Shown here one piece after another: positions 1 to 64,000 of a DNA stretch of 64,000 nt. The DNA is taken from positions 372,001 to 436,000 of the forward strand of contig JADLCB010000003.1 of assembly GCA_020847375.1 (NCBI GenBank), written 5' to 3'. A program made the translations under genes and the position numbers. The notes below the pieces were generated by a model, which saw nothing but the letters and a program-made list of their open reading frames with translations, was not told the DNA's origin and did no database searches. The stretch is from Phycisphaerales bacterium (GTDB lineage Bacteria > Planctomycetota > Phycisphaerae > Tepidisphaerales > Tepidisphaeraceae). Every line of letters begins with the position of its first letter. Position 1 is the stretch's first letter.

Positions 1-373
1 CGGATTCGCGCAGGGCGTCTTCTTCCTTGTGGTAGGGCATGACAACATGCGCCTTGTAACTGATGCGCAAGTTGGCGGGCGTGATGGCAATGCCCTGGCG
101 CTGAAATTCGTCGATCTCATTAAATAGCGCCTGGGGATCAAGCACCACGCCGTTGGCGATGAGGTTCATCACCCCCGGTCGGAAGATGCCGACGGGCAGA
201 AGGTGGGTCGAATGTTTTTTACCGTTGATAACGACGGAATGACCAGCATTGGCACCGCCGCAGTAGCGGACGACGACTTCAGCATCTTGCGACAAGATAT
301 CGACAATCTTGCCCTTGCCTTCATCGCCCCATTGCAGACCAACAACAACTGAATTGCCTTCCAAAAGGGCCAT
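1..373 (-). CDS. purA: adenylosuccinate synthase, N-terminal part (runs off the window)
   Basis: Catalyses GTP-dependent joining of IMP and aspartate to adenylosuccinate, the first committed step of AMP synthesis. Only the first 124 codons are present; the gene continues beyond base 1. The N-terminus shows the family hallmarks: the GTP-binding loop QWGDEGKGK at about residues 14-22, and the stretch VVRYCGGANAGHSVV, which contains the IMP-binding segment. The ATG at 371-373 gives the usual short leader before the P-loop. The upstream Shine-Dalgarno is weak. It is divergent from tRNA-Phe. Recognition is from conserved motifs, so confidence is high despite truncation. Confidence 0.97.
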   Translation of the reverse strand, partial: MALLEGNSVVVGLQWGDEGKGKIVDILSQDAEVVVRYCGGANAGHSVVINGKKHSTHLLPVGIFRPGVMNLIANGVVLDPQALFNEIDEFQRQGIAITPANLRISYKAHVVMPYHKEEDALRES

Positions 374-501
374 AGCAGCTCAATAAAAAAGGAACCCCTT
401 GCGGGTAAAAGCGTAAAGATCGAACACTAGAGTGCAGCGCGTCAACTGTCAAGTTGGCCGATGGGCAGCCTCAGGCCGTCCGGGCGTTTTTGCGGTCAAG
501 C

Positions 502-529
502 TTGCAATCTCTTGTCGAGCATTTATCAT
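502..529 (+). promoter_or_regulatory. candidate sigma-70-type promoter for tRNA-Phe
   Basis: TTGCAA (502-507) and TATCAT (524-529) are separated by 16 bases. A start about 7 bases downstream would lie just before the tRNA-Phe 5' end at 544. Both hexamers are close to consensus and the position is right. This is inferred from sequence only. Confidence 0.5.
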
Positions 530-543
530 AGCCCGCGCTACGC

Positions 544-616
544 GGGTAGGTAGCTCAGCTGGTAGAGCACGGCACTGAAAATGCCGGGGTCACCGGTTCG
601 ATCCCGGTCCTGCCCA
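544..616 (+). tRNA. tRNA-Phe (GAA)
   Basis: Folds as a complete cloverleaf: acceptor GGGTAGG paired with CCTGCCC, D stem GCTC/GAGC, anticodon stem CGGCA/TGCCG with loop CTGAAAA (anticodon GAA), T arm ACCGG-TTCGATC-CCGGT, and discriminator A at 616. CCA is not encoded. It stands alone between purA and the VWA gene and is followed by a strong terminator. Confidence 0.97.
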
Positions 617-630
617 TTATCGTCGCCTTA

Positions 631-657
631 CCCCCGGTTGCGCCGGGGGTATTTTTA
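631..657 (+). terminator. Rho-independent terminator after tRNA-Phe
   Basis: Seven-base GC arms CCCCCGG and CCGGGGG (631-649) with a 5-base loop, followed by TATTTTT. It lies 15 bases after the tRNA. No gene is recognised from here to 852, a stretch of about 195 bases. Confidence 0.85.
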
Positions 658-852
658 TGGTGCTGCGTCGTCCGTGCTACGTCAGGTCCGATTCCGGGGT
701 CATAGACGGGGCAATATCCATCTTCCAAGGTAAGATCATTCATGGTCAGATGGAGGCGATCCGGCTTGGCGGCGCCTTTTCCGATTGCGACAACGCGATT
801 CGACGGTAGTGATCTGGTTCAAGCCAGAGGTCAGGTTTTCTGGTAGCTTCTC

Positions 853-3510
853 GTGAGCAACTGGTCATTTGATATCTTGCGTCAGTCAAACTGGGATTGG
901 TGGTCCTGGATTTGTATTGTTGCGTGCGTGGTGCTGCTGAGTTATGCGGTGGTGGGGCGCATCTGGTCAAGCGCCAATCGGTGGCTGGGCGGCGGTTTTA
1001 TTCTGGCGGGGCTGGCGGGAACGGTATTGGTTCTAACCGTGCCGGCGCTGCGCAGTGCTGGTGTCGGATTGGTCTGGACGTTTGTCCTGCTGGGGCTGTT
1101 ATCAGCCACGTTTTATCTGAATTTGCTGCCGCAACTAGGCCGGCGGCGCATGGGGTTGTTGCTGGGGCTGCGGATTGCGGCGCTGGCGCTGCTCGTTCCG
1201 ATGCTTTTCGAGCCGGTGCTTAGGTTTGTGACCGTCCCGCGTCCGACGCGGCCATTGCTGGTGCTGGTTGATACATCAGGTTCGATGAGCTTCCCTGATG
1301 TGCAAAATGGCCCGACGCGCCTGCAAAGCGTCTGGCAAAGCCTGCAACCGCAGTTGGAAAAGATCGACGCCCACTTTATTCCCCACTTTTTTACGTTCGA
1401 CAGCCGGTTGCGTGAACTGTCCGATGCGCAGAGTTTGGCGACGGCTGCAGCAGATGGTCAATCGACCGATATTGCCGGCGCCGTGGCGCAGGCGCTGGCG
1501 ACCACGCCGCGAACCGATACGGGGGTGATCCTGATCAGTGACGGGATTGATAATACCTCCGCCGATGTCCGCGCGCTGGTGCGGGCAGCGGGGCGTGCGG
1601 TGAATACGGTGCAGGTCGGCTCGGCGCAAAGCGAACCGGCGACGATGGCCAACATCGCGGTGGATAATCTCGAAACAACGGATGATTTTGTGGTGGGGCA
1701 TGAAAGTGCGATCCGCGCGACGATCAAATCATCAGCACTGGCGGACCGCGTGGTGGAGGTGAAGCTGGCGCAAATTGACGCGCAGGGGCAGGTAACCGGT
1801 TCGGTGACGAGCAAACCGCTGGTGCTTCAGCCTCTGCCGCAGGGGCAGACGGTGGAGCTGGCGTACAAACCGGAAAAGATTGGCGTACAGCGTCTGGCGG
1901 TGTGGGTTGATCCGGTTCCGGGAGAGCGCAGCGTGGTTGATAATCGCCAGGAATATCAGGGGCTGGCCTTGGATCCGCGCCTGAGCGTTTTGTATATCGA
2001 AGGCCGGGCGCGGCCGGAATATCGTGATCTGAACCGGGCGCTGGGGCGCGATGCCAATATCGATTCCGCCACGTTATTGCGCATCACGCATGATCGTTTT
2101 GCCGCATCGGGCAGTGTTGATGGTCAGCCATTTACCCAAATGCCGCAAACGCTGGAGGAATGGAAAAAATTTGATGTGATCATCATTGGCGATCTGGATG
2201 TCAGTTTTATTACGCCGGATCAGCAGCGGGCGATTGAGCAGGCGGTTGGTGATGGGGCGGGGCTGATGATGATCGGCGGGCAAAATAGTTTTGGCCCGGG
2301 TCATTATCAGGGCACGCCGATCGAGCAGGTGTTGCCGGTTTTTGTCGGCCCGGCTGATTCGCCGCAGGAGAAATCGGAGTTTGTTCCGCAGTTGACCGAA
2401 CAGGGGCAGTTGCACCCGGCTTTGCAGGGTCTGGCGCGGTGGTTTTCGGCTGGCCCGACGAGTCAACCATCGGCGGTGGTTGCTGGCGATGATGCTTCGA
2501 CTCAAAACGTCGCGGCGCAGGGTATGACTGCAGCGCCAGTTGAGCCAGCCAGACTTCCGCCCTTGCGCGGCAATGTGGTGGTCGAAAAAGCCAAGAGCGC
2601 CGCCCAGGTGCTGCTGATTCATGCCGGTGTGACGGGGCCAGACGGTAATCCGCAGATTATTTTAGCGACCCAGCCCTACGGGCGCGGTCGGTCAGCAGCA
2701 TTTACCGCCGATACGACCTATCTCTGGTATTTGCCATTGCGCGGCATGGGGCAGGATTCACCCTATAACCGTCTGTGGGGGCAATTGATCCGCTGGTTGG
2801 CGGGGGCGGATGTAAAAAATCGGGATCGCGGAGCTGGAATCGAGGCCCTGCTCAATAAAAATGTCTACCAGTTGGGTGAGTCGATCCAGCTGCGCAGCAT
2901 GGTGCGTGATGCCCGCGGCGACGCGACGAGCTATGCGCAGGTCAGCGCACGATTGAGTCGGGTTGATACGGCTGGTGTCGCAGGCGGACGGGAACAATCA
3001 AATCCGCCCGATGGATCAGCAACCGCCGGATCGAATAATTCCACGCTGCAGTTGCCACTGACGCCCAGTGCTTCACGGATGGGGCTGTATGAATTGACGT
3101 TGCCGCATCCGGATCAGGGCCAGTGGCAACTGGAGCTGGTTGCCAGCAAGGACGGACAGGAATTGGGTCGCCAGAGCTTGCGATTCACGGTGATTCCCCC
3201 GGCGGATGAGATGCTTAAAATTGCTGCCAACGCAGAATTACTGCAGGAGATGGCGACGGATACCAACGGTTATCATTATTCGCTGGCGCAACTGCCGGTG
3301 TTGATCGATCAGTTGATTCGTCAGGATGCAGGGAGTGTGACCAGTCAGCAGCGGTCAATTCCATTGAATAATTTGCTGCGGATGATGGCAGGGGTTGTGG
3401 GGTATGTACCGGAGTGGCCGCGACGGTACGATTTACCGACGCAAGCGGCGTTGATCGTCGTTCTGCTGGCTGGCGAGTGGATTCTGCGCCGCCGGTGGCA
3501 ATTGCCATGA
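853..3510 (+). CDS. large membrane protein with VWA domain
   Basis: Predicted inner-membrane protein of 885 aa. About four hydrophobic segments lie in residues 18-125, followed by a von Willebrand factor A domain with the metal site DTSGSMS at 140-146 and the second MIDAS-type stretch around TDIAGAV. A central region (about 380-480) resembles the glutamine-amidotransferase-like fold found in this planctomycete family. A closing hydrophobic helix sits at about 863-880. The substrate is unknown; VWA proteins usually mediate metal-dependent protein contacts. The start is GTG because an in-frame TAG lies at 844-846; no good Shine-Dalgarno is visible. It ends 13 bases before the KtrA gene, suggesting co-transcription. 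Confidence 0.8.
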   Translation: MSNWSFDILRQSNWDWWSWICIVACVVLLSYAVVGRIWSSANRWLGGGFILAGLAGTVLVLTVPALRSAGVGLVWTFVLLGLLSATFYLNLLPQLGRRRMGLLLGLRIAALALLVPMLFEPVLRFVTVPRPTRPLLVLVDTSGSMSFPDVQNGPTRLQSVWQSLQPQLEKIDAHFIPHFFTFDSRLRELSDAQSLATAAADGQSTDIAGAVAQALATTPRTDTGVILISDGIDNTSADVRALVRAAGRAVNTVQVGSAQSEPATMANIAVDNLETTDDFVVGHESAIRATIKSSALADRVVEVKLAQIDAQGQVTGSVTSKPLVLQPLPQGQTVELAYKPEKIGVQRLAVWVDPVPGERSVVDNRQEYQGLALDPRLSVLYIEGRARPEYRDLNRALGRDANIDSATLLRITHDRFAASGSVDGQPFTQMPQTLEEWKKFDVIIIGDLDVSFITPDQQRAIEQAVGDGAGLMMIGGQNSFGPGHYQGTPIEQVLPVFVGPADSPQEKSEFVPQLTEQGQLHPALQGLARWFSAGPTSQPSAVVAGDDASTQNVAAQGMTAAPVEPARLPPLRGNVVVEKAKSAAQVLLIHAGVTGPDGNPQIILATQPYGRGRSAAFTADTTYLWYLPLRGMGQDSPYNRLWGQLIRWLAGADVKNRDRGAGIEALLNKNVYQLGESIQLRSMVRDARGDATSYAQVSARLSRVDTAGVAGGREQSNPPDGSATAGSNNSTLQLPLTPSASRMGLYELTLPHPDQGQWQLELVASKDGQELGRQSLRFTVIPPADEMLKIAANAELLQEMATDTNGYHYSLAQLPVLIDQLIRQDAGSVTSQQRSIPLNNLLRMMAGVVGYVPEWPRRYDLPTQAALIVVLLAGEWILRRRWQLP

Positions 3511-3523
3511 AGTGAGGTTCATT

Positions 3524-4183
3524 ATGATGAAGCGGTTTGTCATTATCGGATTGGGTAATTTTGGTTCCAGCGTGGCAGAATCGTTGCACGCGCTGGGTCA
3601 TGAAGTGGCGGTGATGGATTCAGATGGAGATGCGGTGGACCGCGTTGCTGCCCATGCAACACGGGCGGTTGTGGGCGATGGGCGCGATATCAAGATGCTG
3701 GAGCGTCTGGGTGCGCGCGGCGCCGATGCCGGCGTCGTCAGTACCGGCGACGACATCGCAGCCAGTGTGCTGGCGGTCATGATGTTGCGCGATTTGGGAA
3801 TCAGTGACATCTACGCCAAAGTGATCAGCCATGACCATGGACGGGTGATGCAGCGGCTGGGGGTGACGGACACGATTTTCCCCGAACGTGAAACAGCGCT
3901 GTCGCTGGCGACACGTTTGAGCGGTAAAGCGCTATTAAATTATGTGCGCCTAGGTTCTGGTTTCAGCGTCCAAGAGATGGCTGTTCCAACCGAATGGGAA
4001 GGTAAAACATTGCGACAACTTGAGTTACGATCACATTATGGCGTAACGATCGTGGCGGTGCATGATGTTTTGACTGACACCTTGAGCGCTTTGCCTGATC
4101 CAGATGCGGCCTTGAAGGAATCAGATACGCTGCTCGTTGCCGGTCGAGATGAAGATTTGGCTAAGGCAGCATCCGTTAAGTGA
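3524..4183 (+). CDS. ktrA: KtrA/TrkA-type potassium channel regulatory protein
   Basis: Cytoplasmic ring protein that gates a K+ uptake channel in response to bound nucleotide. The N-terminal RCK/TrkA-N Rossmann fold starts with FVIIGLGNFGSSVAESL (GxGxxG), followed by the acidic residue after beta-2 (VMDSD) and the GDGRD motif. A C-terminal TrkA-C domain covers roughly residues 135-219. The 219-aa length is normal for KtrA. The start at 3524 follows TGAGG at 3513-3517. No membrane partner (KtrB/TrkH) is in the window. The gene follows the VWA protein by 13 bases. Confidence 0.9.
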   Translation: MMKRFVIIGLGNFGSSVAESLHALGHEVAVMDSDGDAVDRVAAHATRAVVGDGRDIKMLERLGARGADAGVVSTGDDIAASVLAVMMLRDLGISDIYAKVISHDHGRVMQRLGVTDTIFPERETALSLATRLSGKALLNYVRLGSGFSVQEMAVPTEWEGKTLRQLELRSHYGVTIVAVHDVLTDTLSALPDPDAALKESDTLLVAGRDEDLAKAASVK

Positions 4184-4189
4184 TGCTGC
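4166..4189 (+). terminator. possible terminator overlapping the ktrA stop codon
   Basis: Inverted repeat GCAGCAT (4166-4172) and ATGCTGC (4183-4189) with a 10-base loop, followed by an AT-rich tract without a clean T run. It is weak on its own, but the following 150 bases are AT-rich and non-coding. Confidence 0.35.
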
Positions 4190-4348
4190 AATAATTACTG
4201 ATTTAACAACAAGTTACGAACTATTTAAACAAAACGAACAGGCAGAATAAACTTCCCAGACAAACTATTTTACCTATTTTCTCAATTTATCGGTTGCGAT
4301 GGTCGATGTATTCTGTGTATCTTATCTAGATTAACAGGAGACAGCGAC

Positions 4349-4816
4349 ATGACGATCATAATTCACTCGGATAGTCAGACCGAACCGCTTGACAGCGAAG
4401 ATACGCCCACGCTTGGCGGGGCTGATCGGCGCGAGCATCGCCGTCATGACATGGAACCCGCCGAAATTACGGTGAGCCGCTGGGAAGGTGGCAATCGGGC
4501 CGGTTCGCCACTGGGTCAGTTGGTGGATCTGTCAGCCGGTGGTGTGCGCATTCGCACCCGCGATACGGCTATCCGTCCGGATCAGCATATTCGTCTGCGC
4601 CTGGAACTGCCGGTATACGCGGGAATCAGCCCGTTCATCAATACCGGCATTGAAAAGCCCGAACCGCGCAATGACTGGGTTGGCTGGTTGGCGGTGACGC
4701 GCGTCTGCCGGATCAATGACTACGAGGTGGAAGTCGCCGGTCGTCTGGTTGACATGGAAGAGATCGATCGCGGGATGCTTGGGTTGTATCTCAGCACCCA
4801 GCCGCTGGCAGCATAG
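4349..4816 (+). CDS. PilZ-domain protein
   Basis: Likely cyclic-di-GMP receptor, 155 aa. The two ligand-binding signatures are present: the RxxxR arginines in ADRREHRRHDM (residues 27-32) and DLSAGG at 60-65 (the D/NxSxxG motif). The rest is a single beta-barrel domain with no fused output domain, so it would act through a partner. A good Shine-Dalgarno (AGGAGA) lies before the ATG. It is preceded by an AT-rich gap and followed by a strong terminator, so it is probably monocistronic. Confidence 0.88.
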   Translation: MTIIIHSDSQTEPLDSEDTPTLGGADRREHRRHDMEPAEITVSRWEGGNRAGSPLGQLVDLSAGGVRIRTRDTAIRPDQHIRLRLELPVYAGISPFINTGIEKPEPRNDWVGWLAVTRVCRINDYEVEVAGRLVDMEEIDRGMLGLYLSTQPLAA

Positions 4817-4935
4817 TTCGGCTTGGTTCGCACCATTGCCATAGCGGCGATGAGATCGCGCAACGCTGCGATTTCATGCCGGCGGCGCGTGCTGCCGAGG
4901 CTGGCCGAAGTGATCTTTAATAACAATAAACGCTT

Positions 4936-4979
4936 AAAACCGGCGGTGGACGTTTCTCCTGTCCATGGCCGGTTTTTTT
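4936..4979 (+). terminator. Rho-independent terminator downstream of the PilZ gene
   Basis: AAAACCGGC (4936-4944) pairs with GCCGGTTTT (4968-4976), with further inner pairing, and is followed by T residues. The A-rich 5' side makes it potentially bidirectional. Confidence 0.8.
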
Positions 4980-5029
4980 ATTGCCTCAGACTGGCCAGGG
5001 AGGCGCGCCGGCGCGGGTGGCCACGGCGC

Positions 5030-5078
5030 AAAGAAACAAGCCCTGAACTGGCGCGTTGATCGGGCGTCAGTCCAGGGC
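5030..5078 (-). terminator. possible terminator for the DUF481 gene
   Basis: Interrupted inverted repeat: GCCCTG plus ACTG (5040-5050) pairs with CAGT plus CAGGGC (5068-5078). On the minus strand it is followed by a T-rich stretch (TTGTTTCTTT). It lies 55 bases past the minus-strand stop. Confidence 0.45.
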
Positions 5079-5133
5079 CTGTCGGGGGAAGTTTTTTCAG
5101 CACTGGGGTTCGATTGGCGCAGCTTGGCGCAAT

Positions 5134-6153
5134 TTAGAAGCGCCAGCCAATACCGACCACGTAGCGCAGATCCGAGCGTGAAGCGCCGGGAGCGGGGCTG
5201 GAGTCATGTTTCAGTTGGAACTTGAATTCGCTGAACATGGTCTCGGTCAGATCCGCACGAACACCGGCGTCAGCCAGAATCAGGTAGTCGTGGATGTCTT
5301 CCAATGACGGGAAGAACTCCACGTCGTGAAACAGCGCCACTTTGTCATTGAGCTGGTGCGACAGTGAATAGGCCAGACGGGCAGCGATGGCGCTGGTGCT
5401 GTCGGCGCCGCGGTAATCTTCATACAACCACGCCAGACCAGCTTCCGTGGAGAAGGATGTTTGTTTGGTTTCGATCCATTGATAACCAACACCGCCGCCC
5501 GGTGTCATTCGCAGATCCAGACCGGCGATACGATCGCGTTCGACACGGGTGCTGGCGTAGACATACCATTTTTTATCGAGGAAATAATCGTATTTTCCGC
5601 CCATGAACCAGTTGTCGGTCGATGTTTCAATATCGCCGGTGCCCGGTTCGCGCTGGCGACCAAAACGATAACCGGCCCCCAGGGTGATACGGTCATTCTC
5701 GCTGCGGCGCACGGCGTTAATATCCACGTTCAGGCTGTCAGTGCGGCTGTTGCCGCGCTCGAGCATGCCGCCGACGGTAATCGAACCTTTCCAGTTCGGG
5801 GCTTCGGGGTTGATGCGTTTGATGTTGTCCATGGCAACAGGCTGGGCTTGCACGGTTCCCTGCTGCAGGTTGACCTGGCCGCTTTCGCCCGTCGTAACCG
5901 GTTGATTGAGCTGGGTGTTGTCCTGCAGTTGCAGGGTGACAGGCCCGGTGGTGCTGAAGGTGGCGACATCCGTCATCTTGATGGTGATTTTTCCAGCCAC
6001 ATCAGATTTGAGAACCAGTTCACCTTCATCAGCGCTGACAATCGTGCCGCTGATACGATCACCATTTTTGAATAGCACTTCATCAGCGTGAAGTGTTGAA
6101 ACCGCGCAGGCGCTGGCCAGTACCAAGGCTGCGCTAATCGTTAAAATCCGCAT
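5134..6153 (-). CDS. DUF481 outer-membrane beta-barrel protein (YdiY-like)
   Basis: Secreted 339-aa protein. It starts with a signal peptide (RILTISAALVLASACAVSTLHA, cleavage near residue 23). A short N-terminal beta region follows (DEVLFKNGDRISGTIVSADEGELVLKS), as in planctomycete DUF481 proteins. From about residue 125 to the end come alternating amphipathic strands rich in Tyr, Gly and Arg, ending in aromatic F. The family is a predicted salt-induced outer-membrane barrel of unknown function. The start has a strong Shine-Dalgarno (AAAGGAG). It is divergent from the oxidoreductase at 6342. Confidence 0.87.
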   Translation of the reverse strand: MRILTISAALVLASACAVSTLHADEVLFKNGDRISGTIVSADEGELVLKSDVAGKITIKMTDVATFSTTGPVTLQLQDNTQLNQPVTTGESGQVNLQQGTVQAQPVAMDNIKRINPEAPNWKGSITVGGMLERGNSRTDSLNVDINAVRRSENDRITLGAGYRFGRQREPGTGDIETSTDNWFMGGKYDYFLDKKWYVYASTRVERDRIAGLDLRMTPGGGVGYQWIETKQTSFSTEAGLAWLYEDYRGADSTSAIAARLAYSLSHQLNDKVALFHDVEFFPSLEDIHDYLILADAGVRADLTETMFSEFKFQLKHDSSPAPGASRSDLRYVVGIGWRF

Positions 6154-6341
6154 AGTTTGCTCCTTTTGCCATCATTGGCGTAGGCACAATATCAGCCCAG
6201 CGATATAATTTCGAGTCTTACCGGATAATTTGACAGTCCCACGGGGGCTAAGTAGGTTCGGTGACGATTGAAAAGTTTTGTTTTTTCGGGCTGATCGCAA
6301 GGGATCAGGTCGAATTATTTTTCGAGGGCACTGGAGAAGTC

Positions 6342-7532
6342 ATGACGCAGGGCAACGGGAAAATTCGACTTGGAATCATCGGTTATGGTGGTATGGGAAC
6401 CGTTCATGCGGCGTATTTGATGAAAGGCCTTGTGCCCAACGCGGTACTGACCGCGATTTGCGATACCAGTGCCGCTCGTCGGCAGGCAGCGCGCAAAGAT
6501 TGCGGGGAAAAAGTTCAATACTTTGATAACGATGAGGCGTTTTTCGCGGCCAACATTATCGATGCGGTGATGGTCGTTACGCCGCATTACAGCCACCCGG
6601 CCCTGGCGATTGCGGCGCTGAATCGCGGGTTGCATGTCATGGTGGAAAAACCGGCCGGGGTGTATGCCCGGCAGGTGCGGGAAATGAACGAGGTGGCCGC
6701 CGCCAGCAATCGTGTTTTCAGCATCATGCTGATGAAGCGCTCGCGCCTCGGTTATCAGCGTCTGCACGAACTGGTTGCCTCAGGCGAATTGGGGTCGATT
6801 AAGCGCACCATGTATGTTGTCACCGACTGGTTGCGTACGCAGATTTATTATGATTCGGGTGGGTGGCGCGGTACCTGGGCGGGTGAAGGGGGCGGGGTGC
6901 TGGTCAATCAGTCGCCACACAACATAGATCTGTTTCAGTGGATCTGTGGCATGCCCCGCCGCGTGCGCTCGTTCTGCAGTTGGGGCAAATACCACACGAT
7001 GGAAACCGAGGATGACTGCACGGCCTATTTTGAATATCCCAACGGTGCATCGGGCATTTTCATCGCCAGCACCGGCGAAGCGCCGGGGACGCAGTTCATG
7101 GAAATTGTCGGCGACCGGGGCAAAATTGTACTCAAAACCAATGGCCAACAGGAAACCTTGACGTTCTGGCGCACCACGATGCCGGTTTCCGAGCATATTC
7201 GTGTGGCCAAGTCGGGTTTTGATCTGCCCGAAACCTGGAAATGCGAGATTCCCTGCCCCGGTGCCCCCGGCGAATCGGAGCATGCGTGCATCACCCAGGA
7301 TTGGGTGAATGCGATTCAAAAGAGCACGCCTTTGATGGTTCAGGGCCAGGAGGGGATCAACGGTGTACAACTGGCCAATGCGATTCACTTGTCTTCCTGG
7401 CTGGATGATTGGGTTGATGTTCCGGTCGATGAGAAATTATTCTACGAAAAACTGCAGCAGCGCATCGAAGGTTCGACCTTCAAGAAGCAGGTGCGCAGCG
7501 GTTCGATGGACTTCAGTGCTTCGTTCAAGTGA
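6342..7532 (+). CDS. Gfo/Idh/MocA-family NAD(P)-dependent oxidoreductase
   Basis: Likely sugar or sugar-derivative dehydrogenase, 396 aa. The N-terminal Rossmann fold has GIIGYGGMGTVHAAYL (GxGxxG at residues 14-19) and the family lysine in VEKPAG. The C-terminal alpha/beta domain contains GGGVLVNQSPHNIDLFQWICG, with the conserved His of the family's catalytic region. An upstream in-frame GTG exists at 6261, but ATG at 6342 is preferred because GGAG lies five bases before it and homologues begin at this point. The next gene follows closely and encodes a DUF4091 lipoprotein, so carbohydrate breakdown is plausible. The substrate cannot be named. Confidence 0.9.
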   Translation: MTQGNGKIRLGIIGYGGMGTVHAAYLMKGLVPNAVLTAICDTSAARRQAARKDCGEKVQYFDNDEAFFAANIIDAVMVVTPHYSHPALAIAALNRGLHVMVEKPAGVYARQVREMNEVAAASNRVFSIMLMKRSRLGYQRLHELVASGELGSIKRTMYVVTDWLRTQIYYDSGGWRGTWAGEGGGVLVNQSPHNIDLFQWICGMPRRVRSFCSWGKYHTMETEDDCTAYFEYPNGASGIFIASTGEAPGTQFMEIVGDRGKIVLKTNGQQETLTFWRTTMPVSEHIRVAKSGFDLPETWKCEIPCPGAPGESEHACITQDWVNAIQKSTPLMVQGQEGINGVQLANAIHLSSWLDDWVDVPVDEKLFYEKLQQRIEGSTFKKQVRSGSMDFSASFK

Positions 7533-7600
7533 GTCTTGCTGTCTGGCCGGGTCGATTGGTTAATTCAGTGGGCGCAGCGCCCGGATGGAACAGTTGCGCG

Positions 7601-10600
7601 ATGAGTCCAATGCAAATGCTCGATCATGGGTTCAAGACATTGTCGCTCCGCCGGGTCTGTCAGGTGCTGATGGCGGTGGCGTTGATCTGGGGTCTGGCCG
7701 GTTGCCAGACAGAACCGTTGCGCCCGGCGGATTCAGGCGACCAACCGGCGGCCCAAGTCGTTTATCAACCCGGTGGCGTGCGGCTGGTAAGCGTTGACCT
7801 GGATCAGCAGATTGCAGCGCCGAATTCACAACCGCCGGCTGCGACAGACCCATCAGCCAATCAGCCGATCAACCTGGATGCAGCCCGCAATGAATGGGTC
7901 AGCTATACCGTTCAGATCGATGATCTGCCCGGTGCGTCCAGCCGGCAGAACTGGGTGGTGAGCCTCACGCCGCTGCGCCCGGCGACCGGTTCGGCGTCGC
8001 TGATTTCCGCGGAAAACTTTCGTTTGTCGCAGGTTCTGTCCATGCCGGTGGATGTCAACCGCGCCGGTTATGTCCGCCATACCGGTCTTTCGGGGGCAAC
8101 GCGCCGCCTGCCGCGTGCGATGTTGCCGATGACACTGCGCCAAGGCCAGCTTGATGTGCAGACGTTGCGCGATCCAGCCGCGCCAACCAAGGCGCAATCC
8201 ACGCCGGGGTCGGTCTCGCACGAGTCGCCGGTGCTGTGGGTCGATGTGAAAGTTCCGCTGGAGACACCAGCCGGTCAGTATCAGGGGGCGATTCAGATTA
8301 CGGATTCCAGGGATCATCGCGTGTTGGCGTCGCTGCCGGTTGGTCTGCAGGTTTTTGATTTTGTCATGCCCGATGAGCGTCATCTGCTGATGGTCAGTCG
8401 TCTGCACTGGCAGAGCTTGATTCAGCATTACCCCGATCAACTGGAGGCGATTACACCACGCCTGATCAACCGCAAGGATTCGCGCTACCAGGGCGTGGTC
8501 AAGACGATGGATCAATTGATCAGCCTGGCGCATGAACACCGTGCGGAAGTGGTTGTGCCGCGTCTGCAACCGACGGTGAAATGGCCGGCGGCTCAGCCAC
8601 CCCGGGTTGACTGGGGGGATTTTGATTCAGTGGTGACGCCGTGGCTGAGCGGGCAGATGTTTTCCGACCGCGTGCCGCAGGGGTATTGGCCATTACCAGA
8701 GATTGATTACCTGCAAAATTATGATTTTCGCAGTCAGGGCGAATACTGGACTGCGGCAGCGACGCATTTTGATCAGCGCCAGTGGTTGAATCAGACCAGC
8801 GTTTTTCTGGAACAGCACACCTCCGGGCGGGCCAGTGTGACGCAGGCGGTTCAGCTCAGTGCCAGGATGGCCAACATCCTGCATGCCCATCCGCGCATTC
8901 GCGTGACCGGGCCGCTGGAGGAGGATCAATTGGTGCTGAATGATGAAAAGATCACCACGGGAATTGATCGCCAGGATACCAGCCGCCTGATTGCCTCGGC
9001 GCCAGGGTTGATCTTTGCCCCGCCGGCGCAGCTCTGGCCGCAGGATGTCGGGCGCCCGCAGCGCTGGTTGCGCACGGATTTACAGGGGTTGGTGCCGTAT
9101 GTGGGCGCTGGTGGCGATCAGCGCGACGTTCGGTTGTGGGCGTGGCTGGCGTTTTTGCGTCAGGCAGGGATGGTTTTGTGGGATGGTGTTCTGCCGCAGC
9201 GCAATTCGCCGGAAGATCCAGCCGATCCGGATCAGATGATCTGGTTTTACCCCGGGCAATGGTTTGGCGTGGATCAGCCGGTGCCGACGATTCAGCTCAA
9301 GTGGTTGCGGCGGGCGCAGCAGGATTATGAATATCTGTATTTAGCCAGCCAGCGTGGGGAAGTGGTCAATGCCCTGGTGCTGGCGCGGCTGCTGACCAAA
9401 CCGGTGCAGATTCAACCGTTGCAGGAGCTTGATCCAACGTATGCGCTGATGAGCGGGACAGCCGATGAGCAGGCGTGGAAGCAGGTTCGCCAGCTTGTGG
9501 CGAGGACGATTCTTCTGCGTGAACCGGGGCAAACCCCCGACCCTGCCCGTCAATCGGATTTATATCTGCAGACGTTGCGCTGGCTGGAACCACAGGAGCG
9601 CCCGATTCTGCTCAATCGCGCAGCGCGGTTTGGTTGGTCGCCGAATTCTGCGGGGACCGGTGGCAGTTGGGTTGATGTGAAACTGGCGATCGATTTATAC
9701 AACGCTTCGGATGATCGGCCGGTTTCCAATCTGTTGCAGTTTTCCGGTCTGACTCCGGGATGGATGGTTCGTCCGCAGCCGATTGATATTCCCATGTTGC
9801 TGACATTTCAGGTGCGCTGTCAGGAGCTGGATGCGGAGTTTAATCTCAGCGAGGCGCGCTTTGGCAGGCAGGCGACCGCCCCGCTGGAGCTGACGTTTAC
9901 CGAAGGTCACAAGCTGAGTAAGACACCGCTGCGGTTTGTGCTGCCTGTTGCTGCCAGCGACCGGCGCGAAGGTGGTCTGCGCATCGATGGTTCGATCGAG
10001 GACTGGGCGCCGGAAGATGCAGTGCAGGACGGACCGATGGTGGAGATGTTCAGCCGGCCGGTGTTGCAGAAGCAGCAGATCAAACTGGCCGATACACCGA
10101 GCCAGTTGTTTACCGGATGGGGTGAGGACCATTTTTACCTGGCGTTTCGTCTGACGGGCGTTGGTCAGCAGGATTTGATGCACGCGCGCAATTTTGTTGA
10201 TTACCAATTCCGCCGCGCCTGGGGTGAGGACCTGGCGGAAGTGTTGATTCAACCGATTTATGATGACAATTCGCTCGGGCCGGTGCTGCATGTGGTGGTC
10301 AAACCCAATGGATCGGATTGGGTGCAGCGCAAGGTCGATCTGCGCCGCAATACGGATCGGTGGCAGGTGCTGGAAGGTTCGAGTATTCGCTATGCTTCGA
10401 CGTTGGAGACGGGTGTCTGGCGCGGCGAAATCGCCATTCCCTGGAGTGCCATTGCTGAGAAGGATAAACCGCAACCCCGGTTGCTGCGGTTTAATTTTTC
10501 GCAGCACAACAATACGACCGGTCAGAGTGCCTCGTGGGCTGGTCCGGTTGATTTTGGTCGGGATGACGAGTTCACCGGCCTGTTGTATCTGCGCCAACCC

Positions 10601-10624
10601 GATGCGCCGGGTATGCGGCGCTAA
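7601..10624 (+). CDS. very large lipoprotein with DUF4091 (GH123-like) domain and C-terminal CBM9-like domain
   Basis: 1007-aa predicted exported lipoprotein. Hydrophobic segment with lipobox LAGC (Cys35). The middle contains the DUF4091 signature around PTIQLKWLRRAQQDYEYLYL, the region related to family 123 glycoside hydrolases. Near the end, RIDGSIEDWAPEDA begins a segment resembling family 9 carbohydrate-binding or DOMON-like modules. A polysaccharide- or glycan-degrading role is inferred; catalytic acids were not assigned. The reading frame is open back to 7529, overlapping the previous stop, but ATG 7601 gives the signal peptide a normal length. ATGs at 7610 and 7616 are alternatives. 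Confidence 0.8.
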   Translation: MSPMQMLDHGFKTLSLRRVCQVLMAVALIWGLAGCQTEPLRPADSGDQPAAQVVYQPGGVRLVSVDLDQQIAAPNSQPPAATDPSANQPINLDAARNEWVSYTVQIDDLPGASSRQNWVVSLTPLRPATGSASLISAENFRLSQVLSMPVDVNRAGYVRHTGLSGATRRLPRAMLPMTLRQGQLDVQTLRDPAAPTKAQSTPGSVSHESPVLWVDVKVPLETPAGQYQGAIQITDSRDHRVLASLPVGLQVFDFVMPDERHLLMVSRLHWQSLIQHYPDQLEAITPRLINRKDSRYQGVVKTMDQLISLAHEHRAEVVVPRLQPTVKWPAAQPPRVDWGDFDSVVTPWLSGQMFSDRVPQGYWPLPEIDYLQNYDFRSQGEYWTAAATHFDQRQWLNQTSVFLEQHTSGRASVTQAVQLSARMANILHAHPRIRVTGPLEEDQLVLNDEKITTGIDRQDTSRLIASAPGLIFAPPAQLWPQDVGRPQRWLRTDLQGLVPYVGAGGDQRDVRLWAWLAFLRQAGMVLWDGVLPQRNSPEDPADPDQMIWFYPGQWFGVDQPVPTIQLKWLRRAQQDYEYLYLASQRGEVVNALVLARLLTKPVQIQPLQELDPTYALMSGTADEQAWKQVRQLVARTILLREPGQTPDPARQSDLYLQTLRWLEPQERPILLNRAARFGWSPNSAGTGGSWVDVKLAIDLYNASDDRPVSNLLQFSGLTPGWMVRPQPIDIPMLLTFQVRCQELDAEFNLSEARFGRQATAPLELTFTEGHKLSKTPLRFVLPVAASDRREGGLRIDGSIEDWAPEDAVQDGPMVEMFSRPVLQKQQIKLADTPSQLFTGWGEDHFYLAFRLTGVGQQDLMHARNFVDYQFRRAWGEDLAEVLIQPIYDDNSLGPVLHVVVKPNGSDWVQRKVDLRRNTDRWQVLEGSSIRYASTLETGVWRGEIAIPWSAIAEKDKPQPRLLRFNFSQHNNTTGQSASWAGPVDFGRDDEFTGLLYLRQPDAPGMRR

Positions 10625-10645
10625 ACTGCCGGGGCAGGCGCAGCG

Positions 10646-10686
10646 CGTAAGAGATTGCCTATCGGACGCCTACTTGCGTTTGCCCT
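10646..10686 (+). repeat. truncated copy of the 141-bp MITE-like element (right end only)
   Basis: These 41 bases are identical to the right end of the full copy at 16041-16081, ending in the terminal sequence TTGCCCT. The internal hairpin is absent. A GGGGCAGGCGCA just upstream may be a degenerate left terminal repeat. It lies in the convergent gap between the DUF4091 lipoprotein and the AMP ligase. Confidence 0.8.
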
Positions 10687-10714
10687 GGGGTGCTGGTGGT
10701 TGCGCCGGCGGCAA

Positions 10715-12184
10715 TCATTGTTCGCCGTTGGCCCGGGCGGACAATTCGCGTTTGAGCACCTTGCCGGTGGGGGAGCGCGGCAGTTCGGAATTGATGAAGA
10801 TTTCCCGCGGCAACTTCCAGTTGGGCAGACCATGCTGGCGACAAAAATCGCGCAGGATTTGTGGGTCGATCGCCTGTTGATCGTGGGCGATGACAAACGC
10901 GACGACCACCTCGCCGCGGCTGGCATCTTTCTTTCCCACAACGGCTGCTTCAGCCACGGCGGGATGTTTCATCAGCACTTCTTCGATTTCGCGCGGTGCA
11001 ACTTTTTCGCCAGCGACCGCGATCAGGTCTTTCTTTCTACCGGTGATATATAAAAACCCCTGTTCATCGGTTCGACCCAGGTCGCCGGTTTTGAAATAAC
11101 CATCGGCCGTCAACGCCTGTTGAGTCAGCTCAGGCAGATTGTGATAACCTTTGAAGACCAGTGGCCCTTTCAGCCATATTTCGCCGCTATGGCCGGCGGG
11201 GACATCATGACCGTCATCATCGACGAACCGGGCGGAGCAACCGGGCAGAAGCTGACCGACACTCCCTTGTTTGTGGGCGTGAGGCGTGTTGAAGGCGATG
11301 GGGCCGCATGTTTCGGTCAGGCCGTAACCTTCGTGAAGCGACTGACCAGTGCGCTGGGCGAATTCTTCGCGCACCGCGCCCGACAGGGGTTCGCCGCCGG
11401 AAATAATCGCGTAAATGGAGGCGAAATCTTCCGGCGTTATGTTTTTCAGATTGGCCATCGCTCCGAACATGCTGGGCACGCCGAAAACCAACCCGATCTG
11501 GTATTTGCGAATCGCTTCCAGCGCTGCCACCGGGCTGAAGCGGGCCAGATAGACGCTGCTGGCGCCGAGTTGAATCGGTGCCAGCAAGGTGGCGGTCAGT
11601 CCCAGGGAGTGAAACATCGGCACAATGCCAAGGAATTTGTGTTGCTCCTTGAGCTGGGCGGCTTGGATGCAGGCGCTGACGCAGGAATCGAGATTCTGAT
11701 AGGTGAGCATCACGCCCTTGGGCAGGCCGCTGGTACCGCTGGTGTAGAGCAGGGCGGCGGTGTCGTCGGGTTTGGGTGATGGCAAATGCGGGGTGATGGC
11801 GGTTGGTGGCGTTTTGGGCAGTTGTTTGAGGTCAATCACGTTCACCGATGCCGCAGCCAGTCGTCCGGTCAGGGGCGGGATACTCACGACCGTATCAATG
11901 CCGCTGTCAGCGATGATGTGCGCAATTTCGCGGTCGCTGAGCAGGAAATTGATCAGCACGGGCGTTTTGCCCGCCAGTTGCGCGCCATAAAAAGAAGCAG
12001 CAAATCCTGCCCCACTGGGTAAAAATAACCCGACGTTCGGTTTTTGCGTTTGCAGGGAAAGATACATCCCCAGCCCCGCGCTCATGCCTGCCAGTTGCTG
12101 GTAGGTGTACGAACCACTGTCGTCGATCATGGCGAGTGTTTGCGGGTTTTGCGCGGCGTGTTGGAACAGATGTGTCAATAACAT
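10715..12184 (-). CDS. AMP-forming acyl-CoA synthetase / acyl-AMP ligase
   Basis: ANL-superfamily adenylating enzyme, 489 aa, which activates a carboxylic acid (probably a fatty acid) through an acyl-AMP. The P-loop LLYTSGTSGLPKGVML is at 145-160. Later come the A5 segment EGYGLTETCGP, the hinge region YFKTGDLGRTDEQGFLYITGRKKDLI, and the C-terminal catalytic lysine in SPTGKVLKREL. The ATG has CAGGAG eight bases upstream. It is divergent from the SPOR lipoprotein with about 155 bases between. Whether CoA or a carrier protein receives the acyl group cannot be told from sequence. Confidence 0.92.
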   Translation of the reverse strand: MLLTHLFQHAAQNPQTLAMIDDSGSYTYQQLAGMSAGLGMYLSLQTQKPNVGLFLPSGAGFAASFYGAQLAGKTPVLINFLLSDREIAHIIADSGIDTVVSIPPLTGRLAAASVNVIDLKQLPKTPPTAITPHLPSPKPDDTAALLYTSGTSGLPKGVMLTYQNLDSCVSACIQAAQLKEQHKFLGIVPMFHSLGLTATLLAPIQLGASSVYLARFSPVAALEAIRKYQIGLVFGVPSMFGAMANLKNITPEDFASIYAIISGGEPLSGAVREEFAQRTGQSLHEGYGLTETCGPIAFNTPHAHKQGSVGQLLPGCSARFVDDDGHDVPAGHSGEIWLKGPLVFKGYHNLPELTQQALTADGYFKTGDLGRTDEQGFLYITGRKKDLIAVAGEKVAPREIEEVLMKHPAVAEAAVVGKKDASRGEVVVAFVIAHDQQAIDPQILRDFCRQHGLPNWKLPREIFINSELPRSPTGKVLKRELSARANGEQ

Positions 12185-12339
12185 CGTGCAGGCTCCTGTT
12201 GTCAGGGGAGGTTTTGTTGTAACCTAAAACCAGTATCAGGACTTCGATGGCTTGGCAAGCCACTGGCTGTCTCAGTATAGCCGTGATTTGAGTGTAGCAG
12301 CGAAGATGGAAGAATAATAACCACCGATCAAGGATGATC

Positions 12340-13131
12340 ATGGCCAACATTCGTATTTACGGGATTATTTTCGGTTGTGTCGCGCTGTTGGGGCTGGGGG
12401 GGTGCGCTGGCGGCAACGCGACGCTCGGCTCGGCCAATGCGTCATTTGCGCGTGGTCAATATCATCAGGCGATTCAACAGACCCAGCTTGTTTTGGCGCA
12501 ACACTCGGGGGGCAGTGGTGAGCAGGCTGCGGCGGCGCTGTACCTGCAGGGGCGTTCGTTCGAGCAGTTGCAGGCGGGGGATGAAGCGGAAAAACAGCAT
12601 TATCTGGCCTCGGCGCGCCGTGCGTATGTCGATGCGCTTTCGCGCCATCCGTCCAAGGCACTGGAGGGGCGCATCCGCACGAGCGTGGCCAACGTGGCGT
12701 ATCATCAGGAAGACTACACCACGGCGCTGCAGCAGTGGCAGGTTGCCTACCAGCAGACTGATTTAGCGGATCAGAAACCGTGGATTCTTTATCGGATCGG
12801 TTTGTCGCAGCAACGTCTGGGGCAGTTTGAGGCGGCCGACCGGAGTTTCGCCCAAGTGCAGGAGTTGTACGCCAACACCGAACCAGCCCGCCGTGCCCGC
12901 GAAAAGCAGGGGACGCGGCAGTTCTATGTGCAGGTGGGTGTCTTCAGTCAGCCCGGTTCAGCCCAATCGACGATTGACGCGCTGAAGCGCATGGGGCACA
13001 CGCCGTTGCAATCACGCGATGGGCAGGGGCGCACGGTTATTTCAGTCGGGCCGCGGCTGAATTGGGCCGCGGCGCATCAGCTTCAGGCGCAGGTATCGCC
13101 GCAGTATCCTGATGCGCTGATCGTTCCGTGA
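12340..13131 (+). CDS. lipoprotein with TPR-like repeats and C-terminal SPOR domain
   Basis: 263-aa predicted lipoprotein: hydrophobic leader ending GLGGCAGG (lipobox LGGC). Helical repeat region rich in Ala, Gln and Tyr (about 30-185, TPR-like, for example AVYQQ and ARRAYVDALS). C-terminal SPOR domain from RQFYVQVGVFSQ to the end. SPOR domains bind denuded peptidoglycan at division sites; TPR repeats mediate protein contacts. ATG 12340 is preferred over ATG 12334 because AAGGA lies five bases ahead. It probably resembles the CpoB/YbgF type of division-linked envelope protein, but that is inference. Confidence 0.8.
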   Translation: MANIRIYGIIFGCVALLGLGGCAGGNATLGSANASFARGQYHQAIQQTQLVLAQHSGGSGEQAAAALYLQGRSFEQLQAGDEAEKQHYLASARRAYVDALSRHPSKALEGRIRTSVANVAYHQEDYTTALQQWQVAYQQTDLADQKPWILYRIGLSQQRLGQFEAADRSFAQVQELYANTEPARRAREKQGTRQFYVQVGVFSQPGSAQSTIDALKRMGHTPLQSRDGQGRTVISVGPRLNWAAAHQLQAQVSPQYPDALIVP

Positions 13132-13192
13132 GGATTCAATGCGCCCCAGGCGCTGAATCATGCGCGGCACGTGCTGATCGCCAGCACGCCGG

Positions 13193-13927
13193 TTACGACC
13201 ACTGAAGCGTTTCCAGATGACGGGCGATGTCGCCGGCGGATTGGAACCGCTGCAGGATCAGATGATCCTTCAATCCGCGGATGATGTGTTTGACCACCGG
13301 GGGTTGTGAGGCATAAAGCCGGCGGCCACCGACAATCTGATGGAACACTTCGATCAGGTTCAATACGTCCTTGTGAATCTTGGCCTTGGTCGGTTTGCCC
13401 AGGTCAAAAAAGTCGAGCAGCTTCAATTCAAAAGCGATTCCCTGGCGGCGGATCATGATGTTGCCTTCGTGAATATCGCCGTGATATTCGCCGCGGGCGT
13501 GAATGGGCGCGATGCCGCGGGCCAGCGCGTAGAGAACGTGCAGCGCTTCAAAGGTGCTCAGGCAGTGGTTGGGTTGATCTGCGAGAAATTCGCTGAGCTT
13601 CTGACCTTCGACCAGCTCGCTGATGACGACGACCACCTTGCGTTTTTGAATATAGGCGATCTCCTGATGATGGTATTGCATCAGGATTGGACAATGGCGC
13701 AGGGCGTCGAGTTTGCGGGCGTAGGCGATGGCCGCCTTGCCGGTGGGATCGCGATGCGGGTAGTAAAACTTGGCAGCGCGGCGGATACCGGTGGTGCGCT
13801 CGACCAGAACATAAACTTCGCCCTCCCAGCCGCTGCCCAGCGAGCGCTCGACGGTGTACTTGCCAGCGACGACTCGGCCGACCGGCAGATCAAAACGCTG
13901 AACTTTGCGCGACGGACGGTAGACCAT
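13193..13927 (-). CDS. small serine/threonine protein kinase-like protein
   Basis: 244-aa single-domain protein kinase fold. Glycine loop GSGWEGEVY at about 31-39, candidate ATP-binding lysine in AAKFYYP, catalytic loop HGDIHEGNI with Asp and Asn in the right spacing, and LLDFFDLG standing in for the DFG region. All core catalytic residues therefore appear present, although DFG is altered. No transmembrane segment or sensor domain is attached, unlike most planctomycete Ser/Thr kinases. Its target is unknown. It is convergent with the SPOR gene and divergent from gatC. Confidence 0.82.
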   Translation of the reverse strand: MVYRPSRKVQRFDLPVGRVVAGKYTVERSLGSGWEGEVYVLVERTTGIRRAAKFYYPHRDPTGKAAIAYARKLDALRHCPILMQYHHQEIAYIQKRKVVVVISELVEGQKLSEFLADQPNHCLSTFEALHVLYALARGIAPIHARGEYHGDIHEGNIMIRRQGIAFELKLLDFFDLGKPTKAKIHKDVLNLIEVFHQIVGGRRLYASQPPVVKHIIRGLKDHLILQRFQSAGDIARHLETLQWS

Positions 13928-14133
13928 GTTCGTACATATTGTCAGGGCTGGCGCACAGGCGAGTCAATTATCGAGCCGGAATTGCCGCCAATCCGTTAAA
14001 AAACGCTGCTAAACCAGTGAAAATAGTCTGGCAGCGCCTGACGGACACGGGCGAAATCACCATAATTCGCTAAAAATTGATAAACAGGTGCCAACTCGAC
14101 ACCGCCCAGCCGTGGCGATACAAACTAGCCACG

Positions 14134-14454
14134 ATGAACGGCAAGCAGACGAAAATCACGCTGGAGCAGGTTCGACACGTCGGGCAACTGGCACGACTGG
14201 CGCTGGATGAAGATGTTCTGCAACGGCTGACTCCGCAGTTGGAGTCGATTCTGGACTATATCGCCAAGCTCAATCAGCTCGAGGTGGATCATGTCGAGCC
14301 GATGGCGCATGCGGTGGCGATGACGAATGTGCTGCGTGAAGATGTCGTCGAACCGTCGTTGGCGCTGGAAGAGGTGTTGCGCAATGCACCCGCGACGGAC
14401 GGGCCGTTTTTCAAGGTTCCCAAAGTTCTGGGCGAAGATGACTCGGCCGGTTGA
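14134..14454 (+). CDS. gatC: Asp-tRNA(Asn)/Glu-tRNA(Gln) amidotransferase subunit C
   Basis: Small stabilising subunit of the GatCAB complex, which amidates misacylated Glu-tRNA(Gln) and Asp-tRNA(Asn). 106 aa, normal length. Shows ITLEQVRHVGQLARLALDED near the N-terminus, then LNQLEVDHVEPMAH and the C-terminal FKVPKVLG typical of GatC. The frame is open further upstream to a TTG, but ATG 14134 matches the family start. gatA follows after 26 bases. gatB is not in the window. Confidence 0.96.
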   Translation: MNGKQTKITLEQVRHVGQLARLALDEDVLQRLTPQLESILDYIAKLNQLEVDHVEPMAHAVAMTNVLREDVVEPSLALEEVLRNAPATDGPFFKVPKVLGEDDSAG

Positions 14455-14480
14455 AGTGATTGTTTTTTGACACTTACCTG

Positions 14481-15971
14481 ATGACAGACATGAATGTTCC
14501 CGACACTTTGCTGGCTGCCCGCGAGGCGGTGGCGACCAAACAGATCAGCGCTGTTGAGTTGACGCGCGCGACGCTGGCACGGATTGAAAAAAATGACCCG
14601 ACGATCAAGGCGTTTAATTCCCTGGCGGTCGAGCGGGCGCTGCAGCAGGCGGCGCTGGTGGATGACGGTCAGCGCACCGGCCCGCTGGCGGGCGTGCCCA
14701 TTGCGCTGAAGGATAATCTTTGTACGAACTGGGGAACGACGACGTGTTCATCGAAAATGCTGGCCAATTTTCGCGCGCCCTACGACGCACATGTCGTCCA
14801 GAAACTGGAACAAGCCGGGGCGGTATTTCTGGGCAAGACCAACCTCGATGAGTTTGCCATGGGCAGTTCAACGGAGAACAGCGCCTTTGGTGCGACGCGC
14901 AACCCGTGGGATACGGCGCGCGTTCCGGGTGGTTCATCCGGCGGTAGTGCTGCGGCGGTGGCAGCGGGATTGTGCTGCGGGGCGATCGGGTCGGACACAG
15001 GGGGGTCGATTCGTCAACCAGCGGCGCTGTGCGGCGTGGTGGGGTTGAAACCAACCTATGGGCTGGTCAGTCGATGGGGGTTGGTGGCGTTTGCCTCATC
15101 GCTGGATCAGATCGGGCCGTTGACCTGGACGGTCAGCGATTGTGCGGCGCTGCTCAATGTGCTGGTGGGGCCGGACCGACGCGACAGTACCTGTATCGAT
15201 CAGCCCGCGCCGGATTATCTGGCGCAGTTGAATCAGCCGATCAAAGGATTGCGCCTGGGCGTGGCGAAGGAATTTTCCGCGGCGCAGGGGATCGATCCGC
15301 GCGTGCAGGCTGCGGTGAATCAGGCGATTCAGCAGTATCAGGCCATGGGTGCGGAACTGGTCGATATTTCGCTGCCGCATACGGATTATGGCATTGCCGC
15401 CTATTATGTGATCGCACCGTGTGAAGCCTCGAGTAATCTGGCGCGCTATGACGGCGTGCATTTTGGTCATCGGACAGCGCACGCGGTGGATGATATTGTG
15501 GAGCTTTTTTCGCGCAGCCGTGCCGAGGGGTTTGGCGAAGAAGTCAAACGGCGGATCATGATCGGGACTTACGCGCTATCCAGCGGGTATTACGATGCGT
15601 ATTACAATCGGGCGCTGAAAGTGCGACGTTTGATCAAACAGGATTTCGATCAGGCGTTTGGCCGGTGCGACGCCATTATCTGCCCCACCTCGCCAACGCC
15701 AGCGTTCGCGATCGGCGAGCGGACCAGCGATCCGCTGTCGATGTACCTGGCGGATACGTTCACAGTCACGTGCAACATCGCGGGAATTTGCGGGATCAGC
15801 CTGCCGTGCGGGTTTACCGATGGTCCGCGTCCGCTGCCCATTGGTTTGCAACTACTTGGCCCGGCGTTTGGCGAATCGACCATTCTGCGGGCGGCGCGGA
15901 TGTACGAACAGGCGACCGACTGGCATCGGCGTCGTCCGGCAGGGCAATCGCAAGTAGCCCGCGAGGGTTGA
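14481..15971 (+). CDS. gatA: Asp-tRNA(Asn)/Glu-tRNA(Gln) amidotransferase subunit A
   Basis: Glutaminase subunit that releases ammonia for the GatB active site, 496 aa. Amidase-signature residues are intact: Lys77 in PIALKDN, cis-Ser152 in GGSSGGSAAA, nucleophile Ser176 in DTGGSIRQP. The normal C-terminal WHRRRP motif is followed by ten residues encoded by a MITE-like element inserted at 15941; the element also supplies the stop codon. Without the insertion, the frame would have read about seven other residues to a TGA. The catalytic core is untouched, so function is probably kept. Start ATG 14481; ATG 14490 is possible. Confidence 0.96.
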   Translation: MTDMNVPDTLLAAREAVATKQISAVELTRATLARIEKNDPTIKAFNSLAVERALQQAALVDDGQRTGPLAGVPIALKDNLCTNWGTTTCSSKMLANFRAPYDAHVVQKLEQAGAVFLGKTNLDEFAMGSSTENSAFGATRNPWDTARVPGGSSGGSAAAVAAGLCCGAIGSDTGGSIRQPAALCGVVGLKPTYGLVSRWGLVAFASSLDQIGPLTWTVSDCAALLNVLVGPDRRDSTCIDQPAPDYLAQLNQPIKGLRLGVAKEFSAAQGIDPRVQAAVNQAIQQYQAMGAELVDISLPHTDYGIAAYYVIAPCEASSNLARYDGVHFGHRTAHAVDDIVELFSRSRAEGFGEEVKRRIMIGTYALSSGYYDAYYNRALKVRRLIKQDFDQAFGRCDAIICPTSPTPAFAIGERTSDPLSMYLADTFTVTCNIAGICGISLPCGFTDGPRPLPIGLQLLGPAFGESTILRAARMYEQATDWHRRRPAGQSQVAREG

Positions 15972-16081
15972 TGTATTAACGAGCCGCGACCGTGAGGGAG
16001 CGGTGATCGGCTCAAAAACCGCTCCCTCACGGTCGCGGCTCGTAAGAGATTGCCTATCGGACGCCTACTTGCGTTTGCCCT
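15941..16081 (+). mobile_element. 141-bp MITE-like element, copy A
   Basis: Non-coding element bounded by imperfect terminal inverted repeats (AGGGCAATCGCAAGTAG against AGGGCAAACGCAAGTAG). It is flanked by an exact 12-bp direct repeat GCGTCGTCCGGC (15929-15940 and 16082-16093), which looks like a target-site duplication. Inside is a perfect 26-bp inverted repeat (15979-16004 with 16018-16043) around a 13-base loop. It has no transposase and must have been moved in trans. The same 141-bp element occurs inverted at 40030-40170. Inserted into the 3' end of gatA. Confidence 0.85.
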
Positions 16082-16162
16082 GCGTCGTCCGGCGGTTGGC
16101 GGTCTGGTCAGTTGAGAAAACGCACCGGTTGACGGTAGGATAGTATCTTCGAGGAACTACGA

Positions 16163-16597
16163 ATGGCAAAAACGAATAAGAGCGAATCCAAAGAAAGCAA
16201 GGCACCAGCGGCCAAGGCACCAGCGCGTAAAACGGCTGGGCGCAAACCGGCGACCAAGGCGGGCGCAGGCAAATCAGCCAGCGCACAAGGCGTGGGTCAG
16301 TCCGGGCCGATGCTGCCGCAGATTGATACGAAACTGGCGGCGCAGTCAGCCGTGCAGATGCTGCTGGCACGGAAAAAGATGACCAATCAGCCCGGTAGCA
16401 CGCTGACGGTTGATGAAATCAAGCACGACATTGCCCAGTCAAGCGGGGCGCTAAATAAGTTGTTCCATGCGACCGCGCCCAAGACGAGCGGGCATACACC
16501 GACTTCGCAACATGTCCAGCAAGGGGCAGCAGTTCGCAGCCAGACCAAGGCGGCGGATGTCAATCGAACCAACGTGCCGCGGCGCACGGCGGGTTAA
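16163..16597 (+). CDS. Ala/Lys-rich conserved-looking hypothetical protein
   Basis: 144-aa soluble protein. The first 45 residues are a lysine/alanine/proline-rich, histone-H1-like tail (several KAPA-type repeats); the remainder is a more ordered, mildly basic segment around PMLPQIDTKLAAQSAVQMLLARKK and a Thr/Gln-rich end. No family is recognised. A nucleic-acid-binding or polyanion-binding role is only a guess from the basic tail. GAGGAAC lies before the ATG. It follows gatA and the MITE element on the same strand. Confidence 0.65.
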   Translation: MAKTNKSESKESKAPAAKAPARKTAGRKPATKAGAGKSASAQGVGQSGPMLPQIDTKLAAQSAVQMLLARKKMTNQPGSTLTVDEIKHDIAQSSGALNKLFHATAPKTSGHTPTSQHVQQGAAVRSQTKAADVNRTNVPRRTAG

Positions 16598-16672
16598 GGG
16601 CTGGTTGCAGTTGGCAGGGCCAAAGGAATTATGCTGATCAGCACAACGAGCGCTGACGGACAGTTGCTGCGC

Positions 16673-17164
16673 TCAGGGGTGGTTGGCGTTGTCGGCGGGC
16701 GCGGGGCCGGAGTGGCGACAGGCGTAATCACGCTCGATGGCTGCGATTTTCTTGATGCGGCGCAGATGGCGACCATCGCCGAACGGGGTGGAAATAAATG
16801 TACTGATGATTTTGCGAAGCTGCTCCTCGCTGAGCAGTTCCGTGCCGAGACAGATCACATTGCAATGATGATGCTCGCGCGATCGGCGGGCGGTGACTTC
16901 ATCCTGGGCCAGGGCTGCGCGCACGCCGCAGATTTTGTTGGCGGCGATGGTCATGCCGATCCCTGAACCATCCAGCAGAATGCCAATTTCCGCCTGACCG
17001 CGCGCCACCGCCAGCGCCACCGGCAGGGCGTAATCGGGATAGTCGCAGGCGCTGTCATCCGGGCAACCCAGGTCAATGATCTGATGCCCCTGGCTTTTCA
17101 GCTCGGGCATGATTCTCTGGCGGGCGGCAAAACCGCGATGATCGGAGGCAATGGCAATTATCAT
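16673..17164 (-). CDS. rpiB: ribose-5-phosphate isomerase B family protein
   Basis: Interconverts ribose 5-phosphate and ribulose 5-phosphate in the pentose phosphate pathway. 163 aa: N-terminal IAIASDHRGF, then GILLDGSGIGMTIAANKICGVRAA, and CNVICLGTELLSEEQ. The position of the E. coli catalytic Cys66 is Asp65 here (LLDGSG instead of LICGTG), as in a known RpiB/LacAB subgroup, so the catalytic base may differ and the exact substrate is less certain. It is last of three minus-strand genes after lipA and the Sua5-phosphatase fusion (76-base gap), suggesting an operon. Confidence 0.85.
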   Translation of the reverse strand: MIIAIASDHRGFAARQRIMPELKSQGHQIIDLGCPDDSACDYPDYALPVALAVARGQAEIGILLDGSGIGMTIAANKICGVRAALAQDEVTARRSREHHHCNVICLGTELLSEEQLRKIISTFISTPFGDGRHLRRIKKIAAIERDYACRHSGPAPADNANHP

Positions 17165-17240
17165 GATGAATTAACGGTTCAGCTTTGCATCAGTTTAACG
17201 GAAGATGTTCGGGAAGAAAAATCATTGCGGATGGTTGATT

Positions 17241-18365
17241 TTAGATTATTGCGTGTTGCTCCAGACGCTGTTGAATCCAACCTTCCATCTGCGCCGCCAG
17301 ATTTTTATAGACTTCCACACTCATGCCGATCGGGTCGGGAATATCACCATCGGGCGAGAGGGGCGTAATTTTTTCGTGATCGCTGGGGAGCATCGCCCGC
17401 ACCGCGTCGCCATGGGCATTGCTCATCGTCAGGACCAGATCAGCCTGATGCAGGAGTTCGACGGTCAGCAGTTGGGAGCGGTGGGCCGTCAGGTCGATGT
17501 TGCTTTGCTGCAGGGCATAAATCGCCTGCGGTGCCGCCGGGTCACCGGGCATGGCCATGACACCGGCGGAAAGAACGTGGATGCCTCTTTTTTCCAGATC
17601 GGCGGGGTTGATGCCGAGTTTGCGGCTGATCAAATGTCGCGCGATTGCCTCAGCCATGGGGGAGCGACACGTGTTGCCGCTGCAGACAAAAATAATGGTG
17701 GTTTGCAGCAACCGTTCAATGATGCGCTGATCGTAGACGCCCTGGCGCACGATCTGATAATGATCATCCTGCACGCGGAGGATGGTCGATGCGCGGGTGT
17801 AGGGCGTGGGGCCGGCGTCGATCACCAGTTGAATTTGGTCGTTCAGTTTATCCGCCAGATCCGCGGGGCGCATCGGGGTGTTATTCATCTGAATGGAGGC
17901 CAGCACCACCGCGACCGGGCCGCCGGCCGCTTCCAGCACATTGCGCGCAACGCGATGATCCGGGCAGCGCAGGAGAATCCGGCCATCATCATAGAGCTGA
18001 CTTTGCTCAACCTTGAAATGCTCCGCCACTTGAGCGCGGCGCTCAGCACTGACGTTAAAAATCAGCGCCACCGGCCCGGGCCAGAGTTTATCAAGCAAGC
18101 GCTGCGCCAGCTCATTGGGCGGATCGATGTATTGCAGCGCATCTTCCCGATGGGGCAGATGAATGGTGGGGGGGGTGGCTTCATCGCCGCCGCGTAATTT
18201 TTTCAACCCCGCCACGGCTACCGGCAGATCGATCCGACCGGCGACACCGTAGAGGGTATCGGTCGGCATGATGACCAGCTTGCCCGCAGCGAGCATCTGT
18301 GCGGCGCGCGCGATCGTTGCGGCGTAGTCAGCCGTGGCCAGAAGATTGATGATCGGGGCGGGCAT
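17241..18365 (-). CDS. Sua5/YrdC threonylcarbamoyl-AMP synthase fused to low-molecular-weight protein-tyrosine phosphatase
   Basis: 374-aa two-domain protein. Residues 10-215 are the Sua5/YciO/YrdC domain, which makes threonylcarbamoyl-AMP for the t6A37 modification of ANN-decoding tRNAs: PTDTLYGVAG at 34-43, LWPGPVALIF, and TRASTIL near 190. Residues 222-374 are a low-molecular-weight tyrosine phosphatase/arsenate-reductase-like domain with the CX5R loop CSGNTCRS at 228-235 and the general-acid loop DPIG near 343. The lysine/arginine loop of Sua5 (KKLRGGDEAT) is altered from the usual KxR spacing. It starts 15 bases after the lipA stop. Confidence 0.9.
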   Translation of the reverse strand: MPAPIINLLATADYAATIARAAQMLAAGKLVIMPTDTLYGVAGRIDLPVAVAGLKKLRGGDEATPPTIHLPHREDALQYIDPPNELAQRLLDKLWPGPVALIFNVSAERRAQVAEHFKVEQSQLYDDGRILLRCPDHRVARNVLEAAGGPVAVVLASIQMNNTPMRPADLADKLNDQIQLVIDAGPTPYTRASTILRVQDDHYQIVRQGVYDQRIIERLLQTTIIFVCSGNTCRSPMAEAIARHLISRKLGINPADLEKRGIHVLSAGVMAMPGDPAAPQAIYALQQSNIDLTAHRSQLLTVELLHQADLVLTMSNAHGDAVRAMLPSDHEKITPLSPDGDIPDPIGMSVEVYKNLAAQMEGWIQQRLEQHAII

Positions 18366-18380
18366 TGGGATTAAACCGGG

Positions 18381-19373
18381 TCATTCGGCGCTGTTGTGAT
18401 TTGGGGATTCGGTTCCACTGGCGTGGGCATAATCGCGCACCTGCCGTTCCGCGTGATAGCTGCTGCGCACCATCGGGCCAGATTCCACATGACGGATGCC
18501 GCGCTCCTGACCACGTTGTTTCCACAGGGCAAACTCATCGGGATGCACCCACCGATCCACGGGCAGGTGGTTGGTCGTGGGCTGTAGATATTGACCGAGC
18601 GTAAGAATATCACAGCCAATGGCGACCAGATCATCCAGAACCGAATCGACCTCATGCTGCTGTTCGCCGATACCAAGCATCATGCTGGTCTTGGTGACAA
18701 AACCCTGTTGTTTGACGATCTGCAGGAGCTGGAGGCTGCGCTGGAACTTGGCTTGAGGGCGCACCGTCTTGTACATGCGCGGGACCGTTTCCAGATTATG
18801 TCCGACGATCTCGGGTTTCTGGTCTAGCACTTTCTGCAGCGCCTGCCAGTCGCCGCAGAAATCGGGGATGAGGACTTCGACGCTGGTCTTGGGCGAGCGG
18901 GCGCGAATTTCAGCGATGGTCTCAGCCCAGATGCCCGCCCCGCCATCGGGCAGCTCATCACGATTGACGCTGGTGATGACAACATGCCCCAGGTTCATCG
19001 TCGCGACCGCCTGGCCGACGCGGCGCGGTTCATCCAAATCCAGCTCAGGAGGCCGGCCGGTGGCGATGTTGCAAAACCCGCAGGCGCGCGTGCAGACATT
19101 ACCCAGGATCATCAGGGTGGCGGTTCCGGCATTCCAGCATTCACCCATGTTGGGACACTTGGCGCTTTGACAGACGGTATGCAGGTGTTTGTCGTTGACG
19201 AGTTTGAGAAGATTGGAATAGCGCTCGCCGCCGGGCATGCGCATTTTCAACCACGCGGGTTTGCGTCCAGCCTTGGAATTGGGGTCATCGAACGCAACGG
19301 TCGAGCCTCCACCGCCGCAACCCTCGCCGACCTTTTGCCCGGGCATTACCAGATGATCCAATGATACGTTCAT
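18381..19373 (-). CDS. lipA: lipoyl synthase
   Basis: Radical-SAM enzyme that inserts two sulfurs into octanoyl groups on lipoyl domains. 330 aa. Both clusters are visible: auxiliary Cys68, Cys73, Cys79 (CQSAKCPNMGEC) and radical-SAM Cys94, Cys98, Cys101 (CTRACGFC). The ending includes RSSYHA, the conserved serine motif that ligates the auxiliary cluster. An upstream ATG (19421) is in frame, but ATG at 19373 is chosen because AAAGG precedes it. Residues 18-23 form a Gly/Cys-rich run (GCGGGG) not usual in LipA. First gene of the lipA, Sua5-phosphatase, rpiB set. Confidence 0.96.
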   Translation of the reverse strand: MNVSLDHLVMPGQKVGEGCGGGGSTVAFDDPNSKAGRKPAWLKMRMPGGERYSNLLKLVNDKHLHTVCQSAKCPNMGECWNAGTATLMILGNVCTRACGFCNIATGRPPELDLDEPRRVGQAVATMNLGHVVITSVNRDELPDGGAGIWAETIAEIRARSPKTSVEVLIPDFCGDWQALQKVLDQKPEIVGHNLETVPRMYKTVRPQAKFQRSLQLLQIVKQQGFVTKTSMMLGIGEQQHEVDSVLDDLVAIGCDILTLGQYLQPTTNHLPVDRWVHPDEFALWKQRGQERGIRHVESGPMVRSSYHAERQVRDYAHASGTESPNHNSAE

Positions 19374-19446
19374 AGTCGCCTTTGTCTGTCCATCATAGGC
19401 CGACAATGTCAGGCTGTACATGAGCGGTGTCGCGGTATGTCAAACC

Positions 19447-19490
19447 CAAGTAGAAATGTCCGGTTTTATCCAAGTAGAAGTGTCCGGTTT
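19447..19490. repeat. tandem 20-bp direct repeat resembling an IS end
   Basis: CAAGTAGAAATGTCCGGTTT (19447-19466) is repeated at 19471-19490 with one mismatch, a 24-base period. Sequences with TGTCCGGTTT spaced this way recall the multiple terminal repeats of some insertion sequences (for example IS21- or IS481-like). No transposase lies beside it, so it would be a remnant. Confidence 0.5.
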
Positions 19491-19935
19491 GTGATTTAGC
19501 AGGCCCGGATATTACCCGGCGAATTGTTTTGTGGAGTTGGCTGGCCCGACGACCAGTTCGGCGGCGGGATCAACCGCAGAATCGCCACAAGCGATTATAA
19601 TGCAACAGTTTCCGGGGGATGGACGGTGTGTCCACTTCACTGTTTCGGGGCGGAGGATGGGGATGATGACGGTGAAATCATCATTTCATGGCCTGGACGG
19701 CTTGTTCATTGGGAGGAGTTGGGTATACTGCCCGACTTGCATTTCACTGATTGGTGGGATGCATCAACCGCGTGCGCGTGCCTCAAAACCACGGCAGCGG
19801 TAAAAGGCGCGTAAGTCGCTGACACCGGCTGGAGTGTTTTCAGGCGGTAGAAAAAAGATCAGCGCCGTGCATGTTTTGAGCGGGCGAGCATTGGTGCGCA
19901 GAGCGCATCGATGGCCCGTGGAAAGTGATTGAGTT
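19491..19935. other. 445-base stretch without a supported gene
   Basis: Lies between the IS-like repeats and rpsD. Short open frames exist at 19524-19814 and 19531-19803, in different phases, without Shine-Dalgarno, recognisable domain or consistent composition, so neither is called. The last 100 bases probably hold the rpsD promoter and leader, but no clear motif is seen. Confidence 0.5.
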
Positions 19936-20532
19936 ATGGGCCGCTACGTTGGTCCCAAGGTACGTCTTTCCCGTCGTGTCGGCGTTCCCATTGCTGACAT
20001 TCCCAAGCATACCGCCAAAGAGCTGAATCTTCCGGGGATGCACGGCTTTCGTGGTCGTCGCAGCACGGAATATGGCGTCCGTCTGATTGAAAAGCAGAAG
20101 CTGCGCTATCACTATGGAATGCGGGAGAAGCAGTTCCGCAAGTACATGGCGATGGCCAAGCGTTCCAAACATAATACCGCCAGCGTGATGATGAGCATCC
20201 TGGAAAGTCGTCTGGACAATGTGCTGCGCCGGTTGGGTGTGGCGCGGACGATTTGGGCGGCGCGGCAGATTGTGTCGCATGGTCATGTGCTGGTGGATGG
20301 TCGCAAGACGGATATTCCCAGCTACCTGGTCAAGCCGGGTCAGGTGATCACCTTCAAGGAAGGTATTGGAGCGCTGTTGCGGGAGAACATGGAAGTTGGC
20401 GCAGGGCATAATGTCCCGGGCTGGCTGGAGTGGAACCCGGCCCAGTTGACAGCCAAGACGTTGACGGTTCCGGCACCGGAAGAAGTTCCGTTTGAAGTGA
20501 ATATGAACCTGATCATCGAATTTTATCGGTAA
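19936..20532 (+). CDS. rpsD: 30S ribosomal protein S4
   Basis: Primary 16S rRNA-binding protein of the small subunit. 198 aa, with MGRYVGPKVRLSRRVG at the start, YGMREKQFRKY, and the S4 RNA-binding domain RLDNVLRRLGVARTIWAARQIVSHGHVLVDGRKTDIPSYLVKPGQVI. The N-terminal zinc cysteines found in some S4 proteins are absent (C-minus form). Unlike in many bacteria it is not next to rpsK, rpoA or rplQ; it stands alone with its own terminator. Confidence 0.98.
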   Translation: MGRYVGPKVRLSRRVGVPIADIPKHTAKELNLPGMHGFRGRRSTEYGVRLIEKQKLRYHYGMREKQFRKYMAMAKRSKHNTASVMMSILESRLDNVLRRLGVARTIWAARQIVSHGHVLVDGRKTDIPSYLVKPGQVITFKEGIGALLRENMEVGAGHNVPGWLEWNPAQLTAKTLTVPAPEEVPFEVNMNLIIEFYR

Positions 20533-20562
20533 TCAGGGATTGCTTTTACAGGCAAGCTTGCT

Positions 20563-20599
20563 GGCTCCGCGTCTCGCCGTCGCGGAGCCGGTTTGCTTC
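20563..20599 (+). terminator. terminator after rpsD
   Basis: Perfect 9-bp arms GGCTCCGCG (20563-20571) and CGCGGAGCC (20581-20589) with a 9-base loop, followed by a short T-rich run GGTTTGCTT. Confidence 0.7.
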
Positions 20600-20696
20600 A
20601 ATGAAGCGGGTGTTGGCCGCTGGGTGTCAATTTATTGAGGCTGGCGGCGCGGTGTCTTGACGCATTGGACCATCTGTACAACAATTCAAATTAACC

Positions 20697-21287
20697 ATGG
20701 CACGACAGATCAATCATCCGGCTTTGAACAAGCTGAAAAGTCAGTTTCCTGATACGCGGTTTCAGGTGGGCGAATTCCGCGACATGGTGACGGTGGTCGT
20801 TCCGCGACAGAATATCGTCGAGACGTGCACCTTTCTGCGTGATGACCCGAAGTTGCGTTATGATTTTCTGAGCGAGATCAATGGCGTGGATTATCTGAAC
20901 TACGCCGGCGCCAAGGATCGATTTGGGGTGAATTACGGGTTGGTTTCCATCGCGCAGTCGACGCGGCGGTTGTGGCTGAAGGTATTTTTGAATCCGCAGC
21001 ATCCGACAGCGCCGGGCAGTCAGTGGAATAAAATCCGCGATGAGGAGATCATGGAAAAGAGTGATCCAGGTTTGCGCGTCCAGAGCGTGACGAGCGTCTG
21101 GCCTGGGGCGGAATGGATGGAGCGTGAAGTGTATGACATGCTGGGGATTGTATTCACCGGCCATCCTGATCTGCGGCGTATCCTGACGTGGAACGGGTTT
21201 GATAATTATCCGTTGCGTAAGGACTATCCGTTGCGCGGGGTGGGCGAGCGCGAGAATTACAAGATCATTACGCGCCAGGGGGCGTAG
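20697..21287 (+). CDS. nuoC: NADH-quinone oxidoreductase subunit C (orphan copy)
   Basis: 30-kDa-type subunit of the peripheral arm of respiratory complex I, 196 aa. Family motifs: LRYDFLSEINGVDYL, the 30-kDa signature ERVYDMLGI-like stretch (EREVYDMLGIVFTGHPDLRRILT) and PLRKDYPLRG. It is not followed by nuoD or preceded by nuoB in this window, so the remaining complex I genes must be elsewhere. No clear Shine-Dalgarno. It is followed by the Planctomycete-type short repeats and a toxin-antitoxin pair. Confidence 0.95.
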   Translation: MARQINHPALNKLKSQFPDTRFQVGEFRDMVTVVVPRQNIVETCTFLRDDPKLRYDFLSEINGVDYLNYAGAKDRFGVNYGLVSIAQSTRRLWLKVFLNPQHPTAPGSQWNKIRDEEIMEKSDPGLRVQSVTSVWPGAEWMEREVYDMLGIVFTGHPDLRRILTWNGFDNYPLRKDYPLRGVGERENYKIITRQGA

Positions 21288-21314
21288 GTCGGGGGCGTCT
21301 TGTCGCGTTCAATT

Positions 21315-21388
21315 CCGTCGCTAACGCTTCCGGCTCGTCATGTTACGTTACGTCGCGCTCCGCCCCGTCGCTAACGCTTCCGGCTCGT
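21315..21388 (+). repeat. two copies of a 24-bp interspersed repeat upstream of the toxin-antitoxin pair
   Basis: CCGTCGCTAACGCTTCCGG followed by CTCGT occurs at 21315-21338 and again at 21365-21388, separated by related CGTTACG/CGGCTCGT words. A third identical copy lies at 22220-22243. The repeat is non-coding. Confidence 0.85.
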
Positions 21389-21542
21389 TACGGCTCGTCA
21401 TGTTACGGCTCGTGGTTGTCCGGTTCATAGTTCGCTGAGTTATGGGGGGAATGACCGACATATTCTTCCGTCGAAGTCACGCTGCCCGCAGAGTACCGAT
21501 GGCAATTCGTTTGAAATTGTGTAGCTTATAGGTTACAATTCA

Positions 21543-21839
21543 ATGATGCGGGTCGAGAAGGCCGAGGCGTTTGGCCGGTGGATTGACAATCTAAAGGACA
21601 AGCCCGGGCGTGCGCGAATTCTGATGCGGGTGGACCGGTTGATTCATGGTAATCCCGGCACGCATCGAAATCTGACTGAAGGCGTGTCGGAACTCAAGAT
21701 CGACTTTGGTCCCGGGTATCGCGTTTATTACTCGATTTGGGGAGACAGACTTCTGCTCCTGCTCGGTGGTGGTGATAAATCCACGCAACGGCGGGATGTT
21801 CAAAACGCGATCGCGCTCAATCGAAGTTTTAGGGAGTAA
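21543..21839 (+). CDS. RelE/HigB-like type II toxin (addiction module killer protein)
   Basis: 98-aa small basic protein of the RelE/ParE superfamily, probably an mRNA-cleaving or ribosome-dependent toxin. Typical stretch: EAFGRWIDNLKDKPGRARILMRVDRL, then EGVSELKIDFGPGYRVYY, and GGGDKSTQRRDVQNA, matching the COG3657 killer-protein group. ATG 21543 or 21546 could start translation. The antitoxin follows after 5 bases. The pair is flanked by direct copies of a 24-bp repeat, which suggests acquisition as a unit. Confidence 0.9.
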   Translation: MMRVEKAEAFGRWIDNLKDKPGRARILMRVDRLIHGNPGTHRNLTEGVSELKIDFGPGYRVYYSIWGDRLLLLLGGGDKSTQRRDVQNAIALNRSFRE

Positions 21840-21844
21840 CCAAC

Positions 21845-22180
21845 ATGGCAAAATCATCCAGTAAACCACGACGAAAAAGCGGCCGACCTGCCACCACGTC
21901 TTATGATGTGGCTGAACATCTCCGCACGCCCAATGAAATGGCGGCTTATCTCGATGCTTGGCTGAGCGAAGCACCAGAGGATGTTTCGGGTATCGCGCGG
22001 GCGTTCGGTGACATAGCGCGCGCCAAGGGCATGAGTCAGGTGGCCAGGGATGCCGGTCTGAGTCGGGAAAGCCTCTACCGGGCATTGGATAAGAACGGAA
22101 ATCCCAGCTTTATGACCATTCTCAAGGTTGCCCGAGCCATAGGGGTTCGTTTTCATACGGTGGCTGCGGATGTGGCCTGA
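21845..22180 (+). CDS. HigA-like antitoxin (addiction module antidote protein)
   Basis: 111-aa partner of the preceding toxin. An N-terminal basic, flexible tail (KSSSKPRRKSGRPATT) is followed by SYDVAEHLRTPNEMAAYLDAWL and a helix-turn-helix of the Cro/C1 type: MSQVARDAGLSRESLYRALDKNGNPSFMTILKVARAIGV. Such antidotes bind both the toxin and the operon promoter. Clear Shine-Dalgarno GGGAG before the ATG. The toxin-first order is typical of HigBA-like modules. Confidence 0.9.
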   Translation: MAKSSSKPRRKSGRPATTSYDVAEHLRTPNEMAAYLDAWLSEAPEDVSGIARAFGDIARAKGMSQVARDAGLSRESLYRALDKNGNPSFMTILKVARAIGVRFHTVAADVA

Positions 22181-22219
22181 CTGCGATGGGGAATACCACC
22201 TGATGGCGCACGTTTAATT

Positions 22220-22243
22220 CCGTCGCTAACGCTTCCGGCTCGT
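22220..22243 (+). repeat. third copy of the 24-bp interspersed repeat
   Basis: Identical to 21315-21338 and 21365-21388, in the same orientation. It lies 39 bases after the antitoxin stop, so the toxin-antitoxin pair is bracketed. The shared flank AATT before the repeat is also conserved with the first copy. Confidence 0.85.
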
Positions 22244-22269
22244 TACGTTCAATTCCAATGTCAGCGACC

Positions 22270-23445
22270 TCAGGTGCTGGCGATGGTACGGCGCCAGCGC
22301 GTGGGGGTCAGGCCGACAATCTGCTTGAAACGGCTGGTGAAATGGCTTTGATGAGCAAAACCACACTCACGGGCGATATCAACCAGTTTTTTCTTCCGGC
22401 TGGCCAGATCTCGCTTGGCCGTGGCGACCTGCACATCCAGTAGATAGTGCTTGGGGGTCAGCCCAAACAACTCGGTAAATCGACGATGAAAATGAAACGG
22501 GGAAAGCTGCACCAGCCGGGCGGTTTCCACCAGGGTTGGCCCTTGCGAGAAGTTGTCGTGCAGGAAGCGCAAAGCGGGAACCATGCGCGACATTTCCGTA
22601 TCGGCAGCGAAATCAGCGGTGTCAAAGGTCAACCATTCGCTGTATTCAGGCAGCAGGTTGAAAAAGATCACCGGGCCTTGCGATAAGGCAGGGTAACGGC
22701 TGGTCGCGACGGCGCGGAAGTTCCATCGCTGACCGACGCTATCGGGCAGACTCATGCGCAGTGAGCGGTCTTCCGGTTCTTCTTCGATGGATTTAAGAAG
22801 GATTTGTACCTGGTTGCGCAGACGTTCCAGAAGCTGGCTGTCCAGTTCATTCAAGTTTGACTGGGGCAGGAGTTGCTGAGCGCTGACGTCAAAAATAAAT
22901 TGACGCGCATTAACATTGTGAGCGCTGATGTCATGCGTCAGTGCCTGAAGCAACGGCCTGCGGCGCTGGGCAGCGGCTTGATCGATCTGGCTGGCTAGTT
23001 GTGACAGTTCGTACAAGTCGGCCGGCGTAAACGGGCCATGCTTGGCTGAGCGATAAATCTGCAGCACACCCGCGAAGCCGCGCAGCAGCGGAGCTTCCAT
23101 GGGGGCGGCAGCCACATGCTGAAATTTGAAGGACTGAAGAAAGTGGCTGCGATACTCATGCGGCAGCTCGATCTGCGTATCGGACAGGGCTTTTTGTTGG
23201 ATGATCGCCTGCCAGGAGAGACGATCTTCCTGACTGAACTCACGGGTGTATACCTTGAAAAAATCTTCCGAGATGTTTTGCGGTTGAAGAATCTGCAGGC
23301 CACCGCGCGGCATGGTCGAGACCAGCACGATCAGATCAAAAGAGACACGCCGGCGCAAATCATCGAATAATTGCTGAAATGACTTGTGCGAAGTCGTCGA
23401 AGCGGCTGCAACGGGTTCAGACGGGATATAGGTAGTGTTGTTCAT
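22270..23445 (-). CDS. AraC-family transcriptional regulator with N-terminal GAF-like region
   Basis: 391-aa DNA-binding regulator. C-terminal about 100 residues contain two helix-turn-helix motifs: PTLVETARLVQLSPFHFHRRFTELFGLTPKHYL and KKLVDIARECGFAHQSHFTSRFKQIVGLTPTRWRR, the classic AraC pair. The N-terminal half (about 20-160) has a predicted GAF-like sensory fold (PMEAPLLRGFAGVLQIYR). The inducer is unknown. It is preceded by about 360 bases of AT-rich non-coding DNA. The frame gives a full-length domain arrangement with no sign of damage. Confidence 0.9.
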   Translation of the reverse strand: MNNTTYIPSEPVAAASTTSHKSFQQLFDDLRRRVSFDLIVLVSTMPRGGLQILQPQNISEDFFKVYTREFSQEDRLSWQAIIQQKALSDTQIELPHEYRSHFLQSFKFQHVAAAPMEAPLLRGFAGVLQIYRSAKHGPFTPADLYELSQLASQIDQAAAQRRRPLLQALTHDISAHNVNARQFIFDVSAQQLLPQSNLNELDSQLLERLRNQVQILLKSIEEEPEDRSLRMSLPDSVGQRWNFRAVATSRYPALSQGPVIFFNLLPEYSEWLTFDTADFAADTEMSRMVPALRFLHDNFSQGPTLVETARLVQLSPFHFHRRFTELFGLTPKHYLLDVQVATAKRDLASRKKKLVDIARECGFAHQSHFTSRFKQIVGLTPTRWRRTIAST

Positions 23446-23806
23446 GGTACTAATTACTAATACGAATCAAAGCTGAAAAAGTTTAGGATTGTTATCTGAA
23501 TTTGGCAAATTCAACGAACCAAATACCTCAATTTTTTTAATAATGGACATTAAAGGTGTTAATTTTATTGTTCATCGGCCGTAATGGTAGGCGGCGTCAT
23601 TTTTCGCGACATTGTTGCGTTTTAGCAACGTCAAACAGCCTGGCGGCGTTGATCCTGTTTATTTTTTGAATCATTCCGCATAAAGCGAAAAACGGCATGT
23701 TGTGACTTTTTGTGTTTTTTCTCGATTTCCGGTCACCAATGATAAAGTTCTTTTCCAATCTCACTGCGGCACGGTGGTTGTTAATGGTCGTCACGAGGAA
23801 AATACC
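23446..23806. other. 361-base AT-rich intergenic region
   Basis: Lies between the AraC regulator and the small peptide candidate. It is markedly more AT-rich than its surroundings (T and A runs around 23520-23570 and 23700-23760). It probably contains promoters for both directions, but no confident -35/-10 pair or operator could be picked out. Confidence 0.5.
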
Positions 23807-23893
23807 ATGATAAGCCTGATCAACCCGCTGTACTGGGAAAAGAAGGTCAAAATCATCGTTCTTACGCTGGCCACGTTCGCGGCGCTGTGCTAA
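23807..23893 (+). CDS. candidate 28-aa hydrophobic peptide
   Basis: Very short open frame with a good Shine-Dalgarno (GAGGA, 8 bases before ATG). It encodes a peptide with an aromatic/basic N-terminal part (NPLYWEKKVK) followed by a single hydrophobic stretch, IIVLTLATFAALC, long enough to embed in a membrane. It could be a small membrane protein or a leader peptide, or chance. No family is recognised. It is convergent with fur (stops about 120 bases apart). Confidence 0.4.
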   Translation: MISLINPLYWEKKVKIIVLTLATFAALC

Positions 23894-24016
23894 ACCAATC
23901 AGCCGGGGACTGGTCATCAGGCGGTTATTGTAGCTCACTTCACGATCGTGTTGTTGTTGTTGTCGGTCAAGCGATACACGGGGTTAAAACGAGCGGGGGG
24001 GCCGGGTCAAATCTCG

Positions 24017-24532
24017 TTATTTTTTGTCGTTTTTGCAACGGCCTTCGGCGCACAGGCCATAAATATGAAACTGGTGGCCGATGGGTTCAAAGCCATGTTC
24101 GGCGCAGATTTCATCACGCAGTTTTTTCAAGCGCTGGCTGGAAAATTCGATCACCTTGCCGCTGGCGATGCAGATCAGATAGTCATTGCTCTGTCCGCCG
24201 ACGATCACTTCAAAATAGCTTTGTTTGTTGTCAAAAAAGACCTGCTTGAGGATACCCGCATCCTGCAGATGGTTCAACGTTCGATAGACGGTGGCGCGGG
24301 AAGCGCGATAACCGAGTTTTTTCAGATCATCGACGAGTATTTCAGCCTCAAACAGCCCCTGTTTGCGCAGAACGGCGTCGAGAATCATTGCGCGTTCCGG
24401 GGTGAACTTCTGCTTTTGCCCGCGCAGGTACTGGCGAAAAATAGCGCAGACCGGCTCAAAGGGCGTGTGCTGAAGGCGCGCAGGGGGCGTGCGGCGATGA
24501 AGACTCGGGATGATATTACTGTCGGTGGTCAT
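24017..24532 (-). CDS. Fur-family metal-responsive repressor
   Basis: 171-aa regulator of metal (iron, zinc) or peroxide response. Winged-helix region QKFTPERAMILDAVL and GYRASRATVYRTLNHLQDAGIL, then HGFEPIGHQFHIYGLCAEGRC. A C-terminal single Cys pair is seen only as CAEGRC; the usual upstream CxxC of Fur is absent (the equivalent stretch reads YLICIASGKVIEF), so metal specificity is uncertain. An N-terminal extension of about 35 residues precedes the DNA-binding domain. No Fur box was identified nearby. Confidence 0.9.
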   Translation of the reverse strand: MTTDSNIIPSLHRRTPPARLQHTPFEPVCAIFRQYLRGQKQKFTPERAMILDAVLRKQGLFEAEILVDDLKKLGYRASRATVYRTLNHLQDAGILKQVFFDNKQSYFEVIVGGQSNDYLICIASGKVIEFSSQRLKKLRDEICAEHGFEPIGHQFHIYGLCAEGRCKNDKK

Positions 24533-24694
24533 CGATTGATATAGTGTAGGCAGTTAGTGGAGATATTGCATCTTTTTGGTCTATTGGCGCGATGAAGCAA
24601 GCCTGCGCGAGTCGTCGAAGCGCGAGCAAGCGGAATTACTGAGGTTTTAAGACAAGACGGTTGCAACAAGGTAGCTCAGGCCAAGCGCTGCTAT

Positions 24695-26122
24695 TTATCT
24701 GACGCCAACAGCCAGGGCGGAGTTGTCGGCAGGGAGAGGTTGGCTCATGAGGTGTACAGCACTGGCGGCGGTGTAACCGGCGTGACCGTGGCGTGGCAGG
24801 GGGTAGGTTGCGCCGATCAACGAAACGCTGACGCTGAACAGCGCCAAAGCGGCGACCAGCGACCAGGTGGCAGGGCGATGGTGGCGTCGCAGCCAGGCAC
24901 CGGACCAGAATAAAAGCAGCGGCGTGAAGACAATAAACCAGCGCACCGCAAACATGGCGTCGGACCAGTCCGCAAGCCAGACAACGCAACCGATGATAAT
25001 CACGACGGTGGCACTGATGGTGGCGGTGGCGAAAATCTTGGTGGCCAGCGCCCAGTGGCGGTGCATGACGGCGGCGATGCCAAACAGCCCCATAATCAGG
25101 ATGGGAAAATGGGTGAGCAGGCCATGATCGCCGAGGAGCGCGATCAGTAAATTGGTCATGTCACTGCCAAGCCCGGAGGTTGTCGAGACCAGTTCATCGG
25201 GGCTGGTTGCCAGGAGTGTTTGTTCGAGGCTGGGGGCCGGTGACGGCGGGAGCGATCCGATGGGGAAGACCGCCTGCTGGCCGCGCAGTTCTGCGGGAAG
25301 GAAATAATCGGTGACCGTTCCGGTGATGTAGACATGGGTCAGCAGAACGACCGCCGCACCCAGGGCATAGCAAGCCAGACCAACCAGCCGGTAATTGGCC
25401 CGCCAGCGAAATGCCAGCAACACGAACGCCATCAACGGCAGGAAAATCAGGGCGGGTGGATCAATCGTGGCCGCCAGCGAAAAACAGAAACCGGCCAGCA
25501 TGACAAACAGCAGCAGTCGCGGCGAACGGGCGCGCATGGCGGTGTGAATCAGGGCGGCACTGCCGGCGAGTATGAGGGTGGCGGCGGGGGCGTGGGCGTT
25601 GAGTACGGTGCTGTAGCTGAACAGACCGGAACCGAAGACGACCATGAACGCCAGAAGGGTGCGCCAAGGTCGGCGCAGTTCAAAAAATCGACCCATCCGG
25701 TAGACCAGCCCGCCGGCCAGCGCCACGGGCAGGGTGACACCGAGCAGGGTGAGGATGTACGCGACGGTGGTGGCGTTGGAATCCATGGTGATGCCGCTGC
25801 GATACATCAGCCAGTAGGTCGGACTGAGCAGGATCGACAACATCGGAGGCTGGCGTATTCCGTCGATGCTGGGGGCAGCAAAACCATACGGGCCAGACGC
25901 GGTGCCCGCTGTGTGAACATCAAGGCTGCGGTGTTCGACAATCGCCTGGATGGTCGCCAGGCGCATTACTTCATCGCTGGAAATTTCCGAGGGGTGGGGA
26001 TGGCGCAAAGGGCGCAGCAGGGGGCAGGCCAGAACCAGAACCAGAATCGGCACGGCCAAAGCCCAGGGGCGAACCATGGGCCGGGCCGTGAATGTGCGAA
26101 AGTAGTTGGTCAGTTTATCCAT
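24695..26122 (-). CDS. polytopic membrane protein, possible GT-C-type glycosyltransferase
   Basis: 475-aa integral membrane protein with about ten to twelve hydrophobic segments. The first (ALAVPILVLVLACPLL) is followed by an external loop carrying acidic residues (SSDEVMR), and a second loop has DSNATT. This layout is like the dolichol/undecaprenyl-phosphate-sugar GT-C transferases (PMT/ArnT type), whose first loop holds a catalytic Asp. No conclusive motif is seen. The frame is open to ATG 26203, which would add 27 residues; the start is uncertain because neither site has a Shine-Dalgarno. Confidence 0.6.
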   Translation of the reverse strand: MDKLTNYFRTFTARPMVRPWALAVPILVLVLACPLLRPLRHPHPSEISSDEVMRLATIQAIVEHRSLDVHTAGTASGPYGFAAPSIDGIRQPPMLSILLSPTYWLMYRSGITMDSNATTVAYILTLLGVTLPVALAGGLVYRMGRFFELRRPWRTLLAFMVVFGSGLFSYSTVLNAHAPAATLILAGSAALIHTAMRARSPRLLLFVMLAGFCFSLAATIDPPALIFLPLMAFVLLAFRWRANYRLVGLACYALGAAVVLLTHVYITGTVTDYFLPAELRGQQAVFPIGSLPPSPAPSLEQTLLATSPDELVSTTSGLGSDMTNLLIALLGDHGLLTHFPILIMGLFGIAAVMHRHWALATKIFATATISATVVIIIGCVVWLADWSDAMFAVRWFIVFTPLLLFWSGAWLRRHHRPATWSLVAALALFSVSVSLIGATYPLPRHGHAGYTAASAVHLMSQPLPADNSALAVGVR

Positions 26123-26320
26123 GCGCCGAAGGCGGAAACATTCCGCCTGTTTGTCGCTTGCTCGCGTCAGGGGCTGATGGTGAGATTCTTCACCGCCAGC
26201 CATCTGAGGCGATTGTTGTCCAACCCTTTGTCAGGTCAGATCAACTGATTCAGTCTGGCCATGACACGGTCGGTCAATTCAATATGAACAGGCCCCTGTA
26301 TTAGCGTTACGCAGGGCCAA

Positions 26321-27121
26321 TCAATACAAGCGCAGATATTGTACGACGTTACGAATGATCAAGTCACCCAGACGCTGATAAGCGGGATAATACTGTTTCG
26401 TCTGCTGGGCAATGTCAGCCAGGGCAGAACCGCCCAGTGCCTGCTTGTCGGCTGGTGTGGCATGGGTTACGACGGCCTGGATATCCTCCTGGGTCAATTC
26501 AAAATGGAACTGAAATCCGAGCAAACGATCTTTGAACCGGAAAACCTGATTGCGACATTTGGCGGACGAAGCCAGCAGGGAGTTGCCCGTGGGCGGTGGC
26601 GGTGCCGGCGGGGCCGGTGGATTGGGATGAACCAGTTTGGGTAAATCAAAAGTGTTGTGATGCCAATGAAACATCATGGCGCCATCGTGCAAGCCACCCA
26701 CCAGCGGATCGGTTCCACCGGGGAAAGGGAACTTGACGGGCAACCAGCCGAGTTCAGGCAGCGGCGTGGCGGGTTGTTCGGGTGTTGCGCCGGGTTTGGC
26801 GTTGGGGTAGACCTTGGCGCCACCGGCCATGGCTAGCAGTTGAGCGCCCAGACCAATACCCAGAACAGGCCGATCAATCGCGACCAGGCGCTTCAGCAAG
26901 GCCAGCTCGCTGGCCAGTGCGGGTGATTTTTCAGCCGCAGCGGGTAAATCGGCAGGGCCGTCGAGCACGACCAGAGCGCGGAGTTCGTCGATATCGTCGG
27001 GCACTTCATCGCCGGCGTGCAGCAGGCGCACCTCCACGGGAATACCGAAATCACGGAAGATGGGGACAATCCGCCCGGGGCCCATGTGGGCAACATGTTG
27101 TAGGACAATGACTTTGTTCAT
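26321..27121 (-). CDS. class I glutamine amidotransferase-like protein lacking the nucleophilic cysteine
   Basis: 266-aa protein of the GMP-synthase-like GATase class I family. The usual oxyanion/nucleophile motif GxCxGxQ reads GIGLGAQLLA, with Gly in place of the catalytic Cys (GGT codon). The second half of the triad is kept (GFQFHFELT, His and Glu). A proline-rich insert (NPPAPPAPPPP) interrupts the domain near residue 170. It may therefore be non-catalytic or use a different chemistry. It follows the YhaM gene by 156 bases on the same strand. The YhaM-GATase pair could be one transcript. Confidence 0.85.
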   Translation of the reverse strand: MNKVIVLQHVAHMGPGRIVPIFRDFGIPVEVRLLHAGDEVPDDIDELRALVVLDGPADLPAAAEKSPALASELALLKRLVAIDRPVLGIGLGAQLLAMAGGAKVYPNAKPGATPEQPATPLPELGWLPVKFPFPGGTDPLVGGLHDGAMMFHWHHNTFDLPKLVHPNPPAPPAPPPPTGNSLLASSAKCRNQVFRFKDRLLGFQFHFELTQEDIQAVVTHATPADKQALGGSALADIAQQTKQYYPAYQRLGDLIIRNVVQYLRLY

Positions 27122-27277
27122 TTGATCAGGACGTATCTTCGTGAGAACCAGCTAAATCTGTCAAGTGAAGCGACAGGCAGCAAACAGCAAGAGTGCGAAA
27201 TTTTCCAACAAACACAGTTTCCTGTTTATAAGAACGATAATTATCAGACGCGCGCCAGCCTGTTGCCCGCAGGCTGG

Positions 27278-28264
27278 TCAATCCTGTGGGGCAACATCAG
27301 GACGATACAACCGGCCATCAAAGGCTTTGAGATACTCCGTCCAGTTACCTGAAGCGCTGGCGTTATCGTCGCGACAATAATGCAGGGACATCATCATCTT
27401 GGCGTCAAGATTTTCGATCATGTGGACGGCGATGGCTTCGGGCGTGCTGGGATTGCGGGCCGAACCGAAGTCGAGGTTGGTCTGCCCATGATGCGACAGG
27501 ATAATGTGCTGGAGGACATCGATCAGCTCGCGAGGGATCGGTTCGCCCAGCAGGGTTGCGGCTTGGGTAGCTTTTTCCTCGAGCCAGATCGCCCCTTTGA
27601 CGACATGGCCAACCAGCCGCCCGCCGTCGGAATAGTCAAAGGCGCAGTCGTAGCGCAGCTCCCAGGTCTTGGCCAGGTCGTGCAGAAAAATACCAGCCAG
27701 CACGAGATCACGATTCAGTTTGGGATAGAAGGGGACAACCGCTTCAGCCACGCGCATGGCGCTGAGCGTATGTTCGAGCAAGCCGCCGATGTAGGCGTGA
27801 TGGAAACTCATGGCGGCGGGGCTGCGCCGGAAGTTGTCCATCAGTTGCTGGTCATCAAGGTACGCCTGCAGGAGCGCGGCCAGATGGCGGTTTTGCACGG
27901 ACTGACAGAGTTCGATGACCTGCGCCATCATTTCATCGATGTTGCAGGTTGTGTGCGGGATCAGATCAGCCGTATCGAAACTGCCGGCGGGGGCAGCCCA
28001 AAGCTGGTCGATGATGAGCTGAAGATTGTTCTGATAATTTTCAATGCGTCCGCGCAGCTTGATAAAACCCGGATCGGGAAGGGCATCGAACATTTCGCGC
28101 GTGGCGTTCCAGATGCGGGCGGTGATCTGGGTGGTGCGGTCAGCCACGAAGGCTTTGATGTAAAACTTGCCGGTGGTGGTGGAGGCAAGCTGAGCCTGGG
28201 TGATGACGAAAACATCCTCGACAATATCCCCGGCGCGGGCGTCTTTGAGATAGGTTTTCCGCAT
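27278..28264 (-). CDS. YhaM-type 3'-5' exoribonuclease (OB-fold plus HD domain)
   Basis: 328-aa nuclease. N-terminal OB-fold (about 1-110, KTYLKDARAGDIVEDVFVITQAQ, nucleic-acid binding) followed by an HD phosphohydrolase domain with the metal ligands: HHAYIGGLLEHTLSAM, the HD pair in FLHDLAKTWE, and ILSHHGQ. In Bacillus, YhaM degrades short RNAs from the 3' end and can act on DNA. ATG follows directly on the conserved N-terminus. It is divergent from the phage-like cassette, with about 290 bases between. Confidence 0.92.
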   Translation of the reverse strand: MRKTYLKDARAGDIVEDVFVITQAQLASTTTGKFYIKAFVADRTTQITARIWNATREMFDALPDPGFIKLRGRIENYQNNLQLIIDQLWAAPAGSFDTADLIPHTTCNIDEMMAQVIELCQSVQNRHLAALLQAYLDDQQLMDNFRRSPAAMSFHHAYIGGLLEHTLSAMRVAEAVVPFYPKLNRDLVLAGIFLHDLAKTWELRYDCAFDYSDGGRLVGHVVKGAIWLEEKATQAATLLGEPIPRELIDVLQHIILSHHGQTNLDFGSARNPSTPEAIAVHMIENLDAKMMMSLHYCRDDNASASGNWTEYLKAFDGRLYRPDVAPQD

Positions 28265-28558
28265 GGCTGGTTAGTGTCGGTGAGATGACGCCGGTCTACA
28301 AGTGCGCGCCGGTTAAATAACAGAACAAGGATCATCGTGTAGTTTGAGTTCATCGCGCCGGGCTGCGCGCGTGCCCATGCGCCGGTGGGGAGGACGGGGC
28401 GCAGCTAAAATACCTAACAAAATAAGAACATCGTAAATTTTATTTTCACTGGCTGCGCGTTTTCCTGTTGTGGCCAAGGGTTCAGGGCGCGCTCCTGAAA
28501 ACAGCGGCGCAATTGCGGGGGTGGATGGTGGAGGCCAGCGAGCAGGCAATAGCTCGTG
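28265..28558. other. divergent promoter region between YhaM gene and phage-like cassette
   Basis: About 294 bases without a supported gene. Contains an AT-rich core at 28405-28450, the probable promoter for one or both flanking genes. No terminase-like remnant, integrase, tRNA or attachment-like direct repeat was seen. Confidence 0.45.
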
Positions 28559-30310
28559 ATGAAGACCATTATGAACATACAGGAAATCAACGCCATCGCG
28601 CCGCAGACATTTTTAGCGCAGATCCAACGGTTGGTGCACCAATGCCAGCCGCACTATCGGCGCTTGTGGGATTATTACCGTAATCCACTGCGCCTGCGGT
28701 CGGGTTCGCGGCGGGCGGAGAATGATCGGCCGTATCGCCAGGGACAGGAATGGGGATTGCCCGCCCGTATCACCGGCGCAGCGGACAACGGTTTTGGCAC
28801 GGATGAATTAAGCAGCGATGGCCCGGAGCATTTGCGCAAGGAAGTCGTGATTGAAAACGATATTGGCTGGCGGGTGGACACAATGGTTGACTACCTGTTC
28901 GGCAAGGCGATCAACATTGATTCAACGGCAGCGGATAAAAATCAGGCTCAACTGCTTACGCGGGTGCTGCGCGAGATTTTCACAGCCAACGGCGGGATTC
29001 AGTTTTTTCAGCAACTGGCGCTGATCGGCAGTGTTTATGGGTTTGTCGATGTGCTGGTGAAATTCGTTCCGGCAGCAGCTCAGCCGGCGGATATTGCAGC
29101 ATCGAAAACATCAAATGAAGAAAGTACGAATAATATCAGTCCTTCCGAGTGCTTTCACGAGAATGGCTTGAGTTCCGGGAGCACTTGTCATGTGGGGCCT
29201 GCGCCGATGGCGGCGCCCGCCTGTCCTGTCACGCCGTCGCTGGATGAACCACCAGCCGATCGATCAACGCACGATTGTGCCCGCGATGCCCTGGTCAGCA
29301 GTTCAGAAATGGACTGGCTGCAGGGTATTGCCCGAATGATCCGTCTGGAAATCGTCGAGCCGGCGCGGGCCCTGCCCCTCCTGGATGACGCGGACATGCG
29401 TCAGGTCAGGTTGTATGCCCAGGTTTATGATCGGCCGGGCGAAGATGAACCGCAGCAACGAGGGGAGATAACGCCGCCGGTGGCGCTTCAGCGGCGCGGA
29501 TTGTGGCGGCGATTGCAGCGGACAACGGCGATGTGGTTGACGACGATGACCAGCAGCCGGCCGAGGCAAGCGGCGCAGCAGGTGGTCGATGTTTTAACAG
29601 CACAACATTGGGGGCGGTTCGTCGATGGGCAGTTGCAAAGCGGAGGCAACAATCGGCTGGGCCGGATTCCGCTGGTGCATATTCAAAATCTGGCCATGCC
29701 GTTTGAATATAGCGGCGCCGGCGATGTCGAGGGGTTGATTCCGTTGCAGGATGAGTTGAATACGCGCCTGTGCGACCGCGCCAACCGGATCACATTGCAA
29801 TGCTTTCGCATGTATCTGGGCAAGGGGATTGAGGATTTTACCAGCCAGACGATTGCGCCGGGGCGGATGTGGAAGACGGACAATCCCGAAGCGGAGATTA
29901 TCACCTTCGGTGGTGATGATGCCGTGCCCAGTGAAGAAGCGCATATCAACGATGTGCGTGAAGCGATGGATAAATCATCAGGCGTCAGCCCCATTGCCGC
30001 CGGCGCTATTAAAGGGCGGATCGGGCGTTTGACCAGCGCTGCAGCGCTGCGAATTACGCTGTTGTCGTTGCTGGCCAAGAACGATCGCAAGCGAACCGCC
30101 TACGGGCGCGCCATCGAGCAGATGTGTGAGCTGGCGCTGCAGTGGCTGGATGTGATGAAGGTGTTGGCGACACGTCCGGATGAGCGTGGGGTGAATATCA
30201 ACTGGCCCAGTCCATTGCCGGAGAATGTGTTGGAGAAATTGCAGGAAGCCAGGGCGAAAGTGCGGCTGGGGATTGATCGGCAGGTGGTGCTGCGTGAGCT
30301 GGGGTATTGA
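28559..30310 (+). CDS. phage-type portal protein (SPP1 gp6-like)
   Basis: 583-aa protein matching the SPP1-gp6-like portal family, the dodecameric ring through which phage DNA enters the head. Recognised from VIENDIGWRVDTMVDYLFGKAI, PLQDELNTRLCDRANRITLQCFRMYLGKG, and the C-terminal SGVSPIAAGAIKGRIGRLTSAAALRITLLSLLAKNDRK stretch. Residues about 171-250 are a low-complexity insert rich in Pro, Ala, Ser and Cys, unusual for a portal. Start ATG 28559 (GTG 28556 and ATG 28571 are alternatives). The frame is open throughout. First gene of a four-gene head cassette. Confidence 0.82.
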   Translation: MKTIMNIQEINAIAPQTFLAQIQRLVHQCQPHYRRLWDYYRNPLRLRSGSRRAENDRPYRQGQEWGLPARITGAADNGFGTDELSSDGPEHLRKEVVIENDIGWRVDTMVDYLFGKAINIDSTAADKNQAQLLTRVLREIFTANGGIQFFQQLALIGSVYGFVDVLVKFVPAAAQPADIAASKTSNEESTNNISPSECFHENGLSSGSTCHVGPAPMAAPACPVTPSLDEPPADRSTHDCARDALVSSSEMDWLQGIARMIRLEIVEPARALPLLDDADMRQVRLYAQVYDRPGEDEPQQRGEITPPVALQRRGLWRRLQRTTAMWLTTMTSSRPRQAAQQVVDVLTAQHWGRFVDGQLQSGGNNRLGRIPLVHIQNLAMPFEYSGAGDVEGLIPLQDELNTRLCDRANRITLQCFRMYLGKGIEDFTSQTIAPGRMWKTDNPEAEIITFGGDDAVPSEEAHINDVREAMDKSSGVSPIAAGAIKGRIGRLTSAAALRITLLSLLAKNDRKRTAYGRAIEQMCELALQWLDVMKVLATRPDERGVNINWPSPLPENVLEKLQEARAKVRLGIDRQVVLRELGY

Positions 30311-30370
30311 ACAGGTCGTTCGTGAATGGGTGGCAGCGGAAAAAAGGTTTATCAAGAAAGGAGCAGAGTC

Positions 30371-30565
30371 ATGGTGAATGGTTCTTCTACAGATGTAGTG
30401 GAGGGTGTCCATATTGTCGATACGCCGCCACTGGCGCAGCGGCCGGTTGATCGGGGTCAACCGGAGCGGCGCCGGGAGCTGGAGCAGATGGCTGGGGAAT
30501 TGGCGCGGCGGTACAGCCGACAGCTCATGCAGAAATACCTGCGCGTGCGGCGAATGCTGCAGTAA
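30371..30565 (+). CDS. 64-aa charged helical protein between portal and capsid
   Basis: Short gene with an excellent Shine-Dalgarno (AAAGGAG, 7-8 bases before ATG). The second half (PERRRELEQMAGELARRYSRQLMQ) is a highly charged, probably helical stretch. Its position between portal and major capsid genes fits a small head-assembly or scaffolding peptide, but its length is too small for a protease-scaffold and no family is recognised. A role in capsid assembly is inferred from position only. Confidence 0.65.
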   Translation: MVNGSSTDVVEGVHIVDTPPLAQRPVDRGQPERRRELEQMAGELARRYSRQLMQKYLRVRRMLQ

Positions 30566-30673
30566 CCGCAGAGGGCAGCGGGCAACCGCAGGGGGCAATA
30601 AACGCCAGTTCATGTCAGTGGGTCGTTTTTAGGATTTGCGAGTTTTTTATTTCATTTTTTGAAGGAGTTGGCC

Positions 30674-31831
30674 ATGTCTTTTACAGGAAAAGCAACGTAT
30701 ACAGCCGGATCAACCTTGCCGGAGATCGCCGAAGATGTCAGCGATCTGGTGGCGATCAGTTCGCCTTACGAGACGCCATTGCTCGATGCCCTGGGGGATG
30801 GTTCGCGGGTGGCGCGATCGACGGTGCATGAGTGGTTGGAAGATGAGCTGTTACCGGACAGCGACGCGATTGACGAGGGTTCCTTTTCACCCGATGGTTT
30901 GGACGCGACAACGTTTGGCGTGGCGCACGCAGCGCGGTTCGTGGTGGGGGATATCATTGCTGCGGCCGGCAGTGGTGAGCGGATGCTGGTGACAGACGTG
31001 GATCTGTCCAACGGAGCGATCAGCGTTGTGCGCAGTTATGGTGGTACGTCGCGTGTGGCGTTGATCGATGGGAGTGTGCTGAACATCTTCGGCAATGCGG
31101 CGCTGGAAGGGGCCGATGCCGCAGCGCCACGCTTTACGTCGCGCTGGCGCAAGACCAACTATACGCAGATCTTTTCTGCCAGCGTGGAAGTGAGCGGATC
31201 GGAGCTGGCGGTGCGGCAAATCGCGGTGGCGGATGAGTTGGAATATCAGAAGCATCTGCGGCTGCGGGAATTGCTGCGCAGCCTGGAGAGCACAGTCATC
31301 AATGGCGTGGCCCCGGCCAGTTATCCTGAAGGATCCGCCAGTGTGCGACGATCGATGCGCGGGATTCGCAGTTATCTGAGCAGCAATGTGTTCAAACCCG
31401 GGGTCAATGGATTTCCCAGCGACACCACACTGACCGAGGCCCAGCTTAATTTGGCGCTGCGAACGATCTGGCAGAACAGCTCGGCGCGGGTGGATCTGAT
31501 CGTGGTCGGCGGCAAGCAGAAGCGGTCGATCAACGGGTTTGTCGCGTCGAACCGTCGTTTCAGCAGCCAGAATGAAAATTACAAGGATCTGCTGAGCACG
31601 TACGAAAGTGATTACGGGGTTTGCCGGATTGTCCTGGCGCGGGCGGTTCCAGCCGGCACGGTGTTGCTGCTGGACAGCGCGCGAATCGAGGTATTGCCGC
31701 TGGCGGGTCGTCATTTTCATTACAAGGCCCTGGGGCGAAGTGGTGATCGGGAGTCGGGGCAACTGGTGGGGGAATATACGCTGGAGCTGCGCAACGAAAA
31801 CGCGCATGGCGTGATCGAAGGTCTGGCGTAA
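30674..31831 (+). CDS. major capsid protein, SU10/DUF5309 type
   Basis: 385-aa protein of the SU10-like/DUF5309 major capsid family (HK97-like fold expected). Characteristic N-terminal segment EIAEDVSDLVAISSPYETPLLDALG, the central YTQIFSASVEVSGSE stretch and the C-terminal GRHFHYKALGRSGDRESGQLVGEYTLELRNE. Strong Shine-Dalgarno GAAGGAG. There is no sign of a fused protease or a cleaved N-terminal delta domain. The gene is intact and its composition is similar to neighbouring host genes, suggesting long residence. Third gene of the cassette. Confidence 0.85.
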   Translation: MSFTGKATYTAGSTLPEIAEDVSDLVAISSPYETPLLDALGDGSRVARSTVHEWLEDELLPDSDAIDEGSFSPDGLDATTFGVAHAARFVVGDIIAAAGSGERMLVTDVDLSNGAISVVRSYGGTSRVALIDGSVLNIFGNAALEGADAAAPRFTSRWRKTNYTQIFSASVEVSGSELAVRQIAVADELEYQKHLRLRELLRSLESTVINGVAPASYPEGSASVRRSMRGIRSYLSSNVFKPGVNGFPSDTTLTEAQLNLALRTIWQNSSARVDLIVVGGKQKRSINGFVASNRRFSSQNENYKDLLSTYESDYGVCRIVLARAVPAGTVLLLDSARIEVLPLAGRHFHYKALGRSGDRESGQLVGEYTLELRNENAHGVIEGLA

Positions 31832-31987
31832 AGCCCGATGCGATGGGGGTTGTGTTGATGGCGCGGGGGTGATGTGGTCAGGCGGGTGCGGCGCTGGGTG
31901 AGTTGTTCCAGCGTCGTACCTGCCGGCTGGTTGCGCACGTCAGGCGAAATTATTTTGTCGGGGTTTCGGAGAAGATCAGGAGGCGTT

Positions 31988-32641
31988 ATGACTTTTTGCA
32001 GTGATTGTGATTTATTGGTGTGGGAAACGGATTTACTTGCTGATGCCGCATTTATCAGCCAGACACTGATCAGCGGTACGGCGGATTTGTCGGATACGAC
32101 GTTGACGATTGCATCGGGAAATCTGCTGAATAGTCATGTGGCAGCGGATCAGGTGGTGGTGCTGCGTGGATCGATCAGCGGTTGCTTTCCGATTGTGTCG
32201 GTGGATTCGGCGACGAAGCTCACGATCAGCATTGTGTATGAAGGATGGTGGGATAGTGGCCAGGGACGAACGGCGAGCCGGGTGGGCAGTGCGGTGGGAT
32301 TGAATTATGCGATACGCACGTTTTATCCGCAGCGGCGTCTGGTGGCGGATCTGTTGCGTCGGTCGGTTGGGATTCATTCATCCGATGCGGAAATAGTGCC
32401 CAGCCAGATTGTCAACCCGCAGGCGTTGCAGCGGGCCAATGCCCTGGGGACATTGCATATGATCTACAGCGCCCTGGCTGGGGCGGCGGATGACCCGGAG
32501 CTGCTGCAGGAGCGGGCGGATCGCTATCAAAAAATGTATCGACGGGAGCTGGAGGGGTGCGCCATCGAGCTGGATACGAATAATGACGGGCGCGTGGATG
32601 CGGTGCGGCGTCCATCGGTATTGTGTTTGCGACGGGGGTAG
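31988..32641 (+). CDS. putative head-tail connector or head-completion protein
   Basis: 217-aa protein with a perfect Shine-Dalgarno (AGGAGG). It has a beta-rich N-terminal half (TLISGTADLSDTTLTIASGN, VVVLRGSISGCFPIVSVDSATKLTIS) and a C-terminal helical part (ALQRANALGTLHMIYSALAG, LLQERADRYQKMYRREL) of the kind seen in small phage connector proteins. It also has CSDCD near the N-terminus. Position after the capsid gene fits a head-completion role, but this is inference; no exact family is named. It ends 42 bases before the argH start with no room for a further gene. Confidence 0.6.
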   Translation: MTFCSDCDLLVWETDLLADAAFISQTLISGTADLSDTTLTIASGNLLNSHVAADQVVVLRGSISGCFPIVSVDSATKLTISIVYEGWWDSGQGRTASRVGSAVGLNYAIRTFYPQRRLVADLLRRSVGIHSSDAEIVPSQIVNPQALQRANALGTLHMIYSALAGAADDPELLQERADRYQKMYRRELEGCAIELDTNNDGRVDAVRRPSVLCLRRG

Positions 32642-32683
32642 GATGTGGCAAGAAGCGCGCGCATCGGAATAATGGGCGGAACT

Positions 32684-34099
32684 ATGACGAGTCCCAATAA
32701 ATCATGGCAGGCACGGATCAGCGAAGCGACCGACGCCATCGCCCAGCGTTTTGTTGAATCAATCAGTTACGACCGGCGAATGTACAAACAGGACATTGCC
32801 GGTTCGATCGCGCATGCGAATATGCTGGCGCACGTTGGGTTGATCAACCAGGCCGAGCGCAGCGCGATTGAAAAGGGTCTGCGCGAAATTGAACGGGAGA
32901 TCGAATCCGGTCAGTTCGTGTTTGATGAAAGTCTGGAAGATATTCACATGGTGATCGAAGCGGCGTTGACGCAGCGGATCGGCGAACCGGGGCGCAAGCT
33001 GCACACAGGGCGCAGCCGCAATGACCAGGTGGCGACGGATTTGATGCTGTGGATTTGCGACAGCGCCAAGGAGATCATCAGCCAGATCGATCATCTGCTC
33101 AAGGCGTATGTGAGTCTGGCCAGGCGCAGCAGTGAAATTGTCATGCCCTCCTACACCCATCTGCAGCGGGCGCAGCCGATTATCGCCGGGGCCGAAGCGC
33201 TGGCGTGGGCGCAGATGTTCAGCGGCGATCAGGATCGATTGGCGCATATTGCCCGTGGTGCATTCAATGACCAGCCAGAATTGCCGCTGGGCAGCGGGGC
33301 GATTGCCGGCAGTTCATTGCCGATCGATCCGCAGCAGACGGCGGCGGCATTTGGACTGTTTGCACCGGCCAGCAGTATCGAGCGTACGGCCAGCCGGGAT
33401 CAGGCGGTCGATTTTGTATTTGCCCTGGCGATGGTGGCGCAACATCTGTCGCGCTGGGCGGAGCAGTGGATCATTTACATGTCCAGCGAGTTTGGATTTA
33501 TCCGGATTGCGGATCGGTATACGACGGGCAGTTCGATGATGCCGCAGAAACGTAACCCGGACATGCTGGAGCTGATGCGCGGGCGATGCGGAAATGTGTA
33601 CGGCGATTTGTTTGGTTTGATGACAATCCTCAAGGGGTTGCCGATTGGTTACAACCGTGATCTGCAGGAGGATAAACGCCTTGTTTTCCGGGCGTATGAC
33701 ACGGTCAGCCAGTGCCTGACGATGGCAGCGGCGATTGTGGATTGTGCTCATTTTGATCAGCAGCGCATCGAACCGACGCTGGAGCGCGGGTTTCTCGATG
33801 CGACTTCGCTGGCGGAATATCTGGTGACGCAGGGCGTCGCGTTCCGTACGGCCCATCATATTGTCGGCACCTTGGTGGCGCGCTGCGAGAAGGAGGGCAA
33901 GGTCGGGCTGGATCAGCTCGACCTGGACGCGATCAATGAGGTGATGGCCGGTCACGAAACCAAAGTGCGGATCACGCAGGAGGTTTATACCTGCCTTGGC
34001 GCGGCCAACGTGGCACGACGTTATCGCAGCGCGGGCGCCGGCGGCGGTGAACCCTTTCTACAGCAACTCCAGACGTGGGAAAAACGACTGGGTTTGTAG
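32684..34099 (+). CDS. argH: argininosuccinate lyase
   Basis: Last step of arginine synthesis: splits argininosuccinate into arginine and fumarate. 471 aa. Signature TTGSSMMPQKRNPD with the flexible catalytic Ser loop, plus HTGRSRNDQVATDL and SYTHLQRAQP. Upstream ATG 32672 and GTG 32645 are in frame but give atypical N-termini; ATG 32684 matches the family start (TSPNKSWQARISEATDAI). The gene directly follows the phage-like cassette on the same strand with a 42-base gap, so it may be co-transcribed or read from an internal promoter. Confidence 0.97.
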   Translation: MTSPNKSWQARISEATDAIAQRFVESISYDRRMYKQDIAGSIAHANMLAHVGLINQAERSAIEKGLREIEREIESGQFVFDESLEDIHMVIEAALTQRIGEPGRKLHTGRSRNDQVATDLMLWICDSAKEIISQIDHLLKAYVSLARRSSEIVMPSYTHLQRAQPIIAGAEALAWAQMFSGDQDRLAHIARGAFNDQPELPLGSGAIAGSSLPIDPQQTAAAFGLFAPASSIERTASRDQAVDFVFALAMVAQHLSRWAEQWIIYMSSEFGFIRIADRYTTGSSMMPQKRNPDMLELMRGRCGNVYGDLFGLMTILKGLPIGYNRDLQEDKRLVFRAYDTVSQCLTMAAAIVDCAHFDQQRIEPTLERGFLDATSLAEYLVTQGVAFRTAHHIVGTLVARCEKEGKVGLDQLDLDAINEVMAGHETKVRITQEVYTCLGAANVARRYRSAGAGGGEPFLQQLQTWEKRLGL

Positions 34100-34181
34100 A
34101 ACCGGTTAATGGCAACGTTGCTGGCGGTGAAATCGATCAACTGCACGGGCTGATCGGATACGGGCCAGGTGTTGCCCAGGT

Positions 34182-36278
34182 TCAGTTGCGATCCTTTCGT
34201 TTCTGTTGCTCGCTGCGCATTTCCTCGGCTTTTTGCTGCAGATCAGCCAGCCATTTGGCCAGACCTTTTTTGGGGGCTTCCTGGGTATCGCGCCGTTTGG
34301 CCATTTGCTTGCCCATGCGGGTCGGGCCGGCTTCGACGCGAACCGGGCCTTCCAGTTTTTCCTTTTCCTCCTGAGCCTGAATATGGTTGCGAATACGCCG
34401 CATTTCAATGATGCCGATGGTCGTGCTGGTCAGGATGTACAGGTTCAATCCGCTGGGGCCGTTGTAAAGAAACAGCGGGAACAGCAGCACCGTCATCCAG
34501 AGCATCATCTTCTGCTGCTTGGCCTGTTCGGGCGAGGCCGTCGCAGGTTTTGGCGTGAATTTTTGTTGCAGGTAAAAGACCACGGCCATCAGAATCGGCA
34601 GGATGTTGATGGCACCGAGTTTCCATCCGAACATCAGTGGCACGGGCGACCAACTCAGCAGGGCGTCGGGTTTGCTCAGATCATTGATCCACAACCAACC
34701 ATAGAGAAATGGTGCCTGACGCAGCTCCATCGTGTTTTGCAGCGTGCTCCACAGGGCGATCCAGATCGGCATCTGCAAAAACATGGGCAGGCAACCCAGG
34801 ATCGGGGTGGCGCCCTGCTGTTTGTACATCTGCATCATGGCTTTGTTGAGTTCCTCCTTGTTGTCGCCATGCTTTTTCTTCAGCCGTTCCATCTCCGGGC
34901 CCATTTTCCCCATTTTGTGCATGGAGATGGTGGAGCGTTTGGTGATCGGGTGCAGGATTGTGCGCACGACAACCACAAGGCAGATGATGGCGATACCCCA
35001 GTCGCGGAAGACCCAATGAAAGATACCGAGCAGCCAGACCAGCCCGTCAATGATCCACTGGGCGGTGCACCAGTTGGCGCAGCCGCTGTTGAGGGTGGTG
35101 AGGGTCAGACCGTAATTGATATTCGGTGCGGCGTAATAGGGCGTGTTGAGAATTTCGCGCTTCTTGGGGCCGAAAAAAGCGGTGAGATCGATCTGCTGGG
35201 TCTGACCGGCGGCGATGGTCTGGGTGTTGGTGGTGAAATCAATCGTGACCAGCCGATCATCGGGGTCGCTGGTGGGATTGATCGCGCCGGCGCTGATGTC
35301 TTTGATCTGCGCGGCGTCCTGCGGGCGTACCAGGGCGTTGAAATAGACGCTGCTGGCACCGAACCAGACAAAACGGTTGTCCTTGCTGTCGCGGGTCAAA
35401 TCGAACTTGGGCGTTTTTTCGTTGAACGACCGACCGACATGAGGCTGAATCTGCAGTTTGTTGTCAACTTGATACGCAGCCAGAATCTGCCGGTCGTCCA
35501 TCGTCAACAATTCGCGCAGCGGCGAGACCGGCCCGTTGAATTCATACGCGATATTCAACGGTTGATCAGTCAGATTTTCCGCCCGCTGTTCAATTTTCAC
35601 TTCGTAACCAAGGCTGGTGTCATCGCGGCGGGTGAGCGTGAATGTTTTATATAAACGGGCAACCACTTTCTGACCGGAGCTGATGTCGAGGGAGAACGTG
35701 ACGGAATTGTCGGTGCTTTGCGACACGAGCCAGTTGACGGCTGCCAGATTGATCGCCTGGCCGTTGATGGTGACGCCCGTGCTGGCCAGCGGGCGGGTGA
35801 GATTTTCCAGTCCGACAAAGGGCTGCTGATAGGTGTAGTGTTGGCGCTGATCGGGTTTGCGTTTGGATTGATCCGAAGCGTCAAACTCGTTGAGCGTGAC
35901 TTGTTCAATGCCAGCCCCCTGGCTGGACAAATCGACACGCATTTTGAAGGGATCGGTGGTGCTGCGCTGATCCGAACCGATGGTGATGGTGCGATTTTCC
36001 TGATTCACCGCGAGATAAGCAGCCGTCGCCGTGGCGGGCTGGGAGGTTGGATTGGCGGTGATGGTGGCGGTCGAGTTGGTGGCCGCTGCCGAGGTCGCAG
36101 ATGTTGCGGCGGCGTGTTCCGCGGTGGCGGGCTGGGTGGTGGTGTCCGTTGCGACATGGCGCGGTTCGCCGGGTTTGCGCCAGCCGTAGGTGTCCGAGAG
36201 GTAATTGACCACAACCTGCCAGCCCAGGATCAGGCCGGTCATGATTACCATGGCGAGAATCAGTCGCTTTGTGTCCAT
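34182..36278 (-). CDS. yidC: membrane protein insertase YidC
   Basis: 698-aa inner-membrane insertase and chaperone for Sec-dependent and Sec-independent membrane proteins. N-terminal helix (RLILAMVIMTGLILGWQVVV), a long periplasmic beta domain of about 370 residues with low-complexity Ala/Thr linker (about 40-90), then the conserved core: WGIAIICLVVVVRTILHPITKRSTISMHKM with the functional arginine in the hydrophilic groove, and a cytoplasmic hairpin (KMGKMGPEMERLKKKHGD). The Gram-negative form. The C-terminal tail is basic (KKRDTQEAPKKGLAKWL...), which can bind ribosomes. Not beside rnpA/rpmH here. Confidence 0.97.
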   Translation of the reverse strand: MDTKRLILAMVIMTGLILGWQVVVNYLSDTYGWRKPGEPRHVATDTTTQPATAEHAAATSATSAAATNSTATITANPTSQPATATAAYLAVNQENRTITIGSDQRSTTDPFKMRVDLSSQGAGIEQVTLNEFDASDQSKRKPDQRQHYTYQQPFVGLENLTRPLASTGVTINGQAINLAAVNWLVSQSTDNSVTFSLDISSGQKVVARLYKTFTLTRRDDTSLGYEVKIEQRAENLTDQPLNIAYEFNGPVSPLRELLTMDDRQILAAYQVDNKLQIQPHVGRSFNEKTPKFDLTRDSKDNRFVWFGASSVYFNALVRPQDAAQIKDISAGAINPTSDPDDRLVTIDFTTNTQTIAAGQTQQIDLTAFFGPKKREILNTPYYAAPNINYGLTLTTLNSGCANWCTAQWIIDGLVWLLGIFHWVFRDWGIAIICLVVVVRTILHPITKRSTISMHKMGKMGPEMERLKKKHGDNKEELNKAMMQMYKQQGATPILGCLPMFLQMPIWIALWSTLQNTMELRQAPFLYGWLWINDLSKPDALLSWSPVPLMFGWKLGAINILPILMAVVFYLQQKFTPKPATASPEQAKQQKMMLWMTVLLFPLFLYNGPSGLNLYILTSTTIGIIEMRRIRNHIQAQEEKEKLEGPVRVEAGPTRMGKQMAKRRDTQEAPKKGLAKWLADLQQKAEEMRSEQQKRKDRN

Positions 36279-36318
36279 TAGTTACGGTTCAAAGTAGGGG
36301 GTGTTGGGGGTTTGTTTC

Positions 36319-37074
36319 CTATCGACCATCGATCAATCGTGTACCCAGGAAGTTATCAAGTTCGTTAATCGCTTCAACTTTTTTCAACGTGCTTTGCACA
36401 TCGTAAGGGACGCGCACAAATTCAACATGGGTGTCATGAACAACAACAAAACTGCTGCGCGGGTCGCGGTCGCGCGGCTGACCGACGCTGCCGACGTTGA
36501 TAATCGCTTTCTCGCCGGCCAGATCAAATCGATAATCCAGCTCATCCGGGCTGAAAAAATCCGGCCCTTCCAGAAAGACACCGGGTACATGGGTATGACC
36601 CACGAAGCAGAGTTTTTCCACGCGGTCAAAGATACTGACGAATTTACCCGGATTGGTGTAAACCTCATCAGGGAAAATGTACTCGTTGATCGGGCGGCGC
36701 GGGCTGGCGTGAACAGCGATAAAGTCGTCGGTGCGGTAGCGCACGGGAAGATTGCCCAGATGTTTCCAACGATGCGTCCGGCGCTGGGCATCGGTATCCG
36801 ACTCAAACTGCTGGCGCGTCCAGAAACAGGCGGATTCGGCGCTGCTGTTGAAGTTGTATGGTTCGTAGAGCACGGCGAAATCATGATTGCCCATCAGGCA
36901 GACCTGGCAGCGATTGGCCACAACGTCCAGGCATTCCATGGGATTAGGCCCGTAACCGACGGTATCACCGAGGCAGACAACGCGCTCGATCTTGCGTCGA
37001 TCGATCTCGGCGATGACGGCGGTGAGTGCTTCGAGGTTGGCGTGGACATCACTGATGATCGCGTACATAGCCAT
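36319..37074 (-). CDS. metallophosphoesterase (YfcE/calcineurin-like)
   Basis: 251-aa binuclear metal phosphoesterase. Metal-ligand motifs in order: ISDVHAN (DxH), CLGDTVGYG (GDxxGYG), MGNHDF (GNHD), HASPRR, and FVGHTHVPG (GHTH). Family members are phosphodiesterases or protein phosphatases and the substrate is not predictable. Start ATG 37074; an in-frame ATG six bases later (37068) is equally possible. Lies between yidC and hisH on the minus strand with about 155 bases to hisH. Confidence 0.9.
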   Translation of the reverse strand: MAMYAIISDVHANLEALTAVIAEIDRRKIERVVCLGDTVGYGPNPMECLDVVANRCQVCLMGNHDFAVLYEPYNFNSSAESACFWTRQQFESDTDAQRRTHRWKHLGNLPVRYRTDDFIAVHASPRRPINEYIFPDEVYTNPGKFVSIFDRVEKLCFVGHTHVPGVFLEGPDFFSPDELDYRFDLAGEKAIINVGSVGQPRDRDPRSSFVVVHDTHVEFVRVPYDVQSTLKKVEAINELDNFLGTRLIDGR

Positions 37075-37230
37075 TCATGCTCTGGATAATCTCTACTTCG
37101 GGGGTCTGAAAACCAGCAGTCTGTCGATGAGTTCAGCCCAAGTGGTGCGATCCTAAGGCACGCGACAAAGAGGGTCAATTCATGCAGGAGATCATTTCTG
37201 ATCCCGACGACGCCGGATAAGCCACCCGTG

Positions 37231-37848
37231 TCAGGGGTTGATCTCAGCGAAATTACGAAGAATACGCAATCCGACAGCCTGGCTTTTTTCCGGGTGAAAC
37301 TGGCAGGCGTAGATGTTCTTCGACGCGATACTGCTGACAAACGGTCGGCCATAATCAGTCGTGGTGGCGATGATGCCCTTGTCCTGCGGTTGAACGTGGT
37401 AGGAATGAACAAAATAGACATTGCACTGGTCATCCAGACCAGCCAGCAGGGGAGACGGTTTTTGGATATTCAACTGGTTCCAACCCATGTGCGGGATTTT
37501 CAATTTCATCGTTTTGTCAACATCAAAACGAACGCACGCACCACGCAGCAGCCCCAGCCCTTCATGCGTGCCATCTTCATAACCCACCTCGAACAGCAGT
37601 TGCAGGCCCAGGCAGATACCCAGCAGCAGTTTTCCCTGTTGGACGTGGTGACGAATCGGTTCGACCAGTTTCTGTCGGCGCAGATGCTCCATGGCATCAG
37701 CAAAGGCGCCGACGCCGGGCAGGATGAGTTTGTCGGCTGCGGCAGTCTGTTCGGCGGTATTGATGATCTGCGCAGCAATCCCCTGCTGCTCGAAGGCTTT
37801 GCCCACCGAGCGGAGATTGCCCATGCCATAATCAAGAATGCTGATCAT
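37231..37848 (-). CDS. hisH: imidazole glycerol phosphate synthase subunit HisH
   Basis: Glutaminase subunit of the HisF/HisH complex in histidine synthesis. 205 aa; triad visible: Cys in LLLGICLGLQLLF, and His-Glu in CQFHPEKS. Further motifs: LDYGMGNLRSV and LPGVGAFADAM. Other his genes are not nearby, in keeping with scattered biosynthetic genes. It provides a useful contrast with the cysteine-less GATase at 26321-27121. A 167-base gap with a strong inverted repeat separates it from the OmpA lipoprotein gene. Confidence 0.96.
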   Translation of the reverse strand: MISILDYGMGNLRSVGKAFEQQGIAAQIINTAEQTAAADKLILPGVGAFADAMEHLRRQKLVEPIRHHVQQGKLLLGICLGLQLLFEVGYEDGTHEGLGLLRGACVRFDVDKTMKLKIPHMGWNQLNIQKPSPLLAGLDDQCNVYFVHSYHVQPQDKGIIATTTDYGRPFVSSIASKNIYACQFHPEKSQAVGLRILRNFAEINP

Positions 37849-37917
37849 TTGGGTTACTGCCCATGTGCGGCGGATTCGTCCGCTTCAACCATCACACTAC
37901 TTGGCCGATCAAAGCAT

Positions 37918-37960
37918 TTTGTCCACCTGCCCGAGCTTGTTTCTCGAACAGGTGGACAAA
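37918..37960. repeat. 12-bp perfect inverted repeat between hisH and the OmpA lipoprotein gene
   Basis: TTTGTCCACCTG (37918-37929) with CAGGTGGACAAA (37949-37960). A second inner stem CGAG/CTCG (37932-37935, 37943-37946) can extend the pairing, leaving a small loop. No flanking T run in either direction, so it may be a protein-binding site or an RNA structure, rather than a simple terminator. Confidence 0.7.
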
Positions 37961-38014
37961 GGTTCAATGGCAATAGATCTATCTGATTCGTTCAAGCCAA
38001 CAGGTGGCGATCAA

Positions 38015-38677
38015 CTAGCGGGTTGATACCACGATCTCGACCCGACGGCTGGCCGCCTTGGAACCCTTGGGGGTGTTCGGGCCGGCACTGGCGACATCGC
38101 TGATATTCTTTTCGTCGATCCCGTTCTTGACGAGGTATTGCTGAACCGCGTGAGCGCGGGCAAAACCCAAGTCCCAGTTGTCCGTCCACTTGTCGCGCGT
38201 TTTCCGGATCGGGTCGGTATCGGTATGACCACGAACCAGAACTTTTTTGCTGGCGTAATCTTTTTTGACGGCTTTGATGATTTTATCCAGCGTCGCCATG
38301 GCAGTCGGTTTGAGGTCGGCCGACCCGCTGGCGAAAAGCACATCGCCGGGCAGAGTAACCGTTACCGTTCCCGCCTTGGCGTCGTAAACCGCATCGATTC
38401 CCTCCAGGCCCGGTTCCTCCGGGCCGGCGGTTGTCTGGGTCCGCAGGCTGGCTTGCAATGAAGCCGCTTCAGACTGCAGACGTTGATTTTCAGCCTGCAG
38501 GCGCTGATTCTCCGCCGCCAGTGCCTGTTTCTCAGCCTCGCTGCTGCTCAGGCGCGCCTGAGCTTCACGATTTTGTGCCCAAAGCGCATCATTCTGTTTT
38601 TTGACGCTGTTTTGACAACCCGTTACACCAAGTGCCAGCAGTGCTGTAACTACCGCAGCCAGTTTGATCCCGTGCAT
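38015..38677 (-). CDS. OmpA-family peptidoglycan-associated lipoprotein
   Basis: 220-aa lipoprotein: signal peptide with lipobox LGVTGC (Cys21), coiled-coil region rich in Ala/Gln/Glu (about 30-80, heptad-like repeat AENQRLQ twice), then the OmpA-C domain: FASGSADLKPTAMATLDKI, VLVRGHTDTDPIR, and ARAHAVQQYL. The peptidoglycan-binding Asp and Arg residues of the domain are present (GHTDTDP, SRRVEI). Good Shine-Dalgarno (GGAG). It probably anchors the outer membrane to the wall. Confidence 0.92.
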   Translation of the reverse strand: MHGIKLAAVVTALLALGVTGCQNSVKKQNDALWAQNREAQARLSSSEAEKQALAAENQRLQAENQRLQSEAASLQASLRTQTTAGPEEPGLEGIDAVYDAKAGTVTVTLPGDVLFASGSADLKPTAMATLDKIIKAVKKDYASKKVLVRGHTDTDPIRKTRDKWTDNWDLGFARAHAVQQYLVKNGIDEKNISDVASAGPNTPKGSKAASRRVEIVVSTR

Positions 38678-38945
38678 CGCAGACTCCTTTCAGTAAATGC
38701 CCGTGTGACGCAAAGTACTCTGAAATGCTAAGTAACGCCGTCGATTCGTCAAGCGCGACGTTGCAGAGTTTGTTGACTATCGACTCCGGGGGTGGCTCTG
38801 GAGTACACCTTATCGCTGGCTGCGGGTTTAGATCGATCGACGTACGGCAGAGCTTGTTGTGACAGCATGTCATGTTGGTTCAAACGAATTTTTTTGCTAA
38901 ACGGACTGGCGATTCGGCAAAATAACGCAATTCAAGGCTGAACTC

Positions 38946-39317
38946 ATGTCGAGCAAATATAGTGAATCATCATCGCAATCAGCCTCGGGTGGCACGGCTG
39001 TGGCACATCGCACGATGTCCGATCAGAAGCAGCAGAAAAAACCGCTGCCGCCGTTTCATGTCATTTTGCTGGATGATGATGAGCATACCTATGAATACGT
39101 TGTCAGCATGATGCGCGACTTGTTTTCCTATTCGCGCGACCGCGGATGGGCGCTGGCGCGCACCGTGGATAAACAGGGCCGGGCGATTATTTTTACGGCG
39201 CATAAGGAGCTGGCGGAGCTGAAGCGCGACCAGATTCATCGCTATGGCGCTGACGAGCTTCTACTGGCCAGTGTCGGTTCGATGCAGGCGCTGGTGGTGC
39301 CGGCTCAGGCTGAATAA
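38946..39317 (+). CDS. clpS: ClpS-family Clp protease adaptor
   Basis: 123 aa. Delivers N-degron substrates to ClpA/ClpC-ClpP. An unstructured N-terminal tail (about 35 aa) is followed by the core PPFHVILLDDDEHTYEYVVSMMRDLFSYS. The acidic patch used for N-terminal residue binding is mostly present (LLDDDEHT), but the conserved His of the usual VHxxG motif is Asp in TVDKQGRAI, a feature seen in divergent ClpS2-like forms. clpA/clpC is not adjacent. Convergent with the DUF4202 gene by 28 bases. Confidence 0.85.
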   Translation: MSSKYSESSSQSASGGTAVAHRTMSDQKQQKKPLPPFHVILLDDDEHTYEYVVSMMRDLFSYSRDRGWALARTVDKQGRAIIFTAHKELAELKRDQIHRYGADELLLASVGSMQALVVPAQAE

Positions 39318-39345
39318 CAGGAGGATCAGGCTGACAATGATGATT

Positions 39346-39939
39346 TTATCGGGCGTTTTTGCGCTGGGAGATTTCGTCGATAACCTGTTGCACGAGGCTG
39401 CGGATGGATGGGGAAAGGGGCAGGGTCAGAACCAGTTCCTGCCCTTGTGGCGACATCTTGACCCAGGTACGACGCAGAATGTTCAGCCACTTTGACTGTG
39501 GATACTCCTTGTATTCCGGGCGAGCCAGCAGCGGTTCGAGTTCCCGTTCAAAAAAGATCAGGCAAGCCGCATCTTCAAGAACCTGCGCCTGAGGATCGCT
39601 CTTGAGATTTTTTCGATATAAAAGCGCCTGCACCTGCTCAATCGTGCTGGAGTCATAACCTGTCTGCTGTAACAGCGCGCCAGCTACTTGGGCATGATGA
39701 TCAGCCAGACGCTTGCGATACGCGAGATAGCCATCGCGATTCATCGGGAATGATTGGCGCGAAATATCCCATCGGCGCACATGCAGCAGACGCCCTGCCA
39801 GATGCAGTGTCTGGCTGGCGCCGGGCGCAAGACGATCCAGCCAGTGGGTCATCCGCTGTGAATAACTCAGCTCATAACCATCCGGATCAGCAGCATTGGT
39901 CTGATCGATCAGTGCAATAGCCTGGGCAAATTGCGTCAC
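39346..39939 (-). CDS. DUF4202 domain protein
   Basis: 197-aa soluble protein matching the DUF4202 family (unknown function, sometimes annotated as glutamyl-tRNA-synthetase-associated). Typical elements: AIALIDQTNAADPDGYELSYSQRMTHWLDRL, LHLAGRLLHVRRWDISRQSFPMNRDGYLAYR, and EDAACLIFFERELEPLL. Many conserved His, Asp and Glu suggest a metal-dependent HD-like helical enzyme. Start GTG with GGAG five bases upstream. The second full MITE copy lies 90 bases upstream of the start. Confidence 0.85.
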   Translation of the reverse strand: MTQFAQAIALIDQTNAADPDGYELSYSQRMTHWLDRLAPGASQTLHLAGRLLHVRRWDISRQSFPMNRDGYLAYRKRLADHHAQVAGALLQQTGYDSSTIEQVQALLYRKNLKSDPQAQVLEDAACLIFFERELEPLLARPEYKEYPQSKWLNILRRTWVKMSPQGQELVLTLPLSPSIRSLVQQVIDEISQRKNAR

Positions 39940-40029
39940 AGGATCTCCTCAGTGTTGGTGTTATGGATTCATGATAACCGGTGGATTTTGCTGAATCGAC
40001 TCATTAGGCAATCGCACGGATCACCCGTC

Positions 40030-40170
40030 AGGGCAAACGCCAGTAGGCGTCCGATAGGCAATCTCTTACGAGCCGCGACCGTCAGGGAGCGGTTTTTGAG
40101 CCGATCCCCGCTCCCTGACGGTCGCGGCTCGTTAATACATCGACCCTCGCGGGCTACTTGCGATTGCCCT
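40030..40170 (-). mobile_element. 141-bp MITE-like element, copy B
   Basis: Same length as copy A but in the opposite orientation. The terminal repeats are the same type. The internal 26-bp inverted repeat (40067-40092 and 40106-40131) has one mismatch and carries the stem pair change GTGAGGG/CCCTCAC to GTCAGGG/CCCTGAC. Flanking 12-bp direct repeats GGATCACCCGTC and GGATCATCCGCC match at 10 of 12 positions, consistent with an old target duplication. It sits in the gap between the DUF4202 gene and tRNA-Cys. Confidence 0.85.
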
Positions 40171-40287
40171 GGATCATCCGCCGGGCTGTCCGTCGTGCGC
40201 ACAATATAGCGGGCATCATGCTAAAAAGGCGGGTTCATCGCAGACGCCGCCGCCCGCGAAAATTATTTGATGAGCAGAGGGATTGAA

Positions 40288-40361
40288 AGGTGGTGGCCGG
40301 ATTCGAACCGGCGAATAACGGATTTGCAATCCGTCCCCTTAAACCACTTGGGTACACCACC
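40288..40361 (-). tRNA. tRNA-Cys (GCA)
   Basis: Read on the minus strand: acceptor GGTGGTG with CACCACC, anticodon stem ACGGA/TCCGT around loop TTGCAAA (anticodon GCA), T arm GCCGG-TTCGAAT-CCGGC, discriminator T, as expected for tRNA-Cys. CCA is not encoded. Confidence 0.95.
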
Positions 40362-40953
40362 GAACCTGCTGGAATCGTCTTGTAAAACAGTCGGGTGAAA
40401 TCTCACGAAACTTCAGTGCCGCCCGTCAGTCAGCAACCGCATATTAGCTCTTGTCGCAGACTCTTTCCAGTGGATTTGAAGTCAGTTGGTCGCAGGTGGC
40501 GCGATGAATATGGACCAAGTGCGATTTTATGGCCAGCGCCTGCGACATTATCGGCCGGGGATTTTCTTCTGGCGCAACGTGATTATTTGAATTATCAGGC
40601 AAGGAAACGGCGCAAAAAAGCATCGTTGAGCTGAATAATTTTCGCGCGGGGTCTGATAATTCTGTGCATCATGAAGTGTGGCGTGCGATTGTGATTGCAA
40701 GTGGTTGTTTTACGCGGGATTTATCGAAGAAATGGAATAGTTGGTTCCGATAGTCATTCCTGCGGCGAGTTGACAAGCCGCGGTATGACTGAAGCAAACT
40801 TCACTGGTGCATGAAAACGAAATGTCTGATCAACATTTCCTGTAACTGCCGGAGATTTGTTTGACCAGGTCATGTCAATAAGCGTTGCCGGCCTGGCCGG
40901 TGATTTTTTCAAGGCGTGGCCAAGTGCCATCTATTCAAGTTCAAGGAGAAGGT
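40362..40953. other. 592-base stretch between tRNA-Cys and the porin gene
   Basis: No supported gene. The open frame at 40395-40634 has no Shine-Dalgarno, no recognisable sequence and is composed of typical shadow codons. A TTGACA is present at 40770-40775 but lacks a -10 at the right distance. Porin mRNA probably has a long leader here; the Shine-Dalgarno at 40943-40952 is clear. Confidence 0.5.
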
Positions 40954-42255
40954 ATGAAGAATCAGAAGCGCATGCTTTTGTCGGCGGTCATCGCCGCTGC
41001 GATCGGCGCCACCGGCGCGGTGGCGTCGGCGGCGGAACCGACCGTTCAGGATATGCAGAAACAGATTGAGGCGTTGCAGGCTCAGCTCAGCCAGTTGCAG
41101 GCAACCCAGCAGTCACAGCTCAGCGCGCGTGACGTGGACCTGACGGTTGAGAAGGTTCTGGCCGATGCCCACAAGCGCAGCCAGCTCCTGCAGCTCGAAG
41201 GTTTTACCGCTGGTTATTCCAATGGTAAGTTCCTGCTGCAAAGTGCTGACGGCAATTACTCGTTCAGCCCGTACATGATGATGCAGTTTCGTCATGTGCT
41301 GAACTACGCCGATTCAACCTCGCCCAGTGGCAAGAGTGATTCGGATCACGGTTTTGAAATTCGCCGTCTGAAGTTCGGGATGAATGGTAATGTCATCACG
41401 AAGAATCTGGGTTACACCATCGTCTGGAATACCGACTATGACGGTGGCGATATGTACCTGGAAGACGCCATCATCAAATACAAGTTTGATGATTCCGGCT
41501 GGACGGTCTTTGGTGGTCAGTTCAAGGATCCGGTGCACCATGAACGCATGATGGACGATGCAACGCAACTGGCGGTGGATCGTTCCATGGCCGACGAATA
41601 CATCGGCGGTGGCGGGACCGGCCGCACCCAGGGTATTGGTCTGACCTATGAAAATGATGTCATCAAGGGGACGGTTGCCTACACCGATGGCAATCGCCAG
41701 ATGAATACGATGGCTCTGGATAACGGGCCGGATTTCGGGATCACCGGACGACTGGAATGGCTGGTCATGGGTGATCGGGCCAACTACAACAGCTTCAGTG
41801 CGCTGGGCACGAAGGAAGACATGCTGGTCATCGGTGGCGGCGCCAACTGGACCGAATACGGCAGCACCAATGTGCTGTATCATACGGTTGATGCCCAGTA
41901 TGAAAGTGCTGGCGGGCTGGCGTTGTACGGTGCGTATCTCGGTGCCTACGGCGACTACAGCAGCGGCAGCACCTATGACTGGGGTCTGGTGGCCCAGGCG
42001 GCGTACCTGATTCCTGATAGCCAGTGGGAAGTCTTCGGTCGCTACTCGCTGGTTGACTACGATAACGTCAGCAAAGACCTGCACGAAATCGCAGTCGGTT
42101 TCAACCACTATCTGCGCAATCACAATGCCAAGATTACGGTTGACGTAACCTACCTGCCCAATGGCGCTGGTACGGGTGACGTGGGCGTTGGTTATGTCGC
42201 CAGTGGTGACAAGGACCAGGTTGTCCTGCGCAGCCAGTTCCAGTTGGTGCTCTGA
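40954..42255 (+). CDS. outer-membrane porin (phosphate-selective O/P type)
   Basis: 433-aa secreted protein. Signal peptide MKNQKRMLLSAVIAAAIGATGAVASAAE (cleavage near Ala26), a short coiled coil (VQDMQKQIEALQAQLSQLQ, about 30-60) as in porins of this type, which can reach the peptidoglycan, then 16 or so beta strands with alternating aromatic residues and a final strand ending in L. Resembles the Porin_O_P family, which favours phosphate/pyrophosphate. Excellent Shine-Dalgarno AAGGAGAAGG and a strong terminator follows, so it is monocistronic. Confidence 0.87.
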   Translation: MKNQKRMLLSAVIAAAIGATGAVASAAEPTVQDMQKQIEALQAQLSQLQATQQSQLSARDVDLTVEKVLADAHKRSQLLQLEGFTAGYSNGKFLLQSADGNYSFSPYMMMQFRHVLNYADSTSPSGKSDSDHGFEIRRLKFGMNGNVITKNLGYTIVWNTDYDGGDMYLEDAIIKYKFDDSGWTVFGGQFKDPVHHERMMDDATQLAVDRSMADEYIGGGGTGRTQGIGLTYENDVIKGTVAYTDGNRQMNTMALDNGPDFGITGRLEWLVMGDRANYNSFSALGTKEDMLVIGGGANWTEYGSTNVLYHTVDAQYESAGGLALYGAYLGAYGDYSSGSTYDWGLVAQAAYLIPDSQWEVFGRYSLVDYDNVSKDLHEIAVGFNHYLRNHNAKITVDVTYLPNGAGTGDVGVGYVASGDKDQVVLRSQFQLVL

Positions 42256-42304
42256 TCGCAGCCACTCGATTTCAGAAGCTGTAATCAGTTAAGTTGACAT
42301 ACCT

Positions 42305-42344
42305 CGGGCGCGGATCTTGAATGATCTGCGCCCGATGGTTTTTT
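42305..42344 (+). terminator. strong terminator after the porin gene
   Basis: CGGGCGCGGATC (42305-42316) pairs with GATCTGCGCCCG (42323-42334) with one mismatch and a 6-base loop, followed by ATGGTTTTTT. Confidence 0.9.
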
Positions 42345-42454
42345 AATTGGATGAATCAGGCAGGCAATCCAACGACCGATCAAGCGTGACGTGATGAACG
42401 ATGACGCAGCAGCGCGATACTTACATTACCCCGTCAGAGTCTCGACCAAGAATA

Positions 42455-42676
42455 TCAGGCGGTGATCGGCGCAGCTTCATTGCGTCGTACGCGCGTAGCT
42501 TTAAGACCCTTGCCACTCGACTCAGCGTCGTAGTCCACGATTTCCCCATCGCTGAGCGTCTTAAAACCTTCCCCCTCGATGACCGTATGATGTACGAAGA
42601 CATCCGCGCCATCGTCGGAGGAGATAAACCCGTACCCCTTGCGGTCGTTGAACCACTTGACTTTTCCCGTCGCCAT
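42455..42676 (-). CDS. cold-shock protein, CspA family
   Basis: 73-aa RNA chaperone: [28 protein letters not shown] gives both RNP1 (KGYGFI) and RNP2 (VFVHH) motifs, and [19 protein letters not shown] completes the OB-fold. Strong Shine-Dalgarno (AGGAAAGGA). Upstream is a long AT-rich leader/intergenic region that could hold a cold-responsive 5' UTR. Paralogue assignment is not possible. Confidence 0.95.
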
Positions 42677-42884
42677 CTGAAACGTTCCTTTCCTGCGAGA
42701 CCAGTCTGACAGAAACTTGCCGTGGTCCGAAGAGTGAGTGATTTGAAGACCTCAGTTGTGTTTACCTGCCAATGGGCCAAAACCAAATCTGTGCAAACGA
42801 TAACCCAAACATCAGATAAAAAGAAAGATTGTTATAGTTCACGACAATTTCCGATCAAAAAAGTATGGGATATGGAATGTCGAG

Positions 42885-42893
42885 TTATCCACA
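42885..42893 (+). promoter_or_regulatory. DnaA box (TTATCCACA)
   Basis: Exact match to the canonical high-affinity box. A one-mismatch box follows 2 bases later. Confidence 0.6.
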
Positions 42894-43158
42894 ATTCATG
42901 CACACGCGACAGACAATTTTTCTTAAATTCGCGGTATTGTCATCGGATATATTGATCCGCTTTACTGAAATGTAAGATTTTAACTGGAAATTCAAAGAGC
43001 TGAGTTCTAACTTATTGTTTATAGATAGGTTAGAATAAAAAATAAAATGCGTCCACGCCAATCAGTTTTTTGGGTAGATCCTGTAAAACGTCTGATAATT
43101 CTTCGCAACTCCTGTATTTATGGTGAATTGCAAAGAAATGATGATGAATTTCAAGCAC

Positions 43159-43167
43159 TTATGCACA
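43159..43167 (+). promoter_or_regulatory. DnaA box (TTATGCACA)
   Basis: Matches TTATNCACA exactly, about 265 bases from the first box and on the same strand. Confidence 0.5.
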
Positions 43168-43323
43168 ATAATTGACCGCGCTGGTAAGTCTTGTCCAGAG
43201 CGATAATTATTGGCTATTCGTCACAATTTGGCAGTGGCGGCATGCGTCGGTGCTGGTCGAGAAATCGAACCGCGGTCAGCTTGATTTCTTCACCGTTCTG
43301 ATGAGACTAAACGACTTGAATCT

Positions 43324-44082
43324 ATGAACCTGCTGGAAACCACCAAACTTGTCAAAACGTATGACTCCCGCACGGTGGTCAACCAGATCAGTTTTGTGCT
43401 GCAACAGCAGGAAATTGTCGGTTTGCTGGGGCGTAACGGTGCCGGCAAGACGACAACCTTCCGCATGATTCTTGGAATGGTGACACCGGACAGCGGCGCT
43501 GTTGCGTTTAACGGCCAGGACATAACACATCTGCCCATGTATCAGCGGGCGCTCAAGGGAATCGGGTATCTGCCGCAGGAGCGCAGCGATTTTCGCCGCC
43601 TGAGCGTCTGGGACAACCTCATGGCGATTCTGGAAACGCGCGATCTCACCCGCCCCCAGCGGATCAAACGGGCCGAAGAGCTGCTCGATCACTACGGTCT
43701 GACCAAAACGCGCCGCCAGCGGGCTGAGACGCTTTCCGGCGGCGAGCGGCGTAAATTGGAAATCGCCCGCGCCCTGGTAACCGATCCGCTATTGATTCTT
43801 CTGGATGAACCTTTTTCCGGCGTCGATCCGATCGCCGTTGAAGACTTGCAACGCGAGGTCGTGCGTTTGCGTCAGGAATTTGGCAAGTCGGTCTTGATTA
43901 CCGATCACAATGTCGCCCAGACGCTGAAAGTCTGCGATCGGGCGTTGATCATCAATGATGGCGTTGTCATTCACGAAGGCACGCCGCGCAACATCATCAA
44001 TGACCCGCAGGTGCGGGCGGCATATCTGGGCAATACATTCCGGGGTGATGAGTTTGACGCTATTTCCCCAGCTCAGCGTTGA
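43324..44082 (+). CDS. lptB: LPS export ABC transporter ATP-binding protein
   Basis: 252-aa ATPase that powers LPS extraction from the inner membrane via LptFG. Walker A GRNGAGKTT, Q-loop region YLPQERSDFRRLSVWDNL, signature LSGGERRK, Walker B LLILLDEPFSGVDP, H-loop ITDHNV. The extended Q-loop segment and IGYLPQE are typical of LptB. Start ATG 43324 has no obvious Shine-Dalgarno. LptF, LptG, LptA and LptC are not in the window. Confidence 0.92.
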   Translation: MNLLETTKLVKTYDSRTVVNQISFVLQQQEIVGLLGRNGAGKTTTFRMILGMVTPDSGAVAFNGQDITHLPMYQRALKGIGYLPQERSDFRRLSVWDNLMAILETRDLTRPQRIKRAEELLDHYGLTKTRRQRAETLSGGERRKLEIARALVTDPLLILLDEPFSGVDPIAVEDLQREVVRLRQEFGKSVLITDHNVAQTLKVCDRALIINDGVVIHEGTPRNIINDPQVRAAYLGNTFRGDEFDAISPAQR

Positions 44083-44219
44083 TCGTTGCTGATTGCATGT
44101 TGCTCCATCGGCGCCGCATCGCCTGTAGTTGCCTCCTGAGAGGGTTAGCCGATACACTTCGACTCAGTGCAGATTTTTCCCTGCCAGTCCGGTCGTTGTT
44201 GAATTTGTGAAAGGTCAGT

Positions 44220-45269
44220 ATGGCTTCGGGTCAGGTTTTTATCGGTGTGGATGTTGGCGGAACCAAGGTTGCAGTCAACGGGATTGACGAAAACCGTCAG
44301 CCCATTTCGCCCCAGTGGCTGGAAATGCCATCGAATTCGCATATTGGCCCGTCCGCGACCGTCAGCCAGATCGTCGCTGCGGTGCAGGCGTTTATGCAGC
44401 GACAGAATATCGCCGCAGCCAGTATCGCCGGCGCAGGTGTGGATAGTCCCGGGCCGGCGAATATCAACGGCCGCATCGAGCGATCGTCCAACATGAACAG
44501 CAACTGGGAAGGTTTTGAACTGCGCGAAAATGTTCAAACTCAGCTCAGTGCCGCACTGGCCAAGCCGATTCATGTCAGCTACGAGAACGACTGTAATTCA
44601 GCCGGTTTGTGGGAAAGTTTTGTCGGTGATCCCCAGGGCACGGAGGTGATGGCGTTATTGGCGCCGGGCACGGGTCTGGGTGGCGGCATTGTGATCAAGG
44701 GACGGTTGCTGCGCGGGACGCGCGGCATGGGCGCAGAGCTTGGCCACCTGGAAATTGTGCATCCGCCATTTATGGATGGATGGCAGCCCCAATGCGGTTG
44801 CGGGCGAATTCACTGCGCCGAGGCGTATGCTTCGATGGCAGCCCTGGCCAGGATTTTACGTTTCGCGCTGGCGCAGGAAAAATATCGCAACCATCCGCTC
44901 AATCAGGTCAAAGAGGCTGATGAGGCACAGACTTGGAAAAAACGCGCCTACGCAGTGCGCGGTCTGGCTGCGGCGGGCGATGAGCTTTGTCTGGCGATTT
45001 TTGACTGGCAGAGCGCTGCCCTGGCTCGACTCTGCCATCAGGTTGCCTGTGTCATTGATCCAGATCGCCTTGTCATCGGTGGTGGGTTTATCGAAGGCGG
45101 AGCGGCTTTAACCGAGCGGATCATGGGCGTTATCCGGTCTGAATTCGCCAAAATTACATTCAAGGCCTATGCTGCGGGGGTTAAGTTTGAAGTGGCCCGC
45201 AGCGGCGATCAGGCGGGTTGCCTGGGTGCAGCCCTCAGCGCCTGGCAGCATGCCCATCATCAGGGATAG
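44220..45269 (+). CDS. ROK-family sugar kinase
   Basis: 349-aa ROK kinase (glucokinase-like). N-terminal ATP-binding IGVDVGGTKVAVNGID, sugar-binding YENDCNSAG, phosphate-binding LAPGTGLGGGIV, and the ROK zinc motif with the ligands His in GAELGHLEIV and the Cys residues in CGCGRIHCAEAY. Phosphorylates a hexose such as glucose or an N-acyl sugar; the exact sugar is not clear. Good Shine-Dalgarno AAAGG. Follows lptB by 137 bases. Confidence 0.92.
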   Translation: MASGQVFIGVDVGGTKVAVNGIDENRQPISPQWLEMPSNSHIGPSATVSQIVAAVQAFMQRQNIAAASIAGAGVDSPGPANINGRIERSSNMNSNWEGFELRENVQTQLSAALAKPIHVSYENDCNSAGLWESFVGDPQGTEVMALLAPGTGLGGGIVIKGRLLRGTRGMGAELGHLEIVHPPFMDGWQPQCGCGRIHCAEAYASMAALARILRFALAQEKYRNHPLNQVKEADEAQTWKKRAYAVRGLAAAGDELCLAIFDWQSAALARLCHQVACVIDPDRLVIGGGFIEGGAALTERIMGVIRSEFAKITFKAYAAGVKFEVARSGDQAGCLGAALSAWQHAHHQG

Positions 45270-45392
45270 AACAAACTAAAAGAAGCGGCAGGGCCGAAAC
45301 CGTAAAAGCCAATGGGCGGGTGTTTCACTTCGGGGTCGTCGCGCCATCATAAGCACAGTCGATGCTGTTGAGCTGCCGCCAGCCAGCCATTT

Positions 45393-47873
45393 TCACAAAT
45401 TACCCTCAGCTTGTTCAAGCGCCTGATCGGTTGATTGTTCATCGACAGCGCGGCACGTGGCTGTCAACGTGGTGGCGATTGTGTTCAGCCGCGCCTGCCA
45501 TACATCGCTGGGTGTGTTCGGCGGTGTGAGCTGCGTAAACTCCCCGCACAAAAGCACCAGCCGCAGCAGATGCTTGAAAATAATTCCTTCCTGCTTGACC
45601 AGATCGCGGCTGCGAATGTACTTGTCAAAATCGCCGCCGTGCGCCAACAGATCGCCGGCGGCCCAGACCGGCGTAACGGATAATCCGCCAGCGTGGTCAA
45701 TTTCACTCTCAAAAATCAAGCGCATTTTCTCAGCCAGCGGAATCGGATACAGGCGCAATTCCGGTGGTAAATCAGACTGATCCTGCGGCGGATACAGTTG
45801 CTCGTGCGTGAGCAGACCACGCTGCAGCAAGAGTGGATCGACTTGTTCCAAAGTCAACGGGCCGGGTATCAGCACATCCGGCCAGGGCACGCGCAACGAC
45901 CGCGCCACCGTGCCGGGTATTTCCAGCAAACTCTCCAGAATCTGCAGCAGCTCATGATCCTGCGCCTGACTCAGATAGTTCATCAGAAACAGGCCATACA
46001 GCGGATGCACTGCGCGAAAAACCGTCAGATCATGCAACCGCGCCGTGGGGGTCGCCGTTAGGGGTTCATAGTTTTGCAGCACCGGTTCAACGGGCGAAGT
46101 TTTATTGCGTCCTGACTGGCTGATCTGGGCAATCTCCTCGCCTAGTTTAAGCTGACCGAGCAACTGGCTTAAATCGACCGGCTGGTTGTTGTCATCATGC
46201 CCAGCTTGAACATCAGGCTCGATTTTAATATTTCGATTTGATGCTGGTTCATCATCTGGTGTGCCTTCATCGTCTGAATCAGTCGCAACAGAATCCGATG
46301 CTTGCAGTGGTGACAAATTGGTTGGAATCGCAACTGGTCTGGCAGCGTTGATCCACGCTGGTGGCGGGGCGGGATCGAGTTTGACCAGCTCAAGCTGATG
46401 CAGCGTCACCAGCATTTTGGTCAGCCGCTTCAGCTCAGCTTGTACACCCGGCCCATCCATCAATCGGCGTTCGATGACCTGGCGGATCGGCGCGACAGAC
46501 GGGCCGGCTTCCAACAGATACGCCAGCCAGCGCCAGCTCAATCGCCCCCGGCTGGCCAGCCGCGCCGGCGGGGCAATCTGCAACTTGGTGAACTGCTCCG
46601 GATTCCAATAGGTGAAACCAGCCCGGCGGGTGGGCTTTTTCTTCAGCAGCGCTTTCTTGGCTGCCATCAGTTTGGGGTCTTTGCTTTCCTCCGGGATGGA
46701 ATCGTAGCGCTTTTTCCAGCGGGCAAGTTTCACATCATCTTCATGCGCCAGGGCAAAGACATGTCCCTGATCATCAAACTGCGGACGACCCGCCCGACCG
46801 AACATTTGCTGGGCGGAGCTGGGATCGATCAACCGCTTGCGATCGCGCGGGCCTTTGACCAGCGTTGTCAGTACGACCGAACGGGCGGGGAGGTTGATCC
46901 CCGCTGCCAGCGTTTCCGTACAAACGCATACGCTCAGCAATTTTTCCTGAAACAGGGTTTCGACAATGCGGCGATAACGCGGCAGCAATCCGGCATGGTG
47001 CAGGCCAATGCCGCGCGTCAAAAAAGTACGCAATTTTCCCCCAGCCCCGATCTTGAAATCAAAATCTTCCAGCCGGTCCAACAGCGCCTTGCGCTGACCC
47101 TCAGCAAATAAATCGCGGCCTTTAAGAACATCAGCCGTGTCCCAGCAGATTTGCCGATCAAAGCAAAAAATCAGCGCCGGCGTCTTGCGCGTCTCGCCGG
47201 CAGCCTGCGCCATCTGCTCGATGAAATCAGGCAGCAGCTCATCGCCGATCCAGTGAAAGTGCAGCGGAACTTTGCGCTGATCGCTCTGAACCAGTGTCAA
47301 TTGACGATTGAGGCTGCGGTTCATCCAACTGATGAACTCCGGGGCGGCTCCGACCGTGGCTGACAGCAACATCACGCGGATGTGCGCGGGCATGAGTGTC
47401 AAAGCCAGCTCCCACACCAGCCCCCGTTGCGGGTCATTAAAATTATGGAACTCATCCATGACCACCGCGCCGACTTGGGCAAAATCATAACTGTCCGCCT
47501 GCAGCAGCCGGTTCAGCAGCACCTCCGCCACCACCACTTTGATCGGCGCCTGCGGGTTGACCGCACGATTGCCGGTGATCAAACCGACCGTATCAGCCGG
47601 ATAGCCCCAGCGGCTGACCGTTTGTTGGAATTCCTGCAGCTTCTGGTCGGTCAGGGCAATGAGTGGTGTGGAATAATACAAGTGCGTGCCGCTGCGCAGG
47701 GCTTCAAAGAGCGCCGCTTCAGCCACCAGCGTCTTGCCCGTGCCGGTCGGGGCGCAAAGCAGCATGCCCTGATCCGCTGACGCCCAGGCGTACAACGCCT
47801 CCTCCTGCACCGGATAAGGCGTAAAGGTGAGTTGCTCAAGATACTGGAGAACTATTTCATCACGCGATGGCAC
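45393..47873 (-). CDS. Ski2-like DEAD/DEAH-type helicase
   Basis: 826-aa superfamily 2 helicase. RecA1 domain with Walker A APTGTGKT (41-48), Walker B DEFH (140-143), motif III SAT, then RecA2 with motifs around GIGLHHAGLLP, TETLAAGINLPARSVV, and QMFGRAGRPQFD, all typical of Ski2-like RNA/DNA helicases. Residues about 505-610 are low-complexity and acidic. Start codon GTG at 47873. Bacterial Ski2-like proteins are linked to RNA decay or repair, but the specific role is unknown. Probably expressed after the SpoIIE phosphatase gene (92-base gap). Confidence 0.88.
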   Translation of the reverse strand: MPSRDEIVLQYLEQLTFTPYPVQEEALYAWASADQGMLLCAPTGTGKTLVAEAALFEALRSGTHLYYSTPLIALTDQKLQEFQQTVSRWGYPADTVGLITGNRAVNPQAPIKVVVAEVLLNRLLQADSYDFAQVGAVVMDEFHNFNDPQRGLVWELALTLMPAHIRVMLLSATVGAAPEFISWMNRSLNRQLTLVQSDQRKVPLHFHWIGDELLPDFIEQMAQAAGETRKTPALIFCFDRQICWDTADVLKGRDLFAEGQRKALLDRLEDFDFKIGAGGKLRTFLTRGIGLHHAGLLPRYRRIVETLFQEKLLSVCVCTETLAAGINLPARSVVLTTLVKGPRDRKRLIDPSSAQQMFGRAGRPQFDDQGHVFALAHEDDVKLARWKKRYDSIPEESKDPKLMAAKKALLKKKPTRRAGFTYWNPEQFTKLQIAPPARLASRGRLSWRWLAYLLEAGPSVAPIRQVIERRLMDGPGVQAELKRLTKMLVTLHQLELVKLDPAPPPAWINAARPVAIPTNLSPLQASDSVATDSDDEGTPDDEPASNRNIKIEPDVQAGHDDNNQPVDLSQLLGQLKLGEEIAQISQSGRNKTSPVEPVLQNYEPLTATPTARLHDLTVFRAVHPLYGLFLMNYLSQAQDHELLQILESLLEIPGTVARSLRVPWPDVLIPGPLTLEQVDPLLLQRGLLTHEQLYPPQDQSDLPPELRLYPIPLAEKMRLIFESEIDHAGGLSVTPVWAAGDLLAHGGDFDKYIRSRDLVKQEGIIFKHLLRLVLLCGEFTQLTPPNTPSDVWQARLNTIATTLTATCRAVDEQSTDQALEQAEGNL

Positions 47874-47965
47874 GGTGCTGATGGTAGCAGATTGCGCCCG
47901 GACAGGCGCGGAGGAAGGCGGCTGTTTTGCGCAACGTGGTGTGTGGTGTCAGCATCAGGCAGGTA

Positions 47966-48955
47966 TTACCGCGATTCGATGACAATGATTGTCAGATCAT
48001 CCTTCGGTGTCAGCGATCCCGATTCCTGATCCAGCGTACGGGCCAGATCCGCCAGCAGCTCCTGCCCGCCGAGATGAGCGCGTTTCTGCACTTCGCTGCG
48101 CCACAGCTCGGTATCGATCGGCGGCTGGGTGCTGAAGGCGACTTCAATGCCATCGGTAAAGGTGAACAACCGGTCGCCCGGGCGGAGCACCGTTTGCACG
48201 TTGGTGAACTGTTCATCCGGAAAGACGCCCAGCAGCGCGCCGTCGCAGTCCAGCGGATCCAGTTGTCCGTCGGCGCGGATCACCAGCGGCGCGGGATGGC
48301 CGGCGCGGGCGAAGGTCACTTCCAGGGTTTTCGTGTTGATATAGCCGTACAACGCCGTGGCGAACGTGGCGGCGGAAAGTTCCTGTTCGATCAGTGATTC
48401 ATTGATCCGGCGCAGCGATTCGCCGGGCGGCATCAAGCGGTAATGGTTGGCGCTGATCTCCTTGGTGACCAGGGCACGCTTGATATACATCGACAACAGC
48501 GCCGCGGGCATGCCGTGGCCCACCGCGTCGGCGATGAAAAACCCGATGTGGTTTTCATCCAGGCGCATGACATCATAAAAATCGCCGCTGACATAACTGG
48601 CGGGGCGGAACAGGCAGTTGATATGAACTGCATCGACCTGCGGCATGGATTTGGGCAGAAAATCACGCTGCAGGCGGGCAGCCAGCCGCTGCTCCTCGTC
48701 GAACTGCTGCATGAAATACTTCATGGATTCGTCGCGCTTGTGTCGCAGCGACAATTCCGCCCGCAACGTTTCGATTTCAGCTTCCAGTTCGCCGATGCGC
48801 TCGCTCTGACGATCAACCACCTGCGCCATTTCTTCCGTGGCGCCGGACAGATTTTCCATCAGATCCGCCAGCTCCGTCTGCGCCGACAGCAACTCGTCGG
48901 CTTGCGAAAGAGTGGTGGGATGGATGATTGAATCGGTTGGTCGGATGGATGACAT
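47966..48955 (-). CDS. SpoIIE/PP2C-type serine phosphatase with N-terminal coiled coil
   Basis: 329-aa phosphatase. An N-terminal coiled coil (about 18-75, AQTELADLMENLSG and QSERIGELEAEIETLRAEL) leads to the PPM/SpoIIE domain (about 85-329): LQRDFLPKSMPQ, ASYVSGDFYDV, IADAVGHGMPAAL, with metal-binding Asp residues, and the closing KDDLTIIVI. Such phosphatases usually control anti-sigma antagonists (partner-switching). No partner STAS or kinase gene is adjacent. The start ATG lies at 48953-48955. Confidence 0.9.
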   Translation of the reverse strand: MSSIRPTDSIIHPTTLSQADELLSAQTELADLMENLSGATEEMAQVVDRQSERIGELEAEIETLRAELSLRHKRDESMKYFMQQFDEEQRLAARLQRDFLPKSMPQVDAVHINCLFRPASYVSGDFYDVMRLDENHIGFFIADAVGHGMPAALLSMYIKRALVTKEISANHYRLMPPGESLRRINESLIEQELSAATFATALYGYINTKTLEVTFARAGHPAPLVIRADGQLDPLDCDGALLGVFPDEQFTNVQTVLRPGDRLFTFTDGIEVAFSTQPPIDTELWRSEVQKRAHLGGQELLADLARTLDQESGSLTPKDDLTIIVIESR

Positions 48956-49178
48956 TGCGCGCTCGGATCAGAAATGTTCCACTGCGATCAAGACTCCCGA
49001 TGTTGCCGTCATGATCACAGCGCACCACAGCGTCATGATCCGATCAGCCAGTAAGGCGTTTATTATTTGACCGGCGCAAACTGCCCGGCAGAATCGCGCA
49101 CGGCTATGGGTTTTGTCGGGTAATTTGCAGCGCGAATTTAATCAAAAACACGCAATTTGTACGGCGGGCGGGGGTGAA

Positions 49179-49946
49179 TCAGTCAATATCGCGCAGGACG
49201 CTGAGTTCTTCGGGGCTGGCTTCGCCTGTTACAAAACGCTGAACTGCCGGATTATCGGACTGCCGAATCTGCTGCGGCGTACCATCGGCAATCAACTTGC
49301 CATCGGCCAGCATGACAATGCGATCGGCCACTTTAAAGGCGCTTTGCATGTCGTGCGTGACAACGATGCTGGTGATTTTGAGCTGACGCTTCAGGCGCAG
49401 AATCAATTCGTTGATCACATCCGAACGAATCGGGTCAAGCCCGGTCGTTGGTTCATCGTACAGGATGACTTCCGGTTCCAGCGCAATCGCCCGGGCCAGG
49501 GCAACACGTTTGCGCTGACCACCGGACAGATCCGCCGGCATTTTCTGCCCGATCCCCGGCAGGCCGATCATGCGCAATCGCTCCGCCACGATCTGCCGGA
49601 TTTCGCTGGCGCTTTTGTGGGTGTGTTCGATCAGCGGGAATGCGATATTTTCCGCCACGGTCAGCGAGTCGAATAAAGCGCCCATCTGAAACAAAAAACC
49701 GAAACGCTGACGAATCGGCATGAGTTGTCGTTCGGGCAATGTGTCAATGCGGATTCCGCTGAACCAGACCTCCCCCTCATCGGGGCGCAGCAGGCCAACG
49801 ATGTGTTTAAGCATGACGCTCTTGCCCGAACCCGATGCGCCGAGAATGACCAGCGACTGACCAGCCTCGATCGACAGATCAACCCCGTCCAGCACCACCA
49901 GGCGGCCAAAACGTTTGTGCAGGTTTTTCAGTTCAATGAGCGCCAT
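49179..49946 (-). CDS. mlaF: Mla-type phospholipid transport ATP-binding protein
   Basis: 255-aa ABC ATPase of the Mla/Ttg2A type, energising lipid trafficking between the inner and outer membranes. Walker A GASGSGKS, Q-loop FLFQMGALFDSLTV (typical of MlaF), signature LSGGQRKRVALARA, Walker B VILYDEPTTGLDP, H-loop VTHD. mlaE precedes it by 88 bases. The lipid-binding MlaD gene is not found downstream; the next gene is a SpoIIE phosphatase. Confidence 0.93.
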   Translation of the reverse strand: MALIELKNLHKRFGRLVVLDGVDLSIEAGQSLVILGASGSGKSVMLKHIVGLLRPDEGEVWFSGIRIDTLPERQLMPIRQRFGFLFQMGALFDSLTVAENIAFPLIEHTHKSASEIRQIVAERLRMIGLPGIGQKMPADLSGGQRKRVALARAIALEPEVILYDEPTTGLDPIRSDVINELILRLKRQLKITSIVVTHDMQSAFKVADRIVMLADGKLIADGTPQQIRQSDNPAVQRFVTGEASPEELSVLRDID

Positions 49947-50034
49947 GAAAATAATTCAACCTGTCATTCCCGGTTGGTGTGGCTGGGTCTGTAGCACCGT
50001 GTGGGCTGGCCATCATCGCCATGCTTCCCCGGTT

Positions 50035-50859
50035 TTAACCGAAGATGCCCACAATGCCGTAAATCGCCTCGTACCAGTCACGCAGCAATTTGGCGAAGAA
50101 AAAGTTCAGCACAATAATGGCAATGAAACTCGCGACGAATGATTCGGTGCACGCCCGACCCACGCCCGCAGCACCGGCTCCGCTGTTAAAGCCTTTGTAG
50201 CAACTGATCAACCCAATGGCTCCGCCAAAAAACAGGCTTTTAACCAGCCCTTCCATGATCTCCCAGGTATCCACCCCCTGGGCCGAGAAAATCCAATACG
50301 GCTCATTGGGTATGCCCAGTGATTTAACGGAAACCAGCCAGCCACCCAGTACGCCCAGCAAATCGCTGTAGATCGTCAGGATCGGCGTCAGAATCAAACA
50401 GGCAATGAATCGCGGGGCCACCAGATAACGGATTGGATCAGCCCCCATCACGCGCATTGCGTCAAGCTGTTCGGTGACGTTCATCGTCCCCAGTTCCGCA
50501 GTCAGCGCCCCACCCACCCGGCCGGCCAGCATAACAGCTGCCAGCACCGGCCCGATCTGTTTCACCACCGATAAATTGATGATGCTTCCCAGTCGCTGCT
50601 CCTGACCGATCGTCTTGAATTGCGTGTACGTTTCAATCGCCATCACCATGCCGATAAAGGCGCCGGTAATGGCGATCACCGGCACGGAGCGCACGCCGAT
50701 TTCGTACATCTGCGGCAGTAGCAGGCGCAAATTCCGCCACGAAAACATCCCGCGAATCGTCCAGCTCAACGTGCGGCCGACAAAACGCCAGAAATCACCA
50801 AATGCCGCCAGGGCATCGTTGGTGCTGTGACCAAGGGTTTCAATCAGGGATAAGCTCAT
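50035..50859 (-). CDS. mlaE: Mla-type ABC transporter permease
   Basis: 274-aa integral membrane protein of the MlaE/YrbE family. Segments include VRSVPVIAITGAFIGMVMAIETYTQF, RVGGALTAELGTMNVTEQLDAMRVMGADPIRYLVAPRFIACLI, and GLISCYKGFNSGAGAAGVGRACTESFVASFI. These are the permease signatures of the MlaE family. It forms a transporter with MlaF (the next gene), and would need an MlaD-like partner. Follows lon on the minus strand after about 130 bases. Confidence 0.94.
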   Translation of the reverse strand: MSLSLIETLGHSTNDALAAFGDFWRFVGRTLSWTIRGMFSWRNLRLLLPQMYEIGVRSVPVIAITGAFIGMVMAIETYTQFKTIGQEQRLGSIINLSVVKQIGPVLAAVMLAGRVGGALTAELGTMNVTEQLDAMRVMGADPIRYLVAPRFIACLILTPILTIYSDLLGVLGGWLVSVKSLGIPNEPYWIFSAQGVDTWEIMEGLVKSLFFGGAIGLISCYKGFNSGAGAAGVGRACTESFVASFIAIIVLNFFFAKLLRDWYEAIYGIVGIFG

Positions 50860-50990
50860 TGTTTTACCAGCGGCATGATAGGGGCGGGCCTGCCAACCAG
50901 CAATTGCCCCACCCCGTCCGGATAATCAACGGATCATGTTGTCCCGCATCAGACAAGGCCAGAACGGCTCACCGCGCCAGGCCCGTGTCT

Positions 50991-53669
50991 TTAGCGCCGG
51001 CGCTTGCCTTGTTTGGCGGCCGGATGTTTGGCGCTGGCTGAACGCACGGCAGCGCGGCGTGCATTGCCGCCGGTTTTGGCATTGGCTTTGCCGCTCGTCT
51101 TGGCACGGTGAGCCGCTTTATTGCCATCGGAATGTCTCAGGGCAATTTCCAGAACCTGATCAACATTTTCCACGAAACTGAACTGCAACGAATCCCGTAC
51201 TTCCTGGGGAATATCGGGCAGATCTTTTTCGTTACGCTTGGGCACGATCACCTGTTTAATGCCCGCGCGCTTGGCAGCCAGTGTTTTCTCCTTTAACCCG
51301 CCGATGGGCAGCACCAGCCCGCGCAACGTAATTTCACCCGTCATCGCCACATCATGCCGCACAGGTTTGTCCAGCAAAAGTGACGCCAGTGCTGTGAACA
51401 TCGCCGTGCCTGCGCTGGGGCCGTCCTTGGGAATTGCGCCGGCCGGGACATGGATATGGATATCGCTTTCAGCCAGTTGCTTGGCGTCGATTCCCAGCGT
51501 TTCCGCCCGGCTGCGGATCAGCGAAAATGCCGCCGTGGCGGATTCCTTCATCACATCACCGATCTGACCGGTGAGGATAATCGCACCCTTGCCCGCCATT
51601 CGCGTTGCTTCGATAAACAGAATTTCCCCGCCGTAGGGGGTGTAGGCCATACCAGTAGCCACGCCCGGCACGCTGGTCCGCTGGGCCAGCTCCGGTTCAA
51701 ATTTGCGCGGGCCAAGAATGCGCGACACTTCATCGCGGTTGACCGTGAAGCAACCCTTGCCGCCGTTGGCGACGAGTTCTGCTGCCAGTGCCCGACAAAC
51801 CGAACCGATGTTGCGCTCAAGATTGCGCACGCCGGCTTCGCGCGTATAGGCTTCGATGATCCAGCCAATGGCATCATCGCGAAATTTGGCCTGCCGGGCG
51901 GTCAGCCCGTTGGCTTTGAGTTGGCGTGGAACCAGAAACTGCCTGGCGATGGAGCGCTTGTCGCTGTTGGTGTAACCGGGAATCTCGATCACTTCCATAC
52001 GATCGCGCAGAGGCCCGGGGACCGTATCCATCGTGTTGGCCGTGGCGATGAACAAAACCTTGGACAGATCGAACGGCACGTCCAGATAGTGGTCGGTAAA
52101 CGTGTGATTCTGGGCTGGGTCGAGCACTTCGAGCATGGCGCTGGCGGGGTCGCCGCGGAAATCGCTGCTCATTTTGTCGATTTCGTCCAGCATCATCACC
52201 GGATTGCGCGTGCCGGCCTTGCGCAACTCCGCGATCAACCGGCCGGGCATGGAACCGATGTACGTCCGGCGATGGCCGCGGATATCCGCTTCGTCGCGCA
52301 CACCCCCCAGTGCCACGCGGATGAATTGTCGGCCCATCGCTTCGGCCACGCTCTTGCCCAGACTGGTTTTACCGACACCCGGAGGCCCGACAAAACAAAG
52401 AATCGCCCCTGCGCCGCTGACGCTGGCTTCACCGGTGTTGCCGTCAGCCGGTTCTGTCCGGCCATTGCTTTTTCCGTCACCGTTGTTGCCGGTGGTGCTT
52501 GTTAATGCCGCGGCAGGGGTCGATGCTTTTTTCGCCGCCGTGCGCGATTTATTTTTACCCAGCGCCTTGGTCTGCTTGAGTTTGAGAACCGCCAGAAATT
52601 CGATGATGCGCCGTTTGACCTTATCCAGGTCGTGGTGGTCGCGGTCAAGAATTTCACGGGCATGTTTCAGATCCAGTTGATCGACGCTGGCTTTGTTCCA
52701 GGGCAGCTCGCTGATGATCTGCAACCAGGTGCGTGTCACGCCGAATTCAGGGCTGGCCGAGGGAATTGTCTCCAGCCGATCCAGTTCGCGCTGCGCCTCC
52801 TTCATGACCAGCTCGGGCAGACCAGCCTGCTCGATCTTGCTCCGCAGATTGTCAATTTCGCTTCCGCCGGTTCCGTCGTGTTCGCCCAGTTCCTTGCGGA
52901 TGGCTTTGAGTTGTTCCTGCAGATAGTAGCGCCGCTGACTCTTGTCGATATTTTCCTTGACCTGCGACTGGATTTTATTCTGCAGTTCCAACACATCGAG
53001 CTGAGTGCCCAATCGGGCCGCGATCAGACGCAGGCGGGTTTCCACATTCAACTCCGCGAGCATCGCCTGTTTTTCCGGCACTTCCGCCTGCAGGTTGGCG
53101 GCCAGAAAATCCGCCAGCGCATTGGGGCTGGTGATATTGGCCAGCACCTGGGCGGCTTCATCGGGGGTGTTGGGCGATAGTTCGATCACCCGGTTGGCTT
53201 GCTGGCGCACGCTGGCGACCAGCGCATCGACACCAGGCCCCTGCGGCTGGACTTCCTCCAGGATCTCGATCATGCCGCGCGTGAACGGGTCGCTTTGCAC
53301 GATACTCGCCAGGCGAAACCGCGCCAGACCATGAACGATGATCGACTGGTTGCCGTCAGGCAGCTTGAAGAGCTTGAGAATGGCGCAGATCACACCGACG
53401 GGGTAAAGGTCAGCCTGCTGCGGATCTTCGTTGTCGGCATTGCGCTGCGCGATCACGCCGATGAGTTTTTCCCCCGGCATGACCTCATCGAGCAGCGCTT
53501 TGCTCTTGGCACGCCCCACATTCAGCGGCATGACCGTACCAGGGAAAACGACGATATTGCGGATCGGCAGGATCGGCAGCAGGTCGGGGACAGACAACTG
53601 CTGGCCATTGGCGCCGGCGCGGATGATCGTGCGGTCGGGTGTTTTTTCGATGATCGTTGCTTCTGCCAT
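50991..53669 (-). CDS. lon: ATP-dependent protease Lon
   Basis: 892-aa AAA+ serine protease that degrades misfolded and regulatory proteins. N-terminal substrate domain (LPILPIRNIVVFPGTVMPLNVG), AAA module with Walker A GPPGVGKTSLGKS, Walker B MMLDEIDKM, and the C-terminal protease with Ser in PKDGPSAGTAM and Lys in KEKTLAAKRAG. A low-complexity insert of about 55 residues, rich in Thr, Asn, Gly and Ala, separates the coiled-coil region from the Walker A stretch. The last 40 residues are a basic Ala/Lys tail. Preceded by hsp20 with a 69-base gap, likely one heat-shock operon. Confidence 0.97.
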   Translation of the reverse strand: MAEATIIEKTPDRTIIRAGANGQQLSVPDLLPILPIRNIVVFPGTVMPLNVGRAKSKALLDEVMPGEKLIGVIAQRNADNEDPQQADLYPVGVICAILKLFKLPDGNQSIIVHGLARFRLASIVQSDPFTRGMIEILEEVQPQGPGVDALVASVRQQANRVIELSPNTPDEAAQVLANITSPNALADFLAANLQAEVPEKQAMLAELNVETRLRLIAARLGTQLDVLELQNKIQSQVKENIDKSQRRYYLQEQLKAIRKELGEHDGTGGSEIDNLRSKIEQAGLPELVMKEAQRELDRLETIPSASPEFGVTRTWLQIISELPWNKASVDQLDLKHAREILDRDHHDLDKVKRRIIEFLAVLKLKQTKALGKNKSRTAAKKASTPAAALTSTTGNNGDGKSNGRTEPADGNTGEASVSGAGAILCFVGPPGVGKTSLGKSVAEAMGRQFIRVALGGVRDEADIRGHRRTYIGSMPGRLIAELRKAGTRNPVMMLDEIDKMSSDFRGDPASAMLEVLDPAQNHTFTDHYLDVPFDLSKVLFIATANTMDTVPGPLRDRMEVIEIPGYTNSDKRSIARQFLVPRQLKANGLTARQAKFRDDAIGWIIEAYTREAGVRNLERNIGSVCRALAAELVANGGKGCFTVNRDEVSRILGPRKFEPELAQRTSVPGVATGMAYTPYGGEILFIEATRMAGKGAIILTGQIGDVMKESATAAFSLIRSRAETLGIDAKQLAESDIHIHVPAGAIPKDGPSAGTAMFTALASLLLDKPVRHDVAMTGEITLRGLVLPIGGLKEKTLAAKRAGIKQVIVPKRNEKDLPDIPQEVRDSLQFSFVENVDQVLEIALRHSDGNKAAHRAKTSGKANAKTGGNARRAAVRSASAKHPAAKQGKRRR

Positions 53670-53738
53670 GTTTGCTTTGAAATCGTAAAGTTGCAGAAAA
53701 TAAATGGATCAAGGGTTGCGGCCGCGTAAGGCGCAGGG

Positions 53739-54200
53739 TTATTTTTTGGGCAGCTCAATCCACAACATACCGTTGCGATAACTGGCGGCGATTTGTTCGT
53801 GCGATACATCGACCGGAACTTCCACCTGCCGGGTAAAAGCGCCATGATCGATTTCCATCAGGTGGATCCGGCACTTGCGCGGGTTGGCGTCATCCTGGCA
53901 GCCTTCGGTCAATTCATGGGTTGGTACTTGCCGGGTACCGCGAATGGTCAGACGCTGATTCGTCAGCTCCAGATCGATCTTGTCCTTGTCAACACCAGCC
54001 AGATCAACACAGACAAGGTAGGCGCTGTCCGTTTCGTACAGATTAACGGCCGGTTGCCAGGTTTCACCCGGGGCAAACCCGAAATAGCCGCGTTGCAACT
54101 GGTCGATCATTTTGTTCATCTCCCGGGACATGCTTCGAAACGATTGACTGCCCGCAAAACCCACCATACGACTTACTCCAGTTAAAACTGACTCAGCCAT
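53739..54200 (-). CDS. Hsp20 / alpha-crystallin small heat-shock protein
   Basis: 153-aa holdase chaperone. An N-terminal segment (FRSMSREMNKMIDQLQRGYF) is followed by the alpha-crystallin domain: WQPAVNLYETDSAYLVCVDLAGVDKDKIDLELTNQRLTIRG, with the ending GMLWIELPKK in place of the usual GVLTITLPK motif. A short Cys-containing loop (EGCQDDANPRKCR) interrupts the domain. ATG 54200 is favoured because GGAG lies just upstream; the ATG at 54221 gives an atypical N-terminus. Upstream of lon in the same direction. Confidence 0.94.
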   Translation of the reverse strand: MAESVLTGVSRMVGFAGSQSFRSMSREMNKMIDQLQRGYFGFAPGETWQPAVNLYETDSAYLVCVDLAGVDKDKIDLELTNQRLTIRGTRQVPTHELTEGCQDDANPRKCRIHLMEIDHGAFTRQVEVPVDVSHEQIAASYRNGMLWIELPKK

Positions 54201-54356
54201 GATAAGCTCCTGACCAGTCAAAGCATAGGCACGTTTTTGCCGTACCCAAAATTACGCCTGCTAATTTTCCACCGGATCAGACCTGTTGGTGTTCATACGG
54301 ACGGTGTGTCGGAAATGGCCGTGCCCCGGTCGCGGATTCGTGGTAAACTGGCACTC

Positions 54357-54899
54357 ATGGCAAGCCTTACCGGCCATTTTCTCATTGCCTCACGACAACT
54401 GATCGATCCCAATTTTTGTCGTGCCGTCGTCCTGATTCTCAAACATGATGACGATGGCGCGATGGGTGTGATTATCAATCGCCCGCTGTCGGTCACTGTA
54501 CGTGAGGTCTGTTCCCAATCAATCGATGTTGAATGCCAGACTCAAGAACCGCTCTACCTTGGCGGCCCTTGTGACGGCCCGCTTGTGAGCCTGCATACTT
54601 CCGCGGAGGTATCGGGGCAGCAAGTGATCGGGGATGTGCGCCTGACAATGGCCGTGCCGCAGATGGAACAACTGCTGCGCGATGCGCCTCAGCCAGTCCG
54701 TTTCATCACCAATTATTCCGGTTGGGGTATCGGCCAGCTCGAAGCCGAGCTCGAAGAAGGTTCGTGGCTGACCCTGCCGGCCTCATCCGAACTGCTTTTT
54801 GCTCCCGCCGACAGTCTCTGGGATAAGCTGGTCATTCAGTCCACGCTTGGCAAGATGATCGACGCCCGCCGCATTCCAGACGACCCATCCATGAACTGA
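54357..54899 (+). CDS. YqgE/AlgH family protein
   Basis: 180-aa protein of DUF179 (YqgE/AlgH), function still unclear in most bacteria. Motifs: GHFLIASRQLIDPNFCRAVVLILKHDDDGAMGVIINRPL, PLYLGGPCDGP, and NYSGWGIGQLEAELEEGSWL. The in-frame sequence upstream to 54237 is not expected in the family, so ATG 54357 is used. Divergent from hsp20. Confidence 0.9.
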   Translation: MASLTGHFLIASRQLIDPNFCRAVVLILKHDDDGAMGVIINRPLSVTVREVCSQSIDVECQTQEPLYLGGPCDGPLVSLHTSAEVSGQQVIGDVRLTMAVPQMEQLLRDAPQPVRFITNYSGWGIGQLEAELEEGSWLTLPASSELLFAPADSLWDKLVIQSTLGKMIDARRIPDDPSMN

Positions 54900-55089
54900 C
54901 CACCGCCGAGTGGCAATTTTCCTGATCAGACCGATCAATTCGACCGACTGTAACGCCTGCGCCAACTGCAACGAGCTGTGCCGGGGTTGCAAAAGCGTAA
55001 AACCCCGCCTTAATTCCATAATTTGCCTCATTTGTCAGCATATCGTAGGTCTTTGCTCAGGCGATTGTGCGCTGGTTGTGAATAATCTC

Positions 55090-55389
55090 ATGGACTCGAA
55101 CACCGACGATAATTGCAACCCCAATCCGCGTCCGCGAACGCTGGCGGTGCTGGCGACGTTGATGGGCGTGGCGCTGGCCTTTAGCTGGCTGGTTGCCTAT
55201 GCCTTTTTTGATGCGCTGGTCGCAGCGGAGCTGATCGTTCGCACCAGTTCCGGGCAGGATCCGCGCCCGCGTTGGTTGATCGGTTTGTTTACCGGGTTGA
55301 TGTTGGCGTTCGGCATTGTCGCAATGGTTTTGCGCTTTTTCAGCCGCCGCCAACTGGCCCGTATTGATGAAATGGTTGACGATGAGTAA
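55090..55389 (+). CDS. small membrane protein with two transmembrane segments
   Basis: 99 aa. Two hydrophobic stretches, LAVLATLMGVALAFSWLVAYAFF and WLIGLFTGLMLAFGIVAMVLRFF, separated by about 25 hydrophilic residues, and a short basic/acidic C-terminal end. No family is recognised. The frame stays open up to GTG 54910, which would add 60 residues containing nine cysteines, including CNACANCNELC (CxxCxxCxxxC spacing). No Shine-Dalgarno is visible for either start, so the shorter form is given by default. It follows yqgE on the same strand. Confidence 0.55.
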   Translation: MDSNTDDNCNPNPRPRTLAVLATLMGVALAFSWLVAYAFFDALVAAELIVRTSSGQDPRPRWLIGLFTGLMLAFGIVAMVLRFFSRRQLARIDEMVDDE

Positions 55390-55426
55390 TCAGCGAATCA
55401 TCACCGTCATCGCGCCGTCGGGCTGG

Positions 55427-55462
55427 AAAACGAAAAACCCCGAAACGGGTGAAGTTTCGGGG
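55427..55462 (-). terminator. terminator after tRNA-Leu (minus strand)
   Basis: CCCCGAAAC (55438-55446) with GTTTCGGGG (55454-55462), 7-base loop, followed on the minus strand by TTTTTCGTTTT. Confidence 0.85.
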
Positions 55463-55465
55463 TCA

Positions 55466-55549
55466 TGCGGCTGAGAGGACTTGAACCTCCACGACCTTAC
55501 GGCCACTAGAACCTGAATCTAGCGCGTCTGCCAATTCCGCCACAGCCGC
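55466..55549 (-). tRNA. tRNA-Leu (CAG)
   Basis: 84-nt class II tRNA: acceptor GCGGCTG with CAGCCGC, anticodon stem CTAGA/TCTAG with loop TTCAGGT (anticodon CAG), long variable arm (TGGCCGTAAGGTCGT), T arm GGAGG-TTCAAGT-CCTCT, discriminator A. Followed by a strong terminator. Confidence 0.95.
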
Positions 55550-55719
55550 TCATGTCATCCGGCAGTGCAGATATCATTTGATACCGCTGTATACCGCCGA
55601 TGAACGCGAACATCCTATCGGATCAGCCGCTGGGTTTCCAGTGCTGCCCGTTTCCGGGCTGATTGTTGGCTGGGTCGGGGGAAAAATCGCAGCCGTTTAT
55701 CCAGCAAACTCAGGGTAAT

Positions 55720-56610
55720 TCAATTGCTTCGTTCAACCACAAATTTAGCCAGGCTGCGTAACCCATCGGCTGGCGAACCGAAGGAATCCAGGATTTTCAG
55801 CGCCGTCGCCAGTTGCTGCTGAGCCTGCAGCCGGGCTGGTTCCAGACCGAGCAGAATCGGATAGGTGTTTTTCCCCCGGTCGGCGTCTTTACCGGTTGCT
55901 TTGCCCATCTGCTCAGCGGTACTGATCACATCCAGCAAATCATCGACGATCTGAAACGCCAAGCCCAGATAACGCCCGAAATCTCCCATCGCCTGCACCT
56001 TGTTCTGATCGGCACCGCCAGCCAGTGCCCCCAAGCGGCAGGAGGCCATCAGCAGAGCGCCGGTTTTCATTCGATGAATACGCTGCAGGTCCGGCAGGGC
56101 TAGCGCTTGATTTTCGCTGTCCATATCCAGAACCTGTCCACCGATCATTCCGACCGGCCCGGTTTGACGCGCCAGCTCCGCCACCATCGGCCCGACCAGC
56201 CGTGCTTCTGCATCGACGGCAATCAACTCAAAGGCCAAAGTCGTCATGGCGTCACCCGCCAGAATCGCCATTGCCTCGCCAAATACCTTATGATTGGTCG
56301 GCCGCCCGCGGCGCAGGTCATCATCATCCATCGCCGGCAGATCGTCATGCACAAGGCTGAAGGTATGAATCAACTCCATGGCGCCCGCTGCCGCCAGCGC
56401 CGATGGATAACTGCCAACCGCCGATCCACCGCAGGCGTTGAAACATTCCAGTACCAGCGCTGGTCGGAGTCGCTTGCCACCAGCCCGCAGGCTGTAGTCC
56501 ATCGCCTGCAGTAATCGTGGCGGGGCGTCAGTCTGGCGCACTAGTGCCTCTTGCAGATAAGTGATCGTGGCCTGGCCATGATTTTGCAGTAGTGTCAGGG
56601 CATCGCTCAA
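55720..56610 (-). CDS. ispA: short-chain polyprenyl diphosphate synthase (farnesyl/geranylgeranyl type)
   Basis: 296-aa all-helical prenyltransferase that condenses IPP with allylic diphosphates. First Asp-rich motif DDLPAMDDDDLRRG, second Asp-rich motif region FQIVDDLLD, and GGKRLRP for IPP binding. Chain length cannot be told with certainty; the FPP synthase group is likely. Translation begins with TTG (plus-strand CAA at 56608-56610), with GGAG eight bases ahead, a favourable arrangement. Divergent from ispE, so both ends of early isoprenoid synthesis share the intergenic region. Confidence 0.93.
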   Translation of the reverse strand: MSDALTLLQNHGQATITYLQEALVRQTDAPPRLLQAMDYSLRAGGKRLRPALVLECFNACGGSAVGSYPSALAAAGAMELIHTFSLVHDDLPAMDDDDLRRGRPTNHKVFGEAMAILAGDAMTTLAFELIAVDAEARLVGPMVAELARQTGPVGMIGGQVLDMDSENQALALPDLQRIHRMKTGALLMASCRLGALAGGADQNKVQAMGDFGRYLGLAFQIVDDLLDVISTAEQMGKATGKDADRGKNTYPILLGLEPARLQAQQQLATALKILDSFGSPADGLRSLAKFVVERSN

Positions 56611-56729
56611 GGCTCTATCTCCGCGTTAAAACAGGCCGCATTGTAGACGTTTCAAGTAGGTTGAACCACTAAAAGATCCGTCTGGGCAGGTCAAATGGGT
56701 TTATTGTTGTGCCAAAACCCAGAATTTAT

Positions 56730-56758
56730 TTGACCGATTATTGGACGTGCGGTAATGT
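56730..56758 (+). promoter_or_regulatory. candidate promoter for ispE
   Basis: TTGACC (56730-56735) and TAATGT (56753-56758) with a 17-base spacer, about 150 bases before ispE. An inverted repeat TGGGTTT/AAACCCA lies just upstream and might be an operator. The remaining part of the 300-base gap (56611-56910) holds nothing else recognisable. Confidence 0.4.
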
Positions 56759-56910
56759 AAAACACGAATCAACTGCACGTCTGATTCAGGCAGTATCCGT
56801 TATGAGAACAATTCCGCAGGTCTTGTTCATTTTGACATAAGCGTTGCCGGCGGCGTTCGATTTATAGATTGCGCGTTGCCCGACGCAGGCAGGTCTGTAC
56901 TCTTTGGCAC

Positions 56911-57813
56911 ATGCGTATTTCAGCACCGGCGAAAGTGAACCTGCATTTGCGTGTCGGCCCTGCGCGTGCGGATGGTTTTCATCCGGTTTTGAGCTGGATG
57001 ACGACGATCGGGCTCTTTGACAAGCTGGAGTTTTCGCCCGGGCAGCAGGGGGCGATTCATTTGCAGTGCGACCCGCCGGAGCTGTCCGCCGGTGCCGACA
57101 ATCTCGTCTGGCGTGCCGCAACCCGCCTGCGCGAACTTGGTCAGCGACCGGAGGAGATCGCTGATCAGGTATTGGCGCGGGGTGGGGTGTCCATCCGGTT
57201 GACCAAACAAATTCCGGTTGGCGCCGGATTGGGTGGCGGCAGTTCTGATGCTGCCCGGACGCTGGTGGCGCTGAATCACTGGTGGCGTCTGGGTTTGCCG
57301 AAGTCTCGACTGGCGCAATTGGCTGGCGAATTGGGAAGCGATGTCGCGTTTTTTCTCGATCAACCTTCTGCCATTTGCTCGGGGCGCGGCGAAATTGTGC
57401 AACCCATCGCCAAACCTGCTGTGTCGTGGCTGGTGCTGATCAGTCCGCCGTTTGGTTGTTCGACACCAGCCGTTTATCGCGCTTTCGATCAATTGCGATC
57501 AGCCGCGCCGATGGACGATCCGCCGGACTGGGTTAAGTGGGCGAAGCTGAATGCTGCCCAGCTTTTGCCCCGGTTGGTGAACGACCTTGAACCGGCGGCT
57601 TTTGTGGTACAGCCAGAGCTGGGCCAGATTCACGATCGTCTGCAGCAGCACCTGGGGCAGATCGTGCGAATGAGTGGCAGCGGAAGTACCTTGTTCACGT
57701 TGTTTGACACGCAGAACCAGGCGGAACAGGCCGCCAGCCGGATCCGCACGGTGCAGCCGGATCTGAAGGTGCAGGCGGTTGAACTGTGCCCGCGGCTGGA
57801 CGAGCCCGTGTAG
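56911..57813 (+). CDS. ispE: 4-diphosphocytidyl-2-C-methyl-D-erythritol kinase
   Basis: GHMP kinase of the MEP isoprenoid pathway, 300 aa. N-terminal ISAPAKVNLHLRVG, the ATP-binding glycine-rich loop PVGAGLGGGSSDAARTL, and the C-terminal MSGSGSTLF motif. The frame extends upstream to 56869, but ATG 56911 begins the family-typical sequence. It is followed after 160 bases by spoVG, reproducing a neighbourhood seen in Bacillus. Confidence 0.95.
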   Translation: MRISAPAKVNLHLRVGPARADGFHPVLSWMTTIGLFDKLEFSPGQQGAIHLQCDPPELSAGADNLVWRAATRLRELGQRPEEIADQVLARGGVSIRLTKQIPVGAGLGGGSSDAARTLVALNHWWRLGLPKSRLAQLAGELGSDVAFFLDQPSAICSGRGEIVQPIAKPAVSWLVLISPPFGCSTPAVYRAFDQLRSAAPMDDPPDWVKWAKLNAAQLLPRLVNDLEPAAFVVQPELGQIHDRLQQHLGQIVRMSGSGSTLFTLFDTQNQAEQAASRIRTVQPDLKVQAVELCPRLDEPV

Positions 57814-57973
57814 GTGATCCAGTGCGGGTGGTTTTGGTGGGTGGAATTGACAGGCAGGGATAGACGACTGGTTGATGGTTTAATCTTCACTTCAACAACC
57901 CTCAACCGGTCGGGCGGATGTCGTTTGATTCATTTCGTTTCTTTTTTTCGGCCCAGTGCCGAGGGGTATGAGT

Positions 57974-58483
57974 ATGCAACTGACAGAGATTCGCATCAGT
58001 TTGTGCTCCGAGCCGGCCAACCGGCTCAAGGCGTTTTGTTCCCTTATTTTTGATGACAGTCTGGTGATTCGGGATGTGAAATTGATCGAAGGCAACAGCG
58101 GCCTGTTTGTCGCCATGCCTTCGCGCAAGATTTGCGACCATTGCCCGCGTTGCCGGGAAAAAAATCATCTGCGCGCCCGTTTTTGCAATCAGTGCGGGTG
58201 TCGTCTGGATGACCAGCGTTATCTGCATTTTCAGTCCGGCAATGGACGGCCGCGCCTGAAACTGCATGCTGACATTGCTCATCCGATCCACGCTGCCGGA
58301 CGGCTGGACCTGGAAGGGCGCGTGCTGCAGGCCTACCAGCAGGAGCTGGCCCGTTCGCGCCAACCGGGATATGTCAGACCGCGCCTGGAGGAGATCGATT
58401 CAGTATATGTCACCGCCCCCATGGACGATGAGGCGGATCATCACACCCCGTCGGAAATATCGCCGGCGGTGGCCATCAGTTGA
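57974..58483 (+). CDS. spoVG: SpoVG-family protein with inserted zinc-ribbon-like segment
   Basis: 169-aa protein. N-terminal half is SpoVG: LTEIRISL, FDDSLVIRDVKLIEGNSGLFVAMPSRK, then, after an insert, DIAHPIHAAGRLDLEGRVLQAYQ. Between PSRK and DIAHPI, Bacillus has about 10 residues; here there are about 50, with CDHCPRC (Cys54, 57, 60) and CNQCGC (Cys71, 74, 76), suggesting a zinc ribbon. SpoVG proteins bind nucleic acid and regulate gene expression or division. GAGGGG at 57961-57966 favours ATG 57974 over 57968. A C-terminal acidic tail follows the core. Confidence 0.85.
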   Translation: MQLTEIRISLCSEPANRLKAFCSLIFDDSLVIRDVKLIEGNSGLFVAMPSRKICDHCPRCREKNHLRARFCNQCGCRLDDQRYLHFQSGNGRPRLKLHADIAHPIHAAGRLDLEGRVLQAYQQELARSRQPGYVRPRLEEIDSVYVTAPMDDEADHHTPSEISPAVAIS

Positions 58484-58720
58484 TTGCGCCGGATTGATTG
58501 CATCAGTTGGGTTGGGTACGCCGATCGGTTGCACCGGTCTAATTCCACCGGTTGCGCGCTGGGGGATCAGCCAATCAATTGCCGTGGATTGTGGAATCAC
58601 GATTGATCAAATGTTTGACCGGGCCGCAAGGTTTATCCGTTGATGCCCTTGACCACACGTTGCCCTTCATCCACTATGCCTGCGCTGTGGGTCGATTGTC
58701 ATTCAGCCGAAAGCGTACGT

Positions 58721-59662
58721 ATGAGGATATTGAAGGAAGATCGTATCGTTATAACCGGCGGGGCGGGATTCCTGGGTTCGTTTGTTATCGAACAGCTCAA
58801 GCAACGCGGTTACACCAACATTGTCGTGCCGCGCCGACGCGATTATGACCTGACCCATGAGGCTGATGCTGCGCGGTTATATACCGACACCCAGCCCGAT
58901 GTCGTGATGCACCTGGCTGCCGAGGTCGGCGGAATCGGGGCCAACCGTGACAACCCCGGCCGGTTCTTTTTTGCCAATATGGCCATGGGCCTGCACCTGA
59001 TCGAATACGCCCGTCAGTCCGGGCGGGTGAAAAAGTTTGTGCAAGTCGGGACGATTTGCGCCTATCCCAAGTTTACGCCCGTGCCGTTCAAGGAACAGGA
59101 TATCTGGAATGGTTATCCTGAGGAGACCAACGCGCCGTATGGCGTGGCCAAAAAAGCCCTGCTGGTGATGCTGCAAAGCTATCGTCAGCAGTATGGGCTG
59201 AATGGGATTTATCTGCTGCCGGTGAATCTTTACGGCCCGCGCGATAATTTTGATCCTCATTCTTCGCATGTGATTCCCGCCCTGATCCGCAAATGTGTTG
59301 AAGCGCGCGATCGTGGCGACGATAGAATTATTGCCTGGGGTACGGGCAGCGCCTCGCGCGAATTTCTCCATGCCCGTGATTGCGCTGATGGACTGATCCG
59401 GGCGATGGAAACGTATGAGAGTGATGAACCGATGAACCTGGGCAGCGGGCGCGAAATCACCATCAAGGATTTGACCGAACTGGTTGCGGATCGATCCGGA
59501 TTCAAAGGGCGCATTGAATGGGATGCCACCAAGCCCGACGGCCAGCCGCGCCGTTGTCTGGATGTCACGCGCGCCCGCCAGAATCTGGGCTGGTCAGCCC
59601 AGACGACGCTGGAAGATGGCCTGAGCGAAACAATCCACTGGTACCAGCATAATCAGAAGTAA
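58721..59662 (+). CDS. fcl: GDP-L-fucose synthase-like NAD(P)-dependent sugar epimerase/reductase
   Basis: 313-aa extended short-chain dehydrogenase. Rossmann GxxGxxG in [17 protein letters not shown], then [15 protein letters not shown], which is the GDP-fucose-synthase-type motif, the catalytic YxxxK in [13 protein letters not shown], and substrate residues [14 protein letters not shown]. Makes GDP-L-fucose from GDP-4-keto-6-deoxymannose if the annotation is right; related NDP-sugar epimerases are possible. gmd, its usual partner, is not in the window. The next gene is an FkbM methyltransferase, fitting surface-glycan decoration. Start ATG 58721 chosen by homologous N-terminus. Confidence 0.9.
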
Positions 59663-59727
59663 TTCAGTCAGTATCCGATCGCGCTGCAAGGTTGGTTTGC
59701 TAATGGGTCCACTTTTACAGGTTTTGC

Positions 59728-60906
59728 ATGACTCGGCCACCTGAAATCTTCGTCCCCCACGCCGGTTGGTTGAGGCATGATGCCGATGACGAAGTGGCGC
59801 TGTTTTTGCGTCAGGGATGGTTTGAAGGAACCGAACAGGCGCTGGCGTGGTTGTATCTGCGCCCCGGCGATGTGTTCATTGATGGCGGCGCCCATGTTGG
59901 CCTGTTCAGTTTACTCGCCGGTCGGGCGGTCGGGGCGGGCGGGTGTGTTATTTCCATTGAACCGGCGCCGACAACCGCCCAACTGCTGCGACACAATCTG
60001 CAAACCAACGGAATCGATCAGGCGCTGGTGATCGAGGCGGCGCTGGCCGATCATGAAGGCGCGATGAACCTGCATCGCAATACCGATGGCCGTTCCGCCT
60101 ACAACAGTTTGTCCGGCGACGACGATGGACCAGCCGTGCCGGTGCAGGTGACCACTGTTGATGCGCTGGTTGAAAAACAGCAGTTGGGCGAGGTGGCATT
60201 TCTGAAACTCGATGTGGAGGGTTTTGAAGTTCTGGCGTGGCGTGGAGCCAGCCAAACGATTGCGCAGCGCAAGGTGGCGCTGGTCATGATTGAGTTTACC
60301 GAGGCGAATCTGCACAAGGCTGGCTTTTCAACCATGCAGCTAGCCCAGGCGGTGCAGGAGAGCGGCTATCATCTGTGCCGCTTTGACAGTCAAAAACGGG
60401 AATTGATACCGGTGACGGTGACGCAGGAGATCGGTTACGAAAACCTGTTTGCGGTGCGTGATCTGGCTGGGGCGAATGACCGCATCGCGCAGGCGCCGGT
60501 TGAACATCAGCGCATCGCCGATGAGATTCTACGCCGCACTCAGGCGGGTCAGGCTGCATTGGAAACCGAGGATCTGCGCCGCCGCTGCGCCGGGCTGGAA
60601 AAGCTCAGCGCCATCAACCTCGAGCGCGCGACCAACAGCGAACAGGCGCATGAACAGACCGCCCGGAACCTGCACCAGACCCAGTTGTGGTTGCGCGCCT
60701 CCAGCGATCAGTTGAAACAGACCCAGCAGCAACTGGAGCAGCAGAACCAGCAGTTACAGCAGGTCGTCCAGCAGAATCAATCGCTGCAACAGCGCCTTTG
60801 GTGTTTCGTGACCAGCCGATATGAACAGTGGTCCTGGAAATTGGGCGTGCGTAAAAAGCCGCAATGGGTGGATGAGTTCGTCGCAGCGCACATGCCGCGC
60901 CGGTAA
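59728..60906 (+). CDS. FkbM-family methyltransferase with C-terminal coiled coil
   Basis: 392-aa protein. N-terminal two thirds (about 30-245) is a class I SAM methyltransferase of FkbM type: VFIDGGAHVGLFSLLAGR, ISIEPAPTTAQLLRHNL, and FLKLDVEGFEVLAWRG. FkbM enzymes methylate sugar hydroxyls or similar groups. The last 130 residues form a Gln-rich coiled coil (about 255-360, SDQLKQTQQQLEQQNQQ). This arrangement is seen in glycan-decorating enzymes in which the coil tethers or oligomerises the catalytic part. It follows the sugar epimerase by 65 bases. Confidence 0.87.
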   Translation: MTRPPEIFVPHAGWLRHDADDEVALFLRQGWFEGTEQALAWLYLRPGDVFIDGGAHVGLFSLLAGRAVGAGGCVISIEPAPTTAQLLRHNLQTNGIDQALVIEAALADHEGAMNLHRNTDGRSAYNSLSGDDDGPAVPVQVTTVDALVEKQQLGEVAFLKLDVEGFEVLAWRGASQTIAQRKVALVMIEFTEANLHKAGFSTMQLAQAVQESGYHLCRFDSQKRELIPVTVTQEIGYENLFAVRDLAGANDRIAQAPVEHQRIADEILRRTQAGQAALETEDLRRRCAGLEKLSAINLERATNSEQAHEQTARNLHQTQLWLRASSDQLKQTQQQLEQQNQQLQQVVQQNQSLQQRLWCFVTSRYEQWSWKLGVRKKPQWVDEFVAAHMPRR

Positions 60907-60971
60907 TCCGGCCAGCCCGGATGAATCGTCAGGTTTGACGCCATGTCGGTGACGATCAAGAATAACCAGTT

Positions 60972-61925
60972 GTGAAAATCAAACCGGTACAAGCTCTGGT
61001 TGGTTCCGATGCGTTTTTGCAGCTGCGCGAGGTGGAGAATATCGCATCAAAACTGGCGCCCCAGACTCAGCGGGTGCAGTTCGACGGCGAATCAGCCGAA
61101 ATTTCCGAAGTCCTGGACGAGCTGCGCAGTTTTGCCATGTTCGGCAGCGATAGCAAAATCGTCATTGTGCGCAATGGCGATGAATTGATCGCGCGCGGCC
61201 GGGCTGCCCTGGAAAAATATGTCGAAAATCCATCGCCCAGCGGCGTACTGATTCTGCGCTTAAACAGCCTGAAAAAAACAGAACGCATCGCCAAGCTGAT
61301 CGAAAAAAATGGCCAGATTGTATTGTGTGATCCGCCGCGGTACGGGGCGCTGCCGGCGTGGATTATCCAGCACGCCAGGGCGGCGCATCAACTGACGATG
61401 GAACCGGCGGCCGCCCAGCTTCTGGCAGAAATGCTCGGGGATAATCTGGGCAGGATCGACAATGAGCTGGCCAAGCTGGCGCTGAAAGTGCAGGGTGATC
61501 GTGTTCTGGTGCGCGATGTCGAAGGTGATACCGCCTTTCAGCGCGAACAGGAAATGTGGGATTTGACCAACGCCATGGCGACAGGGCAGACGACCGAGGC
61601 CCTGCGCCGCTGGCGTCGGCTGGTGCAACTGGATTCCAGCGCCGAGTTTCGCGCGACGACCTGGATCAGCATGTGGCTGGAAGATGTGCGCAAGGTGCTT
61701 GATGCCGATCGCGCCGGACAGAATCCACAAGCGGCGCTGCCAGCCTTCAAGTATCGTGATTTCCGGGTGAAAACCCAGTTCGTGGCTGTTGCCAAAGCCA
61801 TGGGTTACGCCGGCACCGCCCGGGCGATCAACCTGCTGGCGATGATCGATAAACACAACAAATCGGGCATCGGCCAGCCCGCGACCAACATCGAAAGTTA
61901 CATCATGTTGCTGGGGATGAAGTAG
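60972..61925 (+). CDS. holA: DNA polymerase III delta subunit
   Basis: 317-aa clamp-loader subunit. N-terminal RecA-like domain starting with VQALVGSDAFLQLREVENI, later ELRSFAMFGSDSKIVIVRNGDEL, and KKTERIAKLIEKNGQIV, followed by the LGDNLGRIDNELAKLAL region and a helical C-terminal collar. It lacks a P-loop, as expected for delta. GTG start. It lies between the FkbM gene and aguB with short gaps, a mixed neighbourhood. Confidence 0.92.
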   Translation: MKIKPVQALVGSDAFLQLREVENIASKLAPQTQRVQFDGESAEISEVLDELRSFAMFGSDSKIVIVRNGDELIARGRAALEKYVENPSPSGVLILRLNSLKKTERIAKLIEKNGQIVLCDPPRYGALPAWIIQHARAAHQLTMEPAAAQLLAEMLGDNLGRIDNELAKLALKVQGDRVLVRDVEGDTAFQREQEMWDLTNAMATGQTTEALRRWRRLVQLDSSAEFRATTWISMWLEDVRKVLDADRAGQNPQAALPAFKYRDFRVKTQFVAVAKAMGYAGTARAINLLAMIDKHNKSGIGQPATNIESYIMLLGMK

Positions 61926-61991
61926 CCGCAGCAGTGCCCGGGTCAGCATCGTTTCACGCCACGGGATTTATGCGGTATCCTTGGCGGTGTC

Positions 61992-62951
61992 ATGGCCAAA
62001 GCGAAAAGAAAAATCCATCAGAAAATCAATCCGGCATCAGCTGACCGCCAATCGGTCACGATCGGTATCACCCAGATGGCGTGTGGGGAGGATGTGCGCG
62101 ATAACCGCAATCGCCAGCTCAAATTGCTGGAACAGGCCGCCAAAGATGGCGGGCAGATTCTCTGTACGCAGGAGCTGTTTGCCAGCCAGTATTTCTGCCA
62201 GTCCGAGGATCATCGCTTTTTTAATCTGGCTGAAACCATTCCCGGCCCCAGTACCGAGGCGATGAGCAAAATCGCCCGTAAATACAAGACGGTGATTGTT
62301 GCCAGTCTGTTTGAGCGGCGGGCGGCCGGGCTGTACCACAACACCGCAGCCATCATCGACGCCACCGGCGAGTTGCTCGGCGTGTATCGCAAGATGCACA
62401 TCCCCGATGATCCGCTGTTCTACGAAAAATTTTATTTTACGCCGGGCGATACGGGGTTCCGTTCCTGGCGGACAGCGCATGGGATCATCGGCACGCTGAT
62501 CTGCTGGGACCAGTGGTTTCCCGAAGCCGCACGCCTGACCGCGATGCAGGGGGCGCAGATTCTGTTTTATCCGACAGCCATTGGCTGGCATCCCAGTGAG
62601 AAAAAAGAATACGGCGCCGCCCAGCATGACAGTTGGGAAACCGTGATGCGTTCCCACGCCATTGCCAACGGGTGCTTTGTGGCAGCGCCCAATCGCATCG
62701 GGCTGGAGCACGTCAACGGTGTCGATGGCAAACCCGTCAACCCAGATGGGATTCAGTTCTGGGGCCAGTCGTTTGTCAGTGCGCCCGATGGGCGAATCCT
62801 GCAGCGGGCATCCGTTGATCGCCAGGAGATACTCCTGCAGGAGTGCGACCTGACGCGGGTGGAGTTCAGCCGGACGCACTGGCCCTTTTTACGCGACCGG
62901 CGCATTGACGCCTATGGCCAGCTCGTCAAGCGGTTTGATGATGCGCGATAA
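61992..62951 (+). CDS. aguB: N-carbamoylputrescine amidohydrolase
   Basis: 319-aa nitrilase-superfamily enzyme that hydrolyses N-carbamoylputrescine to putrescine, CO2 and ammonia. Glu-Lys-Cys triad visible in CTQELF, YRKMHIPDD, and LICWDQWFPE. Other typical stretches: GITQMACGEDVRDN and AIGWHPSEK. ATG start. aguA follows after 67 bases on the same strand, completing the agmatine-to-putrescine route. Confidence 0.95.
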   Translation: MAKAKRKIHQKINPASADRQSVTIGITQMACGEDVRDNRNRQLKLLEQAAKDGGQILCTQELFASQYFCQSEDHRFFNLAETIPGPSTEAMSKIARKYKTVIVASLFERRAAGLYHNTAAIIDATGELLGVYRKMHIPDDPLFYEKFYFTPGDTGFRSWRTAHGIIGTLICWDQWFPEAARLTAMQGAQILFYPTAIGWHPSEKKEYGAAQHDSWETVMRSHAIANGCFVAAPNRIGLEHVNGVDGKPVNPDGIQFWGQSFVSAPDGRILQRASVDRQEILLQECDLTRVEFSRTHWPFLRDRRIDAYGQLVKRFDDAR

Positions 62952-63018
62952 CCGGCGCTGAGGGTTGCTCGCAAGAGTCGGTTTTTTTACGGGATCAATT
63001 TGTGGAAAAAGGGAAACG

Positions 63019-64000
63019 ATGGCCCGGATGAAGCAGAAGTTGATGAAACGCACACCGCGCGAGCTGGGATATACATTTCCGGCGGAGTGGCATCGCCAGA
63101 CGGGAACATGGTTCAGTTGGCCGCGCCCGGAAGGAATTTCGTTTCCTGATAAATATCATACCGTCCCCAAAAATCTGGCAGCCATTATCAGGCAGATCAC
63201 GCCGGTTCAACTGGTGCATATCAATGTGCCCAACGGCAACTGGGAGCGGATCGTGCGTCAGGAGTTGACGAAATATCGCGTGGAACTGGCGCAGGTGCGC
63301 TTTCATCATATTGCCACCAATGAGAGCTGGTGCCGCGATCACGGGCCGGCGTTTGTCATCCAGGGCAGTGGCGCAAAAATCAGTGGCCGCGCGAAATCGC
63401 CGGTTCGCAAAATTGTCAAACCAAAGCAGTCGCGGCTGGGCGTGGTTGACTGGGGGTACAATGCCTGGGGGGGTAAATATCCACCGTATGATGCGGATGA
63501 CGCCGTACCGCAGCGCATCGCCGAGCGGCTGGATTTGCCGCTGTGGCAACCCGGGATTGTGATGGAAGGTGGAGCGGTTGATTTCAACGGCCGGGGCACG
63601 GTGCTGACAACCACGGATTGTCTTTTGAACCCCAATCGCAATCCGAGTCTGTCCCAGCAGCAGATCGGACAATACCTATGCGATTATTACGGTCAGAAGC
63701 ATGTCTGCTGGTTGACCGGCGGCATTGCCGGCGATGATACCGATGGGCACATCGACGATCTGGCCCGTTTTATCAGCCCGCGGAAAATCGTGATTGGCAT
63801 CGAAGAAAATCGGCGTGACAGCAACTACCGGGTGCTGCGTGAGGTGCGCCGGCAACTGACCGATTTGCGCGATCAGGACGGACGGCCGTTTGAGATCGTC
63901 GAAATCCCCATGCCCGGCCGGGTGGAATATGACAACCAGCGTCTGCCCGCCACCTACATCAATTTTTTATTCATCAACGGGGCGGTGCTGGTTCCGACAT
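63019..64000 (+). CDS. aguA: agmatine deiminase, truncated by the window end
   Basis: Converts agmatine to N-carbamoylputrescine, the substrate of AguB. 327 codons are present. Pentein-family landmarks: TFPAEWHRQTGTWFSWPRP, NESWCRDHGPAFVI, VMEGGAVDFNG, and DGHIDDLARFI (the catalytic Glu/Asp and His). The C-terminal catalytic Cys motif would be beyond base 64000. ATG 63019 with GGGA upstream; ATG 63028 is an alternative. Forms an operon with aguB. Confidence 0.93.
   Translation, partial: MARMKQKLMKRTPRELGYTFPAEWHRQTGTWFSWPRPEGISFPDKYHTVPKNLAAIIRQITPVQLVHINVPNGNWERIVRQELTKYRVELAQVRFHHIATNESWCRDHGPAFVIQGSGAKISGRAKSPVRKIVKPKQSRLGVVDWGYNAWGGKYPPYDADDAVPQRIAERLDLPLWQPGIVMEGGAVDFNGRGTVLTTTDCLLNPNRNPSLSQQQIGQYLCDYYGQKHVCWLTGGIAGDDTDGHIDDLARFISPRKIVIGIEENRRDSNYRVLREVRRQLTDLRDQDGRPFEIVEIPMPGRVEYDNQRLPATYINFLFINGAVLVPT

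Follow-up and report, generated by a model that had tools for sequence, protein, structure and literature searches.

The 64,000-nucleotide stretch of DNA analysed here (the window, G000:C3:372001-436000, from a 3.02-Mb genome, G000, in 31 contigs) carries a four-gene cassette that is probably the head part of a DNA-packaging system of the Phycisphaerae which derives from a phage and has been domesticated and passed on vertically, a viriform that resembles gene transfer agents (GTAs) and whose genes are spread over more than one locus. On the reading of its genes, the system is a strong candidate for a new GTA. We refer to it as GTA-like, and not as a GTA, on the strength of three features of the GTA definition that its sequences display; the formation of particles and the transfer of DNA are activities that we infer.

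Table 1. Coordinates of the cassette genes, the genes on either side and the large terminase. Positions are those of the window, except for the terminase, which lies on another contig.
Feature	Position	Strand	Basis
Portal gene	28559 (or 28571)..30310	+	PF05133 (SPP1_portal) E=1.3e-16; phrog_64 E=2.3e-21
Predicted shortened scaffold homologue, 64 aa	30371..30565	+	HMM of same-family proteins, E=1.8e-14; scaffold function putative
SU10-type major capsid protein (MCP), 385 aa	30674..31831	+	PF17236 SU10_MCP E=1.1e-80
Connector-like gene (putative head-tail adaptor), 217 aa	31988..32641	+	Position conserved among relatives
YhaM-like HD protein	27278-28264	-	
argH	about 32684-34099	+	
Large terminase, own genome	G000:C2:68559-69977		Family profile E=5e-170; 524-aa open frame, no stop

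The four ORFs of the cassette (Table 1) are intact, as a first-pass annotation of the window had described them, and the homologies that it proposed for them are borne out. The profile built for the portal matches the window's copy at E=2.5e-225 and finds a counterpart in 52 of 101 genomes, and that for the MCP matches solved heads of the SU10 type (9ny2 at 3.6e-34 and 7z45 at 8e-13). Shine-Dalgarno-like sites are good at the 64-aa ORF, the MCP and the fourth gene and weak at the portal, so that the annotation's good ribosome-binding sites hold for three of the four genes; the best start of the fourth gene is the ATG at 31988, which follows AGGAGG, rather than the GTG at 31874. Neither the 64-aa protein nor the fourth protein has a match in Pfam. 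An HMM made from ten sequences of the window's family, with the window's own excluded, ranks the 64-aa ORF first among the 705 ORFs of the window, and an HMM made from longer proteins at the scaffold position also ranks it first, at an E value of only 0.044. A small ORF with a YLRLRR-like motif at its C-terminus lies at the scaffold position in 10 of the 11 other mapped loci of the family (it was not found in G010), and the scaffold-position proteins of other families, which reach about 220 aa, have the same C-terminal ending. These sequence comparisons identify the 64-aa protein as a scaffold homologue of reduced length, and its position suggests a scaffold function. The connector-like protein, for which the AF2 model is confident (pLDDT 86.6), weakly matches viral structural proteins, one of them annotated as a head-to-tail adaptor, and a search of the PDB with its fold returned no significant match. 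Its gene is present at the same position in 45 of the 52 MCP-positive genomes; within the window's family it carries one in-frame stop in G010 (L035:10792-11442) and is missing from the loci of G008, G009 and G012. Throughout the mapped loci the order and strand of portal, scaffold-position gene, MCP and connector recur amid varied neighbourhoods; a chance set of ORFs would not share its genes and their order with dozens of genomes, as the cassette does.

The genes that flank the cassette are cellular and encode Fur, a GATase, the YhaM-like HD protein, ArgH, YidC, a metallophosphatase and a HisH-like protein, which confirms the YhaM nuclease gene and argH that had been named on its two sides. 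The reported absence of an attachment repeat or of a nearby tRNA also stands: no direct repeats were found to bracket the cassette, and the nearest tRNA, a tRNA-Cys at 40288, is 7.6 kb distant. There is no integrase among the flanking genes in the window, and the system's terminase has no homologue within these 64 kb. With housekeeping genes at its flanks, no attachment repeats and its terminase elsewhere, the cassette does not have the layout of a functional prophage, in which packaging, tail, lysis and integration genes would be contiguous. Six genomes of the window's family (G000, G007, G010, G012, G020 and G023) have the cassette upstream of argH, with both on one strand, and this recurrence in five genomes besides our own, which the annotation had suggested looking for, favours its notion of a domesticated capsid conserved in the lineage over that of a decaying prophage. 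In the mapped loci of other families argH is not beside the cassette, which most relatives carry elsewhere; argH is thus outside the system, and no consistent cargo gene adjoins the cassette among the mapped loci.

The motor of the system is encoded at a second locus. The first-pass annotation had called the cassette one without packaging genes and had proposed a search for terminase homologues elsewhere in the genome; its statement holds for the locus only, since an intact large terminase gene is present on another contig of the same genome (Table 1) and in nearly all of the MCP-positive relatives. PF03237 (Terminase_6N) alone missed the protein in our genome. The family was recognised by aligning six weak PF03237 hits from relatives, which turned out to form a single family of full-length proteins that carry Walker A, Walker B and nuclease motifs, and by building a profile from them. 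Against PHROGs the terminase of our genome hits phrog_2, a terminase family, at 2.6e-18; terminases of solved structure are matched by the profile in both the nuclease domain (6.5e-7) and the ATPase domain (1e-5). At E<1e-90 the terminase is found in 58 of the 101 genomes, and 50 of these belong to the 52 that are MCP-positive (Fisher p = 9e-18 for the co-occurrence); G034 and G070 have the MCP and no terminase, eight genomes have the terminase and no MCP, and no match in the sampled Planctomycetota outside the class reached the same threshold. The terminase and the cassette occupy separate loci in most relatives, from 10 kb to about 1 Mb apart, and in our genome they lie on different contigs (C3 and C2), at least about 165 kb from each other. 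In G033, G042 and G017 the terminase precedes the portal (in G017 by about 4 kb), and in G008 and G024 it follows the MCP closely. Neither an integrase nor a tail set was recognised in the maps of these five, as read by eye and by clustering, and a contiguous run of terminase, tail and integrase genes in a close relative, which the annotation had named as evidence against a domesticated capsid, was not seen in the maps read. Phage contigs have the terminase and the MCP close together, for which reason a contiguous ancestor is the simplest reading.

Two further observations concern the terminase family. G030, G039 and G048, of family f6, keep the terminase and have no matching MCP or portal, so that the motor is either alone or accompanied by partners that we do not recognise. 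Outside the class, many genomes of another Planctomycetota family, f42 (for example G145, G229, G243, G312 and G347), carry one weaker relative of the terminase, with E values of about 1e-28 to 1e-35 and similarity in the nuclease half only, which is possibly part of a second inherited, phage-derived system.

The neighbourhood of the motor was surveyed at 20 terminase loci. The recurring neighbours are genes for a sigma-70 region 4-like HTH protein (14 loci), an ABC-type ATPase (17 loci) and a GNAT protein (15 loci), and a ParB-like gene recurs as well; a divergent gene that combines XRE and Peptidase_S24 domains (LexA-like) is present at eight of the loci and a putative small terminase (phrog_2538, 4e-4) at seven. 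In our own genome the HTH, ATPase and GNAT genes directly precede the terminase, no small terminase was recognised beside it, and the gap between the GNAT gene and the terminase is too short for one.

The capsid gene is widespread in the class and rarely duplicated. Among the good genomes in our sample of the Phycisphaerae, 132 of 277, which represent 101 of 211 genera, have SU10_MCP, nearly always in a single copy, and so do 52 of the set of 101 genomes (our own included), again nearly always once; the MCP relatives with named sources, 56-61% identical, come from MAGs of the Phycisphaeraceae and Phycisphaerales. Broken copies occur. The portal of G054, a genome in a single contig, is split into two parts that lie 67 kb apart (G054:C1:3226106-3226612 and 3293822-3294685) by a large insertion or rearrangement, and is whole in the sister genomes. 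Both portal and MCP are in pieces in G083, about 7 kb separates the N-terminal part of the MCP from its main part at G026:C106:25570-33573, and in-frame stops interrupt the MCP of G518 and G586 and the terminase of G072. Some of these broken copies may be assembly errors. Together with the lack of an MCP in about half of the class, they indicate that the system is dispensable and has been lost repeatedly.

Where the system is kept, its inheritance follows that of the host for the most part. The MCP tree separates the chromosomal copies from most phages (support 87/91) and needs 14 changes of family label, for which the minimum is 11 and the mean after shuffling 36, and the terminase tree needs 12, which is its minimum. 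The Mantel correlations of distances with rpoB, after dereplication, are 0.66 for the terminase, 0.43 for the portal and 0.30 for the MCP (p=0.014), so that agreement with the host is good for the motor and poorer for the MCP, of which some horizontal exchange is possible. Among the components themselves the corresponding pairwise-distance correlations are 0.63 for MCP and portal, 0.36 for MCP and terminase and 0.63 for portal and terminase. The dN/dS ratios that the first-pass annotation had recommended are mostly 0.06-0.3 in pairs of relatives from related genera; by the NG86 method, for close pairs, they are 0.06-0.17 for the MCP, 0.11-0.23 for the portal (with one pair at 0.37), 0.09-0.29 for the terminase and 0.03-0.07 for rpoB. 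None of these pairs includes the window's genome, to which no genome in the analysis is closely related, and as a substitute we scored its retention of columns that are invariant in all other sequences: 64 of 65 for the MCP, 44 of 44 for the portal and 53 of 53 for the terminase.

Three contigs listed in IMG/VR are nested within the chromosomal clade of the MCP tree. L142 and L143 are phage-like, with MCPs that are 61% and 55% identical to that of the window and with the rest of the cassette absent, and a capsid exchange between phages and the Phycisphaerae system is possible. An AU test did not reject a tree in which the MCPs of family f10 group together without the phage L142 (p=0.144), so it is not proven that a phage took its MCP from f10 hosts. 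The third, L173 (IMGVR_UViG_3300031673_016560), is listed as viral but looks chromosomal, with the complete gene order of the chromosomal type and identities that reach 83%; it is probably a fragment of a Phycisphaerae chromosome.

Other families of the class have additional genes downstream of the connector, among them c5, c6, c9, c11 and c8. The last of these, which encodes a protein of about 600 aa, is present in 27 of the 101 genomes and in none of the window's family. Profile searches of PHROGs and the PDB returned no match to c8, and its structure model is poor (pLDDT 32); its relatives in G045, G087 and G097 lie 7-9 kb downstream of a different terminase and on the same strand, and c8 is on that account probably a phage late protein. 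A different terminase family (L055, L056, L059 and L063, from G097, G071, G082 and G077) is conserved at 47-59% identity across families f14 and f3 of the class and is perhaps another conserved phage-derived element. In the window's family most cassettes are followed by c4, often by d4, and then by d6. The c4 protein has one short hydrophobic segment and a predicted coiled region, and a homologue of it matches phrog_89 (Rz-like spanin) at 6.5e-4, while d4 is a short protein with a lipoprotein-like signal; in another family a different pair of membrane-coil protein and lipoprotein (c13 and c12) takes the place of c4 and d4. This resemblance of the pairs to spanins would be consistent with a role in lysis. 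The c4 gene, present in 30 of the 101 genomes, was not found in ours, and d4 and d6 are absent from the window's locus. No tail was recognised in the window's family, where the system is reduced to head and motor, with a spanin-like pair as well in several genomes.

If the system functions as its homologies suggest, the scaffold would nucleate a procapsid on the portal, and the motor would dock on the portal, cut host DNA and fill the head by a headful mechanism. Selective packaging of the system's own genes is improbable, as no small terminase was recognised beside the motor of our genome, and a single head could hardly take up two unlinked loci. In related families, c8, the pairs of inner-membrane coiled-coil protein and lipoprotein, and the LexA-like repressor beside the motor would be likely parts for delivery, release and control. 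It is conceivable, though we think it rather improbable, that in the window's family a GTA has been pared back to heads that are filled with DNA and have no tail of their own, composed of portal, mini-scaffold and capsid and served by a motor for which no small terminase is recognised, and that it is selected for the packaging of host DNA itself and not for tail-mediated delivery.

The same reduction might be read as decay, with an ancestral prophage having lost its tail, lysis and integration genes and left a residue that has no present function. The absence of the spanin-like c4 and of the late gene c8 from our genome, the broken copies in several relatives and the loss of the connector from some genomes of the same family would all suit such a remnant, to which we give a small share of the probability; it fits less well because it leaves unexplained why two unlinked loci are retained or lost together and why dN/dS is low, and the near-complete retention of invariant columns in our own copies and the agreement of the trees with host families over many genera also speak against it. 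Capsid-forming PICIs (cf-PICIs) are satellites that encode capsids, package themselves in their own heads and borrow tails from a helper phage, and a set of head and packaging genes in which no tail gene is recognised recalls them. We consider a satellite of this kind very unlikely, as one packaged unit could hardly carry both a head and a motor whose genes are on separate contigs in our genome and, in complete genomes, are separated by as much as about 1 Mb, and as there are no recognised integrase or attachment repeats and the trees are congruent with the host. Equally unlikely is a protein compartment, the "encapsulating" alternative of the first reading, in which the capsid would have been kept as an encapsulin-like shell for a protein cargo. 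The loss of recognisable late genes from the window's family, and of the connector from some of its genomes, would be in keeping with a shell; the known role of portal and terminase is the packaging of DNA, and a compartment needs neither, yet both are intact and co-occur with the capsid, and the cassette has no consistent cargo gene at its side. The GTA-like alternative of that reading is accordingly the one that we favour. No report of a planctomycete GTA was found in the set of PMC papers searched. If particles form, there would be a GTA lineage in the Planctomycetota, with an SU10-type capsid and in about half of a bacterial class, and its genomes, which are reduced to different degrees (some have clusters with additional late genes, others head and motor only), would provide a test of what keeps such systems.

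GTAs have been defined by their Caudoviricete-derived proteins, by full endogenisation, often in multiple loci, by an inheritance that is mostly vertical and congruent with that of the host, by a genome of their own that cannot be fully packaged, by particles that hold mostly random host DNA and by the arrival of this DNA in other cells (Kogay et al. 2022, PMC9662315), and a layout in multiple loci is typical of them (PMC11841831; PMC9662315). In the present system the homologies of the portal, the SU10-type MCP and the terminase point to Caudoviricete-derived proteins, the cassette on C3 and the terminase on C2 are endogenised in separate loci, and the inheritance is mostly vertical, strongly so for the terminase and less so for the MCP. 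To our knowledge, the SU10-type capsid family is not represented in any characterised GTA; among the control genomes, Caulobacter gave no match to PF17236. From SU10-type and related tailed phages, including the IMG/VR contigs L145 and L148-L153, whose MCP is homologous (35-42% identity) and is preceded by a distantly related terminase at a few kb, the system differs in that head and motor are split, whereas terminase, portal position and MCP are together in the phages, and in having no recognised replication or integration genes. With the capsid-forming PICIs it shares head and packaging genes without tail genes, and it departs from them in its unlinked loci, the lack of a recognised integrase and its host-congruent trees. 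RcGTA, BaGTA and the BhGTA of Brachyspira differ from it in capsid type (PF17236 here) and host class, and by the tail that is not recognised in the window's family; like them, the system consists of phage-derived head and packaging genes that are distributed over multiple loci, endogenised, inherited mostly vertically and maintained under purifying selection.
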